Source: Futiania mangrovi (GTDB lineage: Bacteria > Pseudomonadota > Alphaproteobacteria > Futianiales > Futianiaceae). Taken from it: a stretch of DNA of 64,000 bases. The DNA is taken from the NCBI RefSeq assembly GCF_024158125.1, contig NZ_JAMZFT010000001.1, forward strand, positions 434,001-498,000, given 5' to 3'. Below the pieces are notes generated by a model. It did no database searches, had not been told where the DNA came from, and saw only the letters and a list, made by a program, of their open reading frames with translations. The first letter of the stretch is position 1; each line of letters opens with the position of its first letter. The position numbers were made by a program, and so were the translations under genes. Below are positions 1-64,000 of the stretch, one piece after another.

Positions 1-36
1 TGACGGGGGCCTGGAAGTAGGGACGGAGACGGGCAA

Positions 37-570
37 ATGTCTCGTATTGGAAAGAAGCCCATCGAGCTGCCGAGCGGTGTAACCGCGACGCTCGACGGCC
101 AGTACCTGGAAGTGAAGGGGCCCAAGGGCACCCGCTCGCTGACCCTGGTCGACGAGGTGAAGGGCACGGTTGAGGGCAATGTCGTCACGGTGATGCCGCG
201 CGACGAAACGAAGCGTGCGCGGTCGATGTGGGGCATGAGCCGGACGCTCGTGAACAACCTCGCGGTCGGCGTGTCGGCGGGCTACACGAGGGATCTGGAA
301 ATCACCGGCGTCGGCTATCGCGCGGCGGTGCAGGGCCGGAACCTTCAGATCCAGCTCGGGTTCAGCCACGACGTGGTCTACCCGATCCCCGAGGGGATCG
401 AGATCAAGTGCGAGAAGCCGACCTCGATCTCGATCAGCGGTGTGGACAAGGACCGTGTCGGCCAGGTGGCCGCCGAGATCCGCGCCTTCCGTCCGCCGGA
501 GCCCTACAAGGGCAAGGGCGTGAAGTACGCGGGCGAGTACATCTTCCGCAAGGAAGGCAAGAAGAAGTAA
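37..570 (+). CDS. rplF: 50S ribosomal protein L6
   Basis: L6 of the large ribosomal subunit, which binds 23S rRNA near the factor-binding site. The 177-residue product begins [12 protein letters not shown], the usual L6 start, has the two-lobed L6 fold and ends in a basic KKK tail. Length is normal. The ATG follows a GGAG about 9 bases upstream. It is the first complete gene of the window; a TGA at bases 1-3 is where the stop of rpsH would be expected in spc-operon order, but no rpsH coding sequence is visible. rplR follows after 10 bases. Confidence 0.97.
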
Positions 571-580
571 GGGCGGAGCC

Positions 581-937
581 ATGGCAAACCGGAATAAAGT
601 GCTTGCACAGCGTCGCACCCGCGTGCGCAACAAGCTCAAGTCGGTCGCGGGTGCGCGTCCCCGGCTCAGCGTCTTTCGCTCGTCGAAGCATATCTATGCG
701 CAGGTGATCGACGACGTGGCCGGACGAACGCTGGCGTCGGCATCGACGATCGAGGCGGAGCTGCGCGGCAAGGCGAAGAACGACAGCGCCGGTGCGGCCG
801 AGGTCGGCCGCCTGGTGGCGGAGCGGGCGAAGGCCGCGGGCGTGACCGAGGTCGTGTTCGACCGCGGTGCGTACATCTATCACGGCCGTGTGAAGTCGCT
901 CGCCGATGCGGCGCGCGAAAACGGTCTTAACTTCTGA
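581..937 (+). CDS. rplR: 50S ribosomal protein L18
   Basis: L18 binds 5S rRNA and helps anchor it in the central protuberance. The product is 118 residues. It shows the typical basic N-terminus with RRTRVRNK near residue 12, the [18 protein letters not shown] stretch, and the C-terminal [24 protein letters not shown] motif. Length and motif order match bacterial L18. It sits between rplF and rpsE in the standard spc order and is translated as part of the same operon. Confidence 0.97.
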
Positions 938-951
938 AGGCGGGACGAGCG

Positions 952-1506
952 ATGGCACGACCGGAAGCAATGGACAGCCGCGAGTCGGAATTCGTCGACA
1001 AGCTGGTCCACATCAATCGCGTCGCCAAGACGGTGAAGGGCGGCAAGAACTTCGGTTTCGCGGCGCTGGTCGTCGTCGGCGACCAGAAGGGCCGGGTTGG
1101 CTTCGGCCACGGCAAGGCGCGCGAGGTGCCGGAGGCGATCCGCAAGGCGACGGAAGCCGCCAAGCGCGATCTCGTCCGCGTTCCGCTGCGCGAGGGCCGT
1201 ACCCTGCACCACGATATCGACGGGCATTGGGGCGCGGGCCACGTTGTGCTTCGTGCAGCCCCTCCGGGTACCGGGATCATCGCCGGCGGCCCGATCCGCG
1301 CGGTGTTCGAGACGCTGGGCGTCCAGGACGTAGTTGCGAAGTCGCTGGGGTCCTCGAACCCCTACAACATGGTTCGCGCCGTGTTCGATGCGCTGAAGAA
1401 GCAGCAGAGCCCGCGTTCGGTTGCTGCACGCCGCGGCCTGAAGGTCGGCGATCTCGTTTCGCGCCGTCAGGACGGCGTGAGCGGCGACGCCGCCGTGAGC
1501 GAGTGA
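952..1506 (+). CDS. rpsE: 30S ribosomal protein S5
   Basis: S5 is a small-subunit protein involved in decoding accuracy. The 184-residue product has the N-terminal double-stranded RNA-binding S5 domain (about residues 15-80, with [14 protein letters not shown]-like residues and [14 protein letters not shown]) and the C-terminal S5 domain containing [16 protein letters not shown] short Ala/Gly/Asp-rich tail extends the C-terminus, as is common in alphaproteobacteria. The start codon lies 14 bases after the rplR stop, and rpmD follows after 11 bases. Confidence 0.97.
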
Positions 1507-1517
1507 GGAGAAGCCCG

Positions 1518-1709
1518 ATGGCGACGAAGAAGACCGTCACGGTCGAGCAGATCGGCAGCCCGCTGCGCCGCCGCAACGACCAGCGCCAGACCCTGATCGG
1601 GCTGGGCCTCAACAAGATGCATCGGACGCGCACGCTGGAAGACACGCCTTCCGTGCGCGGCATGATCGCCAAGGTAAGCCACCTCGTCCGTGTCGTGGAC
1701 GAGGCCTGA
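1518..1709 (+). CDS. rpmD: 50S ribosomal protein L30
   Basis: L30, a small 63-residue large-subunit protein. The ATG at 1518 follows a GAGGAG element (the TGA-GGAG just after the rpsE stop). The sequence contains the family core [16 protein letters not shown] and [20 protein letters not shown], then the end of the fold, [13 protein letters not shown] longer reading frame extends upstream through rpsE, but it is only the shadow of that gene. Position between rpsE and rplO is the canonical order. Confidence 0.95.
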
Positions 1710-1752
1710 ACCGCTGAACGCCCGGATCGGGGCGATTGGGAGTGCCGGTAGA

Positions 1753-2232
1753 ATGAAACTGAACGAGCTCAGCGACAATCCGGGCGCCCGCAAGGCGCGG
1801 ATGCGCGTCGGCCGGGGCATCGGCTCGGGCAAGGGCAAGACCGCCGGGCGCGGCGTGAAGGGCCAGACCTCGCGGTCGGGCGTCGCGATCAAGGGCTTCG
1901 AGGGCGGCCAGATGCCGATCCATCGGCGCCTGCCGAAGCGCGGCTTCAACAAGCCGAATGCGAAGGAATTCGCCGAACTCACGCTCGGCAAGCTCGAGGC
2001 GGCGGTTGCCGCTGGCAAGGTCAAGGCCGGCGAGACGCTGACCGAAGACCTGCTGGTCGAGCGTGGCGTCGTGCGGCGCAAGCTGGACGGTATCCGCCTG
2101 CTGGCGAAGGGCGAGCTGAACACCAGGCTCTCCATCGAGGTGACCGGGGCAACCCGGAACGCCGTCGCCGCCGTCGAGAAGGCGGGCGGCTCGATCAAGA
2201 CGGCGGCGCCCGCTCAAGAGGCGTCGGCCTGA
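1753..2232 (+). CDS. rplO: 50S ribosomal protein L15
   Basis: L15 is an early-assembling large-subunit protein. The ATG at 1753 gives [14 protein letters not shown], the standard L15 N-terminus, and a product of 159 residues. The Gly/Arg-rich [17 protein letters not shown] segment (about residues 18-36) and [18 protein letters not shown] are characteristic. An upstream in-frame ATG at 1690 would add 21 residues with no family support and is rejected. secY follows after 71 bases. Confidence 0.95.
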
Positions 2233-2303
2233 ATGAACGTCTGGCCGGACGCGCGGCGCGCGACCGGCCGCTCCTCCTGTTGATCCGGTTCGGGAACACG
2301 TGA

Positions 2304-3638
<1,335 letters not shown>

Positions 3639-3639
3639 C

Positions 3640-4308
3640 ATGTCCAAGGGGTTGAACATCATCCTGCTCGGCCCTCCGGGGGCGGGGAAGGGAACCCAGG
3701 CCAAGCGCCTCGAGGCCGCGCACGGCCTCGTCCAGCTTTCGACCGGCGACATGTTGCGCGCGGCCGTTGCCGCCGGGACCGAGACCGGCCTTAAGGCCAA
3801 GGCGATCATGGACCGCGGCGAACTCGTTCCCGACGACGTGGTCGTGGGTATCATCGCCGACCGCATCGCGGAGCCGGACGTGAAGAACGGATTCATCCTC
3901 GACGGTTTCCCGCGCACGGTTGCGCAGGCCGTGGCGCTCGACGCCCTGCTGGCGAAGACCGGCGAAGACCTTGATGCCGTCATCGAGATGCAGGTCGACG
4001 ATGCCGCCCTGACCGAGCGGATCACTGGCCGCTACACTTGCGCCAAGTGCGGTGCGGGCTATCACGATACGTTTCAGAGGCCGAAGATCGAGGGCGTGTG
4101 CGACCGCTGCGGCGGGACGGAGTTCAAGCGCCGGGCCGACGACAATGCCGAAACGGTGAAAAGCCGGCTCGAGGCCTACCATGCGCAGACGGCGCCGCTG
4201 CTGCCTTATTACGAGGCGCGGGGGATCCTGAAGCGGGTGGACGGCATGGCCGACATCGACGAGGTGACAGGTCAGATCGAAGGGGTGCTTGCCGGCGCGA
4301 AAGATTGA
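3640..4308 (+). CDS. adk: Adenylate kinase, zinc-LID type
   Basis: Catalyses ATP + AMP = 2 ADP in the cytoplasm. The 222-residue long form carries the P-loop GPPGAGKGT at residues 11-19, the AMP-site STGDMLR at 34-40, and DGFPRT at 88-93. The LID has four cysteines (C134, C137, C154, C157) in two CxxC pairs, so it should bind structural zinc, unlike E. coli Adk. The secY-adk order is typical of the spc operon. The gene ends the spc block; a separate promoter follows before rpsM. Confidence 0.97.
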
Positions 4309-4321
4309 TGGATCGCTGCGG

Positions 4322-4349
4322 TTGACGGCAGGGCGGCGGTTCATATAAT
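4322..4349 (+). promoter_or_regulatory. Near-consensus sigma-70 promoter of the alpha operon
   Basis: TTGACG at 4322-4327 and a perfect TATAAT at 4344-4349 are separated by 16 bases. They lie in the 142-base adk-rpsM gap. The expected start near 4356 would give a leader of about 95 bases before rpsM. No other ribosomal gene junction in the window has such a pair. Function is inferred from sequence only. Confidence 0.8.
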
Positions 4350-4450
4350 GCGCGGCTTCGTGACGAGGCAGATTACGGTTCGTCGCGCAGTCGGGCTTTC
4401 GCGAAACAAGCGAGTTTGAAAACCACTGGCGACGGATCAGGAGACAAGAC

Positions 4451-4819
4451 GTGGCGCGCATTGCAGGCGTAAACATTCCGACGAACAAGCGCGTGGTCAT
4501 CGCGCTGACGTACATTCACGGCATCGGCGATCACAAGGCTCGGCAGATCTGCGGCCAGCTGGGCATTCCCGCCGAGCGCCGGGTCAACGAGTTGACGGAG
4601 GCCGAGGTGATCCAGATCCGCGAGACGATCGATCGCGAGCACCTGGTGGAAGGCGACCTGCGCCGCGATGTCGCGATGAACATCAAGCGCCTGATGGACC
4701 TCGGGTGCTACCGCGGTCTGCGCCACCGCCGCGGCCTGCCGGTCCGTGGACAGCGCACGCACACGAACGCCCGTACCCGCAAGGGGCCGGCCAAGCCGAT
4801 TGCCGGCAAGAAGAAGTAA
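4451..4819 (+). CDS. rpsM: 30S ribosomal protein S13
   Basis: S13 lies at the head of the small subunit and contacts the P-site tRNA. The GTG start at 4451 gives [15 protein letters not shown], the canonical N-terminus, behind a CAGGAGA ribosome-binding site. The 122-residue product has the helix-two-turn-helix region with YIHGIG, and the basic tail [25 protein letters not shown]. It begins the alpha operon and probably uses the strong promoter just upstream. Confidence 0.96.
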
Positions 4820-4846
4820 GCGGACGGGTTTCGAGGAGTAGGATCC

Positions 4847-5242
4847 ATGGCGAAGCAGCCTGACAAGACGCGCGTCCGCCGCAAGGAGCGCAAGAACATT
4901 TCCGCCGGTGTGGCGCACGTCCTTGCGACGTTCAACAACACCATGATTACCATCGCCGACGCGCAGGGAAACGCGATCTCCTGGTCGTCCGCAGGGTCCA
5001 TGGGCTTCAAGGGGTCGCGCAAGTCCACCCCCTACGCCGCGCAGGTTGCCGCTGAAGAGGCAGCCCGCAAGGCGCAGGAGCATGGGATGCGCACGCTGGA
5101 GGTCGAAGTGAGCGGTCCCGGTTCGGGCCGCGAGTCGGCGCTGCGCGCGCTGTCGGCTGCCGGGTTCACGATCACGTCGATCCGGGACGTGACGCCGATC
5201 CCGCACAACGGGTGCCGGCCGCCCAAGCGCCGGCGCGTCTGA
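4847..5242 (+). CDS. rpsK: 30S ribosomal protein S11
   Basis: S11 is part of the 30S platform near the mRNA exit channel. The 131-residue product contains [36 protein letters not shown], and the highly conserved C-terminus [36 protein letters not shown] element precedes the ATG. It follows rpsM directly. The gene for S4, which lies between rpsK and rpoA in E. coli, is absent here, as is usual in alphaproteobacteria. Confidence 0.96.
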
Positions 5243-5297
5243 CGCGCGTTTCGCATGTCCGCGCGGGTGCCTCTCGCACCGGTGCGGTCAGGCTTCT

Positions 5298-5320
5298 GAC
5301 GCCGCCCGCGGGGCGGCGTC
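5298..5320 (+). other. Perfect 10-bp hairpin between rpsK and rpoA
   Basis: GACGCCGCCC (5298-5307) is followed by a three-base loop and its exact complement GGGCGGCGTC (5311-5320). No T-run follows, so it does not look like an intrinsic terminator. It lies in the 130-base rpsK-rpoA gap, where E. coli would have rpsD. It could be a processing or mRNA-stability element, or an attenuation site; this is inference. Confidence 0.5.
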
Positions 5321-5372
5321 GAATGGTGCGGCCGCCGCTTCCGGCGCCGCACGCAGAGAACAGGGGTGACCC

Positions 5373-6389
5373 GTGATTCAGAAGAACTGGCTCGACCTGA
5401 TCAAGCCGACCGGCCTCAATGTGAAGGCCGGCCCCGATCCCAAGCGCACTGCGACCATCGTCGCAGAGCCGCTGGAGCGTGGGTTCGGCACGACGCTGGG
5501 CAACTCGCTGCGGCGTGTCCTGCTGTCCTCGATCCAGGGCGCGGCGGTTACCGCCGTGCAGATCGACGGCGTGCTGCACGAGTTCTCCTCGATCGCCGGG
5601 GTGCGCGAGGACGTGACGGACATCGTCCTCAACATCAAGGAAATCGCGCTGCTCATGCACGCGGAGGGGCCCAAGCGCCTGACGCTGCGTGCCACGGGGC
5701 CCGGCGAGGTGACCGCCGGCCAGATCACGCCGAGCGCGGACATCGAGATCCTCAACCCGGATCACGTGATCTGCACGCTCGACGACGGCGTGAGCCTGCA
5801 CATGGAATTCACCGTCGGCTCCGGCAAGGGCTATGTCCCGGCCGACCGCAACCGGCCCGAGGATGCGCCCATCGGCCTCATCCCGGTCGATGCGCTCTAC
5901 AGCCCGGTCAAGAAGGTCTCCTACCGCGTGGAAAACACGCGCGAAGGCCAGATCCTCGACTATGACAAGCTGACGCTGGAGATCGAGACCAATGGCGCGC
6001 TGACGCCGGAGGATGCGCTGGCCTATGCCGCGCGCATCCTGCAGGACCAGCTGCAAACCTTCATCAATTTCGAGGAGCCGAGCGAGCGGCGCGAGGAGGG
6101 CGAGAAGCCCGATCTCGAGTTCAACCCGGCGCTTCTGAAGAAGGTGGACGAGCTGGAACTGTCGGTCCGCTCGGCGAACTGCCTGAAGAACGACAACATC
6201 GTCTACATCGGCGACCTGATCCAGAAGACGGAGGCGGAAATGCTCCGCACCCCGAACTTCGGCCGCAAGTCGCTGAACGAGATCAAGGAGGTGCTCTCCG
6301 GCATGGGCCTGCATCTCGGCATGGAAGTGCCGAACTGGCCGCCGGAGAACATCGAGGAGCTTGCGAAGAAGCTCGAGGACCAATACTGA
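5373..6389 (+). CDS. rpoA: RNA polymerase alpha subunit
   Basis: The alpha subunit initiates RNA polymerase assembly and its C-terminal domain contacts UP elements and activators. The GTG start at 5373 gives [12 protein letters not shown], normal for alphaproteobacteria. The N-terminal domain (about 1-235) has [21 protein letters not shown]. The C-terminal domain (about 255-325) has [14 protein letters not shown], with the 265-determinant arginine, and [15 protein letters not shown]-like residues. Length of 338 residues is normal. rplQ follows after 34 bases. Confidence 0.97.
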
Positions 6390-6423
6390 TCCGGCCAGGG
6401 CCGGCCTCCGGGAGTAAAGAGCC

Positions 6424-6852
6424 ATGCGTCACGGCATCGCGCACCGCAAACTGAACCGCACCAGCACCCACCGTCAGGCGATGTTCGCCAACATGGCGGC
6501 GTCGCTCATCACGCACGAGCAGATCAAGACCACGCTGCCGAAGGCGAAGGAACTCCGCCCCATCGTTGAGCGTCTCGTGACGCTCGGCAAGCGGGGCAAC
6601 CTGCACGCCCGCCGTCTGGCGGTCTCCCGCCTGCGCGACGATGCGGCGGTGAAGAAGCTGTTCGATGTGCTCGCCACCCGTTATGCGGAGCGGCCGGGCG
6701 GCTACGTCCGCGTTCTGAAGGCGGGCATCCGCGCGGGCGATGCCGCGCCGATGGCGATCATCGAGTTCGTGGACCGCGACCCGGCGGCCAAGGGCGCTGC
6801 CGACAAGGCGCGCGTCGAGGCGGAGCGGGAGGCGGAGGAGGCTGCGGCCTGA
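6424..6852 (+). CDS. rplQ: 50S ribosomal protein L17
   Basis: L17 of the large subunit, lining the outside of the exit tunnel. The 142-residue product starts [24 protein letters not shown], typical of L17, and includes [19 protein letters not shown] and the [10 protein letters not shown] motif. A charged Ala/Glu-rich tail of about 25 residues is a common alphaproteobacterial extension. It is the last gene of the alpha operon and is followed by a clear intrinsic terminator. Confidence 0.96.
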
Positions 6853-6881
6853 GGCCTCGCCTCTCATTGCTGATCGGATCG

Positions 6882-6906
6882 GGGCCGCCTTCGGGGCGGC
6901 CCTTTT
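6882..6906 (+). terminator. Intrinsic terminator of the alpha operon
   Basis: GGGCCGCC at 6882-6889 pairs with GGCGGCCC at 6895-6902 around a five-base loop, followed directly by TTTT. It lies 30 bases after the rplQ stop, at the end of the ribosomal block. Confidence 0.85.
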
Positions 6907-7009
6907 CCGTTCAGGGCCTTGTCTGCCCCATGCGCCCTGCGCCGGGCGCTGCTAGAGTGCAAGGGTGGGCGGAAAGACCCGGCCGGACGCCGCCCGCCGG
7001 AGGGAGCAC

Positions 7010-8344
7010 ATGTCTGACCTGTTCGAAAAGCCTGTGCCGGACGATGCGTCCGCCCGCAAGGCCGCGCCGGCAGCCGATGCGCCGCTTGCCGAACGGCTGC
7101 GGCCGCGCCGGCTTGAAGACGTGGTGGGCCAGCAGGATGCGCTGGGCCCCGAGGCGCCGCTCGGCCGCATGTTGGCGCATGGCCGGATCGCCTCGCTGAT
7201 CCTCTGGGGGCCTCCGGGAACGGGAAAGACCACCATCGCGCGCCTCCTGGCCGAGCGGGTGGGAATGCGATTCGTGCAGATCTCGGCGATCTTCTCGGGC
7301 GTGGCCGATCTCAAGAAGGCGTTTGCCGAGGCATCGGAGCGCCGCAAGCTGGGGCAGGCGACGCTGCTCTTCGTCGACGAGATCCACCGCTTCAATCGCG
7401 CCCAGCAGGACGGATTCCTTCCTTTCGTCGAGGACGGCACGATCACGCTCGTCGGTGCGACGACCGAGAACCCGTCGTTCGAACTCAATGCCGCGCTCCT
7501 GTCGCGCTGCCAGGTCATCACGCTTGCGCGGCTCGACGACGATGCGCTCGAAGCCCTGCTGGTGCGTGCGGAGGAGGCTGAGGGGCGCGCGCTACCTCTG
7601 ACCCCCGACGCGCGCGCCACGCTGCGGGCGCTGGCCGACGGCGACGGGCGCTTCCTGCTCAATCTCGTGGAGGAGGTGCTGACGCTCCCGGCGGGCGCCG
7701 TCCCCCTCGACCCCGCGCGCCTGGTCGAGGCCGTGCGGGCCCGCGCGCCGGTCTACGACAAGGGGCAGGAGGGGCACTACAACCTCATCAGCGCGCTGCA
7801 CAAGTCGGTGCGCGGCTCCGACCCCGACGCGGCGCTCTATTGGCTCGCGCGGATGCTGCAGGCGGGGGAGGATCCGCTGTTTCTCGCCCGCCGCCTCATA
7901 CGCATGGCGGTTGAGGACATCGGCATGGCCGACCCTGCCGCGCTGACGCAGACGCTGGCCGCGCGCGACGCCTACGAGGCGCTCGGCAGTCCGGAGGGCG
8001 AACTGGCGCTGGCACAGGCCACCGTCTATGTGGCGACGGCGCCGAAGTCGAACGCGCTCTACATGGCCGACAAGCGTGCGCACAAATCCGCCCGCCAGCA
8101 CGGCAGCCTGATGCCGCCCGCCCACATCCTCAACGCGCCCACGAAGCTGATGCAGGAGCAGGGCTATGGCGCGGGCTACCGCTACGACCATGACGAGCCC
8201 GACGCATTCTCCGGCCAGGACTATTTCCCCGACGAGATGGACCGCCCGGTCTATTACGAGCCCGTCGAGCGCGGGTTCGAGCGTGAGATCGCCAAGCGCC
8301 TGCAATGGTGGACGAAACTGCGGCGCGAGCGCGGCGTCCGCTAG
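7010..8344 (+). CDS. rarA: Replication-associated recombination AAA+ ATPase RarA (MgsA)
   Basis: RarA acts at stalled replication forks and is related to clamp-loader ATPases. The ATG at 7010 sits behind a GGAGGG element and gives 444 residues. An in-frame start at 6965 lacks a ribosome-binding site. Walker A GPPGTGKT is at residues 67-74 and Walker B LLFVDEIHRF at about 119-128. SRCQVITLARL and the C-terminal YNLISALHKSVRGSD and PEGELALAQATVYVATAPKSN motifs identify the MgsA/WRNIP1 family. It stands alone after the ribosomal terminator. Confidence 0.93.
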   Translation: MSDLFEKPVPDDASARKAAPAADAPLAERLRPRRLEDVVGQQDALGPEAPLGRMLAHGRIASLILWGPPGTGKTTIARLLAERVGMRFVQISAIFSGVADLKKAFAEASERRKLGQATLLFVDEIHRFNRAQQDGFLPFVEDGTITLVGATTENPSFELNAALLSRCQVITLARLDDDALEALLVRAEEAEGRALPLTPDARATLRALADGDGRFLLNLVEEVLTLPAGAVPLDPARLVEAVRARAPVYDKGQEGHYNLISALHKSVRGSDPDAALYWLARMLQAGEDPLFLARRLIRMAVEDIGMADPAALTQTLAARDAYEALGSPEGELALAQATVYVATAPKSNALYMADKRAHKSARQHGSLMPPAHILNAPTKLMQEQGYGAGYRYDHDEPDAFSGQDYFPDEMDRPVYYEPVERGFEREIAKRLQWWTKLRRERGVR

Positions 8345-8432
8345 GCCCGCTCCCGCGATTGCGCGCAGGCCCGCCCGCGCCTATGTTCCGGGCTCCCGCC
8401 CATCCCTTCCGCCCGCGAGGTTGCCCAGCGCC

Positions 8433-9422
8433 ATGACAGGGGTCGAAACCCGTACCGTGACCCGCGACGAGGACGGCATGCGCCTCGACCGCTGGTTCAA
8501 GGCGCATTACCCGGGCCTCGGCTTCGGGCACCTGCAGAAACTCGTGCGCACCGGCCAGGTGCGCGTTGACGGCGGGCGCGTTAAGACGGCGACCCGGCTC
8601 GCCGCGGGACAGGCCGTGCGCGTGCCGCCGATCTCCGCCGACGATGCCCCCCGGCCGCAGAAGCCGGGCGCGGGCGGGCTGGGGGATGCCGATTTCCTGC
8701 GCTCGATCCTGCTGCACGAGGATCCGCAGGTCTTCGTCTTCAACAAGCCCGCGGGCCTCGCGGTGCAAGGCGGCTCCGGCGTCGCGCGCCATGTCGACGG
8801 GATGCTGCCGTCGCTTGCCAAGCGCAACGGCAACCAGCCGCGCCTCGTCCACCGGCTCGACCGGGATACGAGCGGCGTGCTCGTCGTCGCGCGCACGCGC
8901 ACCGCGGCCGCCGCGCTCGCCAAGTCCTTCCGCGGCCGCGACGCGCACAAGGTCTACTGGGCGCTGGTGAAGGGCGTACCGCGCGAGCGGGAGGGCCGCA
9001 TCTCCACCTGGCTCGCCAAGGTGCAGGGGCCGCAGGGCGACCGCATGAAGGTCGCGCGCCACGGCGACGAAAGCGCCGACCACGCGCTCACCCACTACCG
9101 CGTCGTGGACCAGGCGGGCCAGCGTCTCGCCTGGCTCGCCATGGAGCCGGTGACGGGCCGCACCCACCAGCTTCGCGCCCACGCCGCCCACATAGGCCAC
9201 CCGATCGTCGGCGATCCCAAATATTTCGACGTGGAGAACTGGGAGCTTCCAGGGGGCATCCAGAACCGGCTGCACCTGCACGCCCGGCGGATTGTCCTGC
9301 CGCACCCGGCGGGGGGCATGCTGGATGTCACCGCGCCGCTGCCGCCCCATATGCGGCAATCCTGGAACCTCTTGGGCTTCGACGAGGACGAGCCCGGCGC
9401 AGGAGACATCGACAGCGCATGA
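8433..9422 (+). CDS. rluC: RluA-family 23S rRNA pseudouridine synthase, RluC-like
   Basis: Converts uridines to pseudouridine in rRNA. The 329-residue product has an N-terminal S4 RNA-binding domain (about 15-65, RLDRWFKAHYP) and the RluA catalytic domain. The signature HRLDRDTSG places the catalytic aspartate at residue 143. GRTHQLRAHAAHIGHPIVGDPKY is the second family motif. The S4 domain and length fit RluC rather than RluA, but RluD-type specificity cannot be excluded. Its stop overlaps the start of the HAD gene (ATGA), a frequent alphaproteobacterial pairing. Confidence 0.88.
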   Translation: MTGVETRTVTRDEDGMRLDRWFKAHYPGLGFGHLQKLVRTGQVRVDGGRVKTATRLAAGQAVRVPPISADDAPRPQKPGAGGLGDADFLRSILLHEDPQVFVFNKPAGLAVQGGSGVARHVDGMLPSLAKRNGNQPRLVHRLDRDTSGVLVVARTRTAAAALAKSFRGRDAHKVYWALVKGVPREREGRISTWLAKVQGPQGDRMKVARHGDESADHALTHYRVVDQAGQRLAWLAMEPVTGRTHQLRAHAAHIGHPIVGDPKYFDVENWELPGGIQNRLHLHARRIVLPHPAGGMLDVTAPLPPHMRQSWNLLGFDEDEPGAGDIDSA

Positions 9423-10108
9423 CCCGGCCCAACCCCCTCGTGCTGTTCGACTGTGACGGCACCCTGATCGACAGCCAGCACGTGATCGTCGCGTGCATGG
9501 AGAACGCCTTTGCCCGCCACGGCCACCCCTCGCCGGGGGCGGAAGCGGTGCGCCGCATCGTCGGCCTCTCCATCGAGGAGGCGGTGACGGCCCTGATGCC
9601 GGGCGCGGACCCGCACCACATCGGCCCCGTCGCCACCGCTTACCGCGACGGCTTCCGCACCCTGCGCCTGTCCGGCGAGCTGCAGGAGCCGCTCTTCCCC
9701 GGCGCGCGCGCGGCAGTCGAGGCGCTGGATGCCGCCGGGCACCTGCTGGGCGTCGCCACGGGCAAGTCGCGCCGCGGTCTCGACGCGGTGCTCGCGCTCC
9801 ACGGGTTGAGGGAGCGGTTCGTAACGCTGCAAACCGCGGATACGCATCCCTCGAAGCCGCATCCCTCGATGATCGTCACCGCGATGGCGGAAGCGGGCGC
9901 CGCGCCGGAGACGACCGTGATGATCGGCGACACGACCTATGACATCGAGATGGCGCGGGCCGCGGGCGCACACGCCATCGGTGTTGCCTGGGGCTATCAC
10001 CCGGCAGACGAGTTGCGCGATGCGGGCGCGCATGTGGTGCTCGACCGGTTCGACGCACTTGCACCCTATGTCGCCGCCCTGTTCGACGGGGAGAAGGCCG
10101 CGCCATGA
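9419..10108 (+). CDS. HAD-superfamily phosphatase (phosphoglycolate phosphatase-like)
   Basis: A haloacid dehalogenase-type hydrolase of 229 residues. Motif I FDCDGTLIDS puts the nucleophile at D11 and the acid/base at D13. Motif II is ATGKSRRGLD (threonine, then the lysine region), and motif IV is MIGDTTYDIEMARAAG. The helical cap between motifs I and II fits the Gph/beta-phosphoglucomutase subgroup. It overlaps both neighbours by ATGA and so forms a unit with the pseudouridine synthase and the ATP12 chaperone. Substrate is not determined by sequence. Confidence 0.85.
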   Translation: MTRPNPLVLFDCDGTLIDSQHVIVACMENAFARHGHPSPGAEAVRRIVGLSIEEAVTALMPGADPHHIGPVATAYRDGFRTLRLSGELQEPLFPGARAAVEALDAAGHLLGVATGKSRRGLDAVLALHGLRERFVTLQTADTHPSKPHPSMIVTAMAEAGAAPETTVMIGDTTYDIEMARAAGAHAIGVAWGYHPADELRDAGAHVVLDRFDALAPYVAALFDGEKAAP

Positions 10109-10806
10109 AACGCTTCTACAAGACCGCCAGCGCCGAACCCGCCGAGGGCGGCGGCTGGCGGATCCTGCTCGACGGGCGCGAGGTAAAGACACCAGCGCGC
10201 CGCACGTTGGTTGCGCCCGCGCGCGCCCTGGCAGACGCCGTCGCGGCCGAGTGGGAGGGGCAGGGCGAGGAGGTGCAGCCCGCCACCATGCCGCTCACCC
10301 GCGCGCTCAACAGCGCGCTCGACCGCGTGGCGCCGGAGCGGGACGCGGTGCTCGCCGACCTCGCGGGCTATGCCGAGAGCGACCTGCTCTGCTACCGCGC
10401 CGAAAGCCCGGAGGAACTGGCGGCCCGTCAGCGCGCCGCCTGGGACCCCCTGCTCGATTGGGCGCGGGAGGCGCACGGCCTGCGCCTGACGCTGACCGAG
10501 GGCGTGATGCCCGTGGCCCAGCCCGAAGGCACGGGTGCCTGCGCCCGCGCGCTGATCGACCCGCTCGACGCCGCGCGCATCGCCGCGCTCCATGCCTTCG
10601 TGACGATCACCGGCTCCTTCGTCCTCGGGCTTGCGGTGGTGCATCGGCGGATCGGGTGGGAGGAGGCGTGGACGCTCTCCACGCTCGACGAGGATTGGCA
10701 GGGCGGGCTCTGGGGCCGCGACGCAGAGGCCGAAGCGCGCGCCGCCCGCCGCCGCGCGGAGATGGAGAACGCAGGCCACCTGCTCGACCTGCTCGACGCG
10801 GACTGA
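10105..10806 (+). CDS. ATP12-family F1-ATPase assembly chaperone
   Basis: ATP12 proteins bind the alpha subunit of F1 before assembly; the family is shared by mitochondria and alphaproteobacteria. The 233-residue product begins MKRFYKTASAEP and has the typical GGWRILLDGREVKTPARRTL, EWEGQGEEVQPATMPLTRALNSALD and YAESDLLCYRAESPEELAARQ motifs. The C-terminal helical part contains ALHAFVTITGSFVLGLAVV and ends in LSTLDEDWQ. It is the last gene of a three-gene overlapping unit; no ATP synthase genes are in the window. Confidence 0.9.
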   Translation: MKRFYKTASAEPAEGGGWRILLDGREVKTPARRTLVAPARALADAVAAEWEGQGEEVQPATMPLTRALNSALDRVAPERDAVLADLAGYAESDLLCYRAESPEELAARQRAAWDPLLDWAREAHGLRLTLTEGVMPVAQPEGTGACARALIDPLDAARIAALHAFVTITGSFVLGLAVVHRRIGWEEAWTLSTLDEDWQGGLWGRDAEAEARAARRRAEMENAGHLLDLLDAD

Positions 10807-10819
10807 TCCTGCCGCCGTC

Positions 10820-11665
10820 CTAGAGGTCGAAGATCCGGCGCAGCGCGTCCTCGCGTTCCGGCGCGCTCAAGCCCTGCGGAAAGCCCGGGAAGCCGTCGGG
10901 CGGCAGGAACAGGCCGCCGGGTCCTGCCTGTGGGGTCGCATCCTCCGGGAGAGCCGCGAGGACGGCTGCGTTCCAGGCGTCGGGCGCGCCGCCCCACAGC
11001 CGCCGCTGTGCCGCGATCCAGTCGCCGCTGCTGCGTCCCTCCGGCTCAAGGTCGACGATCCGTCCCTGCCGGTCGTCGGCGCGGGGATTGAGCGACAGTT
11101 GCGCGCCGTCCGGCGAGATGCTGAGGTCCGCGCCGCGCAACTCGACCGTGCGCACGATGTCGCTCGCCATGCGGATGCCGGCGAATGCGTCGAACTCTTC
11201 CGCCTGCTCGGGGCCGAGCGCCTCCCGGTCGACGGAGCCGAGTGGCAGGTTGGGCCAGTCGACCTCCGACCAGTCGGCACCGGAAAGATCGATGCGGCCC
11301 GAGGCATCGATCCGCGCCGGTACGCCGGTGCCGACATTGAGCGCAGCTTGCGTCTCCTCCGGCAGCGCGGCGATCCGCTGACCGACCGCCGCGCGCACCT
11401 GGTCGTCCACCTCCGCGACCAGCGCGGGCGGGTTCACGTCCAACGGGTTCAGGGGCTGGACCGTCCCCGCGCCAATGGCATGGACCGAGCGTGCGCTGGC
11501 AGGCGGGGTCAACCCGGCACCCGGCCAGATGCCGCCTGGCGCGGCGGTGAGTGCGAGCGCGAAATCGCGGTCGGCACGGGCGCGCAGGTCGGAGTCGAGC
11601 GGGCCGAGCGCCGGTGCACCCGGGCCCAGTCCTCCGCTTCCATCCTCGCTCACCGGCGGCGCCAT
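10820..11665 (-). CDS. Hypothetical protein, Pro/Ala-rich N-terminus
   Basis: I do not recognise a family. The 281-residue product has a Gly/Pro/Ala-rich first third, a middle part with short repeated patterns (LSGADWSEVDWPNLPLG, about 130-147), and a C-terminal part with tryptophans and PDGFPGFPQG near the end. No signal peptide, membrane segment or known motif is visible. It converges on the ATP12 gene with a 13-base gap. Third-position G/C bias and the coherent stop-free frame favour a real gene. A start downstream of 11665 is possible. Confidence 0.6.
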   Translation of the reverse strand: MAPPVSEDGSGGLGPGAPALGPLDSDLRARADRDFALALTAAPGGIWPGAGLTPPASARSVHAIGAGTVQPLNPLDVNPPALVAEVDDQVRAAVGQRIAALPEETQAALNVGTGVPARIDASGRIDLSGADWSEVDWPNLPLGSVDREALGPEQAEEFDAFAGIRMASDIVRTVELRGADLSISPDGAQLSLNPRADDRQGRIVDLEPEGRSSGDWIAAQRRLWGGAPDAWNAAVLAALPEDATPQAGPGGLFLPPDGFPGFPQGLSAPEREDALRRIFDL

Positions 11666-11961
11666 GCCAGTCCTCGTCCCGTTTCATCGGCGGGGCCCAT
11701 GTGGAGGGCCGTGTGTCTGCCGGTTCTCCTGTCGTGTCCACTTTGTATTATTGTGGTTGATATTGCATATACATCGACAAGATCGTGCTCCCACTTTGGA
11801 CGATACCATGAAAGTTTGACGCCGGGAAGTCCGGGGCGCTCGGGTGCTTCATGCATGGCCCTTGCCCGAAGGTTGGCCTTGGTCGCGTCCCGGCGGCTCG
11901 GTATAAGGGCGCGAGGGGAGCGCCTCCCGGGCCGATCAACAAGAATGGGGTGACGAGGACC
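11666..11961. promoter_or_regulatory. Intergenic region with an AT-rich block upstream of pccB
   Basis: This 296-base gap separates two divergent genes. Bases about 11738-11815 are markedly AT-rich for this genome. A weak promoter-like pair is TTGTAT (11743-11748) with TATACA (11768-11773), spacing 19. I find no clear inverted repeat. The block probably carries the pccB promoter, the promoter of the opposing gene, or both. Confidence 0.4.
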
Positions 11962-13494
<1,533 letters not shown>

Positions 13495-13538
13495 CGCGCG
13501 GGGCGGGGCGGTCCGGGGGCAGTCCGGCGTGGGCGGGA

Positions 13539-14384
13539 TCAGGCCTTAAGCCGGCCGGCCGCCCAGGCGACATGCGCTTCCATGAAGGTCGCGACGAAGA
13601 AATAGGAGTGGTCGTAACCCTCCCGCAGGGTGAGTGTCAGCGGGATGCCTGCCTTCCGGCACGCCTCCGCCAGCAGTTCCGGCTTCAGCCCGCTGTCGAG
13701 GAACTGGTCCGCCGTCCCCTGGTCCACGAGGATTTCGTCGAGGCGGTGGCCGTCCTCGATCAGGGCGACCGTGTCGTGCGCGCGCCACGCGGTCTCGTCG
13801 CCGCCGAGATAGGCCCGCAGCGCCTTCTGCCCCCAGGCGACGCGCCCTGGCGCGGTGATCGGCGCGAACGCCGAGACGGAGCGGTAGCGGCCCGGATTGC
13901 GCAGCGCGAGCGTCAGTGCCCCGTGTCCGCCCATGGAATGCCCGGTGATCCCCTGCCGGTCCATGTCGAGCGGGAAATGCGCCGCGACGACGTCCGGCAA
14001 CTCCCGCGCGACATGGGTCTCCATCCGGTAATGCGCGGCCCACGGGTCTTGCGTGGCGTCCACGTAGAAGCCCGCGCCCTGGCCCAAATCGTAGGCCGCG
14101 TCGTCGGCCACCTCCTGCCCGCGCGGGGAGGTGTCGGGAAAGACCAGGGCCAGCCCGTGCCGCGCCGCCCAGCCCTGCGCGCCGGCCTTCACCATCGCGT
14201 TCTCGTGTGTGCAGGTCAGGCCCGACAGGTACCAGAGCACCGGCACGGAACCGTCCTTGGCCTGCGGCGGCAGGTAGAGCCCGAACGTCATGTCGCAGGC
14301 GCACGTGTCCGAGGCGAATGTATAGACCCCTTGCACGCCGCCGAAACAGGCGCTCTCCGAGACTTTCTGAAGCTTGCCCGCCAT
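13539..14384 (-). CDS. fghA: S-formylglutathione hydrolase
   Basis: Hydrolyses S-formylglutathione to formate and glutathione, the second step of glutathione-dependent formaldehyde detoxification. The 281-residue alpha/beta hydrolase of the esterase D family has the nucleophile elbow GHSMGGHG with S150, preceded by WYLSGLTCTHENAMVKAGAQ-type residues at 51-70, and ends with the catalytic-histidine motif GYDHSYFF. Its start overlaps the adh stop by one base (TGATG), so it is translationally coupled as the second gene of the pair. Confidence 0.95.
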   Translation of the reverse strand: MAGKLQKVSESACFGGVQGVYTFASDTCACDMTFGLYLPPQAKDGSVPVLWYLSGLTCTHENAMVKAGAQGWAARHGLALVFPDTSPRGQEVADDAAYDLGQGAGFYVDATQDPWAAHYRMETHVARELPDVVAAHFPLDMDRQGITGHSMGGHGALTLALRNPGRYRSVSAFAPITAPGRVAWGQKALRAYLGGDETAWRAHDTVALIEDGHRLDEILVDQGTADQFLDSGLKPELLAEACRKAGIPLTLTLREGYDHSYFFVATFMEAHVAWAAGRLKA

Positions 14385-15493
14385 CAGTAGACCACGACCG
14401 AGCGGATGCTCTTGCCCTCGTGCATCAGGTCGAACGCCTCGTTGATGCGGTCGAGCGGCAGAACGTGCGTGATCATCGGGTCGATCTCGATCTTGCCGTT
14501 CATGTACCAGTCCACGATCTTCGGCACATCGGTGCGCCCGCGCGCGCCGCCGAAGGCAGACCCGCGCCACGACCGCCCGGTGACGAGCTGGAAGGGGCGG
14601 GTGGAGATTTCCTGGCCCGCGCCCGCAACGCCGATGATGATGCTCTCGCCCCAGCCCTTGTGCGCACATTCCAGCGCCTGGCGCATCACGTTCACATTGC
14701 CGATGCACTCGAAGGAATAGTCCGCGCCGCCGCCCGTCAGTTCCACGAGATGCGCGACGAGGTCGCCCTCGACCTTCTTCGGGTTGACGAAGTGCGTCAT
14801 GCCGAAGCGGCGGCCCCAGTCCTCCTTGTCGTCGTTGAGGTCGACGCCCACGATCATGTTCGCGCCGACCATGCGCAGGCCCTGGATGACGTTGAGGCCG
14901 ATGCCGCCCAGCCCGAACACGACGCAGTTCGATCCCGGCTCGACCTTGGCCGTGTTGATCACCGCGCCCACGCCCGTGGTGACGCCGCAGCCGACGTAGC
15001 AGACCTTGTCGAAGGGCGCGTTCGTGTCGATCTTCGCCAGCGCGATCTCCGGCAGGACCGTGTGGTTGGCGAAGGTCGACGTGCCCATGTAGTGGAAGAT
15101 CGGCTGGCCCTTGTAGGAGAAGCGCGAGGTGCCGTCCGGCATCAGCCCCTTGCCCTGCGTCGTGCGGATCTTCTGGCAGAGGTTGGTCTTGGGATGCAGG
15201 CAATATTCGCACTCCCGGCATTCTGGTGTGTAGAGCGGGATCACGTGGTCGCCGGGCTTCACCGAGGTCACGCCTTCGCCGACCTCCAGCACGATGCCCG
15301 CGCCCTCGTGGCCGAGCACGGCGGGGAAGAGGCCCTCCGGATCCTCGCCCGAGAGCGTGAAGGCGTCCGTGTGGCAGATGCCGGTCGCCTTGACCTCGAC
15401 CAGGACCTCTCCGGCCTTCGGGCCCTCGAGGTCCAGTTCCACGATCTCCAGCGGCTTGCCCGCTTCGAACGCCACGGCCGCGCGCGTCTTCAT
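14384..15493 (-). CDS. S-(hydroxymethyl)glutathione dehydrogenase / class III alcohol dehydrogenase
   Basis: Oxidises S-hydroxymethylglutathione (formaldehyde-glutathione adduct) to S-formylglutathione with NAD. The 369-residue zinc-dependent dehydrogenase has catalytic-zinc residues in [12 protein letters not shown] and LGHEGAGIV, the four-cysteine structural zinc lobe [17 protein letters not shown], and the NAD Rossmann motif [10 protein letters not shown]. The start at 15493 gives [15 protein letters not shown], standard for the family; upstream in-frame codons lack support. No FrmR-type regulator is adjacent. The common symbols are adhC, frmA and flhA; I leave the field empty because usage varies. 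Confidence 0.94.
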
Positions 15494-15609
15494 TCCCGTC
15501 GTCCCCCGTTCCTTAACCTGTTTTCCCGAGAATCGTGGCAGACCGGGCCAGCACAGGCAAGGCGCGCGGGCGCCGGGCGGGCCTGACATGCGAGAAGGAG
15601 AACGGGCAC

Positions 15610-15933
15610 ATGATCGTGACGACGACCGGCAGGGTGGAGGGGCGCGAGGTTGCCGCCGTGATGGGCATCGTGGCAGGGGAGACCGTGCTGGGCGTGAACA
15701 TGTTTCGCGATCTCTTCGCCTCGATCCGCGACATCGTGGGCGGGCGCGCGGGCGGCTACCAGAAGGCCTTGCGCGACGCGCGCGAGATTGCCATCGCCGA
15801 GATGGTGGAGGAGGCGCGTGCGCTGGGTGCCGACGCGGTCGTCGGCGTCGACATCGATTACGAGGCGATCGGCGCCAACGGATCCATGCTCATGGTCTCG
15901 TGCAACGGCACGGCGGTGCGCCTTGCCCGCTGA
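15610..15933 (+). CDS. YbjQ family protein (UPF0145)
   Basis: A 107-residue protein of the YbjQ/UPF0145 family, which forms pentamers and has no settled function. It starts [14 protein letters not shown] behind GAGAAGGAGAA, and shows the family pattern [23 protein letters not shown] followed by [11 protein letters not shown] and [15 protein letters not shown]. Length is normal. It is transcribed away from adh; the 116-base gap between them must hold both promoters, and no strong one is visible. Confidence 0.88.
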
Positions 15934-16026
15934 GCGCCGGAGCGGGCAGCATTAACGCGGGGCTAACGCCCGCTCGGGCATGATCTCAGCCGGAATCTTT
16001 CGTGCGTCCGGGCAGAGGGCAAACCC

Positions 16027-17040
16027 ATGAGCGTGACCAGCTTCGCAGGCGAGCCGTTCGCCAGCATCCTCAACAAGGGCTTCGTGGACGAGCAGGACGT
16101 GCTCGACATGCGCCGTGCCGTCTGGAAGGACGGCGCGGTCTCCATCGACGAGGCGGAGGGGCTGTTCGCCGTCGACGAGGCCTGCCCGGAGCGGCACGAG
16201 ACCTGGGCGCCCATGTTCGTCGAGGCCGTCGTCGAGCTTCTGGTGAACCAGCTTCCGCCGCGCGGCTACCTTGGCGAGGAGAACGCCCGCTGGCTGATGG
16301 AGCGGATCGAGCAGGACGGTCACGTCAAGACCGCGACGGAGCTGGAGGTGCTGGTGCGCTGCCTCGAAGCCTCCCGCGCGGCGCCGCGTCCGCTCGCCAT
16401 GTTCGCGCTGGGCGAGGTGGAGCATGCCGTGCTCCACGGCACCGGGCTGACCCGCGCGGGCGAGGCCCTGACCCCCGGCGTGATCGGCGAACCTGAAGTG
16501 AAGCTCTTGCGCCGCGTACTCTACGCCGCGGGCGGCGACGGAAACATCGCGATCACGAAGCCGGAGGCGGAGGTGCTCTTCAACCTCAACGACGCGACCG
16601 CGCACGCAGAGAACCATCCGTCATGGTCCGACCTCTTCGTCAAGGCGATCGCCAACTACCTGATGTTCGTCTCGCACTATGAGCCCGTGAGCCGCGCGGA
16701 CGCCCTGCGCCGCGACCGCTGGCTGACCGATGGCGAGGGAATCGACTGGAGCTCCTGGAGTGTCGGCGGCGTACTGCGCGAGTTGCGCGGGCTCATGGGC
16801 GTGGGCGATTTCTTCGGCTCGAGCGATCTCCAGAAGCGCTGGGAGGAAAAGAACCGGGAGGTCGCCGCCCAGACCGCCGAGGCCGAGAAGATCACCGCCG
16901 ACGAGGCCGCCTGGCTCGCAGACCGGATCGGCCGCGACGGGAGGTTGCACCCGAACGAGCAGGCGCTGCTCGCATTCCTCCGGGAAGAGGCGGTGAACCT
17001 GCCGCCCGTGCTCCAACCGCTCCTGCGCCGGGTGGCCTGA
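16027..17040 (+). CDS. Internally duplicated helical protein with four TerB-like DG motifs
   Basis: I do not recognise a named family for the whole protein (337 residues, no signal or membrane segment). It is built from two similar halves. Half one (about 18-130) has KDGAVSIDEAEGLF at 34-47, HETWAPMFVEAV at 57-68, and NARWLMERIEQDGHV at 86-100. Half two (about 155-337) has GDGNIAITKPEAEVLF at 170-185, HPSWSDLFVKAI at 197-208, and AAWLADRIGRDGRL at 294-307. Each DG followed by a helix with conserved Glu/Leu resembles TerB-type helical modules. An inserted segment (about 214-288) separates the last two motifs. It precedes three AroQ-like genes on the same strand. Confidence 0.75.
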   Translation: MSVTSFAGEPFASILNKGFVDEQDVLDMRRAVWKDGAVSIDEAEGLFAVDEACPERHETWAPMFVEAVVELLVNQLPPRGYLGEENARWLMERIEQDGHVKTATELEVLVRCLEASRAAPRPLAMFALGEVEHAVLHGTGLTRAGEALTPGVIGEPEVKLLRRVLYAAGGDGNIAITKPEAEVLFNLNDATAHAENHPSWSDLFVKAIANYLMFVSHYEPVSRADALRRDRWLTDGEGIDWSSWSVGGVLRELRGLMGVGDFFGSSDLQKRWEEKNREVAAQTAEAEKITADEAAWLADRIGRDGRLHPNEQALLAFLREEAVNLPPVLQPLLRRVA

Positions 17041-17123
17041 AGCCGCGTCAGGAAATATGGCAGTAGTGCTGCCATTAAATCTTTGTTACACTTCGCATCC
17101 GTGAACCAGACGGATGCGGATCC

Positions 17124-17579
17124 ATGCACGATCCTGAGCTGCTGAAGTTACGCCTGTTGCGCCTCGACGAGAAGATCGTCGAGTTGCTGGCGGAGCGTCT
17201 GGCGGCTGCGCGATGGCTGCTTGAGGCCGAAAGCAGTGGCGAGCATCGCGAAAGCCTGGATCCCTCGACGATCTCGGTTCTCCTCGCGGAACGCGCCCGC
17301 GAACATGGGTTGGACCCGCTGATCCTGCGCTCGGTATATGACGCGCTCCTCTCCCCCATTGGGGGCGGGCATCTGGACGACGGCGCTCCGCCGCAGCCGC
17401 CGCCCGTGGAAGACGAGGCCGTGCCGCAGGCCGGCGCAGCGACGCTGCCGCCTGTCCAGGGAACGCCCTGTGCGCCGGCCGAGCGGCCGCTGACAGATCT
17501 GCTGCCATCCGCACATGAAGCAAATCGGGACAGTCGCGATGGGCCGGATAGCCTTATGGATCGCATGAATTTTCTTTAG
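17124..17579 (+). CDS. Degenerate AroQ-fold (chorismate mutase-like) protein with Pro-rich tail
   Basis: First of three neighbouring AroQ-like genes (151 residues). Residues 6-77 align without gaps to E. coli chorismate mutase at an offset of three. R25 matches catalytic R28, but K8 replaces R11, E36 replaces K39, S48 replaces R51 and T49 replaces E52, so mutase activity is unlikely. Residues 78-151 are a Pro/Ala-rich tail not found in the other two. It shares LLAERLAAARWL with LLAERFAVARWL of the next gene, which suggests duplication. Function unknown; a regulatory or binding role is only inference. Confidence 0.65.
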   Translation: MHDPELLKLRLLRLDEKIVELLAERLAAARWLLEAESSGEHRESLDPSTISVLLAERAREHGLDPLILRSVYDALLSPIGGGHLDDGAPPQPPPVEDEAVPQAGAATLPPVQGTPCAPAERPLTDLLPSAHEANRDSRDGPDSLMDRMNFL

Positions 17580-17735
17580 CTTACGGCTCGCTGGCGGAAA
17601 ACAACGCGAATTTACCGTAAAACTAAGTGTTGTCCGAAACTTGAGGGCTTGTCGTGTTGGTTGTATTGTCTCTGCATGGTACGGGTGGCATGGCTCGCTG
17701 CCTGTTCTCGTAGTGATTTCAATGGGGCATATCTC

Positions 17736-18044
17736 GTGAGAGAAATCCAACTGTTGCAGCAGAAGCTGGACAGAATCGACGATCAGTTGGTCGATTTGCT
17801 GGCAGAGCGGTTCGCGGTGGCGCGCTGGCTGGGGGAAACAAAGGCCGTCTATGGCCTGCCCGCCGTATCGCCGGAGCGCCGTGGACATGAGGTAACGCGG
17901 GCGGAGTACCGCGCGATCGAACGGGGCATCCCCCAGGGGCTTGTACGTGCGCTCCTGGGACAGGTGGTGGATGCGACGGCGCAGACCGTTGGCGTCCCGG
18001 ACGATCTGGACGATGAACCGGTCGCGCTGGCGGTCGGGCACTAG
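17736..18044 (+). CDS. AroQ-fold chorismate mutase-like protein
   Basis: Second of the three AroQ-like genes. The GTG start at 17736 gives 102 residues and places the domain in the same register as its neighbours; the upstream in-frame ATGs at 17649 and 17676 add a Cys/Trp-rich stretch that looks non-coding. Against E. coli chorismate mutase, R25 (R28), K36 (K39) and R48 (R51) are kept, while Q8 replaces R11, S45 replaces D48 and R49 replaces E52. IDDQLVDLLAERFAVARWLGETK is the AroQ helix-1 signature region. Activity is uncertain. The 156 bases before it are relatively AT-rich. Confidence 0.7.
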   Translation: MREIQLLQQKLDRIDDQLVDLLAERFAVARWLGETKAVYGLPAVSPERRGHEVTRAEYRAIERGIPQGLVRALLGQVVDATAQTVGVPDDLDDEPVALAVGH

Positions 18045-18148
18045 GGGGAAGCGCCTGGATTCGCAGGTGTATCGGTGCGGCACCCTCTGCGGGGGTAGGG
18101 CTGCCAGGGATCGAAGCGGACGGTGAGACAGGGCGAGGGGAGCCACCG

Positions 18149-18466
18149 ATGGAGGAGTTGAAGGATCTGCGCGCGCGGATCGATTCGATCGACACCCGCA
18201 TCATGGATCTGTTGCAGGAGCGGTTCGCGACCGTCCGTGAGGTCATCGTGGTCAAGGACGGGGCGGGGATCCCCGTGCGCATCCCGGCCCGGATCGACGA
18301 GGTGATCGACCGGGCGGAGCGTCTGGCGCAGGACCGCGGCCTGCCTCCGGGACTCGGCCGCGCCCTTTACGAGCACATCGTGGAGGCCACCTGCCTGTTC
18401 GAGGAAACGCGCCTTGGCGAGGACACGCCCGAAAACCGGCGTTTCGCTGTCGCAGGCCGGGCCTGA
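18149..18466 (+). CDS. AroQ-fold chorismate mutase-like protein, best-preserved copy
   Basis: Third AroQ-like gene, 105 residues, close to the normal AroQ length. LRARIDSIDTRIMDLLQERF opens the long first helix. R8, R25, K36 and R48 match E. coli R11, R28, K39 and R51, and E85 stands at the Q88 position, as glutamate does in yeast chorismate mutase. I45 and I49 replace D48 and E52, which is unusual for a classic mutase and recalls isochorismate pyruvate-lyase (PchB) divergence. A GAGGGGAG element precedes the ATG. Chorismate mutase or a related pericyclic activity is possible. Confidence 0.75.
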   Translation: MEELKDLRARIDSIDTRIMDLLQERFATVREVIVVKDGAGIPVRIPARIDEVIDRAERLAQDRGLPPGLGRALYEHIVEATCLFEETRLGEDTPENRRFAVAGRA

Positions 18467-18537
18467 GCCGCAGCACCTGTCGCCCACGGGCCCGATGCGG
18501 TTAAGCTGACCCCACGCGCTGGGAGGCGCCGGGTGTC

Positions 18538-19797
18538 ATGGATGTGATCCAGATCTTCGAACGGCTGGGGCTTGCGCTCGCCATCGGCCTGCTCATCGGA
18601 ATCGAGCGGGGCTGGCAGTCGCGCAGCGAGGCCTCCGGCGACCGGACGGCGGGCCTCAGGACCTTCGCCCTCATCGGGCTTCTCGGAGGTGCCCTGGGCG
18701 CGGCGGCGCGCTGGTCGGACATGATGCTTGCGGCGGCCGGGTTCCTGGCGGTCACGGCGGTGGTGGCCGTCTACCGCTACCGGGAAACCGCCCGCGAGGG
18801 CACCTTCGGCGTGACCACGGTGGTGGCGGCGATGCTCACCTACGGGCTCGGCGTCTATGCGGCGGTCGGCAACATGCAGGCGGCGGCCGCGGCGGGCGTC
18901 ATGGCGGCGGGGCTCCTCGCGATGAAGCAGTCGCTGCACGGGTTCCTCAGCCGGGTGACCTGGCCCGAGTTGCGCGCGGCTCTTCTTCTCGCGGCGATGT
19001 CGCTCATCCTGCTGCCGATCCTGCCCGACCGCGGCATGGGTCCCTATGGCGCGATCAACCCGCGCGAGGTCTGGCTGCTGACCATCCTGATCGCACTGGT
19101 GTCGAGCGCGGGCTATGTCGCCGTGCGCGTCGCGGGGACGCGCGCGGGCGTTCCTCTTGGCGGGCTGGCAGGCGGGCTCGTCTCCTCGACGGCCGCGAGC
19201 CTCAGCTTCGCACGCATGGGACGCGAGGCGGGCGGGCCGGCGCCGCTCTTCGCCGGCGCGGTCGTGCTTTCGGGCGGGGTGATGTTCGTGCGGCTGTGGA
19301 TCGTCGTCTCGCTGGTTCGCGCCGATCTCGCGCCCGTGCTCGCCGCGCCGCTCATTGCCGCGACGCTGGTCTCGGTCGGGATCGGGGCGTTCATGGTGCA
19401 CGCACACCGCGAGGCAGAGGTGGGGGCTCTCGACCTGAAAAGCCCGTTCGAACTGGGCTTCGCCTTGAAGTTCGGTGGCCTGCTGGCGCTCGTCTCCCTG
19501 CTGGCGCGTGCCGCGGAGGCGGAGATCGGGGCGGCCGGTCTCTACGTGCTCGCGCTCGTCTCGGGGCTCGCGGACGTCGACGCGGTCAGCCTGTCTGCCG
19601 CACGTTCGACGGAGCTGGACGCGCACGAGGTGGGGCTGGCGATCCTGATCGCCGCTGTCGCGAACACGGTCGCAAAGGCAGTCCTGGTGCGCGGTGCCGG
19701 TACGCCCGAGATCTTCTGGCGCGTGGCAGGCGCATGGGCGTTGGCGCTGGCGGCGGGCACGGGGGCCTATGCCGCTGCATGGGGGCTAGCCGTTTGA
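18538..19797 (+). CDS. MgtC/SapB-family membrane protein with DUF4010 domain
   Basis: An inner-membrane protein of 419 residues with about 11-12 hydrophobic segments. The N-terminal MgtC/SapB part (about 1-135) has the family motif LGLALAIGLLIGIERGWQSR and DRTAGLRTFALIGLLGG. The rest (about 180-400) matches DUF4010, with GLAGGLVSSTAAS and SGLADVDAVSLS. The MgtC-DUF4010 architecture is widespread but functionally uncharacterised; MgtC itself modulates F-type ATPase and magnesium adaptation. It follows the AroQ-like genes on the same strand and precedes pccA. Confidence 0.85.
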   Translation: MDVIQIFERLGLALAIGLLIGIERGWQSRSEASGDRTAGLRTFALIGLLGGALGAAARWSDMMLAAAGFLAVTAVVAVYRYRETAREGTFGVTTVVAAMLTYGLGVYAAVGNMQAAAAAGVMAAGLLAMKQSLHGFLSRVTWPELRAALLLAAMSLILLPILPDRGMGPYGAINPREVWLLTILIALVSSAGYVAVRVAGTRAGVPLGGLAGGLVSSTAASLSFARMGREAGGPAPLFAGAVVLSGGVMFVRLWIVVSLVRADLAPVLAAPLIAATLVSVGIGAFMVHAHREAEVGALDLKSPFELGFALKFGGLLALVSLLARAAEAEIGAAGLYVLALVSGLADVDAVSLSAARSTELDAHEVGLAILIAAVANTVAKAVLVRGAGTPEIFWRVAGAWALALAAGTGAYAAAWGLAV

Positions 19798-19880
19798 CTG
19801 TGTGGACGCAAGGGGGCGCTTGCCCTTAAAAAGGCGGCAAAGGCCCTGCCACCCTCACCAATGAGAGGCCAGTCCACCGG

Positions 19881-21905
19881 ATGTTCTCAAAGATCCTGAT
19901 CGCCAACCGCGGCGAGATCGCCTGCCGCGTCATCAAGACCGCCCGCCGCATGGGTATCAAGACGGTGGCCGTCTTCTCCGACGCCGACCGGGATGCGCTG
20001 CACGTGCAGATGGCGGACGAGGCGGTGCACATCGGCCCGCCGGCGGCGGCGCAGTCCTATCTCCTGATCGACAAGATCGTGGAGGCCTGCAAGGCGACGG
20101 GGGCGGAGGCGGTGCACCCCGGCTACGGCTTCCTGTCGGAGCGGGCGGCCTTCGTCGAGGCGCTGGACGCCGCGGGCATCGTCTTCATCGGCCCGCCGGT
20201 CCGCGCGGTCGAGGCGATGGGCGACAAGATCGAATCGAAGAAGCTCGCGGCGGCTGCGGGCGTGAACACGGTTCCGGGCGTCCTCGGCGTCATCAAGGAC
20301 ACTGACGAGGCGGTGAAGATCGCCACCGACATCGGCTTCCCCGTGATGATGAAGGCGTCCGCGGGCGGCGGCGGCAAGGGCATGCGCGTCGCCTGGAACG
20401 AGAAGGACGTGCGCGAGGGCTTCGAGAGCGCGATGAACGAGGCGCGCTCCTCCTTCGGCGACGACCGCGTCTTCATCGAGAAGTTCGTGACCGAGCCGCG
20501 CCACATCGAGATCCAGGTGATCGGCGACAAGGCGGGCAACATCCTCTTCCTGGGGGAGCGGGAATGCTCCATCCAGCGGCGGAACCAGAAGGTGATCGAG
20601 GAGGCGCCGTCGCCCTTCCTCGACGCGGAGACGCGCAAGGCGATGGGGGAGCAGGCGGTCGCGCTCTCCGCCGCGGTCGGCTACCACTCCGCGGGCACGG
20701 TCGAGTTCATCGTCGACAAGGACCGCAACTTCTACTTCCTCGAGATGAACACCCGCCTTCAGGTCGAGCATCCGGTGACCGAGATGATCACCGGCCTCGA
20801 CCTCGTGGAACTGATGATCCGGGTCGCGGCGGGCGAGAAGCTGCCGTTCGGGCAGGAGGACGTCTGCCTCGACGGCTGGGCGATCGAGAGCCGCATCTAT
20901 GCCGAGGATCCCTACCGCAACTTCCTGCCGTCGACGGGTCGCCTCGTGCGCTACCGGCCGCCCGCGGAATCGTCGGAAGGCGGCCTGACCGTGCGCAACG
21001 ACACCGGCGTCTTCGAGGGCGGCGAGGTGTCGATGTTCTACGACCCGATGATCGCCAAGCTTGTGACGCACGGGCCGACGCGGCTCGCCGCCATCGACCA
21101 CATGGCGGACGCGCTCGACGAGTTCTTCATCGACGGCCTCGGCCACAATGTGCCCTTCCTCTCCGCCGTGATGGGGCAGGAGCGGTTCCGCAAGGGCACG
21201 CTCACCACGAACTACATCGCCGAGGAGTTTCCCGAGGGCTTCTCCGGCGTCGAGCTTGCGCCCGAGCGGGTGGAGGCGCTCGCCGCCATCGTCGCCTCGC
21301 TGCATGTGCGCGCGCTGGGGCGTGCCCGCCACGTCAGCGGCCAGCTCGAAGGCCATGTCCCGCCCGTGCCGCGCGACTGGGTCGTCATGCGCGGGCAGCC
21401 GGGACGGATCGAGGCCGAGTATCCGGTGCATGTCGAGCCGCTGGCGGAAGGCTTCGCGGTCACGCTGCACAAGCAGGGCGGCGAGCAGCGCTTCGAGGTC
21501 CGCTCCAACTGGCGGCCGGGTGACCCGGTGTTCCACGGCCAGGTCAACGGGGAGCGCATGGTGGCGCAGATCGCGCCCCTGAAGGACGGCTATCTTGTCG
21601 CGCATCGCGGCGCGTCCATCCGGCTGCAGGCACGCAGCGCGCGCGAGGCCGCGCTCGTCCGCCTCATGCCCTACAAGGAGCCGCCGGACACCTCGAAGAT
21701 GCTGCTCTGCCCGATGCCGGGCCTCGTCGTCTCCATCCTCGTCGAGGAGGGCGCAGAGGTGCAGGAGGGCGAGGCGCTCGCGGTGGTCGAGGCCATGAAG
21801 ATGGAGAACGTGCTGCGGGCCGAGCGCAAGGCGACCGTCGCCGCCATCAAGGCCGCGCCGGGCGATAGCCTCGCGGTCGACGCGGTCATCATGGAGTTCT
21901 CCTGA
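19881..21905 (+). CDS. pccA: Propionyl-CoA carboxylase alpha subunit (biotin carboxylase + BCCP)
   Basis: Carboxylates its own biotin with ATP and bicarbonate and hands it to PccB. The 674-residue product starts MFSKILIANRGEIACRVIKTARRMG. The biotin-carboxylase domain (about 1-450) has the ATP-binding KASAGGGGKGMR loop, ERECSIQRRNQKVIEEAPSP and EMNTRLQVEHPVTE. A linking BT domain and the C-terminal biotinyl domain with EAMKMEN (the modified lysine in AMKM) follow. Length fits PccA. The partner pccB lies about 6.4 kb upstream rather than adjacent. Confidence 0.9.
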   Translation: MFSKILIANRGEIACRVIKTARRMGIKTVAVFSDADRDALHVQMADEAVHIGPPAAAQSYLLIDKIVEACKATGAEAVHPGYGFLSERAAFVEALDAAGIVFIGPPVRAVEAMGDKIESKKLAAAAGVNTVPGVLGVIKDTDEAVKIATDIGFPVMMKASAGGGGKGMRVAWNEKDVREGFESAMNEARSSFGDDRVFIEKFVTEPRHIEIQVIGDKAGNILFLGERECSIQRRNQKVIEEAPSPFLDAETRKAMGEQAVALSAAVGYHSAGTVEFIVDKDRNFYFLEMNTRLQVEHPVTEMITGLDLVELMIRVAAGEKLPFGQEDVCLDGWAIESRIYAEDPYRNFLPSTGRLVRYRPPAESSEGGLTVRNDTGVFEGGEVSMFYDPMIAKLVTHGPTRLAAIDHMADALDEFFIDGLGHNVPFLSAVMGQERFRKGTLTTNYIAEEFPEGFSGVELAPERVEALAAIVASLHVRALGRARHVSGQLEGHVPPVPRDWVVMRGQPGRIEAEYPVHVEPLAEGFAVTLHKQGGEQRFEVRSNWRPGDPVFHGQVNGERMVAQIAPLKDGYLVAHRGASIRLQARSAREAALVRLMPYKEPPDTSKMLLCPMPGLVVSILVEEGAEVQEGEALAVVEAMKMENVLRAERKATVAAIKAAPGDSLAVDAVIMEFS

Positions 21906-21928
21906 TCCGCAACGGTGCGGGAGGGGCG

Positions 21929-22351
21929 ATGGGTCTCTATTTCGCCTATGGGTCCAACCTGCTTCGCCGCCAGATGGCGGAGCGTTGCCCGGCGGCGCGC
22001 GGCCTGACGGTCGCGCGGCTTGAGGGCTGGCGCTTCCTCATCAACGAGCGCGGGGTGGCGACCATCGCGCCCGCCGATGGGCAGACGGTGATCGGCGCGC
22101 TGTGGGAATTGACCGGGGCGTGCGAGGCCGCGCTCGACCGGTTCGAAGGCGTCGCCGACGGCAAGTACGAGAAGCGCATCGTCCCCGTGATCGCGGACAG
22201 CGGCACGCGGCACGATGCGCTGACCTACGTCGATTTGCGCCGGACGCACGGCAAGCCCTATCCGGGCTATCTCGACACCCGCGTGCTGCCGGGCGCGCGG
22301 GAGTGGGGCCTGCCCGCGCCCTATCTCGCCATGCTGGAGGCGTGGCTATGA
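21929..22351 (+). CDS. Gamma-glutamylcyclotransferase-like protein
   Basis: A 140-residue member of the gamma-glutamylcyclotransferase (AIG2/GGCT) fold. The N-terminal signature LYFAYGSNLLRRQMAERCP is the substrate-binding loop, followed by LEGWRFLINERGVATIAP and LWELTGACEAALDRFEGV, where the conserved glutamate of the active site is expected. Family members release 5-oxoproline from gamma-glutamyl peptides, but many bacterial homologues are untested. The last four bases overlap the acylphosphatase start (ATGA), and the gene begins 23 bases after pccA. Confidence 0.85.
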   Translation: MGLYFAYGSNLLRRQMAERCPAARGLTVARLEGWRFLINERGVATIAPADGQTVIGALWELTGACEAALDRFEGVADGKYEKRIVPVIADSGTRHDALTYVDLRRTHGKPYPGYLDTRVLPGAREWGLPAPYLAMLEAWL

Positions 22352-22638
22352 GCGGCGCTCATCCCGCCATCCGCATCCATGTGCGCGGCCGCGTGCAGGG
22401 CGTGGGCTTCCGCGCCTTCGTGGAGCGGCGGGCGCAGATGCTGGGCCTCTCGGGCTGGGTGCGCAACCGCGCCGACGGCAGCGTTGAGGCGGTGGCGGCG
22501 GGCCCGCAGGAGAGCCTCGACGACCTCGTGGCGGCCTGCCGCGAGGGGCCGCGCGCCGCCCGCGTCAGCGCCGTCGAGGTGCTGGCCGAGGCAGACGCGC
22601 CGCAGACCCGCGATTTCGCAGTGCGCCCGACGCTTTGA
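22348..22638 (+). CDS. acyP: Acylphosphatase
   Basis: Hydrolyses acyl phosphates such as carbamoyl phosphate. The 96-residue product has the family signature VRGRVQGVGFRAFVERRA at about residues 12-29 with the phosphate-binding arginine, and LSGWVRNRADGSVEAVAAG with the catalytic asparagine. Length is normal. It overlaps the preceding gene by ATGA. Its stop codon lies at the end of the first copy of a 13-bp tandem triplication. Confidence 0.92.
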   Translation: MSGAHPAIRIHVRGRVQGVGFRAFVERRAQMLGLSGWVRNRADGSVEAVAAGPQESLDDLVAACREGPRAARVSAVEVLAEADAPQTRDFAVRPTL

Positions 22639-22664
22639 CCCGACGCTTTGACCCGACGCTCTGA
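22626..22664. repeat. 13-bp tandem repeat, three copies, spanning the acyP stop
   Basis: CCCGACGCTTTGA occurs at 22626-22638 and 22639-22651, with a third copy at 22652-22664 that differs at one base (CTC for CTT). Each copy ends in TGA, and the first TGA is the acyP stop. Confidence 0.9.
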
Positions 22665-22687
22665 CGGGGCGCCTGAGGCCCCGGCGC

Positions 22688-23392
22688 TCAGCTGCCGAAC
22701 ACCTCCTCGAATGCAGACCGCAAAGCCATGTCGACCTCCGGCATGGTCACGGGCAGGCCAAGGTCGGCAAGGCTCGTCACCCCATAGCGCGAATCGGCGA
22801 TGCCGCACGGCACGATGCCGGAGAAGTGCTCAAGCTCCGGCTCCACATTCAGCGAGATACCGTGAAAGCTCACCCAGCGGCGCAGGCGGATGCCGATGGC
22901 GGCGATCTTGTCCTCGTGCCCCGGCCCCTTGTCCGGGCGCTTGACCCAGACGCCGACGCGTCCCTCGCGCACTTCGCCCGCCACGTTGAAGCGGTCGAGC
23001 GTGGCGATCACCCAGCGTTCCAGCAGCGTGACGAAGGCGCGCACGTCCTGCCCGCGCGTACGCAGGTCGAGCATCACATAGGCGATGCGCTGGCCCGGCC
23101 CGTGATAGGTCAATTGCCCGCCGCGCCCGCTCTCGAACACCGGGAACCGGTCCGCCGCCAGCAGGTCGGCGGGCTTGGTACTTGTGCCGGCAGTGTAGAG
23201 GGGCGGGTGCTCCAGCAGCCACACCTGCTCGCCCGCCGTGCCCGCGGCGATGGCGGCGACGCGCGCCTCCATGTCGGCGACCGCCTGCACATAGGGGACG
23301 GGCGCGTCGCTGATGCGCCATTCGGGCGGGCGTGCGTGTTCACGGTCCGTAAACCCTGACGCGCCAGTGTGATTGGGTGACTGCGTGCTCAT
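22688..23392 (-). CDS. lipB: Octanoyl-[ACP]:protein N-octanoyltransferase
   Basis: Transfers octanoyl groups from acyl carrier protein to lipoyl domains, the first step of de novo lipoate attachment. The ATG at 23392 gives 234 residues. Signatures are [36 protein letters not shown], the lysine in [19 protein letters not shown], and the catalytic cysteine in GIVPCGI. The first 25 residues are variable, as in homologues. Its start codon is only 13 bp from the divergent FliN-like gene. An in-frame start at 23488 would overlap that gene and is rejected. Confidence 0.93.
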
Positions 23393-23405
23393 GGGATGAG
23401 ATGAG

Positions 23406-23675
23406 ATGCTTCCAGTCGACGCCGTGTCAATCGAGGTGGTGGCGGTCCTCGGCCGTACGACCATGCCGATCGGCCGCCTGCTGCGCATGGGCCGCGGCGC
23501 GCTGATCGAGCTGGATGCCCATGTGAGCGCGCCTGTCCGGCTCTATGCGAACGATGTGCTCATCGCACATGGGGAGCTTGTGATCCAGGGCGACCGTCTT
23601 GCGATCCAGGTGACCGGGGTGCCCCGCAAGGGCGGTGCGGCGGGCGAAACGCCGGACGCCCGCGACGCCGCCTGA
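23406..23675 (+). CDS. Orphan FliN-like (SpoA domain) flagellar motor switch family protein
   Basis: An 89-residue protein consisting of little more than one FliM/FliN C-terminal (SpoA) domain. Residues 8-69 show the family pattern: hydrophobic strand [27 protein letters not shown], then a [30 protein letters not shown] strand series. Normal FliN is about 110-140 residues with an N-terminal extension absent here. No flagellar genes are nearby. The assignment to the SpoA fold is firm; a role in a flagellar C-ring is not established. Confidence 0.75.
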
Positions 23676-23755
23676 GCGCGCGTGCGCGCCCGCAGATTTT
23701 CCCGCGCAAGAGGGCTTCACAAGGGGCGGGGCATTTGCTACACCCCCGCCACCTC

Positions 23756-23842
23756 GCGGCCGTGGCGGAACTGGTAGACGCGCAAGCTTGAGGTGCTTGT
23801 GGGGTAACACCCGTGGAAGTTCGAGTCTTCTCGGCCGCACCA
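23756..23842 (+). tRNA. tRNA-Leu (anticodon GAG)
   Basis: An 87-base class II tRNA with encoded CCA. The acceptor GCGGCCG (23756-23762) pairs with CGGCCGC (23832-23838), followed by A-CCA. The anticodon stem CAAGC/GCTTG encloses the loop TTGAGGT, giving GAG. A long variable arm and the T-loop TTCGAGT complete the fold. A terminator hairpin follows 8 bases downstream. Confidence 0.95.
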
Positions 23843-23849
23843 GAATTCA

Positions 23850-23882
23850 GGCCGGCGCTCTTCGGATCGCCGGCCTTTTTCG
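23850..23882 (+). terminator. Intrinsic terminator of tRNA-Leu
   Basis: GGCCGGCG (23850-23857) pairs with CGCCGGCC (23868-23875) around a ten-base loop, followed directly by TTTTT. Confidence 0.88.
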
Positions 23883-23985
23883 TTTCCCGCGCCAAGCGGC
23901 GCTTCCCGGTGTAGTCTGCCGGCGGGGCGCGACGGCGCCGGGCTGAACCAAGGGCACGCGATCGGACGATACCTTCGGAGGGGAC

Positions 23986-25371
23986 ATGGCGGACGGCAAC
24001 CGGCCGGCGTTCGAGCAGGAGGACGAAGGCGGCGCGACGCTCGGTCCGCGCTTCGTCGCGTCGGTCGTCGCGGCCCTGGATGCCGCCGACGGGACGCAGA
24101 TCCGCGACCTGTGCGCCGAACTGCACCCTGCCGACCTCGCGGATCTCATCGGCCTTCTGAACCGGGACGAGCGGCGCGATCTGGTCGCGCTGCTGGGATC
24201 GCTGCTGACCGCCGACGTGCTCTCGGAACTGGACGAGGGCATCCGCGACGACGTCCTGGATCAGCTCGACCCGAAGGCGGTCGCGGCGGCGATCTCCGAA
24301 CTCGACACCGACGACGCGGTCTACCTTCTCGAAGACCTCGACCCCGAGGTGCAGCAGGAGATCCTGAAGGAGGTCGCGCCCGAGGACCGCACCGCGGTCG
24401 AGCAGGGCCTGCAATATCCCGAAGGCTCTGCCGGGCGCCTCATGCAGCGGGAACTGATCGCGGTCCCGTCCTACTGGACGGTCGGCCAGGTCATCGACTA
24501 CATGCGCGAGACGCCGGACCTGCCGGACGACTTCTACGAGCTGATCGTGGTCGACCCGGCCTACAAGCCCGTGGGCACGGTCGCGCTGTCGGACCTCCTG
24601 CGCTCCCGCCGCGCCGTCATCATCGAGGACATCGCCGACACTGACGTCGAGACCATCGCGGTCGAAACCGACCAGGAGGACGTCGCTTACCGGTTCGAGC
24701 AGTACGGCCTCGTGTCCGCCCCGGTCGTAGACGAGAGCGGCCGCCTGGTCGGCGTCATCATGGTCGACGACGTGGTCGACATCATCGCCGAGGAGGCGGA
24801 CGAGGACATTAAGCGCCTCGGCGGCGTCGGCGACGAGGATCTCTCCGACACCGTGGTCGCAACCACGCGCTACCGCTTTCCCTGGCTGGTGGTGAACCTC
24901 GCGACCGCGCTGCTCGCCTCCTGGGTCATCTCCTGGTTCGAGGGGTCGATCGCGCAGATCGTGGCGCTCGCGGTCCTCATGCCCATCGTCGCCTCCATGG
25001 GCGGAAACGCGGGAACCCAGTCGCTGACAGTCGCCGTGCGCGCCATCGCGACCAAGGAGCTGACCTCGCTCAACTCCGCCCGCGTCATCTGGCGCGAGAC
25101 GGCGGTGGGGCTGCTGAACGGCGTGCTGTTCGCGGTCCTCATGGGCGCGGTCGCGGGCTTCTGGTTCGACAGCGTGCCCCTCGGCCTCGTCATGGCGGCG
25201 GCCATGGTCATCAACATGCTGGCGGCGGGCCTTGCGGGGGTGCTGATCCCGGTCGCACTCGACAGGCTGAAGATCGACCCGGCGGTGGCGTCCAGCGTGT
25301 TCGTGACGACGGTGACGGATGTCGTGGGCTTCTTCGCCTTTCTGGGGCTTGCGGCGCTGGTGCTGCTCTAG
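23986..25371 (+). CDS. mgtE: Magnesium transporter MgtE
   Basis: A magnesium channel/transporter of the inner membrane. The 461-residue product has the acidic N-domain (about 30-145, [20 protein letters not shown]), paired CBS domains (about 150-275, with [14 protein letters not shown] and [27 protein letters not shown]), a connecting helix and a C-terminal five-helix membrane domain with the selectivity motif [17 protein letters not shown]. Length is normal. A GGAGGGG element precedes the ATG. The cytoplasmic domains sense internal magnesium in characterised homologues. No M-box-like leader is visible upstream. Confidence 0.94.
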
Positions 25372-25384
25372 GCGGCCTTGACCG

Positions 25385-25406
25385 GAGTGTCGAAAGTCTG
25401 ACACTC
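25385..25406. promoter_or_regulatory. 7-bp inverted repeat upstream of ivd
   Basis: GAGTGTC (25385-25391) and GACACTC (25400-25406) form a perfect inverted repeat with an 8-base spacer, 73 bases before the ivd start. A TTGACC at 25378-25383 lies just upstream. It could be an operator, but the regulator is unknown. Confidence 0.35.
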
Positions 25407-25478
25407 GGCGCCCGAACGATCTTCGGCCGGGGCGTGAGGTGTCCGCCGCCGGCCCCTTGCGAGCCGAAAGGGGTAGCG

Positions 25479-26651
25479 ATGATTCCGAACGATTTCCCGT
25501 CGATGAACTTCAACCTCGGCGAGACGGCCGAGATGATCCGCGACACGGTGCGCTCCTTCACCGCCGACCATGTGGCTCCGCTCGCTGCCGAGATCGACCG
25601 CACGGACGAGTTTCCGCGCCAGCTCTGGCCGAAGCTGGGGGAGATGGGGCTCCTCGGCATCACGGTGGAGGAGGAGTGGGGCGGGTCCGGCCTCGGCTAT
25701 CTGGAGCATTGCATCGCCATGGAGGAGATCAGCCGCGGTTCGGCCTCGGTCGGCCTGTCCTACGGCGCGCATTCGAACCTGTGCGTCAACCAGCTGCGCC
25801 GCTGGGGCACGGACGAGCAGAAGCGCCGCTATCTGCCCAAGCTCGTCTCGGGCGAGCATGTGGGCGGCCTCGCCATGTCGGAGCCGGGGGCAGGCTCCGA
25901 CGTCGTCTCCATGCGCCTGAAGGCGGAGAAGAAGGGCGACCGCTACATCCTCAACGGCTCGAAGTTCTGGATCACCAACGGTCCCGGCGGCGACCTGCTG
26001 ATCGTCTATGCCAAGACCGATCCGCAGGCAGGTCCGCGCGGCATCACCGCGTTCCTGATCGAGAAGGGGTTCAAGGGCTTCTCGGTCGCGCAGAAGCTCG
26101 ACAAGCTCGGCATGCGCGGGTCGAACACGGGCGAGCTGGTGTTCGAGGATTGCGAGGTGCCCGAGGAGAACGTGATGGGCGCCGTCGGCAAGGGCGTGAA
26201 CGTCCTCATGTCCGGCCTCGACTATGAGCGCGCGGTGCTGGCTGCCGGCCCCCTCGGCATCATGCAGGCGTGCATGGACGTGGTCATGCCTTACGTGCAC
26301 GAGCGCAAGCAATTCGGCCAGGCGATCGGCGAGTTCCAGCTGATGCAGGGCAAGATCGCCGACATGTACGTCACCATGAACGCCGCGCGCGCCTATGTGT
26401 ACGCCGTGGCGAAGGCGTGCGACGCGGGCCAGACGACGCGCAAGGACGCCGCGGGCGCTATCCTCTTCGCCGCGGAGAAGGCGACGTGGATGGCGTTGGA
26501 GGCGATCCAGGCGCTGGGCGGCAACGGCTACATAAACGAGTATCCGACGGGCCGCCTGCTGCGCGACGCGAAGCTCTACGAGATCGGCGCGGGCACGAGC
26601 GAGATCCGCCGCTGGCTGATCGGCCGGGAACTGTTCCAGGAGACGGCGTGA
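25479..26651 (+). CDS. ivd: Isovaleryl-CoA dehydrogenase
   Basis: FAD-dependent oxidation of isovaleryl-CoA to 3-methylcrotonyl-CoA, the step before MCC in leucine breakdown. The 390-residue acyl-CoA dehydrogenase has [11 protein letters not shown] for FAD/substrate contact, [19 protein letters not shown], the catalytic glutamate in [18 protein letters not shown] (the position used by isovaleryl-CoA dehydrogenase), and the C-terminal [31 protein letters not shown]. The ATG at 25479 gives [15 protein letters not shown]. Placement ahead of mccB and mccA supports the substrate assignment. Confidence 0.92.
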
Positions 26652-26655
26652 GGCG

Positions 26656-26925
26656 TCATGCCTCCGGCGGCAGGGCGAGCCGGTAGACGCCCTTGAAGGC
26701 GTCGGGGTCTGCGGGCTTGCCCTTGCGCAGGATGACGATGCGCCCGTCCTTCGCCAGCGCGACGGCGGCGGCGCGCACGGCGGGCATCAGCCGGCTCCAC
26801 GCCTTCTCGTCGGAACCTGCCAGCGCGCGGGCCGCCTCCGACGGGCAGATCGACTTGCCGGCCCCGCGTTCGCCCGCGAGGCGCAGGATCGCGGCCTCGA
26901 TGTCCTCTCCCGGCGTGTCTGCCAT
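26656..26925 (-). CDS. DUF3253 domain protein
   Basis: An 89-residue protein matching DUF3253: helix IEAAILRLAGERG, then SICPSEAARALAG, WSRLMPAVRAAAVALAKDGRIVILRKGKPADPD and a final GVYRLALPP. The pattern suggests a small winged-helix-like fold; function unknown. It lies antisense between ivd and mccB, ending 4 bases after the ivd stop and diverging from mccB with an 87-base gap. Confidence 0.85.
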   Translation of the reverse strand: MADTPGEDIEAAILRLAGERGAGKSICPSEAARALAGSDEKAWSRLMPAVRAAAVALAKDGRIVILRKGKPADPDAFKGVYRLALPPEA

Positions 26926-27012
26926 GTGCCCGTTCCCGCGCGATTGCCAAGGGTCCCGTTCCGGCCTATCCAGAAGGAGCTAGACATACCCCGGTGGCAA
27001 GAGGTGTGAGGG

Positions 27013-28635
27013 ATGGCCGTTCTGCGCACGACATTCAACCCCCGCGATCCCGCGACGCGCGAAAATGCGGACGCGATGGCAGCGATCGTCGCGGACCTGC
27101 GGGAGAAGGTGGCAGCGGCAGCCCTGGGCGGGCCGGAAAAGGCGCGCACCCGGCACGTCCAGCGCGGCAAGCTTCTGCCGCGGGAGCGGGTGGAGCGCCT
27201 GCTCGACCCCGGCACCCCGTTCCTTGAGTTGTCGCAGCTTGCCGCCCACGACATGTACGGCGGCGACATCGCGGGCGCGGGCGTCATCACCGGCGTGGGC
27301 CGCGTCGCGGGCACGGAATGCATGATCGTGTGCAACGACGCGACCATCAAGGGCGGCACCTACTACCCCATGACGGTCAAGAAGCATGTCCGCGCGCAGG
27401 ACATCGCGCGCGAGAACAATCTGCCGTGCGTCTACCTGGTCGATTCCGGCGGCGCGAACCTGCCGAACCAGACCGAGGTGTTCCCCGACCGCGACCATTT
27501 CGGCCGCATCTTCTACAATCAGGCGAACCTTTCGGCACTGGGCATCCCGCAGATCGCGGTGGTGATGGGAAGCTGCACGGCGGGCGGCGCCTACGTCCCC
27601 GCCATGTCGGACGAATCCATCATCGTGAAGGGCCGCGGCGAGGAGAGCCAGGGTACGATCTTCCTCGGCGGGCCGCCGCTGGTGCGCGCCGCGACGGGGG
27701 AGGTGGTGAGCGCGACCGACCTCGGCGGTGCCGACGTTCATACGCGCGAGTCGGGCGTGACCGATCATCTCGCGGTTGACGATTTCCACGCGCTGGCCCG
27801 CGCCCGCGCCATCGTGGCGGGGCTGAACCGGACCAAGGCGCACGGGCTCGCGCTGCGCGATCCCGTGCCGCCTGTCTACGACCCGGCGGAGCTTGAGGCC
27901 GTGGTGCCCGTGGATCTCAAGCGCCAGTACGACGCGCGCGAGATCATCGCCCGCATCGTCGACGGGTCGGAGTTCGACGAGTTCAAGAAGCTCTACGGCA
28001 CCACGCTCGTCTGCGGCTTCGCGCACATCTGGGGCATGCCGGTCGGCATTATCGCGAACAATGGCATCCTCTATTCGGAATCGGCGCTGAAGGGCGCGCA
28101 CTTCGTCGAGCTGTGCTGCCAGCGCAAGATCCCGCTGCTGTTCCTGCAGAACATCACGGGCTTCATGGTGGGCCGGAAGTACGAATCGGGCGGCATCGCG
28201 CGCGACGGCGCCAAGATGGTGATGGCGGTCGCCTGCGCCCAGGTGCCCAAGATCACCGTGGTCGTCGGCGGCTCTTACGGGGCGGGCAATTACGCCATGA
28301 ACGGAAGGGCTTACGCGCCGCGCTTCATGTTCACCTGGCCGAATGCGCGCATCTCCGTCATGGGCGCGGAGCAGGCGGCGAGCGTGCTCGCTACCGTCCG
28401 GCGCGACGGGATCGAGCGCGAGGGCGGACAGTGGAGCGCGGACGAGGAGGAGGCCTTCAAGGCCCCGATCCGCGCGCGGTTCGAGGACGAGGGGCATCCC
28501 TATTTCGGTTCGGCCCGGCTCTGGGACGACGGCGTGATCGCGCCCTCCGACACGCGCCGGGTGGTGGGCCTCGCGCTGTCGGCCACGCTCAACGCGCCGA
28601 TCCCCGATCCGCGCTTCGGCGTCTTCCGGATGTGA
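27013..28635 (+). CDS. mccB: Methylcrotonoyl-CoA carboxylase beta subunit
   Basis: Carboxyltransferase half of MCC, converting 3-methylcrotonyl-CoA to 3-methylglutaconyl-CoA in leucine catabolism (liuB in Pseudomonas). The 540-residue product starts [22 protein letters not shown], contains [31 protein letters not shown] and [18 protein letters not shown] in the first half and [28 protein letters not shown] and [16 protein letters not shown] in the second. It ends with [10 protein letters not shown], typical of MCC-beta. mccA follows after 10 bases. Confidence 0.94.
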
Positions 28636-28645
28636 TGGGGCTGAC

Positions 28646-30664
28646 ATGATCCGTTCTCTGCTGATTGCGAACCGCGGCGAGATCGCCTGCCGCATCATCC
28701 GGACCGCCCGCGCCATGGGCGTGCGCACCGTCGCCGTCTATTCGGACGCCGACGCGGCGGCCCAGCATGTCCGGCTGGCCGACGAGGCGTGGCGGCTGGG
28801 TCCTGCGCCCGCGCGCGAGAGCTATCTCAAGGCCGACCTCATCCTCGACATCGCGCGCCGGGCGGGCGCCGACGCGATCCATCCGGGCTACGGCTTCCTG
28901 TCGGAGAACGCGGGCTTCGCGGAAGCCTGCGCCAAGGCCGGCGTGATCTTCGTCGGCCCGCCCGCGTCCGCGATCCGGGCGATGGGCGGCAAGGACGCGG
29001 CCAAGGCGCTGATGGAGAAGGCGGGCGTGCCTGTCGTGCCCGGCTACCACGGCGAGGACCAGGCGCCCGACCGTCTTCGCGCGGAGGCCGAGCGGATCGG
29101 CTTCCCTCTGCTCGCCAAGGCGGTTGCGGGCGGCGGCGGCAAGGGCATGCGCCTCATCCGCACGATGGCGGAGTTCGACGACGCGGTAGCAGGTGCTGCG
29201 CGCGAGGCAGAGGCGTCCTTCGGCGACGCGACCCTGCTGCTCGAACGCTATGTGGAGGCCGCGCGCCATATCGAGGTGCAGGTGTTCGCCGACACCCACG
29301 GCAACGTGCTTCACCTGAACGAGCGCGACTGCTCCGTCCAGCGCCGCCACCAGAAGGTGCTGGAGGAGGCGCCCGCCCCCGGCATGGACGCGGCGACACG
29401 CGCCGCGATGGGGGCCGCCGCCGTCGAGGCCGCGCGCGCCATCGGCTATGTCGGCGCGGGCACGGTCGAGTTCATCGTGGACGCGGGCCGCGGCCTGTCG
29501 CCGGAAACCTTCTTCTTCATGGAGATGAACACCCGTCTCCAGGTCGAGCATCCGGTGACCGAGGCGATCACCGGCCTGGACCTCGTCGAGTGGCAATTGC
29601 GCGTGGCTAGCGGCGAGGCGCTGCCGATCGGCCAGGGCGAGGTGCCGCTCGACGGCCATGCGATCGAGGCACGCCTCTATGCCGAGGACGTGCCGCGCGG
29701 CTTCCTGCCCGCCACGGGGCGGCTCGACGCGCTGACCTTCGGGGCGGGCGTGCGGATCGATTCCGGCGTCGTCGAGGGCGACACGATCTCGCAGCACTAC
29801 GACCCGATGATCGCCAAGCTGATCGCCCACGGCGCGACGCGCGAGCAGGCGCTGAGCCGGCTGGCGCACGCCTTGCGCGACACGCGCCTTTGCGGCCTGA
29901 CCACCAACCAGCGCTTCCTGATCGACGTGCTGGAGCACCGGGCATTTCGGGAAGGAGGGGTGGAGACGCGCTTCCTCGACCATTACGCCGCCGAGGTCGT
30001 GCGCCCGGAAGGCGAGATCCCGCCGGAGACGGCCTGGCTGATGGCCGCGGCCTATGTCGTGCTGGCCCGCCAGCAGCAGGCCGCCCGCGATCCGTGGGAG
30101 GCCGCGGACGGCTTCCGGGTCAATGCGCAGGCCAGCGACCGCGTGGACTTCGCGCCGGAGGCGGGCTCTCATGTCCCGCGCACGGCGGCCGTGACGCCCC
30201 ATCCCGCATCGGGAGCAGACGCGCGGGGTCTGACGATCGCGTTCGCCGGCGCCGCGCCGGTCGAGGCGGAGGGCAAGGCGTTCGCCGACGGCACGCTGCG
30301 GCTATCGCTCGACGGGCGGGTTCATGCTGCGCGCATCCGGGTCGAGCCGGACGCGCTGATCGTGATGTCCGACGGGGCCACCTGGCGGCTGCCGCTGTTC
30401 GACGCGCTGGCGGCAGAGGAGGCGCATGCGGGCGAGAGCGGCGCGCTGACCGCGCCGATGTCGGGCCGCATCGTCCGCGTCGCCGTCGCAGAAGGGGCGG
30501 AGGTCAAGGCGGGCGACACGATCCTCGTGCTCGAGGCCATGAAGATGGAGCATACGCTGCGCGCGGCGGCCGATGGCACAGTGACCGCGCTGTCGGCGGC
30601 GGAGGGCGACCAGGTGGACGAGGGGGCGGTCCTCGCGGTCGTCACCCCGGCTGAGGACGCCTAG
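28646..30664 (+). CDS. mccA: Methylcrotonoyl-CoA carboxylase alpha subunit
   Basis: Biotin carboxylase and carrier subunit of MCC (liuD). The 672-residue product starts MIRSLLIANRGEIACRIIRTARAMG and has the ATP loop KAVAGGGGKGMRLI, ERDCSVQRRHQKVLEEAPAP and EMNTRLQVEHPVTEAITGLDLVEWQ. The C-terminal biotinyl domain carries EAMKMEH with the modified lysine. The WQLRVASGEALP variant and its pairing with mccB assign it to MCC rather than PCC. Hydratase (liuC) and HMG-CoA lyase (liuE) genes do not follow. Confidence 0.93.
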   Translation: MIRSLLIANRGEIACRIIRTARAMGVRTVAVYSDADAAAQHVRLADEAWRLGPAPARESYLKADLILDIARRAGADAIHPGYGFLSENAGFAEACAKAGVIFVGPPASAIRAMGGKDAAKALMEKAGVPVVPGYHGEDQAPDRLRAEAERIGFPLLAKAVAGGGGKGMRLIRTMAEFDDAVAGAAREAEASFGDATLLLERYVEAARHIEVQVFADTHGNVLHLNERDCSVQRRHQKVLEEAPAPGMDAATRAAMGAAAVEAARAIGYVGAGTVEFIVDAGRGLSPETFFFMEMNTRLQVEHPVTEAITGLDLVEWQLRVASGEALPIGQGEVPLDGHAIEARLYAEDVPRGFLPATGRLDALTFGAGVRIDSGVVEGDTISQHYDPMIAKLIAHGATREQALSRLAHALRDTRLCGLTTNQRFLIDVLEHRAFREGGVETRFLDHYAAEVVRPEGEIPPETAWLMAAAYVVLARQQQAARDPWEAADGFRVNAQASDRVDFAPEAGSHVPRTAAVTPHPASGADARGLTIAFAGAAPVEAEGKAFADGTLRLSLDGRVHAARIRVEPDALIVMSDGATWRLPLFDALAAEEAHAGESGALTAPMSGRIVRVAVAEGAEVKAGDTILVLEAMKMEHTLRAAADGTVTALSAAEGDQVDEGAVLAVVTPAEDA

Positions 30665-30689
30665 AACCTGTCTCGGGAGTTAAGCGCAG

Positions 30690-30977
30690 GTGATTGATCT
30701 TCTGGGTGTTTTCATCACGGTCTTCCTGGCCGAACTGGGCGACAAGACGCAGCTTGCGACCGTGCTGTTCGCCGCCGAGGGGCGCCTGAGCCCGCTGGGC
30801 GTCTTCCTGGCCGCCTCTCTTGCGCTGGTCGCGACGACGGCGCTGGGTGTGGGCGCGGGCGTTCTGGCGGAGAAGCACCTGGCGGCCCTGCCGCTCAAGC
30901 TCATCGCCGGGGTCGGTTTCGTCGTCATCGGCCTGTGGACGATCTGGGGACATTTCGCGGAGCGGGGCGCGGCCTGA
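30690..30977 (+). CDS. Half-size GDT1/TMEM165 (UPF0016) family cation transporter
   Basis: A 95-residue membrane protein with three hydrophobic segments and one copy of the family signature E-x-G-D-K-T (FLAELGDKTQLA, about residues 12-23). Full-length GDT1/MntX-like proteins have two such repeats and export Mn or Ca; here only one repeat is encoded, so a dimer is expected. The start is GTG at 30690, with GGAG about 12 bases upstream. It follows mccA by 25 bases. Transport specificity is not shown by sequence. Confidence 0.8.
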   Translation: MIDLLGVFITVFLAELGDKTQLATVLFAAEGRLSPLGVFLAASLALVATTALGVGAGVLAEKHLAALPLKLIAGVGFVVIGLWTIWGHFAERGAA

Positions 30978-31025
30978 GCCCCGCAGTCTGGAACGCCGGC
31001 CGGAATCGGACTAGCCTTTGCCTCC

Positions 31026-31469
31026 ATGACCCTGCATCTGCAAAAGCTGTGCGTCGGTGCCGAGAGCATCGAGGACCTGGCCGCCTGGCAGGCGGGCGGC
31101 GGGCGCGCCATCGCGCAGGCGAAGGGCTACGACACGCCGGTGCACACGACCCGCATGTCGCCCAAGCGCGTGGCGGAACTGCTCGACGGCGGCGCGCTCT
31201 ACTGGATCATCAAGGGGCAGATGCGCGTGCGCCAGCCCCTGCTCGACATCTGTCCCGTGACGCGGGAGGGGCAGAGCGCGTGCGACCTCGTGCTGGCTGC
31301 CGACCTCATCCCCGTCGTGCCGCGCCGGGTGCGGCCCTTCCAGGGGTGGCGCTACCTGCGGGCGGAGGATGCGCCCGCCGACCTGACAGGGCTTGCCGAG
31401 GGGCAGGCGGCGTTCGAGGATTTCCCGGCGGACCTGCGGCAGGAACTCGCCGAACTGGCCCTGATCTGA
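31026..31469 (+). CDS. DUF1489 family protein
   Basis: A 147-residue alphaproteobacterial protein of unknown function. Family landmarks are LHLQKLCVGAESIEDLAAWQ at the N-terminus, the THTTRMSPKR-like VHTTRMSPKRVAELLDGGALYWIIKGQMRVRQPLLDI in the middle, and LVPVVPRRVRPFQGWRYL-type residues towards the end. No signal peptide or membrane segment. It lies between the GDT1-like gene and mipZ on the same strand. The name is secure, the function is not known. Confidence 0.88.
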   Translation: MTLHLQKLCVGAESIEDLAAWQAGGGRAIAQAKGYDTPVHTTRMSPKRVAELLDGGALYWIIKGQMRVRQPLLDICPVTREGQSACDLVLAADLIPVVPRRVRPFQGWRYLRAEDAPADLTGLAEGQAAFEDFPADLRQELAELALI

Positions 31470-31570
31470 CGCGGCGCGGGGTCGGGGGAACCCGGTATCC
31501 GGCGACTCCTGTTGACGCCCGCCCGATTCCGTCCCCAAGATTTGGTGGCTGTGAAAGGGGCAGTGTCTAC

Positions 31571-32434
31571 ATGTCAGTTTTCGTGAATGGTGCCATCCAG
31601 GGCAGGCAGCGCCACACCGGGGCGCACGTCATCGTGCTCGGCAACGAGAAGGGCGGCTCGGGCAAGACCACGACGGCGATGCATGTCGCGACCGCGCTGA
31701 TGGCGCAGGGACGCACTGTGGGCGCCATGGATCTCGACCTGCGCCAGCGCTCCTTCACCCGCTACATGGAGAACCGGCTGGCGTTCGCGGAGCGCCGCGG
31801 CCTCAAGCTCGCCATGCCCCGTTACGCCAAGGTGAAGGCGAGCGACCTGCCCGAGCGCGCGGCGGCGGAGGCCGAGGAGACGGAGGCCGTGCGCGCCGCC
31901 ATCGGCCGCCTGTCCGACTGCGACTATGTCGTGATCGATTCGCCTGGCAGCTACACCGCGGCCTCGCGCGCCGCCCATGCGCTTGCCGACACGATCGTCA
32001 CGCCGATCAACGACAGCTTCGTGGACTTCGACCTGCTGGCCCATGTCGACCCCGACACGCTGCAGATCGTCGGGCCCAGCCTCTATGCCGAAATGGTATG
32101 GGACGCGCGCAAGGTCCGCGCGATCGAGGATGGCGGCTCCATCGACTGGATCGTCATGCGCAACCGCATGGCGCACGTGAACGCCAAGAACAAGGAGCGG
32201 GTGGGCGCGCTGCTGAAGAAGCTCGCCAAGCGCATTGGGTTCCGCACCGCGCCGGGCTTCTCGGAGCGCGTGATCTACCGGGAACTGTTCCTCAACGGCC
32301 TGACGCTTCTGGATCTGAACGAGAGCGGCGGCGGCCTCAACATGTCTCACGTCGCGGCACGGCAGGAGGTGCGCAACCTCATCGCGGCGCTGCAGCTTCC
32401 CGCGCGCGAGGTTCCCGCCGAGGCGGCGGAATAA
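31571..32434 (+). CDS. mipZ: Division plane positioning ATPase MipZ
   Basis: A ParA/MinD-type ATPase that forms gradients from ParB-marked poles and inhibits FtsZ, placing the septum at midcell in alphaproteobacteria. The 287-residue product has a deviant Walker A NEKGGSGKTTTAMH (about 23-36), the switch region DLDLRQRSFTRYMENR, and DYVVIDSPGSYTAASRAAHALADTIVTPINDSFVDFDLLA. These are hallmark MipZ stretches. The ATG at 31571 begins MSVFVNGAIQ; further upstream the frame overlaps DUF1489. parA and parB are not in the window. Confidence 0.93.
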   Translation: MSVFVNGAIQGRQRHTGAHVIVLGNEKGGSGKTTTAMHVATALMAQGRTVGAMDLDLRQRSFTRYMENRLAFAERRGLKLAMPRYAKVKASDLPERAAAEAEETEAVRAAIGRLSDCDYVVIDSPGSYTAASRAAHALADTIVTPINDSFVDFDLLAHVDPDTLQIVGPSLYAEMVWDARKVRAIEDGGSIDWIVMRNRMAHVNAKNKERVGALLKKLAKRIGFRTAPGFSERVIYRELFLNGLTLLDLNESGGGLNMSHVAARQEVRNLIAALQLPAREVPAEAAE

Positions 32435-32484
32435 GGACCCTCCCGGCTTGGAAAGTCTTTACTGCCGCGCCACATATTAGGGCG

Positions 32485-33225
32485 ATGGTGGATCGCAAGA
32501 AACGACAGGGCGGACCGGTTACGCCTCAGGCCGAAGGGACGCGCGCTCCGCGTGCGGCCGACGAGGTCGCTTCCTTCCTCGCAAAGGTGCGCTCGGCACC
32601 GGCTCCCGTTCCGGACGGGCAACGCGGGCGCCTCGTCTTCGCCATGGACGCAACCATGAGCCGCGCGCCCACCTGGGACCGGGCCATGGCGATCCAGGCC
32701 GACATGTTCCAGGAGGCGGGGCGCGTCGGCGGCCTCGACATCCAGCTCGTCTTCTTCCGTGGGCACGGCGAATGCCGGTCCAGCAAATGGGTGAGGCGGT
32801 CGGCCGACCTGCTCGGGCTGATGACGGCGGTCCAGGTGCGCGGCGGGCTGACCCAGATCGGCAAGGTGCTGAACCACACCCTGCGCGAGACGCAGAAGGA
32901 GCGGGTAAGCGCGCTCGTCTACATCGGCGACATGTGCGAGGAGGATCCCGATCCCCTGTGCGCGACTGCGGCCCAGCTGGGCCTGCGCGGCGTCAAGGCG
33001 TTCATGTTCCACGAGGGCGGGAACCCGGCGGCCGCCCAGACCTTCCGGGAAATCGCGCGCCTGACGGGCGGGGCCTATGCGCCCTTCGACCTCGGCGCGG
33101 CCGACCAGTTGCGCCAGTTGCTCACGGCGGTGGCGGTCTATGCCGCGGGCGGGCGGCGCGCGCTCGCGGACTATGGCAAGCGCGCGGGCGGCGACGTCCT
33201 GCGCATCGCGCACCAGTTGCGTTAG
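32485..33225 (+). CDS. VWA (von Willebrand factor A-like) domain protein
   Basis: A 246-residue cytoplasmic protein: a basic, disordered-looking first 45 residues, then a VWA fold. The metal-site motif reads D55-A-T57-M-S59, a T variant of DxSxS; GGLTQIG (about 130) and YIGDMCEED (about 155) supply the other expected metal ligands. The RETQKERVSALVYIGDMCEE and GVKAFMFHEGGNPAAAQTFREIARLTGGAY stretches recur in alphaproteobacterial homologues. It lies between mipZ and a membrane J-protein with a 13-base gap to the latter. Function unknown. Confidence 0.82.
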   Translation: MVDRKKRQGGPVTPQAEGTRAPRAADEVASFLAKVRSAPAPVPDGQRGRLVFAMDATMSRAPTWDRAMAIQADMFQEAGRVGGLDIQLVFFRGHGECRSSKWVRRSADLLGLMTAVQVRGGLTQIGKVLNHTLRETQKERVSALVYIGDMCEEDPDPLCATAAQLGLRGVKAFMFHEGGNPAAAQTFREIARLTGGAYAPFDLGAADQLRQLLTAVAVYAAGGRRALADYGKRAGGDVLRIAHQLR

Positions 33226-33238
33226 GGAAGCGGCGCAC

Positions 33239-33994
33239 ATGCACTATTTCCTCGCAGGGATCGTCCTCCTGCTCCTGCTCATCGGGCTTGCGCACCTGAT
33301 CGCGAACGCGCAGCCCTCGACCTTGTCGCGCATCGTGAAGGTGGCGGGCGGCACGGTCGCGTCGGTCGCGGCGCTGGCGGCGGCGGCGACGGGCCGGTTC
33401 GGGCTCGCGTTCCTGCTGGGCGCGGGCGCGATGGCGCTGTGGACCGGGCGGCTGCCGTTCGCGGGCCGCTTCGGCCGGATGGGTGGACGGCCGACGGGCG
33501 GGCAGACCTCCCAGGTCCGCACGGCATGGCTCTCGATGGAACTCGATCACGATTCGGGCGAGATGGATGGCGAGGTGATGCGCGGCAGCCTCGCGGGCGC
33601 GCGGCTCACCGACCTGGGCCTCGCGGATCTCGAGGACCTGCTGGCCGAGGTCGCGGACGACAGCCAGACCGTGGCGCTGCTCGAGGCCTATATCGACCGC
33701 CGTTTCGGGCCGGACTGGCGCGGGACCGGTGAGCACGCGGGCGACGGGGCCGAAGGGCACCGCGGGCAGGAGAAGGGCAATCACGGCTCCGGTGCGCGGC
33801 GCCCGCCTGAGGAGGGCATGACGCGCGAGGTGGCGCTTTCCATCCTCGGCCTCGGACCCGATGCGTCCGCCGCCGACATCAAGGCCTCGCACAAGGCGCT
33901 GATGAAGAAGCTGCACCCCGACCAGGGCGGCAGCGACTGGCTGGCCGCGCGGATCAACGCCGCCAAGGACTTCCTCCTCGGCGGTAAGGGTTAA
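33239..33994 (+). CDS. Membrane-anchored J-domain protein (Pam18/Tim14-like C-terminus)
   Basis: A 251-residue protein with two N-terminal hydrophobic segments (about 4-24 and 37-67), a cytosolic middle region with TAWLSMELDHDSGEMDGEV and LAEVADDSQTVALLEAYIDRRFG, a low-complexity linker (about 160-190), and a C-terminal J-domain (about 195-251). The J-domain keeps the HPD motif (KLHPDQGGSD) and ends after a short helix, as in mitochondrial Pam18/Tim14. It should recruit DnaK at the membrane. It follows the VWA gene closely. Confidence 0.85.
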   Translation: MHYFLAGIVLLLLLIGLAHLIANAQPSTLSRIVKVAGGTVASVAALAAAATGRFGLAFLLGAGAMALWTGRLPFAGRFGRMGGRPTGGQTSQVRTAWLSMELDHDSGEMDGEVMRGSLAGARLTDLGLADLEDLLAEVADDSQTVALLEAYIDRRFGPDWRGTGEHAGDGAEGHRGQEKGNHGSGARRPPEEGMTREVALSILGLGPDASAADIKASHKALMKKLHPDQGGSDWLAARINAAKDFLLGGKG

Positions 33995-34090
33995 GTCACG
34001 GGATGCGTGCTAGGACTGGACCGTCCCGCGCGGTTCGGCCTAATGATCGTGCTGGCGGGCCGAGCAACAACCCAGAGGTGTCCGTAGCCG

Positions 34091-34981
34091 ATGACCCAAC
34101 GCAAGCGTCTGCGCAAGGCCGTGTTTCCCGTGGCCGGCCTGGGAACCCGCTTCCTTCCGGCGACGAAGGCCATGCCGAAGGAAATGCTCCCCGTCGTCGA
34201 CAAGCCGCTGATCCAGTACGCGGTGGAGGAGGCGCGCGCTGCCGGGATCGAGGAGTTCATCTTCGTCACCGGCAAGGGCAAGACGGCGCTGGAGGATCAT
34301 TTCGACCGCTCGGCGGAGCTTGAAGACCTGCTGGGCAAGCGCGGCAAGAAGGCGGAACTGGACGCGCTCCTGAAGACGCAGCTCGGGTCCGGCCAGGTCG
34401 CCTATACCCGCCAGCTCGATCCGCTGGGCCTCGGCCATGCGGTCTGGTGCGCGCGCAATATCGTCGGCGACGAGCCGTTCGCGATTCTCCTGCCGGACGA
34501 TCTCGTGCTGGCCGACCGGCCCTGTCTTGCGCAGATGGTCGAGGTCTACGAGGAAACCGGCGGCAACGTGGTCGCGGTGATGGATGTCCCGCGCGAGCAT
34601 ACTCGCCGCTACGGCATCCTCGACGTGGCGCATGACGACGGGCGGCTCGCCTCCGTGCGCGGACTGGTGGAGAAGCCGGCGCCGGAGGAGGCTCCCTCGA
34701 CCCTGTCGATCATCGGGCGCTACATCCTGATGCCGGAGGTGTTCGAGCAGCTGGACCGCCAGCAGACCGGCGCGGGGGGCGAAATCCAGCTGACCGACGC
34801 CATGGCGACGCTGCTTGGGCGTCAGCCATTCCACGGGCTGAGGTTCGAAGGCACGCGCTTCGACTGCGGCGACAAGGCGGGCTTCGTGCAGGCGCAGATC
34901 GCGTTTGCGCTGCAGCGCCCGGACATTGCGCCGGCGGTGCGCAGCTATCTCGGCACGCTGCTTGCTGAAGGGGCGGCCTGA
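34091..34981 (+). CDS. galU: UTP--glucose-1-phosphate uridylyltransferase
   Basis: Makes UDP-glucose from glucose-1-phosphate and UTP. The 296-residue nucleotidyltransferase has the N-terminal signature FPVAGLGTRFLPATKAMPKEMLPVVDKPLIQ (residues 12-42), the metal/nucleotide site LLPDDLV, and the substrate loop GEIQLTDAMATLL. Length is typical of GalU. It is followed 62 bases later by ugd, which uses its product. Confidence 0.94.
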   Translation: MTQRKRLRKAVFPVAGLGTRFLPATKAMPKEMLPVVDKPLIQYAVEEARAAGIEEFIFVTGKGKTALEDHFDRSAELEDLLGKRGKKAELDALLKTQLGSGQVAYTRQLDPLGLGHAVWCARNIVGDEPFAILLPDDLVLADRPCLAQMVEVYEETGGNVVAVMDVPREHTRRYGILDVAHDDGRLASVRGLVEKPAPEEAPSTLSIIGRYILMPEVFEQLDRQQTGAGGEIQLTDAMATLLGRQPFHGLRFEGTRFDCGDKAGFVQAQIAFALQRPDIAPAVRSYLGTLLAEGAA

Positions 34982-35043
34982 CGGCTCCGCGCTTGCGGGG
35001 CCTGTCTCCATGTTGAACGGATTGTAAGAGGAAGGGGCGGCGG

Positions 35044-36363
35044 ATGCGTGTCGCGATGATCGGAACGGGCTATGTCGGCCTGGTTTCGGGTGCCTGCTTT
35101 TCGGATTTCGGCCACGAGGTCGTGTGCGTCGACAAGGACGCAGCCAAGATCGACCGGCTGAAGCGGGGCGAAATCCCGATCTACGAACCGGGCCTCGACA
35201 GCCTCGTCGCGGAGAACGTCAAGGCGGGCCGGCTGTCCTTCACGACGAGCCTCGCCGACGCGGTGCCCGACGCCGACGCGGTATTCATCGCGGTCGGCAC
35301 GCCTTCGCGGCGCGGCGACGGCTATGCGGATCTTTCCTACGTGTTCGCGGCGGCCGAAGAGATCGCGCATGCACTGCGCGGCTATACCGTCGTCGTCACC
35401 AAGTCGACTGTTCCGGTCGGCACCAACCGCGAGGTGATGCGCCGTATCCGGGCGGCGTCGCCGGACGCCGATTTCGACGTCGCGTCGAACCCGGAATTCC
35501 TGCGCGAAGGTGCGGCGATCGAGGACTTCAAGCGCCCCGACCGCATCGTGGTCGGCGCCGACAGCGACCGTGCGCGCGAACTCATGCGCGCGCTCTACCG
35601 GCCGCTCTATCTCAACGAGACGCCGATGGTCATGACCTCGCCCGAGACGGCGGAGGTGATCAAGTACGCGGCCAACGCCTTCCTTGCGACGAAGATCACC
35701 TTCATCAACGAGGTGGCGAACCTTTGTGAGAAGGTGGGCGCGAACGTGCAGGAGGTTGCGCGCGGTATCGGTCTCGATGGGCGCATTGGCTCGAAGTTCC
35801 TGCACGCCGGTCCGGGGTACGGCGGCTCGTGCTTCCCGAAGGACACGCTGGCGCTGGTGCGCACGGCGCAGGATGTGGGCAGCCCGCTGCGGATCGTGGA
35901 AACCGTGGTCTCCGTGAACGACGCGCGCAAGAAGGAGATGGCCGAGAAGGTGATCGCCGCGTGCGGCGGTAGCGTCGAGGGCAAGTCCATCGCCGTCCTG
36001 GGCGTGACCTTCAAGCCCAACACCGACGACATGCGCGAGGCGCCCTCGCTCGACATCATTCCCGCGCTTCAGGCCGCGGGTGCCACGATCCGCGCCCACG
36101 ATCCGGAAGGCATGGAGGAGGCGGGCAAGCTTCTGGAGGGCGTGTCGTGGTGCGACGGCCCCTATCACGCGATGGAGAACGCCGACGCGACGGTCATCAT
36201 CACCGAGTGGAATGCCTACCGCGCCCTCGACCTGCCGCGGATCGCGCGCATGATGCGGGGTACCGTGTTCGTCGACCTGCGCAACATCTACAAGCCGAGC
36301 GAGGCCGAGGCCGCCGGCCTCAGCTATACGGGCATCGGCCGCGGCAAGGCGCCCGCGGCCTGA
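35044..36363 (+). CDS. ugd: UDP-glucose 6-dehydrogenase
   Basis: Oxidises UDP-glucose to UDP-glucuronate with two NAD. The 439-residue product has the Rossmann start MRVAMIGTGYVGLVSGACFSDFGH, VASNPEFLREGAAIEDF, and the catalytic cysteine in GPGYGGSCFPKDTLAL. The C-terminal NAD/UDP-binding part shows GVTFKPNTDDMREAPSLDII. An AGGAAGGGGCGG stretch precedes the ATG. With galU it provides precursors for acidic surface polysaccharide or uronic-acid-containing lipids; no glycosyltransferase is adjacent. Confidence 0.95.
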   Translation: MRVAMIGTGYVGLVSGACFSDFGHEVVCVDKDAAKIDRLKRGEIPIYEPGLDSLVAENVKAGRLSFTTSLADAVPDADAVFIAVGTPSRRGDGYADLSYVFAAAEEIAHALRGYTVVVTKSTVPVGTNREVMRRIRAASPDADFDVASNPEFLREGAAIEDFKRPDRIVVGADSDRARELMRALYRPLYLNETPMVMTSPETAEVIKYAANAFLATKITFINEVANLCEKVGANVQEVARGIGLDGRIGSKFLHAGPGYGGSCFPKDTLALVRTAQDVGSPLRIVETVVSVNDARKKEMAEKVIAACGGSVEGKSIAVLGVTFKPNTDDMREAPSLDIIPALQAAGATIRAHDPEGMEEAGKLLEGVSWCDGPYHAMENADATVIITEWNAYRALDLPRIARMMRGTVFVDLRNIYKPSEAEAAGLSYTGIGRGKAPAA

Positions 36364-36393
36364 CGCCTCTCGGGGATGTCCTTGAGAACGTGG

Positions 36394-36420
36394 AAGCGGC
36401 CGGGGCAACCCGGCCGTTTC
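36394..36420. terminator. Bidirectional terminator between ugd and the D,D-carboxypeptidase gene
   Basis: CGGCCGGG (36397-36404) pairs with CCCGGCCG (36409-36416) around GCAA, flanked by AA and TTT. It serves the convergent genes on both sides. Confidence 0.8.
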
Positions 36421-37720
36421 AGTATTCGGCGACGTTCAGGGTGCCGTCCGGGCCGATCAGGGCGCAGTCGATCGCCCGGCGGGCAAGCGTCGCGCAGGTC
36501 TGCGCCGCGGCCGTCTCGGTGAAACCGGCAAGCCGGGAGCGGAACAGCGTCTTGCCGCGTTCCTGCAACGGCACGACATCGGCGAGCGCCAACCCGACGA
36601 GGTGGGGATAGGCTGCACGCACCGTCTCCGCGTGCTTCTGGGCGGCCTCGGCCGTGCGGAAGGCGCCGATCTGGATGACCCAGCCGTCCTCGGGCACGTC
36701 GGGGCTGTCGCGGCTGCCCATCTCGCCGTTCGCTGCAAGCGCGCCGATCAGGTCGGACAGGGCCTCACGGTCCTTGGCGCGTGGCAGGGGCACCTCGCGC
36801 AACGGGTTCGGCTCGGGCACCGCTGCTGCCGCGGCGACCGCGACCGGCAGTTCGGGGCGCATCCGCGGCAGCGGGCGTTCGTCGGCGGCCAGTCGCTGAT
36901 GGGTCGGCGCCTTGGGAATCCGGGCGAACGCCTCGCTCATCAGGTCGACCATGTGCGCATCCCGGCTGCGCGACGTGCGGCCGCCGAACACGACGCCGAC
37001 CAGGTGCCGGCCCTTGCGCTTGGCGGACGACGCGAGGTTGAAGCCCGACGCGTTGATATATCCGGTCTTCAGACCGTCGGCGCCCTCGAACCCGGTCAGG
37101 AACCGGTTGTGCGTGCGGTGCGTCACGCCCCGGAAACGGAACGTCTCGGAAGCAAAATAGCGATAGTACTGCGGAAAGTCGGTCATCAGGCGCTGCGCCA
37201 GGGTCGCCATGTCGCGGGCGGTCGTCTGCTGGGCCCGGTCCGGGAGGCCATGGGCGTTCCGAAATGTCGTCCGCGCCATGCCGAGCTCGTGCGCCTTGCG
37301 CGTCATCATCTTTGCGAAGCTGCGTTCTGACCCGCCCAGATGCTCGCCCACGGCGGTGGCCACGTCGTTTGCCGACTTCACGATCAGGGCGACGATGGCA
37401 TCCTCGACCTCGATCGTCTCCCCCGGCTTGAGGCCAAGCTTCGAGGGCGGTTCTGCCGCGGCGAAGCGCGACACCTCGATGGGCGTCGACAGCCTGACGC
37501 GCCGCTCGTCCAGTGCCTCGAACAGCAGGTAGAGCGTCATCATCTTGGTGAGCGAGGCGGGGTAGCGCCTGGCATCCGCGTTGCGGGCATGCAGTACGCG
37601 GCCTGTGTCGGCGTCCATGACGATGCTGGCGTATTTGTCCGCGTGCGCCGCCTGTGGCAGTGCGGCAATCCCGCCGAGGATTGCGCAGAGCACCACCAGC
37701 CCCCCCCAAACACTTCGCAT
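36419..37720 (-). CDS. D-alanyl-D-alanine carboxypeptidase with C-terminal SPOR domain
   Basis: A penicillin-binding protein that trims pentapeptide side chains in the periplasm. The 433-residue product has a signal peptide (cleavage expected after AHA, residue 27). Active-site motifs are S56-LTK (SxxK), S116-AN (SxN) and K218-TG. A proline-rich linker (about 275-310) leads to a SPOR domain (about 345-425, GWVIQIGAFRTAEAAQKHAETV), which in other proteins binds denuded septal peptidoglycan. The architecture matches the alphaproteobacterial DacC/DacF type. It diverges from the phasin gene. Confidence 0.92.
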   Translation of the reverse strand: MRSVWGGLVVLCAILGGIAALPQAAHADKYASIVMDADTGRVLHARNADARRYPASLTKMMTLYLLFEALDERRVRLSTPIEVSRFAAAEPPSKLGLKPGETIEVEDAIVALIVKSANDVATAVGEHLGGSERSFAKMMTRKAHELGMARTTFRNAHGLPDRAQQTTARDMATLAQRLMTDFPQYYRYFASETFRFRGVTHRTHNRFLTGFEGADGLKTGYINASGFNLASSAKRKGRHLVGVVFGGRTSRSRDAHMVDLMSEAFARIPKAPTHQRLAADERPLPRMRPELPVAVAAAAAVPEPNPLREVPLPRAKDREALSDLIGALAANGEMGSRDSPDVPEDGWVIQIGAFRTAEAAQKHAETVRAAYPHLVGLALADVVPLQERGKTLFRSRLAGFTETAAAQTCATLARRAIDCALIGPDGTLNVAEY

Positions 37721-37913
37721 CGGCTGCCGCCTTTCGTCGCTTTCGCGTCCTGTTTTCGCCGAAGAAATTCTTGCGAATCAGGCCAGAGGTTCCCCTTCAA
37801 AGCGATTCGCGTCAAGAAAACCTCTGCGATGTCAGGGTGCGACCTATTGGTTAACGATCGCTTTCCGTGGCCGGTCCGATACCTCCCCGGGATGGGAATT
37901 CCCATGCCGGGTC

Positions 37914-37966
37914 TTGACGCAGTGCAGCAAATCCGTACATATGGCGGCAAGGATGCTGCACTGCAA
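37914..37966 (+). promoter_or_regulatory. Phasin promoter with TGC-rich inverted-repeat operator
   Basis: TTGACG (37914-37919) and TACATA (37936-37941) are 16 bases apart. A perfect 11-bp inverted repeat, GCAGTGCAGCA (37919-37929) and TGCTGCACTGC (37954-37964), brackets the -10 element and expected start (about 37948), so a bound repressor would block transcription. TGC-rich sites of this kind are reported for the PHA regulator PhaR in Paracoccus and Rhodobacter. The rest of the 349-base gap (37721-38069) shows no gene. PhaR binding is inference. Confidence 0.65.
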
Positions 37967-38069
37967 AATTCCGGTAGGATGCCGGGGGCGCATGGTCAGA
38001 GCAGTGCCGATCCGGCGCCGAGCGTTCCGTTACGGGCGCCCCCAAAAGCCAGCTTAGGGAGCTACACCA

Positions 38070-38492
38070 ATGGCCAAGGACACCTACACCGCCGCCTCCT
38101 TCGATGCCTTCTTCAAGAAGGGCTTCGAGAACGCCTCCAAGAATTTCGAGGACATGTCTGCCTTTGCGAAGGACAATGTCGATGCGCTGATGGCGAGCGC
38201 GAACGTGACTGCGAAGGGCTCGGAAGAGATCGTGAGCGAGATGTTCGCGTTTGCGAAGAAGTCCATGGAAGACAGCGCCGCGATCTCGAAGAACCTCACC
38301 GGCGTGAAGTCGGTCGAAGACTTCGTGGCCGTCCAGGCGGACTTCACGAAGACGTCGATGGAGTCGTTCATCGCCGAAATGACCAAGCTCAGCGACATGA
38401 TGGTCGACACCTCCAAGAAGGCGTTCGAGCCGATCAACGCCCGCGTGGCTGCGGCCGGCGACATGATCAACGCCGCGACCAAGGCCGCCTGA
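38070..38492 (+). CDS. Phasin family protein (PHA granule-associated)
   Basis: A 140-residue amphipathic helical protein of the phasin_2 type, which coats polyhydroxyalkanoate granules. It starts [50 protein letters not shown] and continues with heptad-like Ala/Val/Lys-rich helices, [20 protein letters not shown] and [31 protein letters not shown], with no cysteine or tryptophan. These patterns are diagnostic. It sits between the D,D-carboxypeptidase gene and clpS, and its promoter carries a PhaR-like operator. A terminator follows. Synthase and depolymerase genes are elsewhere. Confidence 0.9.
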
Positions 38493-38524
38493 CGCGCCTT
38501 CGCGTCAGCGTCTGAAGGGTTCGG

Positions 38525-38563
38525 GGGCCCGGTTCCGCGCAGGCGGGGCCGGGCCCTTTGTCT
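38525..38563 (+). terminator. Intrinsic terminator after the phasin gene
   Basis: GGGCCCGG (38525-38532) pairs with CCGGGCCC (38549-38556), followed by TTTGTCTT. The 16-base loop is long, but the stem is very stable. Confidence 0.75.
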
Positions 38564-38706
38564 TGTGCGCGCGGCCCGGCTATGTGCTTCCCAACGGGGG
38601 CTTGCGGATGCACTGCCTTGCTTGCACCATTTTAATGATCGAGACGCACACTATGTGGAGAGACGTGGCAGGCTTCGGAGTGATCGGGACGGACGTCGTG
38701 CGCATC

Positions 38707-39048
38707 ATGGCGAACCAGAACGGAGAGAATGGCGGCACGGGCGGGTCCGGCGGTCCCGGGACCGGTATTCTCACCCGCACGCGCGAAAAGACCAAGCGGC
38801 CCTCGCTGTACAAGGTGCTGCTGCTGAACGACGACTACACGCCGATGGAGTTCGTGATTCACGTGCTCGAGCGGTTCTTCCAGAAGAACCGGGAGGAGGC
38901 GACCGCCATCATGCTGCTGGTTCATACGCGCGGCGTGGGCGTTTGCGGCGTGTTCACCTATGAGGTGGCCGAAACAAAGGTCGCGCAGGTACTCGACTTC
39001 GCGCGCCAGCACCAGCATCCTCTACAGTGCACCATGGAAAAGGAATAG
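38707..39048 (+). CDS. clpS: ATP-dependent Clp protease adaptor ClpS
   Basis: ClpS delivers N-degron substrates to ClpAP. The ATG at 38707 gives 113 residues: a flexible Gly/Asn-rich N-terminus (needed to control ClpA) and the core domain from about 33. The core shows [24 protein letters not shown], with the N-degron pocket residues in NDDYTPM, and ends with LQCTMEKE. Other in-frame starts upstream (38563, 38635) would only lengthen the disordered part. clpA begins 11 bases after the stop. Confidence 0.94.
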
Positions 39049-39058
39049 GACGAGCGAC

Positions 39059-41473
<2,415 letters not shown>

Positions 41474-41501
41474 CGCCGGCCGACACGGCCCCAGGCATGA
41501 A

Positions 41502-41530
41502 AAAGGCCGCCCTGGAAGGGGCGGCCTTTC
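41502..41530. terminator. Bidirectional terminator between clpA and the DUF2383 gene
   Basis: AAAGGCCGCCC (41502-41512) pairs perfectly with GGGCGGCCTTT (41519-41529) around a six-base loop. The A and T arms give a T-tail on either strand, fitting two convergent genes. Confidence 0.88.
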
Positions 41531-41562
41531 TCGTTTCCGTTCAGGCTTTAACGCCCGGCGGC

Positions 41563-41988
41563 TCAGGCCGCACTTGAGAAGCGCGACACGCGCGCCTGAT
41601 CGGCCGTGAAGTGGTCGAGCAGTGTGCGGACCACGTCCTTGGACCCACCATCGATGTCGAGTTGCAGCGCCTTGGTGAATTCCTCGATCAGCTGGGCCTC
41701 GCACCGCTCGACCTCGGCCAGCGCGGCGTCCCAGCCGTCCGTCACCACAGTCTTCAGCGACGCGAAGAAGCCCGCGTTGACGGCGGCTTCGCTCAGCGGC
41801 GTACCGCCCAGGCGCTCGACCTCCCGGACGAGATCTTCGGCTGCGGAGCGGCGGGTCTTTACGCGCTCGGCCAGCCAGATGTTGAGGGCGTCGGTGCGCA
41901 CGGCATGGGCGGCATCCTCATAGCCCTTCATGGCGTCGTAGCAGAAGTGGATCAGCTGGTTCAGGACGTCGACGGTTTGCTGGCTCAT
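41563..41988 (-). CDS. PA2169/DUF2383 family four-helix-bundle protein
   Basis: A 141-residue ferritin-like helical protein of the DUF2383 (PA2169) family. It shows VLNQLIHFCYDAMKGYEDAAHAV at the N-terminus, RVKTRRSAAEDLVREVERLGG in the middle and AALAEVERCEAQLIEEFTKALQLDI later, the usual helix pattern with conserved Glu residues. Function is unknown; relatives are often stress-induced. A GAAGGGAGA element precedes the ATG. The upstream leader contains a hairpin and a promoter-like pair. Confidence 0.82.
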   Translation of the reverse strand: MSQQTVDVLNQLIHFCYDAMKGYEDAAHAVRTDALNIWLAERVKTRRSAAEDLVREVERLGGTPLSEAAVNAGFFASLKTVVTDGWDAALAEVERCEAQLIEEFTKALQLDIDGGSKDVVRTLLDHFTADQARVSRFSSAA

Positions 41989-42009
41989 AGGTCTCCCTTC
42001 GCTTGAATG

Positions 42010-42040
42010 AAAAAACGATGGCCGGCGTCAGGCGCCGGCC
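42010..42040 (-). terminator. Hairpin with T-run on the minus strand, terminator or leader element
   Basis: On the minus strand GGCCGGCG (42040-42033) pairs with CGCCGGCC (42027-42020); after four bases a run of six T follows (42015-42010). It could end transcription of the secreted-protein gene upstream. It also lies directly downstream of the promoter predicted at 42052-42080, so it may act in the leader of the DUF2383 gene instead. Confidence 0.6.
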
Positions 42041-42051
42041 GCGATGGACCT

Positions 42052-42080
42052 TATATAGGGCATCGGGAGGGAAAACCCAA
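42052..42080 (-). promoter_or_regulatory. Candidate promoter for the DUF2383 gene
   Basis: On the minus strand TTGGGT (42080-42075) and TATATA (42057-42052) are 17 bases apart. The expected start is near 42045, about 57 bases before the DUF2383 ATG and only a few bases before a strong hairpin. Confidence 0.5.
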
Positions 42081-42124
42081 ATCGGGGCCGCCATGCGCGG
42101 GGAGGACGGGTGGTGCGGCCGCCC

Positions 42125-42703
42125 TCAGAACGGGTCGCGGCTGCGGGCGGGCAGGCGCGGCGTCCCGATGCTCGCATCGAGGATGCGCTCACGGCATTCG
42201 GCATGCGCGTGCATGGCCGCTGCCGAGCCGCTCAGCGAAAACCGGGTGATTTCGCGGCCACGGCTGTTCTTCACGACGAGGAGCGATCCCTGGTAGATCT
42301 CGCGGAAGAACCGAGGCACGGCCTCGCTGTCCGCGTCGAACACGGTGCGGATCGACTGGTCGCGCTTGGTGCCTTCCACGTTCCAGGGCGTGTTGCGGTC
42401 GATCTGGATGACGTATTCGTCGTCCTCGCCAGCCGCCGGGAATTGCCAGTCGTCGCTGTGCAGCAGCATGACGAGCTCGCCGTCCTGGTGCGTGAAATAG
42501 GTGAAGGTCACGCCGTCGTCGTTGCGGGTCAGAGATTCGCAGGACAGCGCGCCGTCGTCATGGATGTTGATATCGGTGCGCCAGGCGCCCTTCTCGAACA
42601 GGGTTTCCCACTCGATTGCGCGCGCGGGCCCGCCTGCACCCAGCAGGCAGGCGACGGGCAGGGCAATCAGACCGTTGCGTATCCAGCTGCGTGAGGCCTT
42701 CAT
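42125..42703 (-). CDS. Hypothetical exported protein
   Basis: I do not recognise a family. The ATG at 42703 gives MKASRSWIRNGLIALPVACLLGAG, a convincing signal peptide with cleavage near ARA (about residue 31). The mature part of about 160 residues is acidic and contains WRTDINIHDDGALSCESLT, two cysteines (about C54 and C172), DDEYVIQIDRNTPWN and IYQGSLLVVKNSRGREITRFSLSGSAAAM. The pattern suggests a small beta-rich periplasmic protein with a possible disulfide. Earlier in-frame starts up to 42880 would bury the signal sequence and overlap the next gene. Confidence 0.72.
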   Translation of the reverse strand: MKASRSWIRNGLIALPVACLLGAGGPARAIEWETLFEKGAWRTDINIHDDGALSCESLTRNDDGVTFTYFTHQDGELVMLLHSDDWQFPAAGEDDEYVIQIDRNTPWNVEGTKRDQSIRTVFDADSEAVPRFFREIYQGSLLVVKNSRGREITRFSLSGSAAAMHAHAECRERILDASIGTPRLPARSRDPF

Positions 42704-42779
42704 TTCGCACATTCCCGGAGAGCCGTCTCGTCGTGCATCGATTAGACCCTGCAAATCGTGAACGGAGCCTTTGCGTGGG

Positions 42780-43937
42780 TCACGCACGCGGGTCTCCGCC
42801 GCGCCGGTAGGGAGTGAGGCGGGCGAGCATCTCCGCTTCCGCCGCGACGGCGGGGCGTTCGCGCGCAAGATAGCGGGCAACCGCGTCGCGCAGGCCGGTA
42901 TGCGTGATGACGTGGGCCGAGCGGGTCAGCACAGGCTCGTAGCCGCGCGCGATCTTGTGCTCGCCCTGCGCGCCTGCCTCCACGCGCGCCAGCCCGCGCG
43001 CGATGGCCGCCTCGATTGCCTGGTAGTAACAGGCCTCGAAGTGCAGGAACTCGTGGTCCTCCACCGCGCCCCAATTGCGCCCGTATAGCGCGTCCGCGCC
43101 GATGAAGTTGAGCGCGCCGCCGATCCAGCGCCCTGCACGCCGGCACATCACCAACAGGATGCGGTCGGCCATCGCTTCGCCCACGAGGCTGAAGAAGGCG
43201 CGGGTGAGATAGGGACGGCCCCACTTCCGCGCCCCCGTCTCCAGGTAACCCGCGAAGAAGGCCTCCCAGTGCTCTTCCCGGATATCGGCGCCGGTCAGCG
43301 CCACGACCTCCACCCCGCCCTGGAGCGCGCGGGCGCGTTCCTTGCGGATCTGCTTGCGCTTGGAACTGCGCAGCGCGTCGAGAAAGTCGTCGAAGTCCCG
43401 GTAGCCCCGGTTGAACCAGTGATATTGCCGGTCCTGCCGCGTCAGCGCGCCGAGCCGGGCGAGCAACGCCTGTTCCGCCTGCGGCAGGAAGGTCCAGTGG
43501 ACGGAGGAGATGGCGTTCTGCTCCGCCGCCGCGATGGCCGCATGGGCCAGCGCCTCGCGCGCGCCGTCCGCGTCGGGTGCCGCCAGCAGCCGGGGGCCGG
43601 TCGCGGGCGTGAAGGGGACGGAGACCTGGAGCTTCGGGTAGTAGCGCCCGCCCGCCCGCTCGAACGCATCGGCCCAGCCCCAGTCGAAGACATATTCGCC
43701 GTAGGAGTGCGGCTTCAGGTACATGGGCATGACGCCCTGAACGGTGCCGCTTTCGTCCTCCACCATCACATGATGCGGCGCCCATCCGGTCTCCTCCGTC
43801 GCGGAGCCGGAGGCCTCCAGCGCGCCGAGGAAGGCGTGCGCCACGAAGGGATTGCCCGCGCCCGCGCAACGGTCCCAGGTCTCGGCCGGGAAGTCCGCGA
43901 TCCCGTGGACGATGCGTGCGACGAACTCTTCGCTCAT
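42780..43937 (-). CDS. DUF482/PF04339-type GNAT (FemAB-like) acyltransferase
   Basis: A 385-residue protein of the peptidogalycan-biosynthesis/DUF482 family with a GNAT-like fold. Landmarks are NPFVAHAFLGALEASGSA, the PMYLKPHSYGEYVFDWGWADAFERAG stretch, YYPKLQVSVPFTPATGPRLL, FNRGYRDFDDFLDALRSSKRKQIRKERARA, and FEACYYQAIEAAIARGLARVEAGAQGEHKIARGY. No signal peptide. Such proteins are widespread in proteobacteria with no proven substrate. The gene stands between an exported protein and a glycerophosphodiesterase, all on the minus strand. Confidence 0.85.
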   Translation of the reverse strand: MSEEFVARIVHGIADFPAETWDRCAGAGNPFVAHAFLGALEASGSATEETGWAPHHVMVEDESGTVQGVMPMYLKPHSYGEYVFDWGWADAFERAGGRYYPKLQVSVPFTPATGPRLLAAPDADGAREALAHAAIAAAEQNAISSVHWTFLPQAEQALLARLGALTRQDRQYHWFNRGYRDFDDFLDALRSSKRKQIRKERARALQGGVEVVALTGADIREEHWEAFFAGYLETGARKWGRPYLTRAFFSLVGEAMADRILLVMCRRAGRWIGGALNFIGADALYGRNWGAVEDHEFLHFEACYYQAIEAAIARGLARVEAGAQGEHKIARGYEPVLTRSAHVITHTGLRDAVARYLARERPAVAAEAEMLARLTPYRRGGDPRA

Positions 43938-44001
43938 GCCTGAAGCGTGCTCCCTTGCGCCTTGCCGAGATTGGGCCGGATGCCGCTGCCGGCAAGGGGG
44001 T

Positions 44002-44736
44002 TCAGGGCAGGAAGCCCTCGAACGTCATGGTGTCGGCATGTGCCGCGGCGCGGGCCCTGTCTTCGGGTGTGCGCACCGTCCAGGCATTGATGACGACACC
44101 CTGTTCCCGCCGCCGGGCCACGTGGGGGGAGGGCAGGCACCACACGCCATAGCTCACGAAATCGACCGGCACCGTGTCGAGCAGGTCGAGACGGGCGCGC
44201 GCCTGTTTCTCCTTCAGGGTCAGCAGCCGCACTTTCCTGTAGTCGTAGGAGACGAAGCCGCGCGCGATGTCCCGTGCCGCGCGGGCGAGGTGGGTCACGA
44301 CAGCGGGCGAGAAGGACATGGCCGCCGCCGGCCCGGCATAGGCTCCAAGCCGCGCGGTCACAGCGTCGGAGAGCGCAATGGGGTCGGGCGCGTCCTGCTT
44401 GATCTCCACCAGCAGGGGCACCTTGCCCCCAACCTCCGCCAGCACGGCATCGAGCGTGGGGATCGTGTCGTCCGTCCCACCCAGACGCAAGGTGCCCAGC
44501 ACCTCGGCCGGGCGCTGCCAGGTGCGTCCCCGCCTGCCCGTCATGCGGGTGAGTGAGGCATCGTGAAACACCATTGGCATCCCGTCGGCGGAGGGTTGCA
44601 CGTCGACCTCGACCCCGTAGCCGCCGCGCACGGCCGCCCGGACCGCGGCGAGGCTGTTCTCCAGCCCGTCGCCGACGGACCCATGCAGCCCGCGATGCGC
44701 GAACGGTACCGCGCGCAACCAGTCGCGTTCGCTCAT
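44002..44736 (-). CDS. Glycerophosphodiester phosphodiesterase
   Basis: Hydrolyses glycerophosphodiesters to glycerol-3-phosphate and an alcohol. The ATG at 44736 gives 244 residues without a signal peptide, so it is probably cytoplasmic (UgpQ-like). The N-terminal motif FAHRGLHG with ENSLAA supplies the catalytic histidine and metal ligands; GVEVDVQPSADGMPMVFHDASLTRMTG holds the second histidine and acidic ligands. INAWTVRT near the end is typical. The gene is between a GNAT protein and ridA. Confidence 0.9.
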   Translation of the reverse strand: MSERDWLRAVPFAHRGLHGSVGDGLENSLAAVRAAVRGGYGVEVDVQPSADGMPMVFHDASLTRMTGRRGRTWQRPAEVLGTLRLGGTDDTIPTLDAVLAEVGGKVPLLVEIKQDAPDPIALSDAVTARLGAYAGPAAAMSFSPAVVTHLARAARDIARGFVSYDYRKVRLLTLKEKQARARLDLLDTVPVDFVSYGVWCLPSPHVARRREQGVVINAWTVRTPEDRARAAAHADTMTFEGFLP

Positions 44737-44765
44737 CGGGGCAAGCTCCTCTCCGGCCGGAGATG

Positions 44766-45236
44766 TCAGACCAGCTCGAAGATTCCGTCGACCTCGACCG
44801 CCGTATTGAAGGGCAGCGAGCCCACACCGATCGCGGTGCGGGCGTGCAGACCCTTCTCCTCGCCGAACACGTCGACCATCAGGTTGGAGCAGCCGTTCAT
44901 CACGTGCGGCTGCTGCTCGAACTCCGGCACGGCATTGATGTAGCCGCACAGGCGCACGACGCGCGCCACCCGGTCGAGGTCGCCGGCGCAGGCCGCCTTG
45001 AGCACCGACAGCATGTTGATGCCCGCCGCGCGCGCCGCCTCGATCCCCTGCTCGGTCGTGTAGTCGGCGCCCAGCTTGCCGCGGAAGGCGACGCCGTTCG
45101 CATCCGTCGGCACCTGGCCCGAGACGAAGACCAGCTTGCCCGTCGTGACGAACGGCACGTAGCGGGCGACGGGCTTGGCCGGTTCGCCGAGCGTGATCCC
45201 GAGGGCCTTCAGGCGCGCTTCGGTGCTGGAACTCAT
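44766..45236 (-). CDS. RidA family protein (long YjgF/UK114-like subgroup)
   Basis: A 156-residue protein of the RidA/YjgF superfamily, whose best-known members deaminate reactive enamine/imine intermediates. It starts MSSSTEARLKALGITLGEPAKPVARY and shows LVFVSGQVPTDANGVAFRGKLGADYTTEQGIEAARAAGINMLSVLKA and CGYINAVPEFEQQPHVMNGCSNLM. The long form with an N-terminal extension lacks the strict RidA arginine context, so imine deaminase activity is not certain. It is divergent from eipB across a 290-base gap. Confidence 0.88.
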   Translation of the reverse strand: MSSSTEARLKALGITLGEPAKPVARYVPFVTTGKLVFVSGQVPTDANGVAFRGKLGADYTTEQGIEAARAAGINMLSVLKAACAGDLDRVARVVRLCGYINAVPEFEQQPHVMNGCSNLMVDVFGEEKGLHARTAIGVGSLPFNTAVEVDGIFELV

Positions 45237-45438
45237 GTGCATCCCTCCTGCTGTCGTCTCCATGGCGGCGCGCAGTCTAGAGGAGGCGGGAGCGCCGCGT
45301 CCATGCACAAGGACCGTTCCATGCGTCGCCGCAGTTACCATGGCTTAACGCGGGCCGTGCGGAGGTGGTATCAGAAGAGGGGGTGCGCACTCCGTCTGCA
45401 CCTGCTGCCTAGGCCGGACATGAAATGGCCACACACGG

Positions 45439-45463
45439 ATTGGCCAGTGCCAGTACGGCCAAT
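45439..45463. promoter_or_regulatory. 7-bp inverted repeat in the ridA-eipB divergent region
   Basis: ATTGGCC (45439-45445) and GGCCAAT (45457-45463) are perfect inverted copies, 11 bases apart. A related GACCAAT lies at about 45497. They sit 64 bases before the eipB start in the 290-base gap 45237-45526. A regulator-binding role is inference. Confidence 0.35.
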
Positions 45464-45526
45464 GTCCTCAAGAGTAGTGTCCGTAAGACCAATGCCCGCA
45501 AGGCCCGTGACGAAGAAGGATGCCCG

Positions 45527-46318
45527 ATGATCCGCATGACCCTGCTCGCCGCCGGCCTCCTCGCGGGGTTCGCCGCCGCCCTCCCGGCCGCTGCCGCCGA
45601 ACTGGTGTCGCACAAGGCGTTTTATGCGCTCTCGCTGCGCGCGGCGTCACCCGACGCAGGGATCGCCACCATGCAGGGACGCATGGCGATCACCTTTGAC
45701 AACATCTGCGAGGGCTATGCCTACGAACAGCGCATCGTCAGCGAGGTGACGGATCCCGACGGGCAGGTGCGCGTCACCGACTTCCTCGTCTCCAGCTTCG
45801 AGGCGAAGGACGGCTCGCTCTACCGCTTCAATCACACCAACCGCTTCAATGGTATCGTGGTGGAGCGGCAGGAAGGCGTGGCATCTGCCAGGCCGGGCGA
45901 GCGTGCGCGGGTGCGCATCGACGTGCCGGAGCCGCGCGATCTCGCCCTGCCCGAAGGCGTGACGTTCCCGATCGCACACACGCGCGCGCTGCTCGCCGCG
46001 CTTCGGGATGGCGCGCGCACCCATGCGGTAACCGTCTTCGACGAGAGCACGGAGGGCTTCGTGCTGCTGTCCGACACCCTGCTGCTGGGCGAGCGTGCGC
46101 CCGCGGCGCGCCAGGGCGATCCCCGCGACGGGCAGCGATCCTGGCGCGTGAAGGTCGCCTACTACGACCCTGCCCGGCAGGACGGTACGCCGGAATACGA
46201 GGTGACGCTGACCCTCTACGACAACGGGGTCGCGGAGGGGCTGATCATGGACTATGGCGATTTCGTCGTGGACGGAGAACTTGTCGAACTGGTTTCCGGC
46301 GTCACCGGAGGCTGCTGA
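45527..46318 (+). CDS. eipB: EipB-family (DUF1849) periplasmic envelope integrity protein
   Basis: EipB of Brucella is a spiral beta-barrel periplasmic protein needed for envelope integrity. The ATG at 45527, behind GAAGAAGGA, gives 263 residues with a signal peptide ending near AAA (residues 22-24). The mature start ELVSHKAFYALSLRAA, MQGRMAITFDNICEGYAYEQRI, and the final LVSGVTGGC are DUF1849 landmarks. C61 and the last residue C263 match the conserved disulfide pair. An in-frame ATG at 45425 would displace the signal peptide and is rejected. Confidence 0.88.
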   Translation: MIRMTLLAAGLLAGFAAALPAAAAELVSHKAFYALSLRAASPDAGIATMQGRMAITFDNICEGYAYEQRIVSEVTDPDGQVRVTDFLVSSFEAKDGSLYRFNHTNRFNGIVVERQEGVASARPGERARVRIDVPEPRDLALPEGVTFPIAHTRALLAALRDGARTHAVTVFDESTEGFVLLSDTLLLGERAPAARQGDPRDGQRSWRVKVAYYDPARQDGTPEYEVTLTLYDNGVAEGLIMDYGDFVVDGELVELVSGVTGGC

Positions 46319-46324
46319 GGCCGC

Positions 46325-47602
<1,278 letters not shown>

Positions 47603-47606
47603 GGCC

Positions 47607-48521
47607 TTATTCCTTCGCAGGCCAGAGCCAGGCCGCCCCGCGTACCCCGCCGGATGCGCCGTGCCGGGCCTGTCTCAGCTTCACGGCGACCATATCGGAG
47701 AACATGTGCGCGCCGAGCCGATCCTCTATGCGCGGGTAGAGCCCGTCGACGTTGGAAACGCCGCCGCCCAGCACGATGACCTGCGGGTCGAGGATGTTGA
47801 CGACGCCCGCCAGCGCCCGCGCCGCCCGGTCGGCGTAGCGGTCGAGGGTCGCGGAGGCCGCCGCGTCGCCTGCCGCGGCCCGTGCCGCGATCTCTGCGGC
47901 GGGGAGGCGGGTGCCTGTCGCCATCCCGTGGTCGCATTCGAGCGCCGGGCCGGAAAGCCATGTCTCGATGCAGCCCCGCCGCCCGCAATAGCAGGCGGGA
48001 CCGGGAAGTTCGTCCGCCTGCGGGGCGGGCAGGGGGTTGTGGCCCCATTCGCCCGCGATGCCGCACGCGCCTTGCAAGAGGCTGCCGCCGATCACGATCC
48101 CGCCGCCGACGCCCGTTCCGAGGATCGCGCCGAACACGATCTCCGCGCCCTGGCCTGCGCCGTCGCGCGCCTCCGACAAGGCAAAGCAGTCGGCGTCGTT
48201 GGCGATCCGCACAGGCCTTCCGAGAGCCGCCGCCAGATCCTCGCGGAAGGGGCGGCCGATCAGCCAGGTGGAGTTGGCGTTGCGTACGAGCCCCGTAGTG
48301 GGCGAGAGGGAGCCCGGCATGCCCACGCCGACGCGGCAGGGCGGGCCGTCCACCCCCTCCTCCAGCGCCGCGACGAGGCCCGCCATGGCGGCGAGCGTGC
48401 CGTCATAGTCGTGGCGCGGGGTCGCCACGCGCGTGCGCCGAACGATGCTGCCGTCGGCCTGCATCAGCACGCCCTCGATCTTGGTGCCGCCGAGGTCGAT
48501 GCCGATGCGTGAGGGGCTCAT
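47607..48521 (-). CDS. ROK family sugar kinase
   Basis: A 304-residue kinase of the ROK family (N-acetylglucosamine kinase/fructokinase type). The N-terminal phosphate loop IGIDLGGTKIEGVLM, the substrate region GEWGHNPLP, and the zinc-binding CXCGXXGCXE-like CYCGRRGCIETWLSGPALE are present; GTGVGGGIVIGG precedes the zinc site. The similarity to fructokinase (Mak) and NagK is about equal by eye. Its start overlaps the HAD gene stop by ATGA, and it ends 4 bases before dinB. Confidence 0.88.
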   Translation of the reverse strand: MSPSRIGIDLGGTKIEGVLMQADGSIVRRTRVATPRHDYDGTLAAMAGLVAALEEGVDGPPCRVGVGMPGSLSPTTGLVRNANSTWLIGRPFREDLAAALGRPVRIANDADCFALSEARDGAGQGAEIVFGAILGTGVGGGIVIGGSLLQGACGIAGEWGHNPLPAPQADELPGPACYCGRRGCIETWLSGPALECDHGMATGTRLPAAEIAARAAAGDAAASATLDRYADRAARALAGVVNILDPQVIVLGGGVSNVDGLYPRIEDRLGAHMFSDMVAVKLRQARHGASGGVRGAAWLWPAKE

Positions 48522-49255
48522 CTGCGTTCCCGCGCCTCGTGGGCTTCGTCCAGCGCGCGCCGGATCAGGCCGCCCGCATGGTCCCAGCGGGTCGCATGGC
48601 TGTGCGCCTCCTCCGGATCGCCGAGGAACCTCTTCAGCCGATCGTCCGCCACGAAATGGAGCCTGTGGACGTGCGGCGCATGTTCCCGCGCGGCGGCGAG
48701 GTGGGCCGGCGTGTCGTCGACGAAAACGCTGGGCGCGGTGCCCGCGCGCTCCGCCAGTGCCGCCACCGCAGCGCCCTTCGGGCCGGAGTTCGTCAGAACC
48801 GGATAGGGCATGCCAAGCGCGGAGAGGGCCGCCGTGCGCGCGTCCCGGTGGGCATGCGGCAGGTTGGTCAGCACCACCACCTGCATCTCGCGGGCGGCCT
48901 CCTCCAGCGCGCGCGCCGCCCCCTCGACCGCGGGGATGTTCGGTGTCTCGAGATCGAAGAAGCGGGTGATGAGATCGGCGACGCCCGCTGCCTCGACCGC
49001 CTCGCGCGTCCTGCGGTGCCGGATGTTGCCGGTGAGCCGGTAGTCGTCGAGTTGCAGGAAGAAGCCTTCGCGTTCGAGAAACCGCTCCAGCGTCTGCAGG
49101 AAGATCAGCAGCACCTCGTCGGCGTCGCAGATGAGCAGCGGCCGGTCCGGCGCGAGGTGCAGGCTGTCGATCTGTGCCGCCGTCTTCGGGTGCAGGCCGG
49201 GCCGCGGCTTCTTCGGGCCCATCTGCGCGAACAGGTCGTTCGTGCTCTTTGTCAC
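48518..49255 (-). CDS. HAD-like phosphatase family protein
   Basis: A 245-residue protein with HAD features. Motif I reads LLICDADEVLLIF (about residues 36-48), DxD type with a glutamate after it; VVVLTNLPHAHRD fits motif II, and SVFVDDTPAHLAAAREHAP fits motif IV. The start is taken as GTG at 49255, seven bases after the DUF3572 stop codon begins, with GGGAG at a good distance; an internal ATG (MGPKKPRPG) is the alternative. It overlaps the ROK kinase by ATGA. Substrate unknown. Confidence 0.78.
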   Translation of the reverse strand: MTKSTNDLFAQMGPKKPRPGLHPKTAAQIDSLHLAPDRPLLICDADEVLLIFLQTLERFLEREGFFLQLDDYRLTGNIRHRRTREAVEAAGVADLITRFFDLETPNIPAVEGAARALEEAAREMQVVVLTNLPHAHRDARTAALSALGMPYPVLTNSGPKGAAVAALAERAGTAPSVFVDDTPAHLAAAREHAPHVHRLHFVADDRLKRFLGDPEEAHSHATRWDHAGGLIRRALDEAHEARERR

Positions 49256-49259
49256 GTCG

Positions 49260-49568
49260 TCACTCCCAGACCGGTGCGCCGGGCAGCCTCGCCCGCGCGC
49301 GCATGACCGTCTCCGGCGAAAGGCCCGCATCCTCGCAGAACGCCAGCAACACCGGCTCGTCGGCAAGCACGAAGTCGAGAATCGCACCCAGCGTGTCGGG
49401 ATCGCCCGCACCGGCGGCGAGGTCGCCCGGCGCCATCCCGGACAGGCTGAACAGCCGCTCCAGCAGGTCGGGCCGGGCGGCCAGGTGGCCGAGGGCCGCG
49501 ATGGCCACGGCCTCCGCATCGGGTGCCGGGCCGCGGGATAAACGCGAGTTGTCGTTCAATCGGGGCAT
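49260..49568 (-). CDS. DUF3572 family protein
   Basis: A 102-residue helical protein of DUF3572, common in alphaproteobacteria. Landmarks are AEAVAIAALGHLAARPDLLERLFSLSGMAPGDL, DPDTLGAILDFVLADEPVLLAFCEDAGLSPETVMRARARLPG. No membrane segment. It is divergent from divK, and conserved closeness to divK is known in the class. It is the first gene of the minus-strand run DUF3572-HAD-ROK-dinB. Function unknown. Confidence 0.85.
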   Translation of the reverse strand: MPRLNDNSRLSRGPAPDAEAVAIAALGHLAARPDLLERLFSLSGMAPGDLAAGAGDPDTLGAILDFVLADEPVLLAFCEDAGLSPETVMRARARLPGAPVWE

Positions 49569-49598
49569 TTGCGTAGTCGTCAGGCTTCGCGCACTGGT

Positions 49599-49690
49599 TT
49601 AACATGCATGGGGTCAATCCCGGAATTCCGTCGTCCGCTCGCCGCGCTCGCGGGGCCTGTGTAATGCAGTCTTAACGTCTGGCGGATTAA
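49599..49690. promoter_or_regulatory. TTAA-type half-sites upstream of divK (possible CtrA sites)
   Basis: TTAAC at 49599-49603 and 49672-49676, and TTAA at 49687-49690, lie in the 157-base DUF3572-divK gap. TTAA elements are rare in this GC-rich sequence and CtrA recognises TTAA-N7-TTAA, but the spacing here (11 bases between the last two) is off. Assignment is tentative. Confidence 0.3.
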
Positions 49691-49725
49691 GGATAAGCCG
49701 AAGGCAGCGGATCGCGAGGGTGATT

Positions 49726-50091
49726 ATGGCGAAAAAGGTTCTGATCGTGGAAGACAACGATCTGAATATGAAGCTGTTCCATGATCTCCTGGATGCGCAC
49801 GGCTATGACACGCTCCAGACGAAGGACGGGATGGAGGCGCTGGAGCTGGCGCGCGTACATCACCCCGACCTCATCCTCATGGACATCCAGCTGCCGGAGG
49901 TATCGGGCCTCGAGGTCACAAAGTGGCTGAAGGAGGATGACGACCTCAAGGCGATTCCGGTCATTGCCGTGACCGCCTTCGCGATGAAGGGTGACGAGGA
50001 AAAGATCCGGGACGGCGGCTGCGAGGCGTATATCTCCAAGCCGATCTCGGTCACACAGTTCCTCGACACGATCAAGCACTTCCTGGGTTGA
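49726..50091 (+). CDS. divK: Single-domain response regulator DivK
   Basis: DivK is a phosphorylated cell-fate signal that controls DivJ, PleC and DivL in the CtrA pathway. The 121-residue product is one REC domain: acidic pair E9/D10, phospho-acceptor D53 ([13 protein letters not shown]), T81-type threonine in AVTAFAM, and lysine in YISKPIS. The sequence [29 protein letters not shown] is characteristic of DivK. The ATG at 49726 follows GCGAGGG; a GTG six bases upstream is an alternative. pleD follows after 22 bases. Confidence 0.94.
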
Positions 50092-50113
50092 GCCTGCGGG
50101 AGCCGGTGAAGTC

Positions 50114-51493
50114 ATGACCGCGCGTGTTCTTGTCGTCGACGACATTCCTGCCAATGTGAAGCTGCTCGAAGCCAAGCTTCAGGCGGAATATTTCGATGTT
50201 CTCACCGCCTCGAACGGCCTGGAGGCGCTGGAGGCGGCCGAGCGGGAGCATCCCGACATCATTCTGCTCGACGTGATGATGCCGGGCATGGACGGGTTCG
50301 AGGTGTGTGCCCGCCTGAAGGCAAATCCCGAGCTGTCCCACATTCCGGTCGTCATGGTCACGGCGCTCGACCAGCCGTCGGACCGCGTCCGCGGGCTGGA
50401 GGCGGGGGCCGACGACTTCCTGACGAAGCCGGTGGAGGACGTGGCGCTCTTCGCCCGTGTCCGCAGCCTCGTCCGCCTCAAGGTGATGACGGACGAGCTG
50501 CGCATGCGCGAGGCGACGAGCCAGCAGATGGGTGTCGTCGCCGGCGCCAAGCTGACCGATGTCGACACCGATTCGGGGCGCCTGCTGATCGTCGAGGACC
50601 GGTCGCGATCCGCCGACCGCATGGTCGAGGCGCTGCCCTCCACGCTCGAATGCGTGATCGAGGCGGAAAGCCAGGCCGCGCTCGCCCGCCTCAAGGAAGA
50701 GGAATTCGACATCATCGTCGTGTCGATGTCGCTGGAGGCCTATGACGGGATGCGGCTGTGCTCGCATATCCGCTCGCAGGAACAGACGCGCCAGACGCCG
50801 ATTCTCATCATCGTGGAGGATGGCGACACGGAACGGCTGGTGCGCGGCCTCGACATCGGCGTGAACGACTACCTGGTCCGTCCGATCGATCCGAACGAAC
50901 TGCTGGCCCGCGTGCGCACCCAGTTGCGCCGTCGCCGCTATGCCGAACGGCTGCGCTCCAACGTCAAGCTCAGCATCGAGATGGCGGTGACGGATGCGCT
51001 TACCGGTCTCTACAACCGCCGCTACATGACGGGCCACCTGTCGACCCTGATCCAGCGCGCGCAGGGGACAGGCAAGCCGGTGTCGCTGCTGATCATGGAT
51101 ATCGACCATTTCAAGCCGATCAACGACACCCATGGCCACCAGGTCGGCGACGTGGTGCTGCAGGAATTCTCGCGCCGCATCTCCGCCAACATCCGCGGCG
51201 TCGACATGGCCGCGCGCTATGGCGGGGAGGAATTCGTGGTCGTGATGCCGGATACCGAGCCGGCGTTCGCCTCCATGGTGGCGGAGCGCTTGCGTGCCGA
51301 AGTGGCGGGGCGTCCGTTCCGGCTCGAGACGGGGCCAGGCTCGCTGACGGTGACGGTCTCCATCGGCGTCGCGGCGACGTCGGGCGTGGGCGACACCGCG
51401 GACCGGCTGCTGAAGCGGGCCGACGATGCGCTCTATCACGCCAAGCACACGGGCCGTAACCGCGTGGTGCTGAACCGCCGCGCCGCAGCCTGA
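50114..51493 (+). CDS. pleD: Diguanylate cyclase response regulator PleD
   Basis: PleD makes cyclic di-GMP during the alphaproteobacterial swarmer-to-stalked type transition. The 459-residue product has REC1 (1-125, phospho-acceptor D53 in LLDVMMPGMDGFE), a second REC-like domain (about 155-270) in which the acceptor position reads serine (VVSMSLEAYDG), and a GGDEF domain (about 290-455). The active site is GGEEF at 370-374 and the inhibitory RxxD site RGVD at 361-364. This matches Caulobacter PleD architecture. It is in an operon with divK. Confidence 0.94.
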   Translation: MTARVLVVDDIPANVKLLEAKLQAEYFDVLTASNGLEALEAAEREHPDIILLDVMMPGMDGFEVCARLKANPELSHIPVVMVTALDQPSDRVRGLEAGADDFLTKPVEDVALFARVRSLVRLKVMTDELRMREATSQQMGVVAGAKLTDVDTDSGRLLIVEDRSRSADRMVEALPSTLECVIEAESQAALARLKEEEFDIIVVSMSLEAYDGMRLCSHIRSQEQTRQTPILIIVEDGDTERLVRGLDIGVNDYLVRPIDPNELLARVRTQLRRRRYAERLRSNVKLSIEMAVTDALTGLYNRRYMTGHLSTLIQRAQGTGKPVSLLIMDIDHFKPINDTHGHQVGDVVLQEFSRRISANIRGVDMAARYGGEEFVVVMPDTEPAFASMVAERLRAEVAGRPFRLETGPGSLTVTVSIGVAATSGVGDTADRLLKRADDALYHAKHTGRNRVVLNRRAAA

Positions 51494-51512
51494 TACGCCG
51501 CCGCGGCCGTCA

Positions 51513-51550
51513 AGGCGATCTCCCCGAACCCAGGCGATCTCCCCGAACGA
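51513..51550. repeat. 19-bp direct repeat after pleD
   Basis: AGGCGATCTCCCCGAAC occurs at 51513-51529 and again at 51532-51548, a 19-base period, between the pleD stop and the terminator. Confidence 0.85.
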
Positions 51551-51552
51551 CG

Positions 51553-51582
51553 AAAGCCCCGGATGCGGTCCGGGGCTTTTTC
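51553..51582. terminator. Bidirectional terminator between pleD and rpmG
   Basis: AAAGCCCCGG (51553-51562) pairs with CCGGGGCTTT (51570-51579) around seven bases, followed by more T. It serves the convergent pleD and rpmG transcripts. Confidence 0.88.
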
Positions 51583-51621
51583 TGTCTGCGCGGCGCGATG
51601 CCTGCGCGGCTGGCAGAGATC

Positions 51622-51789
51622 TTACTTGATCTTGCCTTCCTTGAACTCGACGTGCTTGCGCGCGACCGGATCGTACTTCCGCACGGTCATCTTCTCGGTC
51701 ATCGTGCGGGTGTTCTTCTTGGTGACATAGAAGAAGCCGGTGCCCGCCGTGGAATTCAGGCGAATCTTGATGGTGGTCGGCTTGGCCAT
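51622..51789 (-). CDS. rpmG: 50S ribosomal protein L33
   Basis: L33 of the large subunit. The 55-residue product is [20 protein letters not shown] followed by [14 protein letters not shown] and [18 protein letters not shown], the alphaproteobacterial form without the zinc-binding cysteines. It lies 62 bases downstream of the MFS transporter gene and ends just before a terminator. The rnr-DUF983-NUDIX-rpmG neighbourhood is conserved in the class, here with an MFS gene inserted. Confidence 0.95.
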
Positions 51790-51851
51790 GGCGTGCACTC
51801 CGAAAACGATCTTGACCCGGCGCCGGTCAGGTCCGGCCCCGCGTGAGGCGC

Positions 51852-53033
51852 TTACATGCCTTCGCCCGCGCCGGAAGTCAAGCGCCGCGACCGCATCCCG
51901 CGCACGCCTGCGAGAACCGCGTAAACCGCGCAGATGGCCCCCAGCATCACGGCCAGTCCGTGCGGGTCGAGGGCATCCATCGACAGGCCCGCAAGCGGCG
52001 GTCCGGCCAGCGCACCGATGCCGTACATGACCGTGAAGGTCGCGGTTGCGGCAACGAGATCGGCGCCCTCGTAGGTGTCGCCCAGCGCCGCCATCGCGGT
52101 CGTGTAGAGGCCGGCGACGACGCCCGCCCACAGGAACATGCTGGCGTAGAGAAGGGGCGGGTTCCCCGCGAAGGCCGGCAGGCTGACCGCGCCCGCAACG
52201 CCCGTCAGCGCGCACAGGACCAGCACAGGATGGCGCCCGATGCGGTCCGACAGCATCCCGATCGGGTATTGCAGGGCCGCGCTGCCGAGGCCCACGGCGG
52301 TCAGCGTCAGCGCCGCCGGGCCCTCTGCCAGGCCGACGCGCAATCCATAGACCGGCAGCAGCGTGAAGATGCCCGCCTCGATGGCCGAGAAGCAGATGAT
52401 CGCGCCGAACACCGCCGGACGTTCGGCCAGGAAGGACCAGGCCGCCCGCGGCGAGCGTCCGCCGAGGCGCGGCGCCACGTCGCGGCCCCAGGCGATCACT
52501 CCGGCTGCCGAAAGGATCAGGACGACGCCTGCGGCGAAAGGGGCAGCGCCTTGCGTGCCAAGTGTGGCGAGGATGGCGGGTCCGCCCGCCCAGCCGACGG
52601 AGAAGCAGGTGGTATAGAGCGCCACCAGGCGTCCGCGTGTCTCCCGGGTCGCGACCGCCTGGATCCAGGATTCGCTGATGACGAAGATGCTGACGATGCC
52701 GATCCCGTTCAGGAACCGCAGCGGGAACCACCACCAGAGGTTTTCGACAGGATGGAAAAGGGCAAGCGTGCCCGCGGTCAGCAGCAGGCACCACATGAGG
52801 ACGGGCGCCGTGCCGAAGCGGCCGAGCAGGCGCGGCAGGAACGGCGTCACCAGCAGGATGGCCAGCGCCGGCATGGCGCTGTTCGCGCCGATGAAGGTGG
52901 CGGAGGCGCCCGCCTCCTCCATGCGGATGGCAAGCAGCGGCAGGGTGAGGCTCAGCACCAGGCCGACGATGCTGGCACCTGCCACGACGGCTGCGATGGA
53001 GCGCACGCGCCCTTCTCCCGCCGCCGCCGGCAT
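51852..53033 (-). CDS. MFS transporter
   Basis: A 393-residue major facilitator protein with about 12 hydrophobic segments. Visible features are [40 protein letters not shown] at helices 1-3, the loop-2-like segment, [36 protein letters not shown] (a YcaD/UMF2-like signature) and [17 protein letters not shown] in the second half. The SESW...RGR pattern points to the YcaD-type subfamily of unknown substrate. It ends 62 bases before rpmG and starts 4 bases after the NUDIX gene. Confidence 0.88.
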
Positions 53034-53037
53034 GCCC

Positions 53038-53718
53038 TCAGACCTTGTCCAGGACGCGCTTCCCGTTGCGCATGTAGGTGAAGGGGATGGGACGTTCCGG
53101 GCGTTCAGGGTCCGGCATGTTCAGCCATTTGAGCGCGAAGCGCAGGCCGCGCTGGGTCACCGGACGGATGTCGCGGGAGAGCACGTCGTCGACGTCGATC
53201 CAGCTCAGGTCGCCCAGCTCCCCGCTCGCGCGCGAGAAATCGTCCGGGTCGCCGGCGATGGCATCGATGGTCGTGGCGAAAAAGCGCGTGTCGTAGCGCC
53301 GCTTGGGTCCGGGAGGCGTGATGGCGCGCGCGACGAAGGCGAGGCGGTCGACCGCGGGCTCGAATCCGCCCTCGTTGAACTCCGCCCAGTCGCGGTTACG
53401 GCTGCGCAGGGATCGCCCCGTGCGATGGGCGATGCGCAGGCCGGTTTCCTCGAACGTCTCGCGGATGGCGGCGAGCGCCAGTCCGCGTGCGGTGCAGCCG
53501 CGCGGCCGGTCGAGCAGGCGCTCCACGCTGTCCCCCGGCAGGTCGAAGGCGCAGGACAGCCGGTGGTCCACCGGGTCGACGGCGCCACCCGGAAAGACCG
53601 TCACATTGGGCATGAAGGCATGGCGGCCGTGCCGCTCGCCCATCAGCACGCGCGTCGTCTCTCCCTCGCGGCGCAGGATGATCAGGGTCGATGCGTGGCG
53701 CGGCCGGATGACGGTCAT
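53038..53718 (-). CDS. NUDIX hydrolase
   Basis: A 226-residue NUDIX protein. The Nudix helix AAIRETFEETGLRI supplies the REUXEEXGU part of the box. The glycine pair usually five to ten residues before it is in FPGGAVDP, about 45 residues earlier, so the box is split by an insertion (RLSCAFDLPGDSVERLLDRPRG), as in NUDT7/NUDT19-like and related alphaproteobacterial proteins. Substrate is unknown; coenzyme-A-type substrates are possible. Its start overlaps the DUF983 stop by ATGA. Confidence 0.85.
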   Translation of the reverse strand: MTVIRPRHASTLIILRREGETTRVLMGERHGRHAFMPNVTVFPGGAVDPVDHRLSCAFDLPGDSVERLLDRPRGCTARGLALAAIRETFEETGLRIAHRTGRSLRSRNRDWAEFNEGGFEPAVDRLAFVARAITPPGPKRRYDTRFFATTIDAIAGDPDDFSRASGELGDLSWIDVDDVLSRDIRPVTQRGLRFALKWLNMPDPERPERPIPFTYMRNGKRVLDKV

Positions 53719-54122
53719 GTCTCGTCGCCGCCGAAGCCGTGCATCCTCAGCGCCCATTGCAAGCCCACGACCGCGCCCTTGATCGGCTGGATCAGTCCCA
53801 GCGACAGCGCGATCACCAGCGCCGACCACCCGGTCATGTGCATCCACATCGGCGGGGCATATGCGATCTCGACCACCAGCAGCGCGGGGATCACGATGTG
53901 CCCGACAACGAAGATGACGAGATAGGCCGGAAGGTCGTCCGCGCGGTGATGGTACATCTCCGCCCCGCAGGCCGGGCAATGGTCCGTCACTTTCAGAAAG
54001 CGCCGGAACAGGCTGCCCTTCCCGCAGGAGGGGCAGCGCGACTTCGCGCCGCGCCACATGGATGCGGATACCGGGCGCGGATCGGCGTCGAGCGCAGGCT
54101 CGCTGAGATAGGTCTGGGTCAT
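53715..54122 (-). CDS. DUF983 family membrane protein
   Basis: A 135-residue protein with an N-terminal zinc-ribbon-like part, RCPSCGKGSLFRRFLKVTDHCPACGAEMYH (two CxxC pairs, about residues 30-56), and two C-terminal membrane segments (about 65-90 and 98-120). HHRADDLPAYLVIFVVGHIVIP is the DUF983 signature. Function is unknown. It is translationally coupled to the NUDIX gene and follows rnr in the conserved topA-rnr-DUF983-NUDIX order. Confidence 0.9.
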   Translation of the reverse strand: MTQTYLSEPALDADPRPVSASMWRGAKSRCPSCGKGSLFRRFLKVTDHCPACGAEMYHHRADDLPAYLVIFVVGHIVIPALLVVEIAYAPPMWMHMTGWSALVIALSLGLIQPIKGAVVGLQWALRMHGFGGDET

Positions 54123-54209
54123 GGCTCAAGGATATGGCCGCAAGCACCGTGCCGGCGCAAGCCCCGGCGCGTCATGGGTGCCCTGATGCGACAACGCTCC
54201 GCAGGGGGC

Positions 54210-56486
54210 TCAGCGGCGCGTTCGGCCCGGCTTCGTCTTGCCCGGGGCCCCGCTGCCCGGCCGCCTGCCGGTCTTTCGTCCCCGCGCAGGCTTGCCGGGC
54301 TTGCCGCCCTCGATCAGTTCGAACCGCAGGCCGCCCGTCACCGGCGTCGCCTCAGCCAGCCGAACGGTCAGACTGTCGCCCAGCCGGAAGGTGAGACCCG
54401 TGTTCTCGCCCACGAGGGCATGCGCGCTCTCGTCATGCCGGTAGTAGTCGCCGGGCAGCGTCGCGATGGGGATGAGGCCGTCGGCCCCCATCTCGGGCAG
54501 GCGGACGAACAGGCCGAAGCGCGTGGCGGAGGCGATGCGCCCCTCGAACTCCAGCCCCACGCGGTCGGCCATGAAGGCCGCGAGATAGCGGTCGGTCGAC
54601 TCGCGCTCCGCCGCCATGGCGCGGCGTTCGGTCTGGGAGATATGCTCCGCCGTCTCGTCGAGGCGGCCGATCTCCTCGTCCGTCAGTTTGCCCTTGCCGA
54701 GGTCGAGCGCACGGATCAGCGCCCGATGGACCACGAGGTCGGCGTAGCGCCGGATCGGCGAGGTGAAATGCGCGTACTTGCCGAGGTTGAGGCCGAAATG
54801 GCCGATGTTCTCCGGGCTGTAGACCGCCTGGGACTGGCTGCGCAGCACCACGGTGCTCACCAGCTCCTCGTTGCCGGTGTTGCGGGCGAGCGTGAGGATC
54901 CGGTTGAAGATGCGCGGCTCCATGACCTGTCCCAGCGAGAGCTTGAGGCCGATCGTCTGGAGGAAATCCCTGAGCGACAGCAGCTTTTCCCGGTCCGGAG
55001 TGTCGTGCACCCGGTAGATCAGCGGGGTGCGCCGCCGCTCCAGCGTTTCCGCCGCCGCCACGTTCGCGAGGATCATGAATTCCTCGATAAGCCGGTGCGC
55101 CTCCAGCCGCTCGCGCGGGCGGATGCTTTCCACCTCCCCTGCCTCGTTCAGCACGATCTTGTGCTCCGGCAGGTCGAGGTCGAGGGGCGCGCGCGCCTCC
55201 CGTGCGATCTTCGCGGCCTCGTAGGCGGCGAAGAGGGGGGCGAGCACGCCGTCGTGCAGGGCCGTCGTCTCCGGCCCCGGCGCGCCGTCCCACGCCTGCT
55301 GCACCTGCGCATAGGAAAGGCTCGCCGCAGAGCGCATCAGGCCGCGCATGAACTCATGGCGCAGCTTGCGGCCATGCGCGTCGAAGGTCATCCGCACCGC
55401 GAGGCAGGGCCGGTCCACGCCCTCGTTCAGCGAGCACAGTTCGTTCGACAGCCGCTCCGGCAGCATCGGGACCACGCGGTCGGGGAAATAGCACGAGTTG
55501 CCGCGCTCCCACGCCGCGCGGTCGAGGGCGGAGCCCGGCGTCACATAATGCGCGACGTCGGCGATGGCGACGGTGACGATGTGGCCGCCCGGGTTCTTCG
55601 GGTCGTCGTCCGGCATGGCGTGCACGGCGTCGTCGTGGTCGCGCGCGTCCTCCGGGTCGATGGTGACGAGGGGCATGTCCCGCAGGTCGGTCCGGTCACC
55701 CAGGGTTCGCACCGCGCGCGCCGCCTTCGCCTGCTCCAGCGCGTCGTCGGGGAAGTCGACCGGGATGCCATGTTCGTGCACTGCGATCAGGCTGATCGCA
55801 CGCGGGTCGTCGAGACGCGGGCCCAGCACCTCGCGCACGCGGGCCGCGCGTCCGCCGCCACGCCGCCCGGCGGGCGCCACCTCCGCCATCACGAGATCGC
55901 CGTTCCGCGCGCCGCCCCAGTCCTCGGGCGCGACCTGGTACTCGGTCCGGTCGCGCTTGTCGGTCGGAATGATCCGGGCGTGCCGGTCGACCTTGCGGAA
56001 GACGCCGAGCACCTGTTTGCGGCCCTGGCCCAGCTTGCGGATGACGCGCGCTTCGTAGAGGACGGCGCCGTCCTCCTCCGTCCGGGTGAGGCGGGCAAGC
56101 ACCCGGTCGCCGATGCCGGGCACATGCGCATCGCGGCGCGAGGCGGGCGCGAGAAGGATACGCGGAGGCTCGCCGTCGCCCGTTTCCCGCCCCTTGGCCA
56201 CGGGCACCGCGATCAGTTCGCCGTCCGGGTCTGCGTCGACGATGTCGAGCACGGCGACCGGCGGAAGTTCGCCCGCCCGCGTGATCGACCGCCGTGCCCG
56301 GCCCTCGATCAGGCCCTCCTGCGACATTTCGGCAAGCAGGCGCTTCAGTTCGACCTTTGCCGCACCGCCCTTGATGCCGAACGCGCGCGCGATCTCGCGC
56401 TTGCCGACCTTGACCGGGCTGTCGGCGATGTAGCGCAGGATCTCCTCGCGCGAGGGGAGGGTCGCTTCGTGTTTCGTGCGGGCCAC
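54210..56486 (-). CDS. rnr: Ribonuclease R
   Basis: A processive 3'-5' exoribonuclease of the RNase II family. The GTG start at 56486 gives MARTKHEATLPSREEILRYI and 758 residues; an open frame further upstream is topA sequence. In order it has a winged-helix-like N-domain (1-70), cold-shock domains, the RNB catalytic domain with VTIDPEDARDHDDAVHA (metal-binding aspartates), and a C-terminal S1 domain (about 640-725, FEGRIASATRFGLFVRL). A Lys/Arg/Gly/Pro-rich tail of about 30 residues ends the protein. It starts 7 bases after the topA stop. Confidence 0.94.
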   Translation of the reverse strand: MARTKHEATLPSREEILRYIADSPVKVGKREIARAFGIKGGAAKVELKRLLAEMSQEGLIEGRARRSITRAGELPPVAVLDIVDADPDGELIAVPVAKGRETGDGEPPRILLAPASRRDAHVPGIGDRVLARLTRTEEDGAVLYEARVIRKLGQGRKQVLGVFRKVDRHARIIPTDKRDRTEYQVAPEDWGGARNGDLVMAEVAPAGRRGGGRAARVREVLGPRLDDPRAISLIAVHEHGIPVDFPDDALEQAKAARAVRTLGDRTDLRDMPLVTIDPEDARDHDDAVHAMPDDDPKNPGGHIVTVAIADVAHYVTPGSALDRAAWERGNSCYFPDRVVPMLPERLSNELCSLNEGVDRPCLAVRMTFDAHGRKLRHEFMRGLMRSAASLSYAQVQQAWDGAPGPETTALHDGVLAPLFAAYEAAKIAREARAPLDLDLPEHKIVLNEAGEVESIRPRERLEAHRLIEEFMILANVAAAETLERRRTPLIYRVHDTPDREKLLSLRDFLQTIGLKLSLGQVMEPRIFNRILTLARNTGNEELVSTVVLRSQSQAVYSPENIGHFGLNLGKYAHFTSPIRRYADLVVHRALIRALDLGKGKLTDEEIGRLDETAEHISQTERRAMAAERESTDRYLAAFMADRVGLEFEGRIASATRFGLFVRLPEMGADGLIPIATLPGDYYRHDESAHALVGENTGLTFRLGDSLTVRLAEATPVTGGLRFELIEGGKPGKPARGRKTGRRPGSGAPGKTKPGRTRR

Positions 56487-56493
56487 CGGCGCC

Positions 56494-59076
56494 TCAGCCT
56501 GCCGCCGTGGACTTGGCGGTCTTCTTCGTTCCGGCTTTCTTGGGCGCAGCCTTCTTCGGGGCGGCCTTCGTCGCAGCCGGCTTGGCCTTTCCGCCCTTGG
56601 CCGCCGCCTTGGCCGCGAGAAGTTCGAGCGCACGCTCCAGCGTGATCTCGTCCTTGTCGAGCCCGCGCGGCAGGGTCGCGTTGACCTTGCCGTGGCTCAC
56701 ATAGGGGCCGTAGCGCCCGTCGCGCAGTTCGACCGGGCCGCCGTCGGGGTGCGCCCCCAGCGTCTTCAGTGCGGCCGGTGTGCCGCGCCCGCCCTTGTTC
56801 TGCTTCTCCGCGATCAGGGAGACCGCGTGGTTGAGACCGATCGTGAACACGTCGTCGGTCGAGGGCAGATTGGCGTAGGTCCGCCCGTGCTGCACATAGG
56901 GGCCGTAGCGCCCGATTCCCGCGTTGATCGGTTCGCCCGTTTCCGGATGAAGGCCGACGGCGCGCGGCAGCGACAGGAGCCGCAGCGCAAACTCCAGATC
57001 CACGCGCTCCAGCGGGACATCCTTCGGGACGCTGGCGCGGGGAGGCTTCTCGCCCTCGCCGCGCTGGACGTAAGGCCCGAAGCGGCCGCTGCGCAGCGTG
57101 ATCGGCGTGCCGTCCTCGTCCTCGCCCAGCAGTTTCGGCCCCTCGTCGGCCCCGTCCTCGCCATTGCCGTTCGCGGCAAGCTGGCGGGTGTAGCGGCACT
57201 CGGGATAATTGGAGCAGCCGATGAAGGCACCGAACTTGCCGAGCTTCAGGCTGAGCCGCCCGTCGGCGCACGCCGGGCAGGCGCGCGGGTCGCCGTCCTC
57301 GCCCTCCTTCTGGGGGAAGAAGTGCGGTTCCAGCACCTCGTTGAGTTTTTCCAGGACCTCGCCCACGCGCAGGTCCTTGATGTCGTCGATGGCGGCGATG
57401 AAATCGCGCCAGAAGTCGCGCAGAAGCTCCTTCCAGCTGACCTTGCCGTCGGAGACGAGGTCGAGCTTCTCCTCGAGGTCGGCGGTGAAGTCGTACTCCA
57501 CGTAGCGGTTGAAGAAATGCTCGAGGAAATGGGTGACGATCCGCCCCTTGTCCTCCGGCACGAAGCGGTTCTTCTCCATGCGGACATAGTTGCGGTCGCG
57601 CAGGACCGAGAGCACCGACGCATAGGTCGACGGGCGCCCGATGCCCAGCTCCTCCATGCGCTTGACCAGCGTCGCCTCGGTGAAGCGGGGCGGCGGCTCG
57701 GTGAAATGCTGGTTCGGCGTGACCTTCTCCACCGCGACCGCATCGCCCTGGACGAGCTTGGGCAGAAGCCTCCCGTCCTCGTCGTCGGCGGTGTCGTCGC
57801 GCCCCTCCTCGTAGAGCTTCAGGAAGCCGTCGAAGGTCACGACGCTGCCGGTCGCGCGCAGGCCCACGCCGTCCGCCGCGATATCCACGGTGGTGCGCTC
57901 CATGACGGCGGCTTCCATCTGGCAGGCTATGGTGCGCTTCCAGATAAGTTCGTAGAGCCGGGCAAGGTCGCCGGACAGGCGCAGCGTCTCCGGCGCGCGG
58001 GCCGGGTCGGTCGGGCGGATCGCCTCGTGAGCTTCCTGCGCGTTCTTCGCCTTGGACTTGTAGACGCGGGGGCTGTCCGGCAGGTAGCGGTCGCCGAAGC
58101 GCTTGCCCACCGCCGCGCGGATATCGTGCAACGCTTCCGGCGCGAGGTCCATGCCGTCGGTCCGCATGTAGGTGATGAGGCCCACGGTCTCGCCGCCGAT
58201 CTCGACGCCCTCGTAAAGCTGCTGGGCGACCTGCATCGTCCGCTTGGCGTTGAAGCCGAGCTTGCGCGAAGCCTCCTGCTGCAGCGTCGAGGTGGTGAAG
58301 GGCGGCGAGGGATTGCGCCGCACGGGCTTGCTCTCGACCTCCGACACCGAGAAGCGCCCGGCCTCGATCGCCTTGACCGCGCGGGCGGCGGCGGTTTCGT
58401 TCTCGAGGTCGAACTTCTTCAGCGTCTTGCCGTCGAGGCTGTGCAGCCGTGCCTGGAAGGGGCTGCCGTCGGGCGCCTTGGCATCAACCGTCACCGACCA
58501 GTATTCGCGCGCAACGAACCGCTCGATCTCCATCTCGCGGTCGACGACGAGGCGCAGGGCGACCGACTGCACGCGGCCGGCAGACCGCGCACCCGGCAGC
58601 TTGCGCCACAGCACGGGAGAGAGCGTGAAGCCCACGAGATAGTCGAGCGCGCGCCGTGCGAGATAGGCGTCCACCAGTTCCTGGTCGACCTGGCGCGGAT
58701 GGCGCATCGCCTCCGTGACCGCGGACTTTGTGATCTGGTTGAAGACGACGCGCTGGACCTCCTTGCCCTTGAGCGCGCCGCGCTTCCTCAGCACCTCGAG
58801 CACGTGCCACGAGATCGCCTCGCCCTCGCGGTCGGGGTCCGTCGCGAGCACAAGCCGGTCGTCGGCCTTCACCGCGTCCGTGATGTCCTTAAGCCGCTTG
58901 GCCGACTTGGGGTCGGCCTCCCACTCCATGGCGAAGTCCTCGTCCGGGCGGACGGAGCCGTCCTTCGCGGGCAGGTCGCGGACATGGCCATAGGAGGCAA
59001 GCACCGTGTAGCCGGTGCCCAGGTACTTGTTGATCGTCTTGGCCTTGGCCGGCGATTCGACGATGACGACGGTCAT
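56494..59076 (-). CDS. topA: DNA topoisomerase I
   Basis: Relaxes negatively supercoiled DNA (type IA). The 860-residue product starts with the Toprim domain MTVVIVESPAKAKTINKYLG and has DREGEAISWH, the strand-passage region SAGRVQSVALRLVVDRE, and the catalytic tyrosine Y303 in GLITYMRTDGMD. One four-cysteine zinc-ribbon (CPACADG...CSNYPEC, about 615-645) is followed by three FGPYV-type repeats and a Lys/Ala-rich histone-like tail (about 820-860). The last feature is common in alphaproteobacteria. It lies between dprA and rnr. Confidence 0.96.
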   Translation of the reverse strand: MTVVIVESPAKAKTINKYLGTGYTVLASYGHVRDLPAKDGSVRPDEDFAMEWEADPKSAKRLKDITDAVKADDRLVLATDPDREGEAISWHVLEVLRKRGALKGKEVQRVVFNQITKSAVTEAMRHPRQVDQELVDAYLARRALDYLVGFTLSPVLWRKLPGARSAGRVQSVALRLVVDREMEIERFVAREYWSVTVDAKAPDGSPFQARLHSLDGKTLKKFDLENETAAARAVKAIEAGRFSVSEVESKPVRRNPSPPFTTSTLQQEASRKLGFNAKRTMQVAQQLYEGVEIGGETVGLITYMRTDGMDLAPEALHDIRAAVGKRFGDRYLPDSPRVYKSKAKNAQEAHEAIRPTDPARAPETLRLSGDLARLYELIWKRTIACQMEAAVMERTTVDIAADGVGLRATGSVVTFDGFLKLYEEGRDDTADDEDGRLLPKLVQGDAVAVEKVTPNQHFTEPPPRFTEATLVKRMEELGIGRPSTYASVLSVLRDRNYVRMEKNRFVPEDKGRIVTHFLEHFFNRYVEYDFTADLEEKLDLVSDGKVSWKELLRDFWRDFIAAIDDIKDLRVGEVLEKLNEVLEPHFFPQKEGEDGDPRACPACADGRLSLKLGKFGAFIGCSNYPECRYTRQLAANGNGEDGADEGPKLLGEDEDGTPITLRSGRFGPYVQRGEGEKPPRASVPKDVPLERVDLEFALRLLSLPRAVGLHPETGEPINAGIGRYGPYVQHGRTYANLPSTDDVFTIGLNHAVSLIAEKQNKGGRGTPAALKTLGAHPDGGPVELRDGRYGPYVSHGKVNATLPRGLDKDEITLERALELLAAKAAAKGGKAKPAATKAAPKKAAPKKAGTKKTAKSTAAG

Positions 59077-59128
59077 GAGATGCCTTGCGTGCGTGTCCGG
59101 TTCGCGGGAGGTTCTCCCCTCGCGAACA

Positions 59129-60256
59129 CTAGATCAGAGATACCTGATGGCCAGCGTGCCGCTCCAGGCGCCCTGCCAGCTCGAGTTCGAGCAAGATCAT
59201 CGAAACGACCGGGGGTGTCAAACCGCTCATCCGGACGAGGGTGTCGATGTCGACAGGCGTCGGGCCCAGCAGCGAGGTCACCGCGGCGCGGGCGTCGCTC
59301 AGCGTTTCCTCCGCCGGTGGGGCGGGGAAGGGCAGCAGAGGCTCGCGGCTGTCGGGCTCCGTCATCGAGCCGCCCATCACGGGCCGCAGCGTGTCGAGCA
59401 CGTCGTCCGCCGACTGGACGAGCGTTGCGCCCTCGCGCAGCAGCCGGTTCGAGCCCTGGCAGCGCGGGTCGAGCGGGGAGCCCGGCACGGCCATCACCTC
59501 GCGCCCCTGGTCGGCAGCGAAGCGCGCGGTAGTCAGCGAGCCCGATTGCCGCGCCGCCTCGATCACCACCGTGCCGTAGGAGAGGCCCGAGATGATCCGG
59601 TTTCGGCGCGGGAAATGTCGGCCCTGCGGCTTCATGCCCATTGGCATTTCGGAGAGGATGCAGCCGGTCTCCGCAAGCTCCGCGTAAAGTCCGGCGTTTT
59701 CCGGCGGATAGATGTCGTCGACGCCGCCCGCGAGCACGGCCACGGTGCCGGTCGCGAGGCTCGCCCGATGCGCCGCAGTGTCGATGCCGCGCGCAAGACC
59801 GGAGGCGACGACGACCCGGCTTTCGCCGAGGCCCGCGGCGATCTGCTGTGCCATCCGCTGACCCGCGGCGGACGCGTTGCGCGCGCCCACGATGGCGACG
59901 GCGGGGTCAGAGAGCAGATGGACATGGCCCCGGGCCCAGAGTACGGGCGGCGGCGCGTCGATCAGTGCGAGCAGGCGCGGATAGGTGGCGGCGCCGAGAC
60001 ACAGCATCTCCGCACCCGCCTCTGCCGCCGCGTCCAGTTCGCGCCGCGCCTCGCCCGCCTCCGCGATGCGGATCCGGCGTGCCATGCCGCCGCGTTCGGC
60101 GAGCTTGGGAAGCGCCGCGAGCGCTGCGCCCGCGCTGCCGTAGTGGCGCAGAAGCTGGACGAAGGTAACCGGGCCGACGTTCTCGCTGCGGATCAGGCGG
60201 AGCCAGTCGATGCGTTCCGCCTCGGTACGCGGCGGAGACACGGGCAATGGGGTCAT
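59129..60256 (-). CDS. dprA: DNA processing protein DprA
   Basis: DprA loads RecA onto incoming single-stranded DNA during natural transformation and is widely conserved in non-competent species too. The 375-residue product has an N-terminal helical domain (about 15-75), the Rossmann-like core with [13 protein letters not shown] and [39 protein letters not shown] and [27 protein letters not shown], and a C-terminal winged helix (about 300-375). The start overlaps the plsY stop by ATGA. 52 bases separate it from topA. Confidence 0.94.
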
Positions 60257-60882
60257 GCAGTCTTGTCCTTCTTCTCGCCGATCCGGGGTTCTGTCCCCTT
60301 GAGAAGGCGCCCGATGTTCGACCGGTGGCGCCAGAAGATCAGGACGGCGAGAGCAAGGAACAGCTCCATCATCTGCGCCGAACCGTACAGATTGAACGCA
60401 ACGGGCGCCGCCGTGGCGGAGGCGAGCGACGCCAGCGAGGAAAAGCGGAAGACGGCGGCCGCGATGAGCCAGGCGAGGGCGGTCAGCACGCCCGCCGGCC
60501 AGAAGGAAACCGCGAGCGCGATGCCGAGGAAGGTCGCGACGCCCTTGCCGCCCTTGAAGCCCAGCCAGACCGGGTAGAGGTGGCCGATAAAGGCGCCGAA
60601 GGCCGCGATCGTCATGATGTCCGGGCCCCACATCCGCGCGATCAGCACGGCGGCGGCGCCCTTGCCCATGTCGCCCGCGAGCGTGGCGAGTGCGGCAAGT
60701 TTCGAGCCCGTGCGCAGGACGTTGGTCGCGCCGATGTTGCCCGACCCCATGCTGCGCACATCGCCCAGCCCCATCGCCCGCGCGATCAGCAGGCCGAAGG
60801 GGATGGACCCAAGCAGGTAGCCGCCGATCAGCGCGGCGAGATAGAAGGGCAGGGCCGTTCCCCAGTCGATGGGATCAGGCAC
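60253..60882 (-). CDS. plsY: Acyl phosphate:glycerol-3-phosphate acyltransferase PlsY
   Basis: Inner-membrane enzyme that acylates glycerol-3-phosphate with acyl-phosphate, starting phospholipid synthesis. The product is about 209 residues with five hydrophobic segments. The three PlsY motifs are seen: [47 protein letters not shown] and [13 protein letters not shown]. Both possible starts are GTG: 60882 (just after AAGGAGG, short spacing) and 60903, which adds seven residues. It overlaps the end of pyrC and the start of dprA. Confidence 0.9.
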
Positions 60883-62194
60883 CGCCGCCTCCTTCCGCCG
60901 CACCCGCGGCGAGGTCGAACACGGTGCGTCCGCCCACGACGGTACGGATCGCCCGGCCCATGAAACGCCGGTCCTCGTAGGGCGTGTTCTTGGAGCGCGA
61001 GCGCAGCGCCTCCCGCTTCAGGATCCACGGGCGGTCGAGGTCGATCAGCACGAGATCCGCGGGCGCACCGGGCGCGAGGCGGCCCGCCTCCAGCCCCAGC
61101 AACTCCGCCGGGCGGGCGGTTGCGGCCTTCAGCGCGGTCGCGAGCGGCACCTCGCCCAGATGATGCAGCCAGAGCAGCACGGGCAAGAGCGTCTCCAGCC
61201 CTGCCGCGCCATAGGCCGCCTCGCCGAAGGGCAGGCGCTTCGATTCCTCGTCCTGCGGATCGTGCGCGGAGACGACCACGTCGATGGTGCCGTCGGCCAG
61301 CGCCGCAACGCAGGCCGCGCGGTCCTCCTCCCGCCTCAGCGGCGGGCGCATCTTGAAGAATGTGCGGTAGCTCGCGATGTCGATCTCGTTGAGCGCCAGG
61401 TGCTGCGCCGAGACGCCCGCGGTAACGGGCAGGCCTTGCGCCTTCGCGGCCCGGATCACGTCGAGGCTGGCAGATGTGCTCACCTGGCCCAGGTGATAGC
61501 GCGCACCCGTCAGCGCGACGAGCCGCATGTCGCGGTCGACGGTGATCGTTTCCGCCACCGCCGGGCTCCCCGACAGGCCGAGGCGGCCGGAAACTTCCCC
61601 TTCGTTCATCACGCCGCCCGAGAGGGTCGGGTCTTCCGCGTGCGCGACGACGAGGGCGTCGAACGCGCTCGCATAGGTCAGGGCGCGGCGCATCACCAGC
61701 GCGCTCGGCACCGTCCGGTCGCCATCCGTGAAGGCCAGCGCGCCCGCGTCCTTCAGCAGGCCGATCTCGGTCATCTCCTGACCCGCGGTGCCCTTGGTCA
61801 GCGCCGCCATGCACTCCACGTTCACCGCCGAGCGGATCTTGCCGCGCCGGCGCACGAACTCCACGAGTGCCGGATCCTCGATCACCGGGTCGGTGTTGGG
61901 TTGCAGCACCATGGTCGTGATGCCGCCCGCCGCCGCCGCGTCGCCCGCGGTTTCCAGCGTCTCGCGGTGGTCGGCGCCCGGCTCCCCGATGAAGACGCGC
62001 ATGTCGATCAGGCCGGGCGCGAGCACGTGCCCGCGGCAGTCGACGGCCTCGGCGTCCGTGACCGTTCCGGCCGAGAGATGCGGCCCGAGGTCCGCGATCC
62101 GCCCATCCTCGACAAGAAGGCCGCCCGCCTCGTCGCGCCCCGTCGCCGGGTCGACGAGGCGTGCATTGTGAAAGAGGGTGCGCGTGCCGGTCAT
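60875..62194 (-). CDS. pyrC: Dihydroorotase-like protein PyrC' (metal site lost)
   Basis: A 439-residue amidohydrolase-fold protein homologous to class I dihydroorotase. The metal-binding D-x-H-x-H-x-R of active enzymes reads D64-M-R-V-F-I-G, so both histidines are replaced (R66, F68), and the DHAPH region reads SAHDPQ. It is therefore probably inactive. In Pseudomonas such a PyrC' is needed as a structural partner of aspartate transcarbamoylase; the ATGA overlap with pyrB supports that here. A catalytic dihydroorotase should be encoded elsewhere. The start overlaps the pyrB stop. Confidence 0.88.
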
Positions 62195-63162
62195 CGCCCT
62201 GCCTCCCCACCATCCGAGAGGTTCTGCGACAGGAGGTCCAGCACGGCCATGCGCACCGCCACCCCCATCTCCACCTGGTCGCGGATGACGCTGCGCGACA
62301 GGTCGTCGGCAAGCTCGGAATCGATCTCCACGCCCCGGTTCATCGGCCCGGGGTGCATGACGATGGCGTGCGGCTCGGCCAGCGCCAGCTTGCGGTAGTC
62401 GAGCCCGTAGAAGTGGAAATACTCCCGGACCGACGGCACGAAGGCACCCTGCATCCGCTCGAGCTGCAGACGCAGCATCATCACCGCGTCGACGCCCTTC
62501 AGCCCCTCTTCCATCGAATGGAAGATCTCCGCGCCCAGCCGGTCCGCGGCAGGCGGCAGCAGGGTCGGCGGCGCGATCAGCCGGACCCGCGCGCCCATGG
62601 TGTTGAGCAGGAGGATGTTCGAGCGCGCCACCCGGCTGTGCAGGATGTCGCCGCAGATCGCGACCGTCAGGCGCGCGATCTTGCCGAAGCGGCGGCGCAT
62701 GGTCAGCGCGTCGAGCAGCGCCTGGGTCGGATGCTCGTGCGCGCCGTCGCCAGCGTTCACGACCGCGCAGCGCACCTTCTGCGACAGAAGCTCCACCGCG
62801 CCGGACTGGGCGTGGCGCACGACCAGCAGGTCTGGCCGCATGGCGTTGAGCGTCGTCGCCGTGTCGACCAGCGTCTCGCCCTTCTTCACCGCCGAGGAGG
62901 CGACCGACATGTTCATCACGTCCGCGCCGAGCCGCTTGCCCGCCAGCTCGAACGAGCTTTGCGTGCGCGTCGACGGCTCGAAGAACAGATTGATCTGGGT
63001 GCGCCCGCGCAGCGTGTCACGCTTCTTCGTCGCTTGCCGGTTCAGGTCGACATATGTGTCGGCGAGGTCGAGGATGGTTCCGACGTCCCATTCCGACAGA
63101 GCCCGGATGCCGAGCAGGTGGCGGTGGGTGAAGGGAAAGCTGGGGCGCGGCGTTGCGGTCAT
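62191..63162 (-). CDS. pyrB: Aspartate carbamoyltransferase catalytic subunit
   Basis: Condenses carbamoyl phosphate and aspartate in pyrimidine synthesis. The 323-residue product has the carbamoyl phosphate site [62 protein letters not shown] and the aspartate-side LRLQLERM and [11 protein letters not shown]. Length fits the form that associates with PyrC'. No Shine-Dalgarno is visible before the ATG. pyrI is absent. Confidence 0.95.
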
Positions 63163-63170
63163 GAGCCGCA

Positions 63171-63199
63171 GGAATAGCGAACGCCATCCCCTTGGACAA
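63171..63199 (-). promoter_or_regulatory. Candidate pyrB promoter, possibly leaderless
   Basis: On the minus strand TTGTCC (63199-63194) and TATTCC (63176-63171) are 17 bases apart. The expected start (about 63164) is almost at the ATG (63162), and no ribosome-binding site is seen between them. The match to consensus is partial. Confidence 0.4.
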
Positions 63200-63225
63200 G
63201 CGGCGACGTGCGCCCCTCCGGTCCC

Positions 63226-64000
63226 TTACGGAAGCAGCAGGGCCAGCATGACGGGCATGGTGGCGAGCGCGATCACGGTCTGCGCGGCGATCAGGCTGGC
63301 CGAAAGCTGCGCGTCGCCGCCCAGTTGCTTGGCGAGAATGTAGCCATTGACCGCGGTCGGCGTGGAGGTGGCGATGATCGCGACCGAGAGCGCCAGCCCC
63401 TCCACCCCGAAGAGCGGGCCGAGCGCCCAGACGATCAGCGGCATCCCCAGGACGCGCACCAGCGACCAGGTGAGCACTGTGCCGCCCGCGGTCGCGAGCC
63501 GTTTCAGATCGAGGCCCGCACCTGCCGCCAGAAGTCCCAGCGCCAGCGTGCCGCCGCCCATGATCTGCAGCGTGTCGGAGAGAAGTTCCGGAAGTTTCCA
63601 CCCCGATTCCCGGATCGCGAGGCCGACCACGCAGGCCATCAGCAGGGGATTGGTGGCGAGGCTCTTCAGGATCGGCGGGCGCTTCCCGTCCTCGCGCCGC
63701 CGCCCGTAGGTCACGAAGCCCCAGACCGCGAGGATGTTGGCGACCGGGATCAGCGCGCCCGCCGCAATGGCGGTGAGCGCCAGCCCGTCGGGCCCGTAAA
63801 GCCCCGCCGCGACCGCAAGCGCCACATAGGTGTTCCAGCGCACGTTCGACTGGAAGATGCTGGCGAAGGCCGGGCTGTCGACGGTCTGCGACAGGCGCGA
63901 GAGATAGGCGGCGGCCGCGAGCAGAACCTGTGCCGCGACCAGCGTCGCCGCCATCTGGCCGACCGGGGCGCCTTCGAACTCCGCCGTCGCGATGGCCCGC
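63226..64000 (-). CDS. AEC family transporter (auxin efflux carrier-like), 5' end outside window
   Basis: The frame is open from 63226 to the right edge, so the N-terminus lies beyond the window; 257 residues are visible of a family that is usually about 300-320. About seven or eight hydrophobic segments are seen. LATNPLLMACVVGLAIRESGWKLP and the second-half LAAGAGLDLKRLATAGGTVLTWSLVRVLGMPLIVWAL are family stretches, as is PTAVNGYILAKQLGGDAQLSASLIAAQTVIALATMPVMLALL at the end. Substrate unknown. An internal methionine at 63954 could be mistaken for the start, but coding continues upstream without break. Confidence 0.88.
   Translation of the reverse strand, partial: RAIATAEFEGAPVGQMAATLVAAQVLLAAAAYLSRLSQTVDSPAFASIFQSNVRWNTYVALAVAAGLYGPDGLALTAIAAGALIPVANILAVWGFVTYGRRREDGKRPPILKSLATNPLLMACVVGLAIRESGWKLPELLSDTLQIMGGGTLALGLLAAGAGLDLKRLATAGGTVLTWSLVRVLGMPLIVWALGPLFGVEGLALSVAIIATSTPTAVNGYILAKQLGGDAQLSASLIAAQTVIALATMPVMLALLLP

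Follow-up and report, generated by a model that had tools for sequence, protein, structure and literature searches.

A probably lineage-specific tandem of three AroQ-fold genes in Futiania mangrovi: a candidate auxiliary chorismate mutase and two probably non-catalytic paralogues

The window (the whole 64,000-nucleotide stretch of Futiania mangrovi DNA that was analysed) contains three neighbouring genes, designated genes 1, 2 and 3 (Table 1), that are real and homologous. On balance, the trio is best read as a lineage-specific tandem consisting of an auxiliary chorismate-acting enzyme (gene 3) and two non-catalytic paralogues (genes 1 and 2), all derived from one AroQ gene of the TIGR01803 type. 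The three small open reading frames lie on one strand, as given in the preliminary description of this DNA.

Table 1. Positions of the three genes and of the upstream palindrome in the window.
Feature	Position	Strand	Description
Gene 1	17124..17579	+	AroQ-fold protein, 151 aa
Gene 2	17736..18044	+	CM_2 protein, 102 aa, GTG start
Gene 3	18149..18466	+	Chorismate mutase-like (TIGR01803-type) protein, 105 aa
Perfect 9-bp palindrome, CGCATCCGT-N7-ACGGATGCG	17094..17118		5 bases before gene 1 ATG

GC3 of genes 1 and 2 is 0.72-0.77, a coding-like pattern. An alternative in-frame start of gene 2 is possible at TTG 17649. A secreted form of gene 2 starting upstream in frame was rejected, the extension to this TTG having a GC3 of 0.52, unlike local coding DNA. 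An antisense open reading frame (17148-18146, 332 aa) was rejected as a true gene, with no Pfam or NCBIfam match.

The three proteins were searched against Pfam CM_2 (PF01817, gathering cut-off 27 bits). Gene 3 (69.7 bits, E = 2.6e-19) and gene 2 (45.4 bits, E = 1e-11) score above the cut-off, whereas gene 1 is matched only below it (18.7 bits, E = 0.002). A profile failure of both genes 1 and 2, named in the preliminary description as the result to be set against AroQ membership, was not seen: gene 2 is well above the cut-off, and gene 1 gives a match below it. Identity is 42% over 81 aa between genes 2 and 3 and 33% between genes 1 and 2. Shuffle z-scores are 22.9 (genes 2 and 3), 14.8 (genes 1 and 2) and 7.8 (genes 1 and 3), with none of 2000 shuffles scoring equally high. 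Against E. coli chorismate mutase alone the alignment of gene 1 is weak (z = 3.0, 23 of 2000 shuffles equally high), so its family membership rests on the match to gene 2, the sub-cut-off CM_2 match and structure.

The structure of gene 1 was predicted using 22 aligned sequences. The model contains helices at residues 4-37, 47-60 and 65-80 (pLDDT ~90), consistent with the three-helix AroQ fold. The chorismate mutase domain (approximately residues 4-80) is followed by a Pro/acid-rich tail (pLDDT ~60) that is probably disordered. In Foldseek the best matches of the model were E. coli chorismate mutase and PchB, with entries 5vht (probability 0.97) and 2h9c at weak E-values of 0.5-0.6.

A 61-row tree grouped genes 1 and 2 with support of 96/91. 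Support for all three genes together (85/64) is not decisive, and a tree in which gene 3 joins its outside relatives while genes 1 and 2 stand separately was not rejected (p-AU 0.48). The end branch of gene 1 is the longest in the tree, at 2.68 changes per column. The profile, shuffle and structural results and the tree support an origin of the three as AroQ-fold paralogues by duplication, which had been suggested earlier for genes 1 and 2, and the trio is most simply explained by duplication in place. The LLAER helix, previously described as near-identical in genes 1 and 2, is for half of its length (LLAERx) family consensus.

No second convincing chorismate mutase gene was found nearby in other loci bearing such a gene, within the stretches examined, and no adjacent stand-alone pair was present among the matches listed for 385 genomes of the class and 398 genomes of the phylum, lists from which weak copies could be missing. 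The order is represented in the genome sample by this genome alone. Its own genome aside, gene 1 had one relative in the 385 genomes, a gene 3-type protein of G159. In a separate reading of sequence from G159 (L086, 5757-10404), a gene 3-type chorismate mutase-like gene lies amid genes whose sequences resemble those of a GMC oxidoreductase, an isochorismatase-fold hydrolase and an acyl/aryl-AMP ligase. Relatives of gene 2 were sought in viral contigs, with none confirmed, and in plasmids, which yielded mainly chorismate mutase domains of other kinds (e.g. tyrA). A scan of genome contigs returned only two distant chorismate mutases, from Bacillota and Spirochaetota.

In E. coli chorismate mutase, the role of Asp48 is to position the partner subunit's Arg11, and that of Glu52 is to contact the 4-hydroxyl of chorismate; PchB has Ala51 and Val55 at the D48 and E52 positions, and weak chorismate mutase activity remains (PMC12329711). 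Residues 8, 25, 36, 45, 48, 49 and 85 of genes 2 and 3 correspond to E. coli residues 11, 28, 39, 48, 51, 52 and 88 (offset 3). The ungapped alignment at one common offset that had been reported for all three genes is indeed the best for gene 3 (24 identities) and gene 2 (17), but gene 1 has 14 identities at offset 3 and 17 at its best offset, which is a different one. Gene 3 carries R8, R25, K36, R48 and E85 (R11, R28, K39, R51 and E88 in E. coli numbering), with aliphatic I45 and I49 at the D48 and E52 positions. Gene 2 retains R25, K36 and R48, with Q8 and V85 replacing R11 and Q88. Gene 1 retains R25 only, with K8 and E36 at the R11 and K39 positions, and lacks R51. The alignment thus bears out the residues first assigned to each gene: four basic residues and a Glu at Q88 in gene 3, three of the four in gene 2, and R25 alone in gene 1. 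The further statement that all three have lost D48 and E52 stands for genes 2 and 3, but in gene 1 the D48 column depends on gap placement. The set expected of an active AroQ enzyme (R11, R28, K39, R51, and Q or E at 88) is found in gene 3 only, and these residues support its earlier reading as the probable active chain. The E52 contact is missing from gene 3 (I49), as it is from its whole clade.

This clade consists of stand-alone chorismate mutase-like proteins. The pattern R-R-K-aliphatic-R-(I/V)-E was found in eight proteins (L034, L049, L046, L040, L063, L064, L050 and L042) from other alphaproteobacterial families, mostly of ~95-115 residues, and in six more members of the class (L006, L134, L135, L137, L140 and L143). 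Because the stand-alone clade has the identical pattern, the D48/E52 replacement in gene 3 is read as no loss, and gene 3, judged by its residues, appears undegraded, having lost nothing. The stepwise loss described earlier for the trio therefore applies to genes 2 and 1, where the losses are real, but not to gene 3.

The best NCBIfam match of gene 3 is TIGR01803 ('chorismate mutase family protein', cut-off 73.35 bits). Gene 3 scores 58.8, gene 2 36.1 and gene 1 20.0 bits, all below the cut-off; L034 and L049, the closest relatives of gene 3, pass it. Gene 3 is like TIGR01803 members in length and in the residue pattern of L034 and L049, but falls short of the cut-off; genes 1 and 2, in which catalytic residues are missing, have much lower scores. 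No tandem triplication was seen in other members. Gene 3 shares with E. coli chorismate mutase (AroQ alpha, the N-terminus of PheA) the fold and R11, R28, K39 and R51, and differs from it in having Ile for D48 and E52 and Glu for Q88 (28% identity over 83 aa).

The contexts of nine clade genes, with neighbours read from sequence, vary by genome: a clade gene adjoins rpoD and dnaG in the family of G077 and G364, and unrelated genes are found elsewhere. G077 (98% complete) has L042, its member of the clade, as the sole convincing CM_2 match (others have E above 0.2); prephenate dehydratase is present and an AroH-type chorismate mutase is absent; L042 therefore probably supplies prephenate in this organism. 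This suggests that clade proteins may function as chorismate mutases even without E52. Such gene content makes chorismate mutase the likeliest activity of the clade, although at 98% completeness an ordinary chorismate mutase could be missing from the assembly.

The genome of the window (G000) encodes one Chorismate_bind (PF00425) protein, L085, which is TrpE-like and 507 aa long. No isochorismate synthase or aminodeoxychorismate synthase was found in the genome by PF00425 search. Since the lone Chorismate_bind protein is TrpE-like, known enzymes would not be expected to make isochorismate or aminodeoxychorismate here, which leaves chorismate as the likely substrate. No separate PabB (for the folate precursor PABA) was found either, the single PF00425 protein being that of a nearly complete genome.

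These data bear on the proposal that the trio encodes a PchB-like isochorismate pyruvate lyase or a PapB-like aminodeoxychorismate mutase with accessory subunits. PchB of Pseudomonas aeruginosa has the fold and four basic residues in common with gene 3, and gene 3 is without D48 and E52, as is PchB, where the replacements are likewise aliphatic (PMC12329711). TIGR01803 as the best NCBIfam match of gene 3, and PchB structures among the best fold matches of gene 1, are also in its favour. The substrate evidence is against it, as are the unrelated neighbouring genes and a score of 33.4 bits for gene 3 against the isochorismate lyase model PRK07075, far below the cut-off of 126. Such an enzyme is highly improbable here, and the PchB-like lyase raised in the preliminary description is disfavoured given the TrpE-like nature of the one Chorismate_bind enzyme.

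A second chorismate mutase of the genome, L001 (306 aa, PRK06034/TIGR01807-type), passes TIGR01807 and is encoded beside a metX-like acyltransferase gene; it is probably the housekeeping enzyme. L001 has the AroQ domain in common with the trio, but differs in its C-terminal extension, in retaining E52 and Q88 and in occupying a separate branch of the tree. Prephenate dehydratase is also present, and because the genome holds it together with the ordinary chorismate mutase L001, gene 3 is probably an extra enzyme.

Upstream of the trio are genes for a YbjQ-type protein and for a protein of 337 aa that has no Pfam match; downstream are those for a carboxylase alpha subunit and an MgtC/DUF4010 membrane protein. 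None of the genes seen nearby belongs to an aromatic pathway. By eye, the 337 aa protein (16027-17040) seems to have internal repeats of a DEAE-x-LF / W-x-x-LFV pattern. The palindrome before gene 1 (Table 1) is a possible operator or 5' hairpin. It was rejected as a regulon site because the genome contains no other perfect copy; five other palindrome-like sites have 3 mismatches each, which is about background.

AroQ enzymes are intertwined dimers in which each site is built from two chains, with R11 acting in trans, and paralogues can pair (PMC12329711). One alternative, a form of which was offered in the preliminary description, is that the trio encodes a chorismate mutase of mixed chains, a hetero-oligomer with gene 3 as the catalytic chain and genes 1 and 2 as dedicated regulatory pseudo-subunits, inhibitory or activating. 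It is in keeping with the adjacency of the genes on one strand and their retained fold, and with MtCM, an AroQ enzyme that can depend on a partner, DAHP synthase (PMC4281200). We consider it quite unlikely: the trans-acting R11 is replaced by Q in gene 2 and by K in gene 1, the intergenic distances (156 and 104 bp) speak against tight translational coupling, and no conserved pairing was found in other genomes among the matches listed. In a gene 3:gene 2 dimer, site A would have E88 and no R11', and site B would have R11' but V in place of E88, so that neither would be complete. Since R11 acts in trans, mixed dimers would probably be weaker, not stronger. A role for genes 1 and 2 as dedicated pseudoenzyme partners, tuning gene 3 through mixed dimers in which the trans R11 site is broken, is likewise quite unlikely.

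According to the favoured reading, a tandem of an auxiliary enzyme and two non-catalytic paralogues, one stand-alone chorismate mutase-like gene would have been duplicated to give a lineage-specific array. In gene 3 the ancestral active site would be preserved; its product most likely forms a homodimer with chorismate as substrate, adding to the ordinary chorismate mutase a second one that is probably slow. Gene 2, then gene 1, would be duplicates that kept the fold and lost the chemistry: gene 2 through absence of the trans-acting R11 and the Q88/E88 residue, and gene 1 through absence of K39 and R51 as well. Both are most likely non-catalytic, and may be either drifting or kept as modulators. 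If either pairs with gene 3, each mixed site would lack R11' or E88 and activity would be lowered.

It is unlikely, though less so than the alternatives above, that genes 1 and 2 are no more than duplicates in decay, without an important product. The long branches, that of gene 1 above all, the lost catalytic residues, a GC3 lower than that of neighbouring genes and the lack of outside orthologues of genes 1 and 2 would fit decay. The frames are nevertheless intact, the helices of gene 1 are well predicted, and gene 2 remains close to gene 3 across the domain. Intact frames, coding-like GC3 and a retained fold in genes 1 and 2 also weigh on the favoured reading, in that pure drift would not long preserve them.

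Chorismate mutase is a classic model enzyme. No native AroQ paralogue is known to us to serve as a pseudo-subunit, and none was found in a limited literature search. As a naturally occurring tandem in which the pocket is lost by degrees, the trio could be used to test directly whether inactive paralogues have a regulatory role or are only decaying. The stand-alone clade is the broader point: its members may be a naturally used E52-less chorismate mutase, between PchB and the ordinary enzymes.
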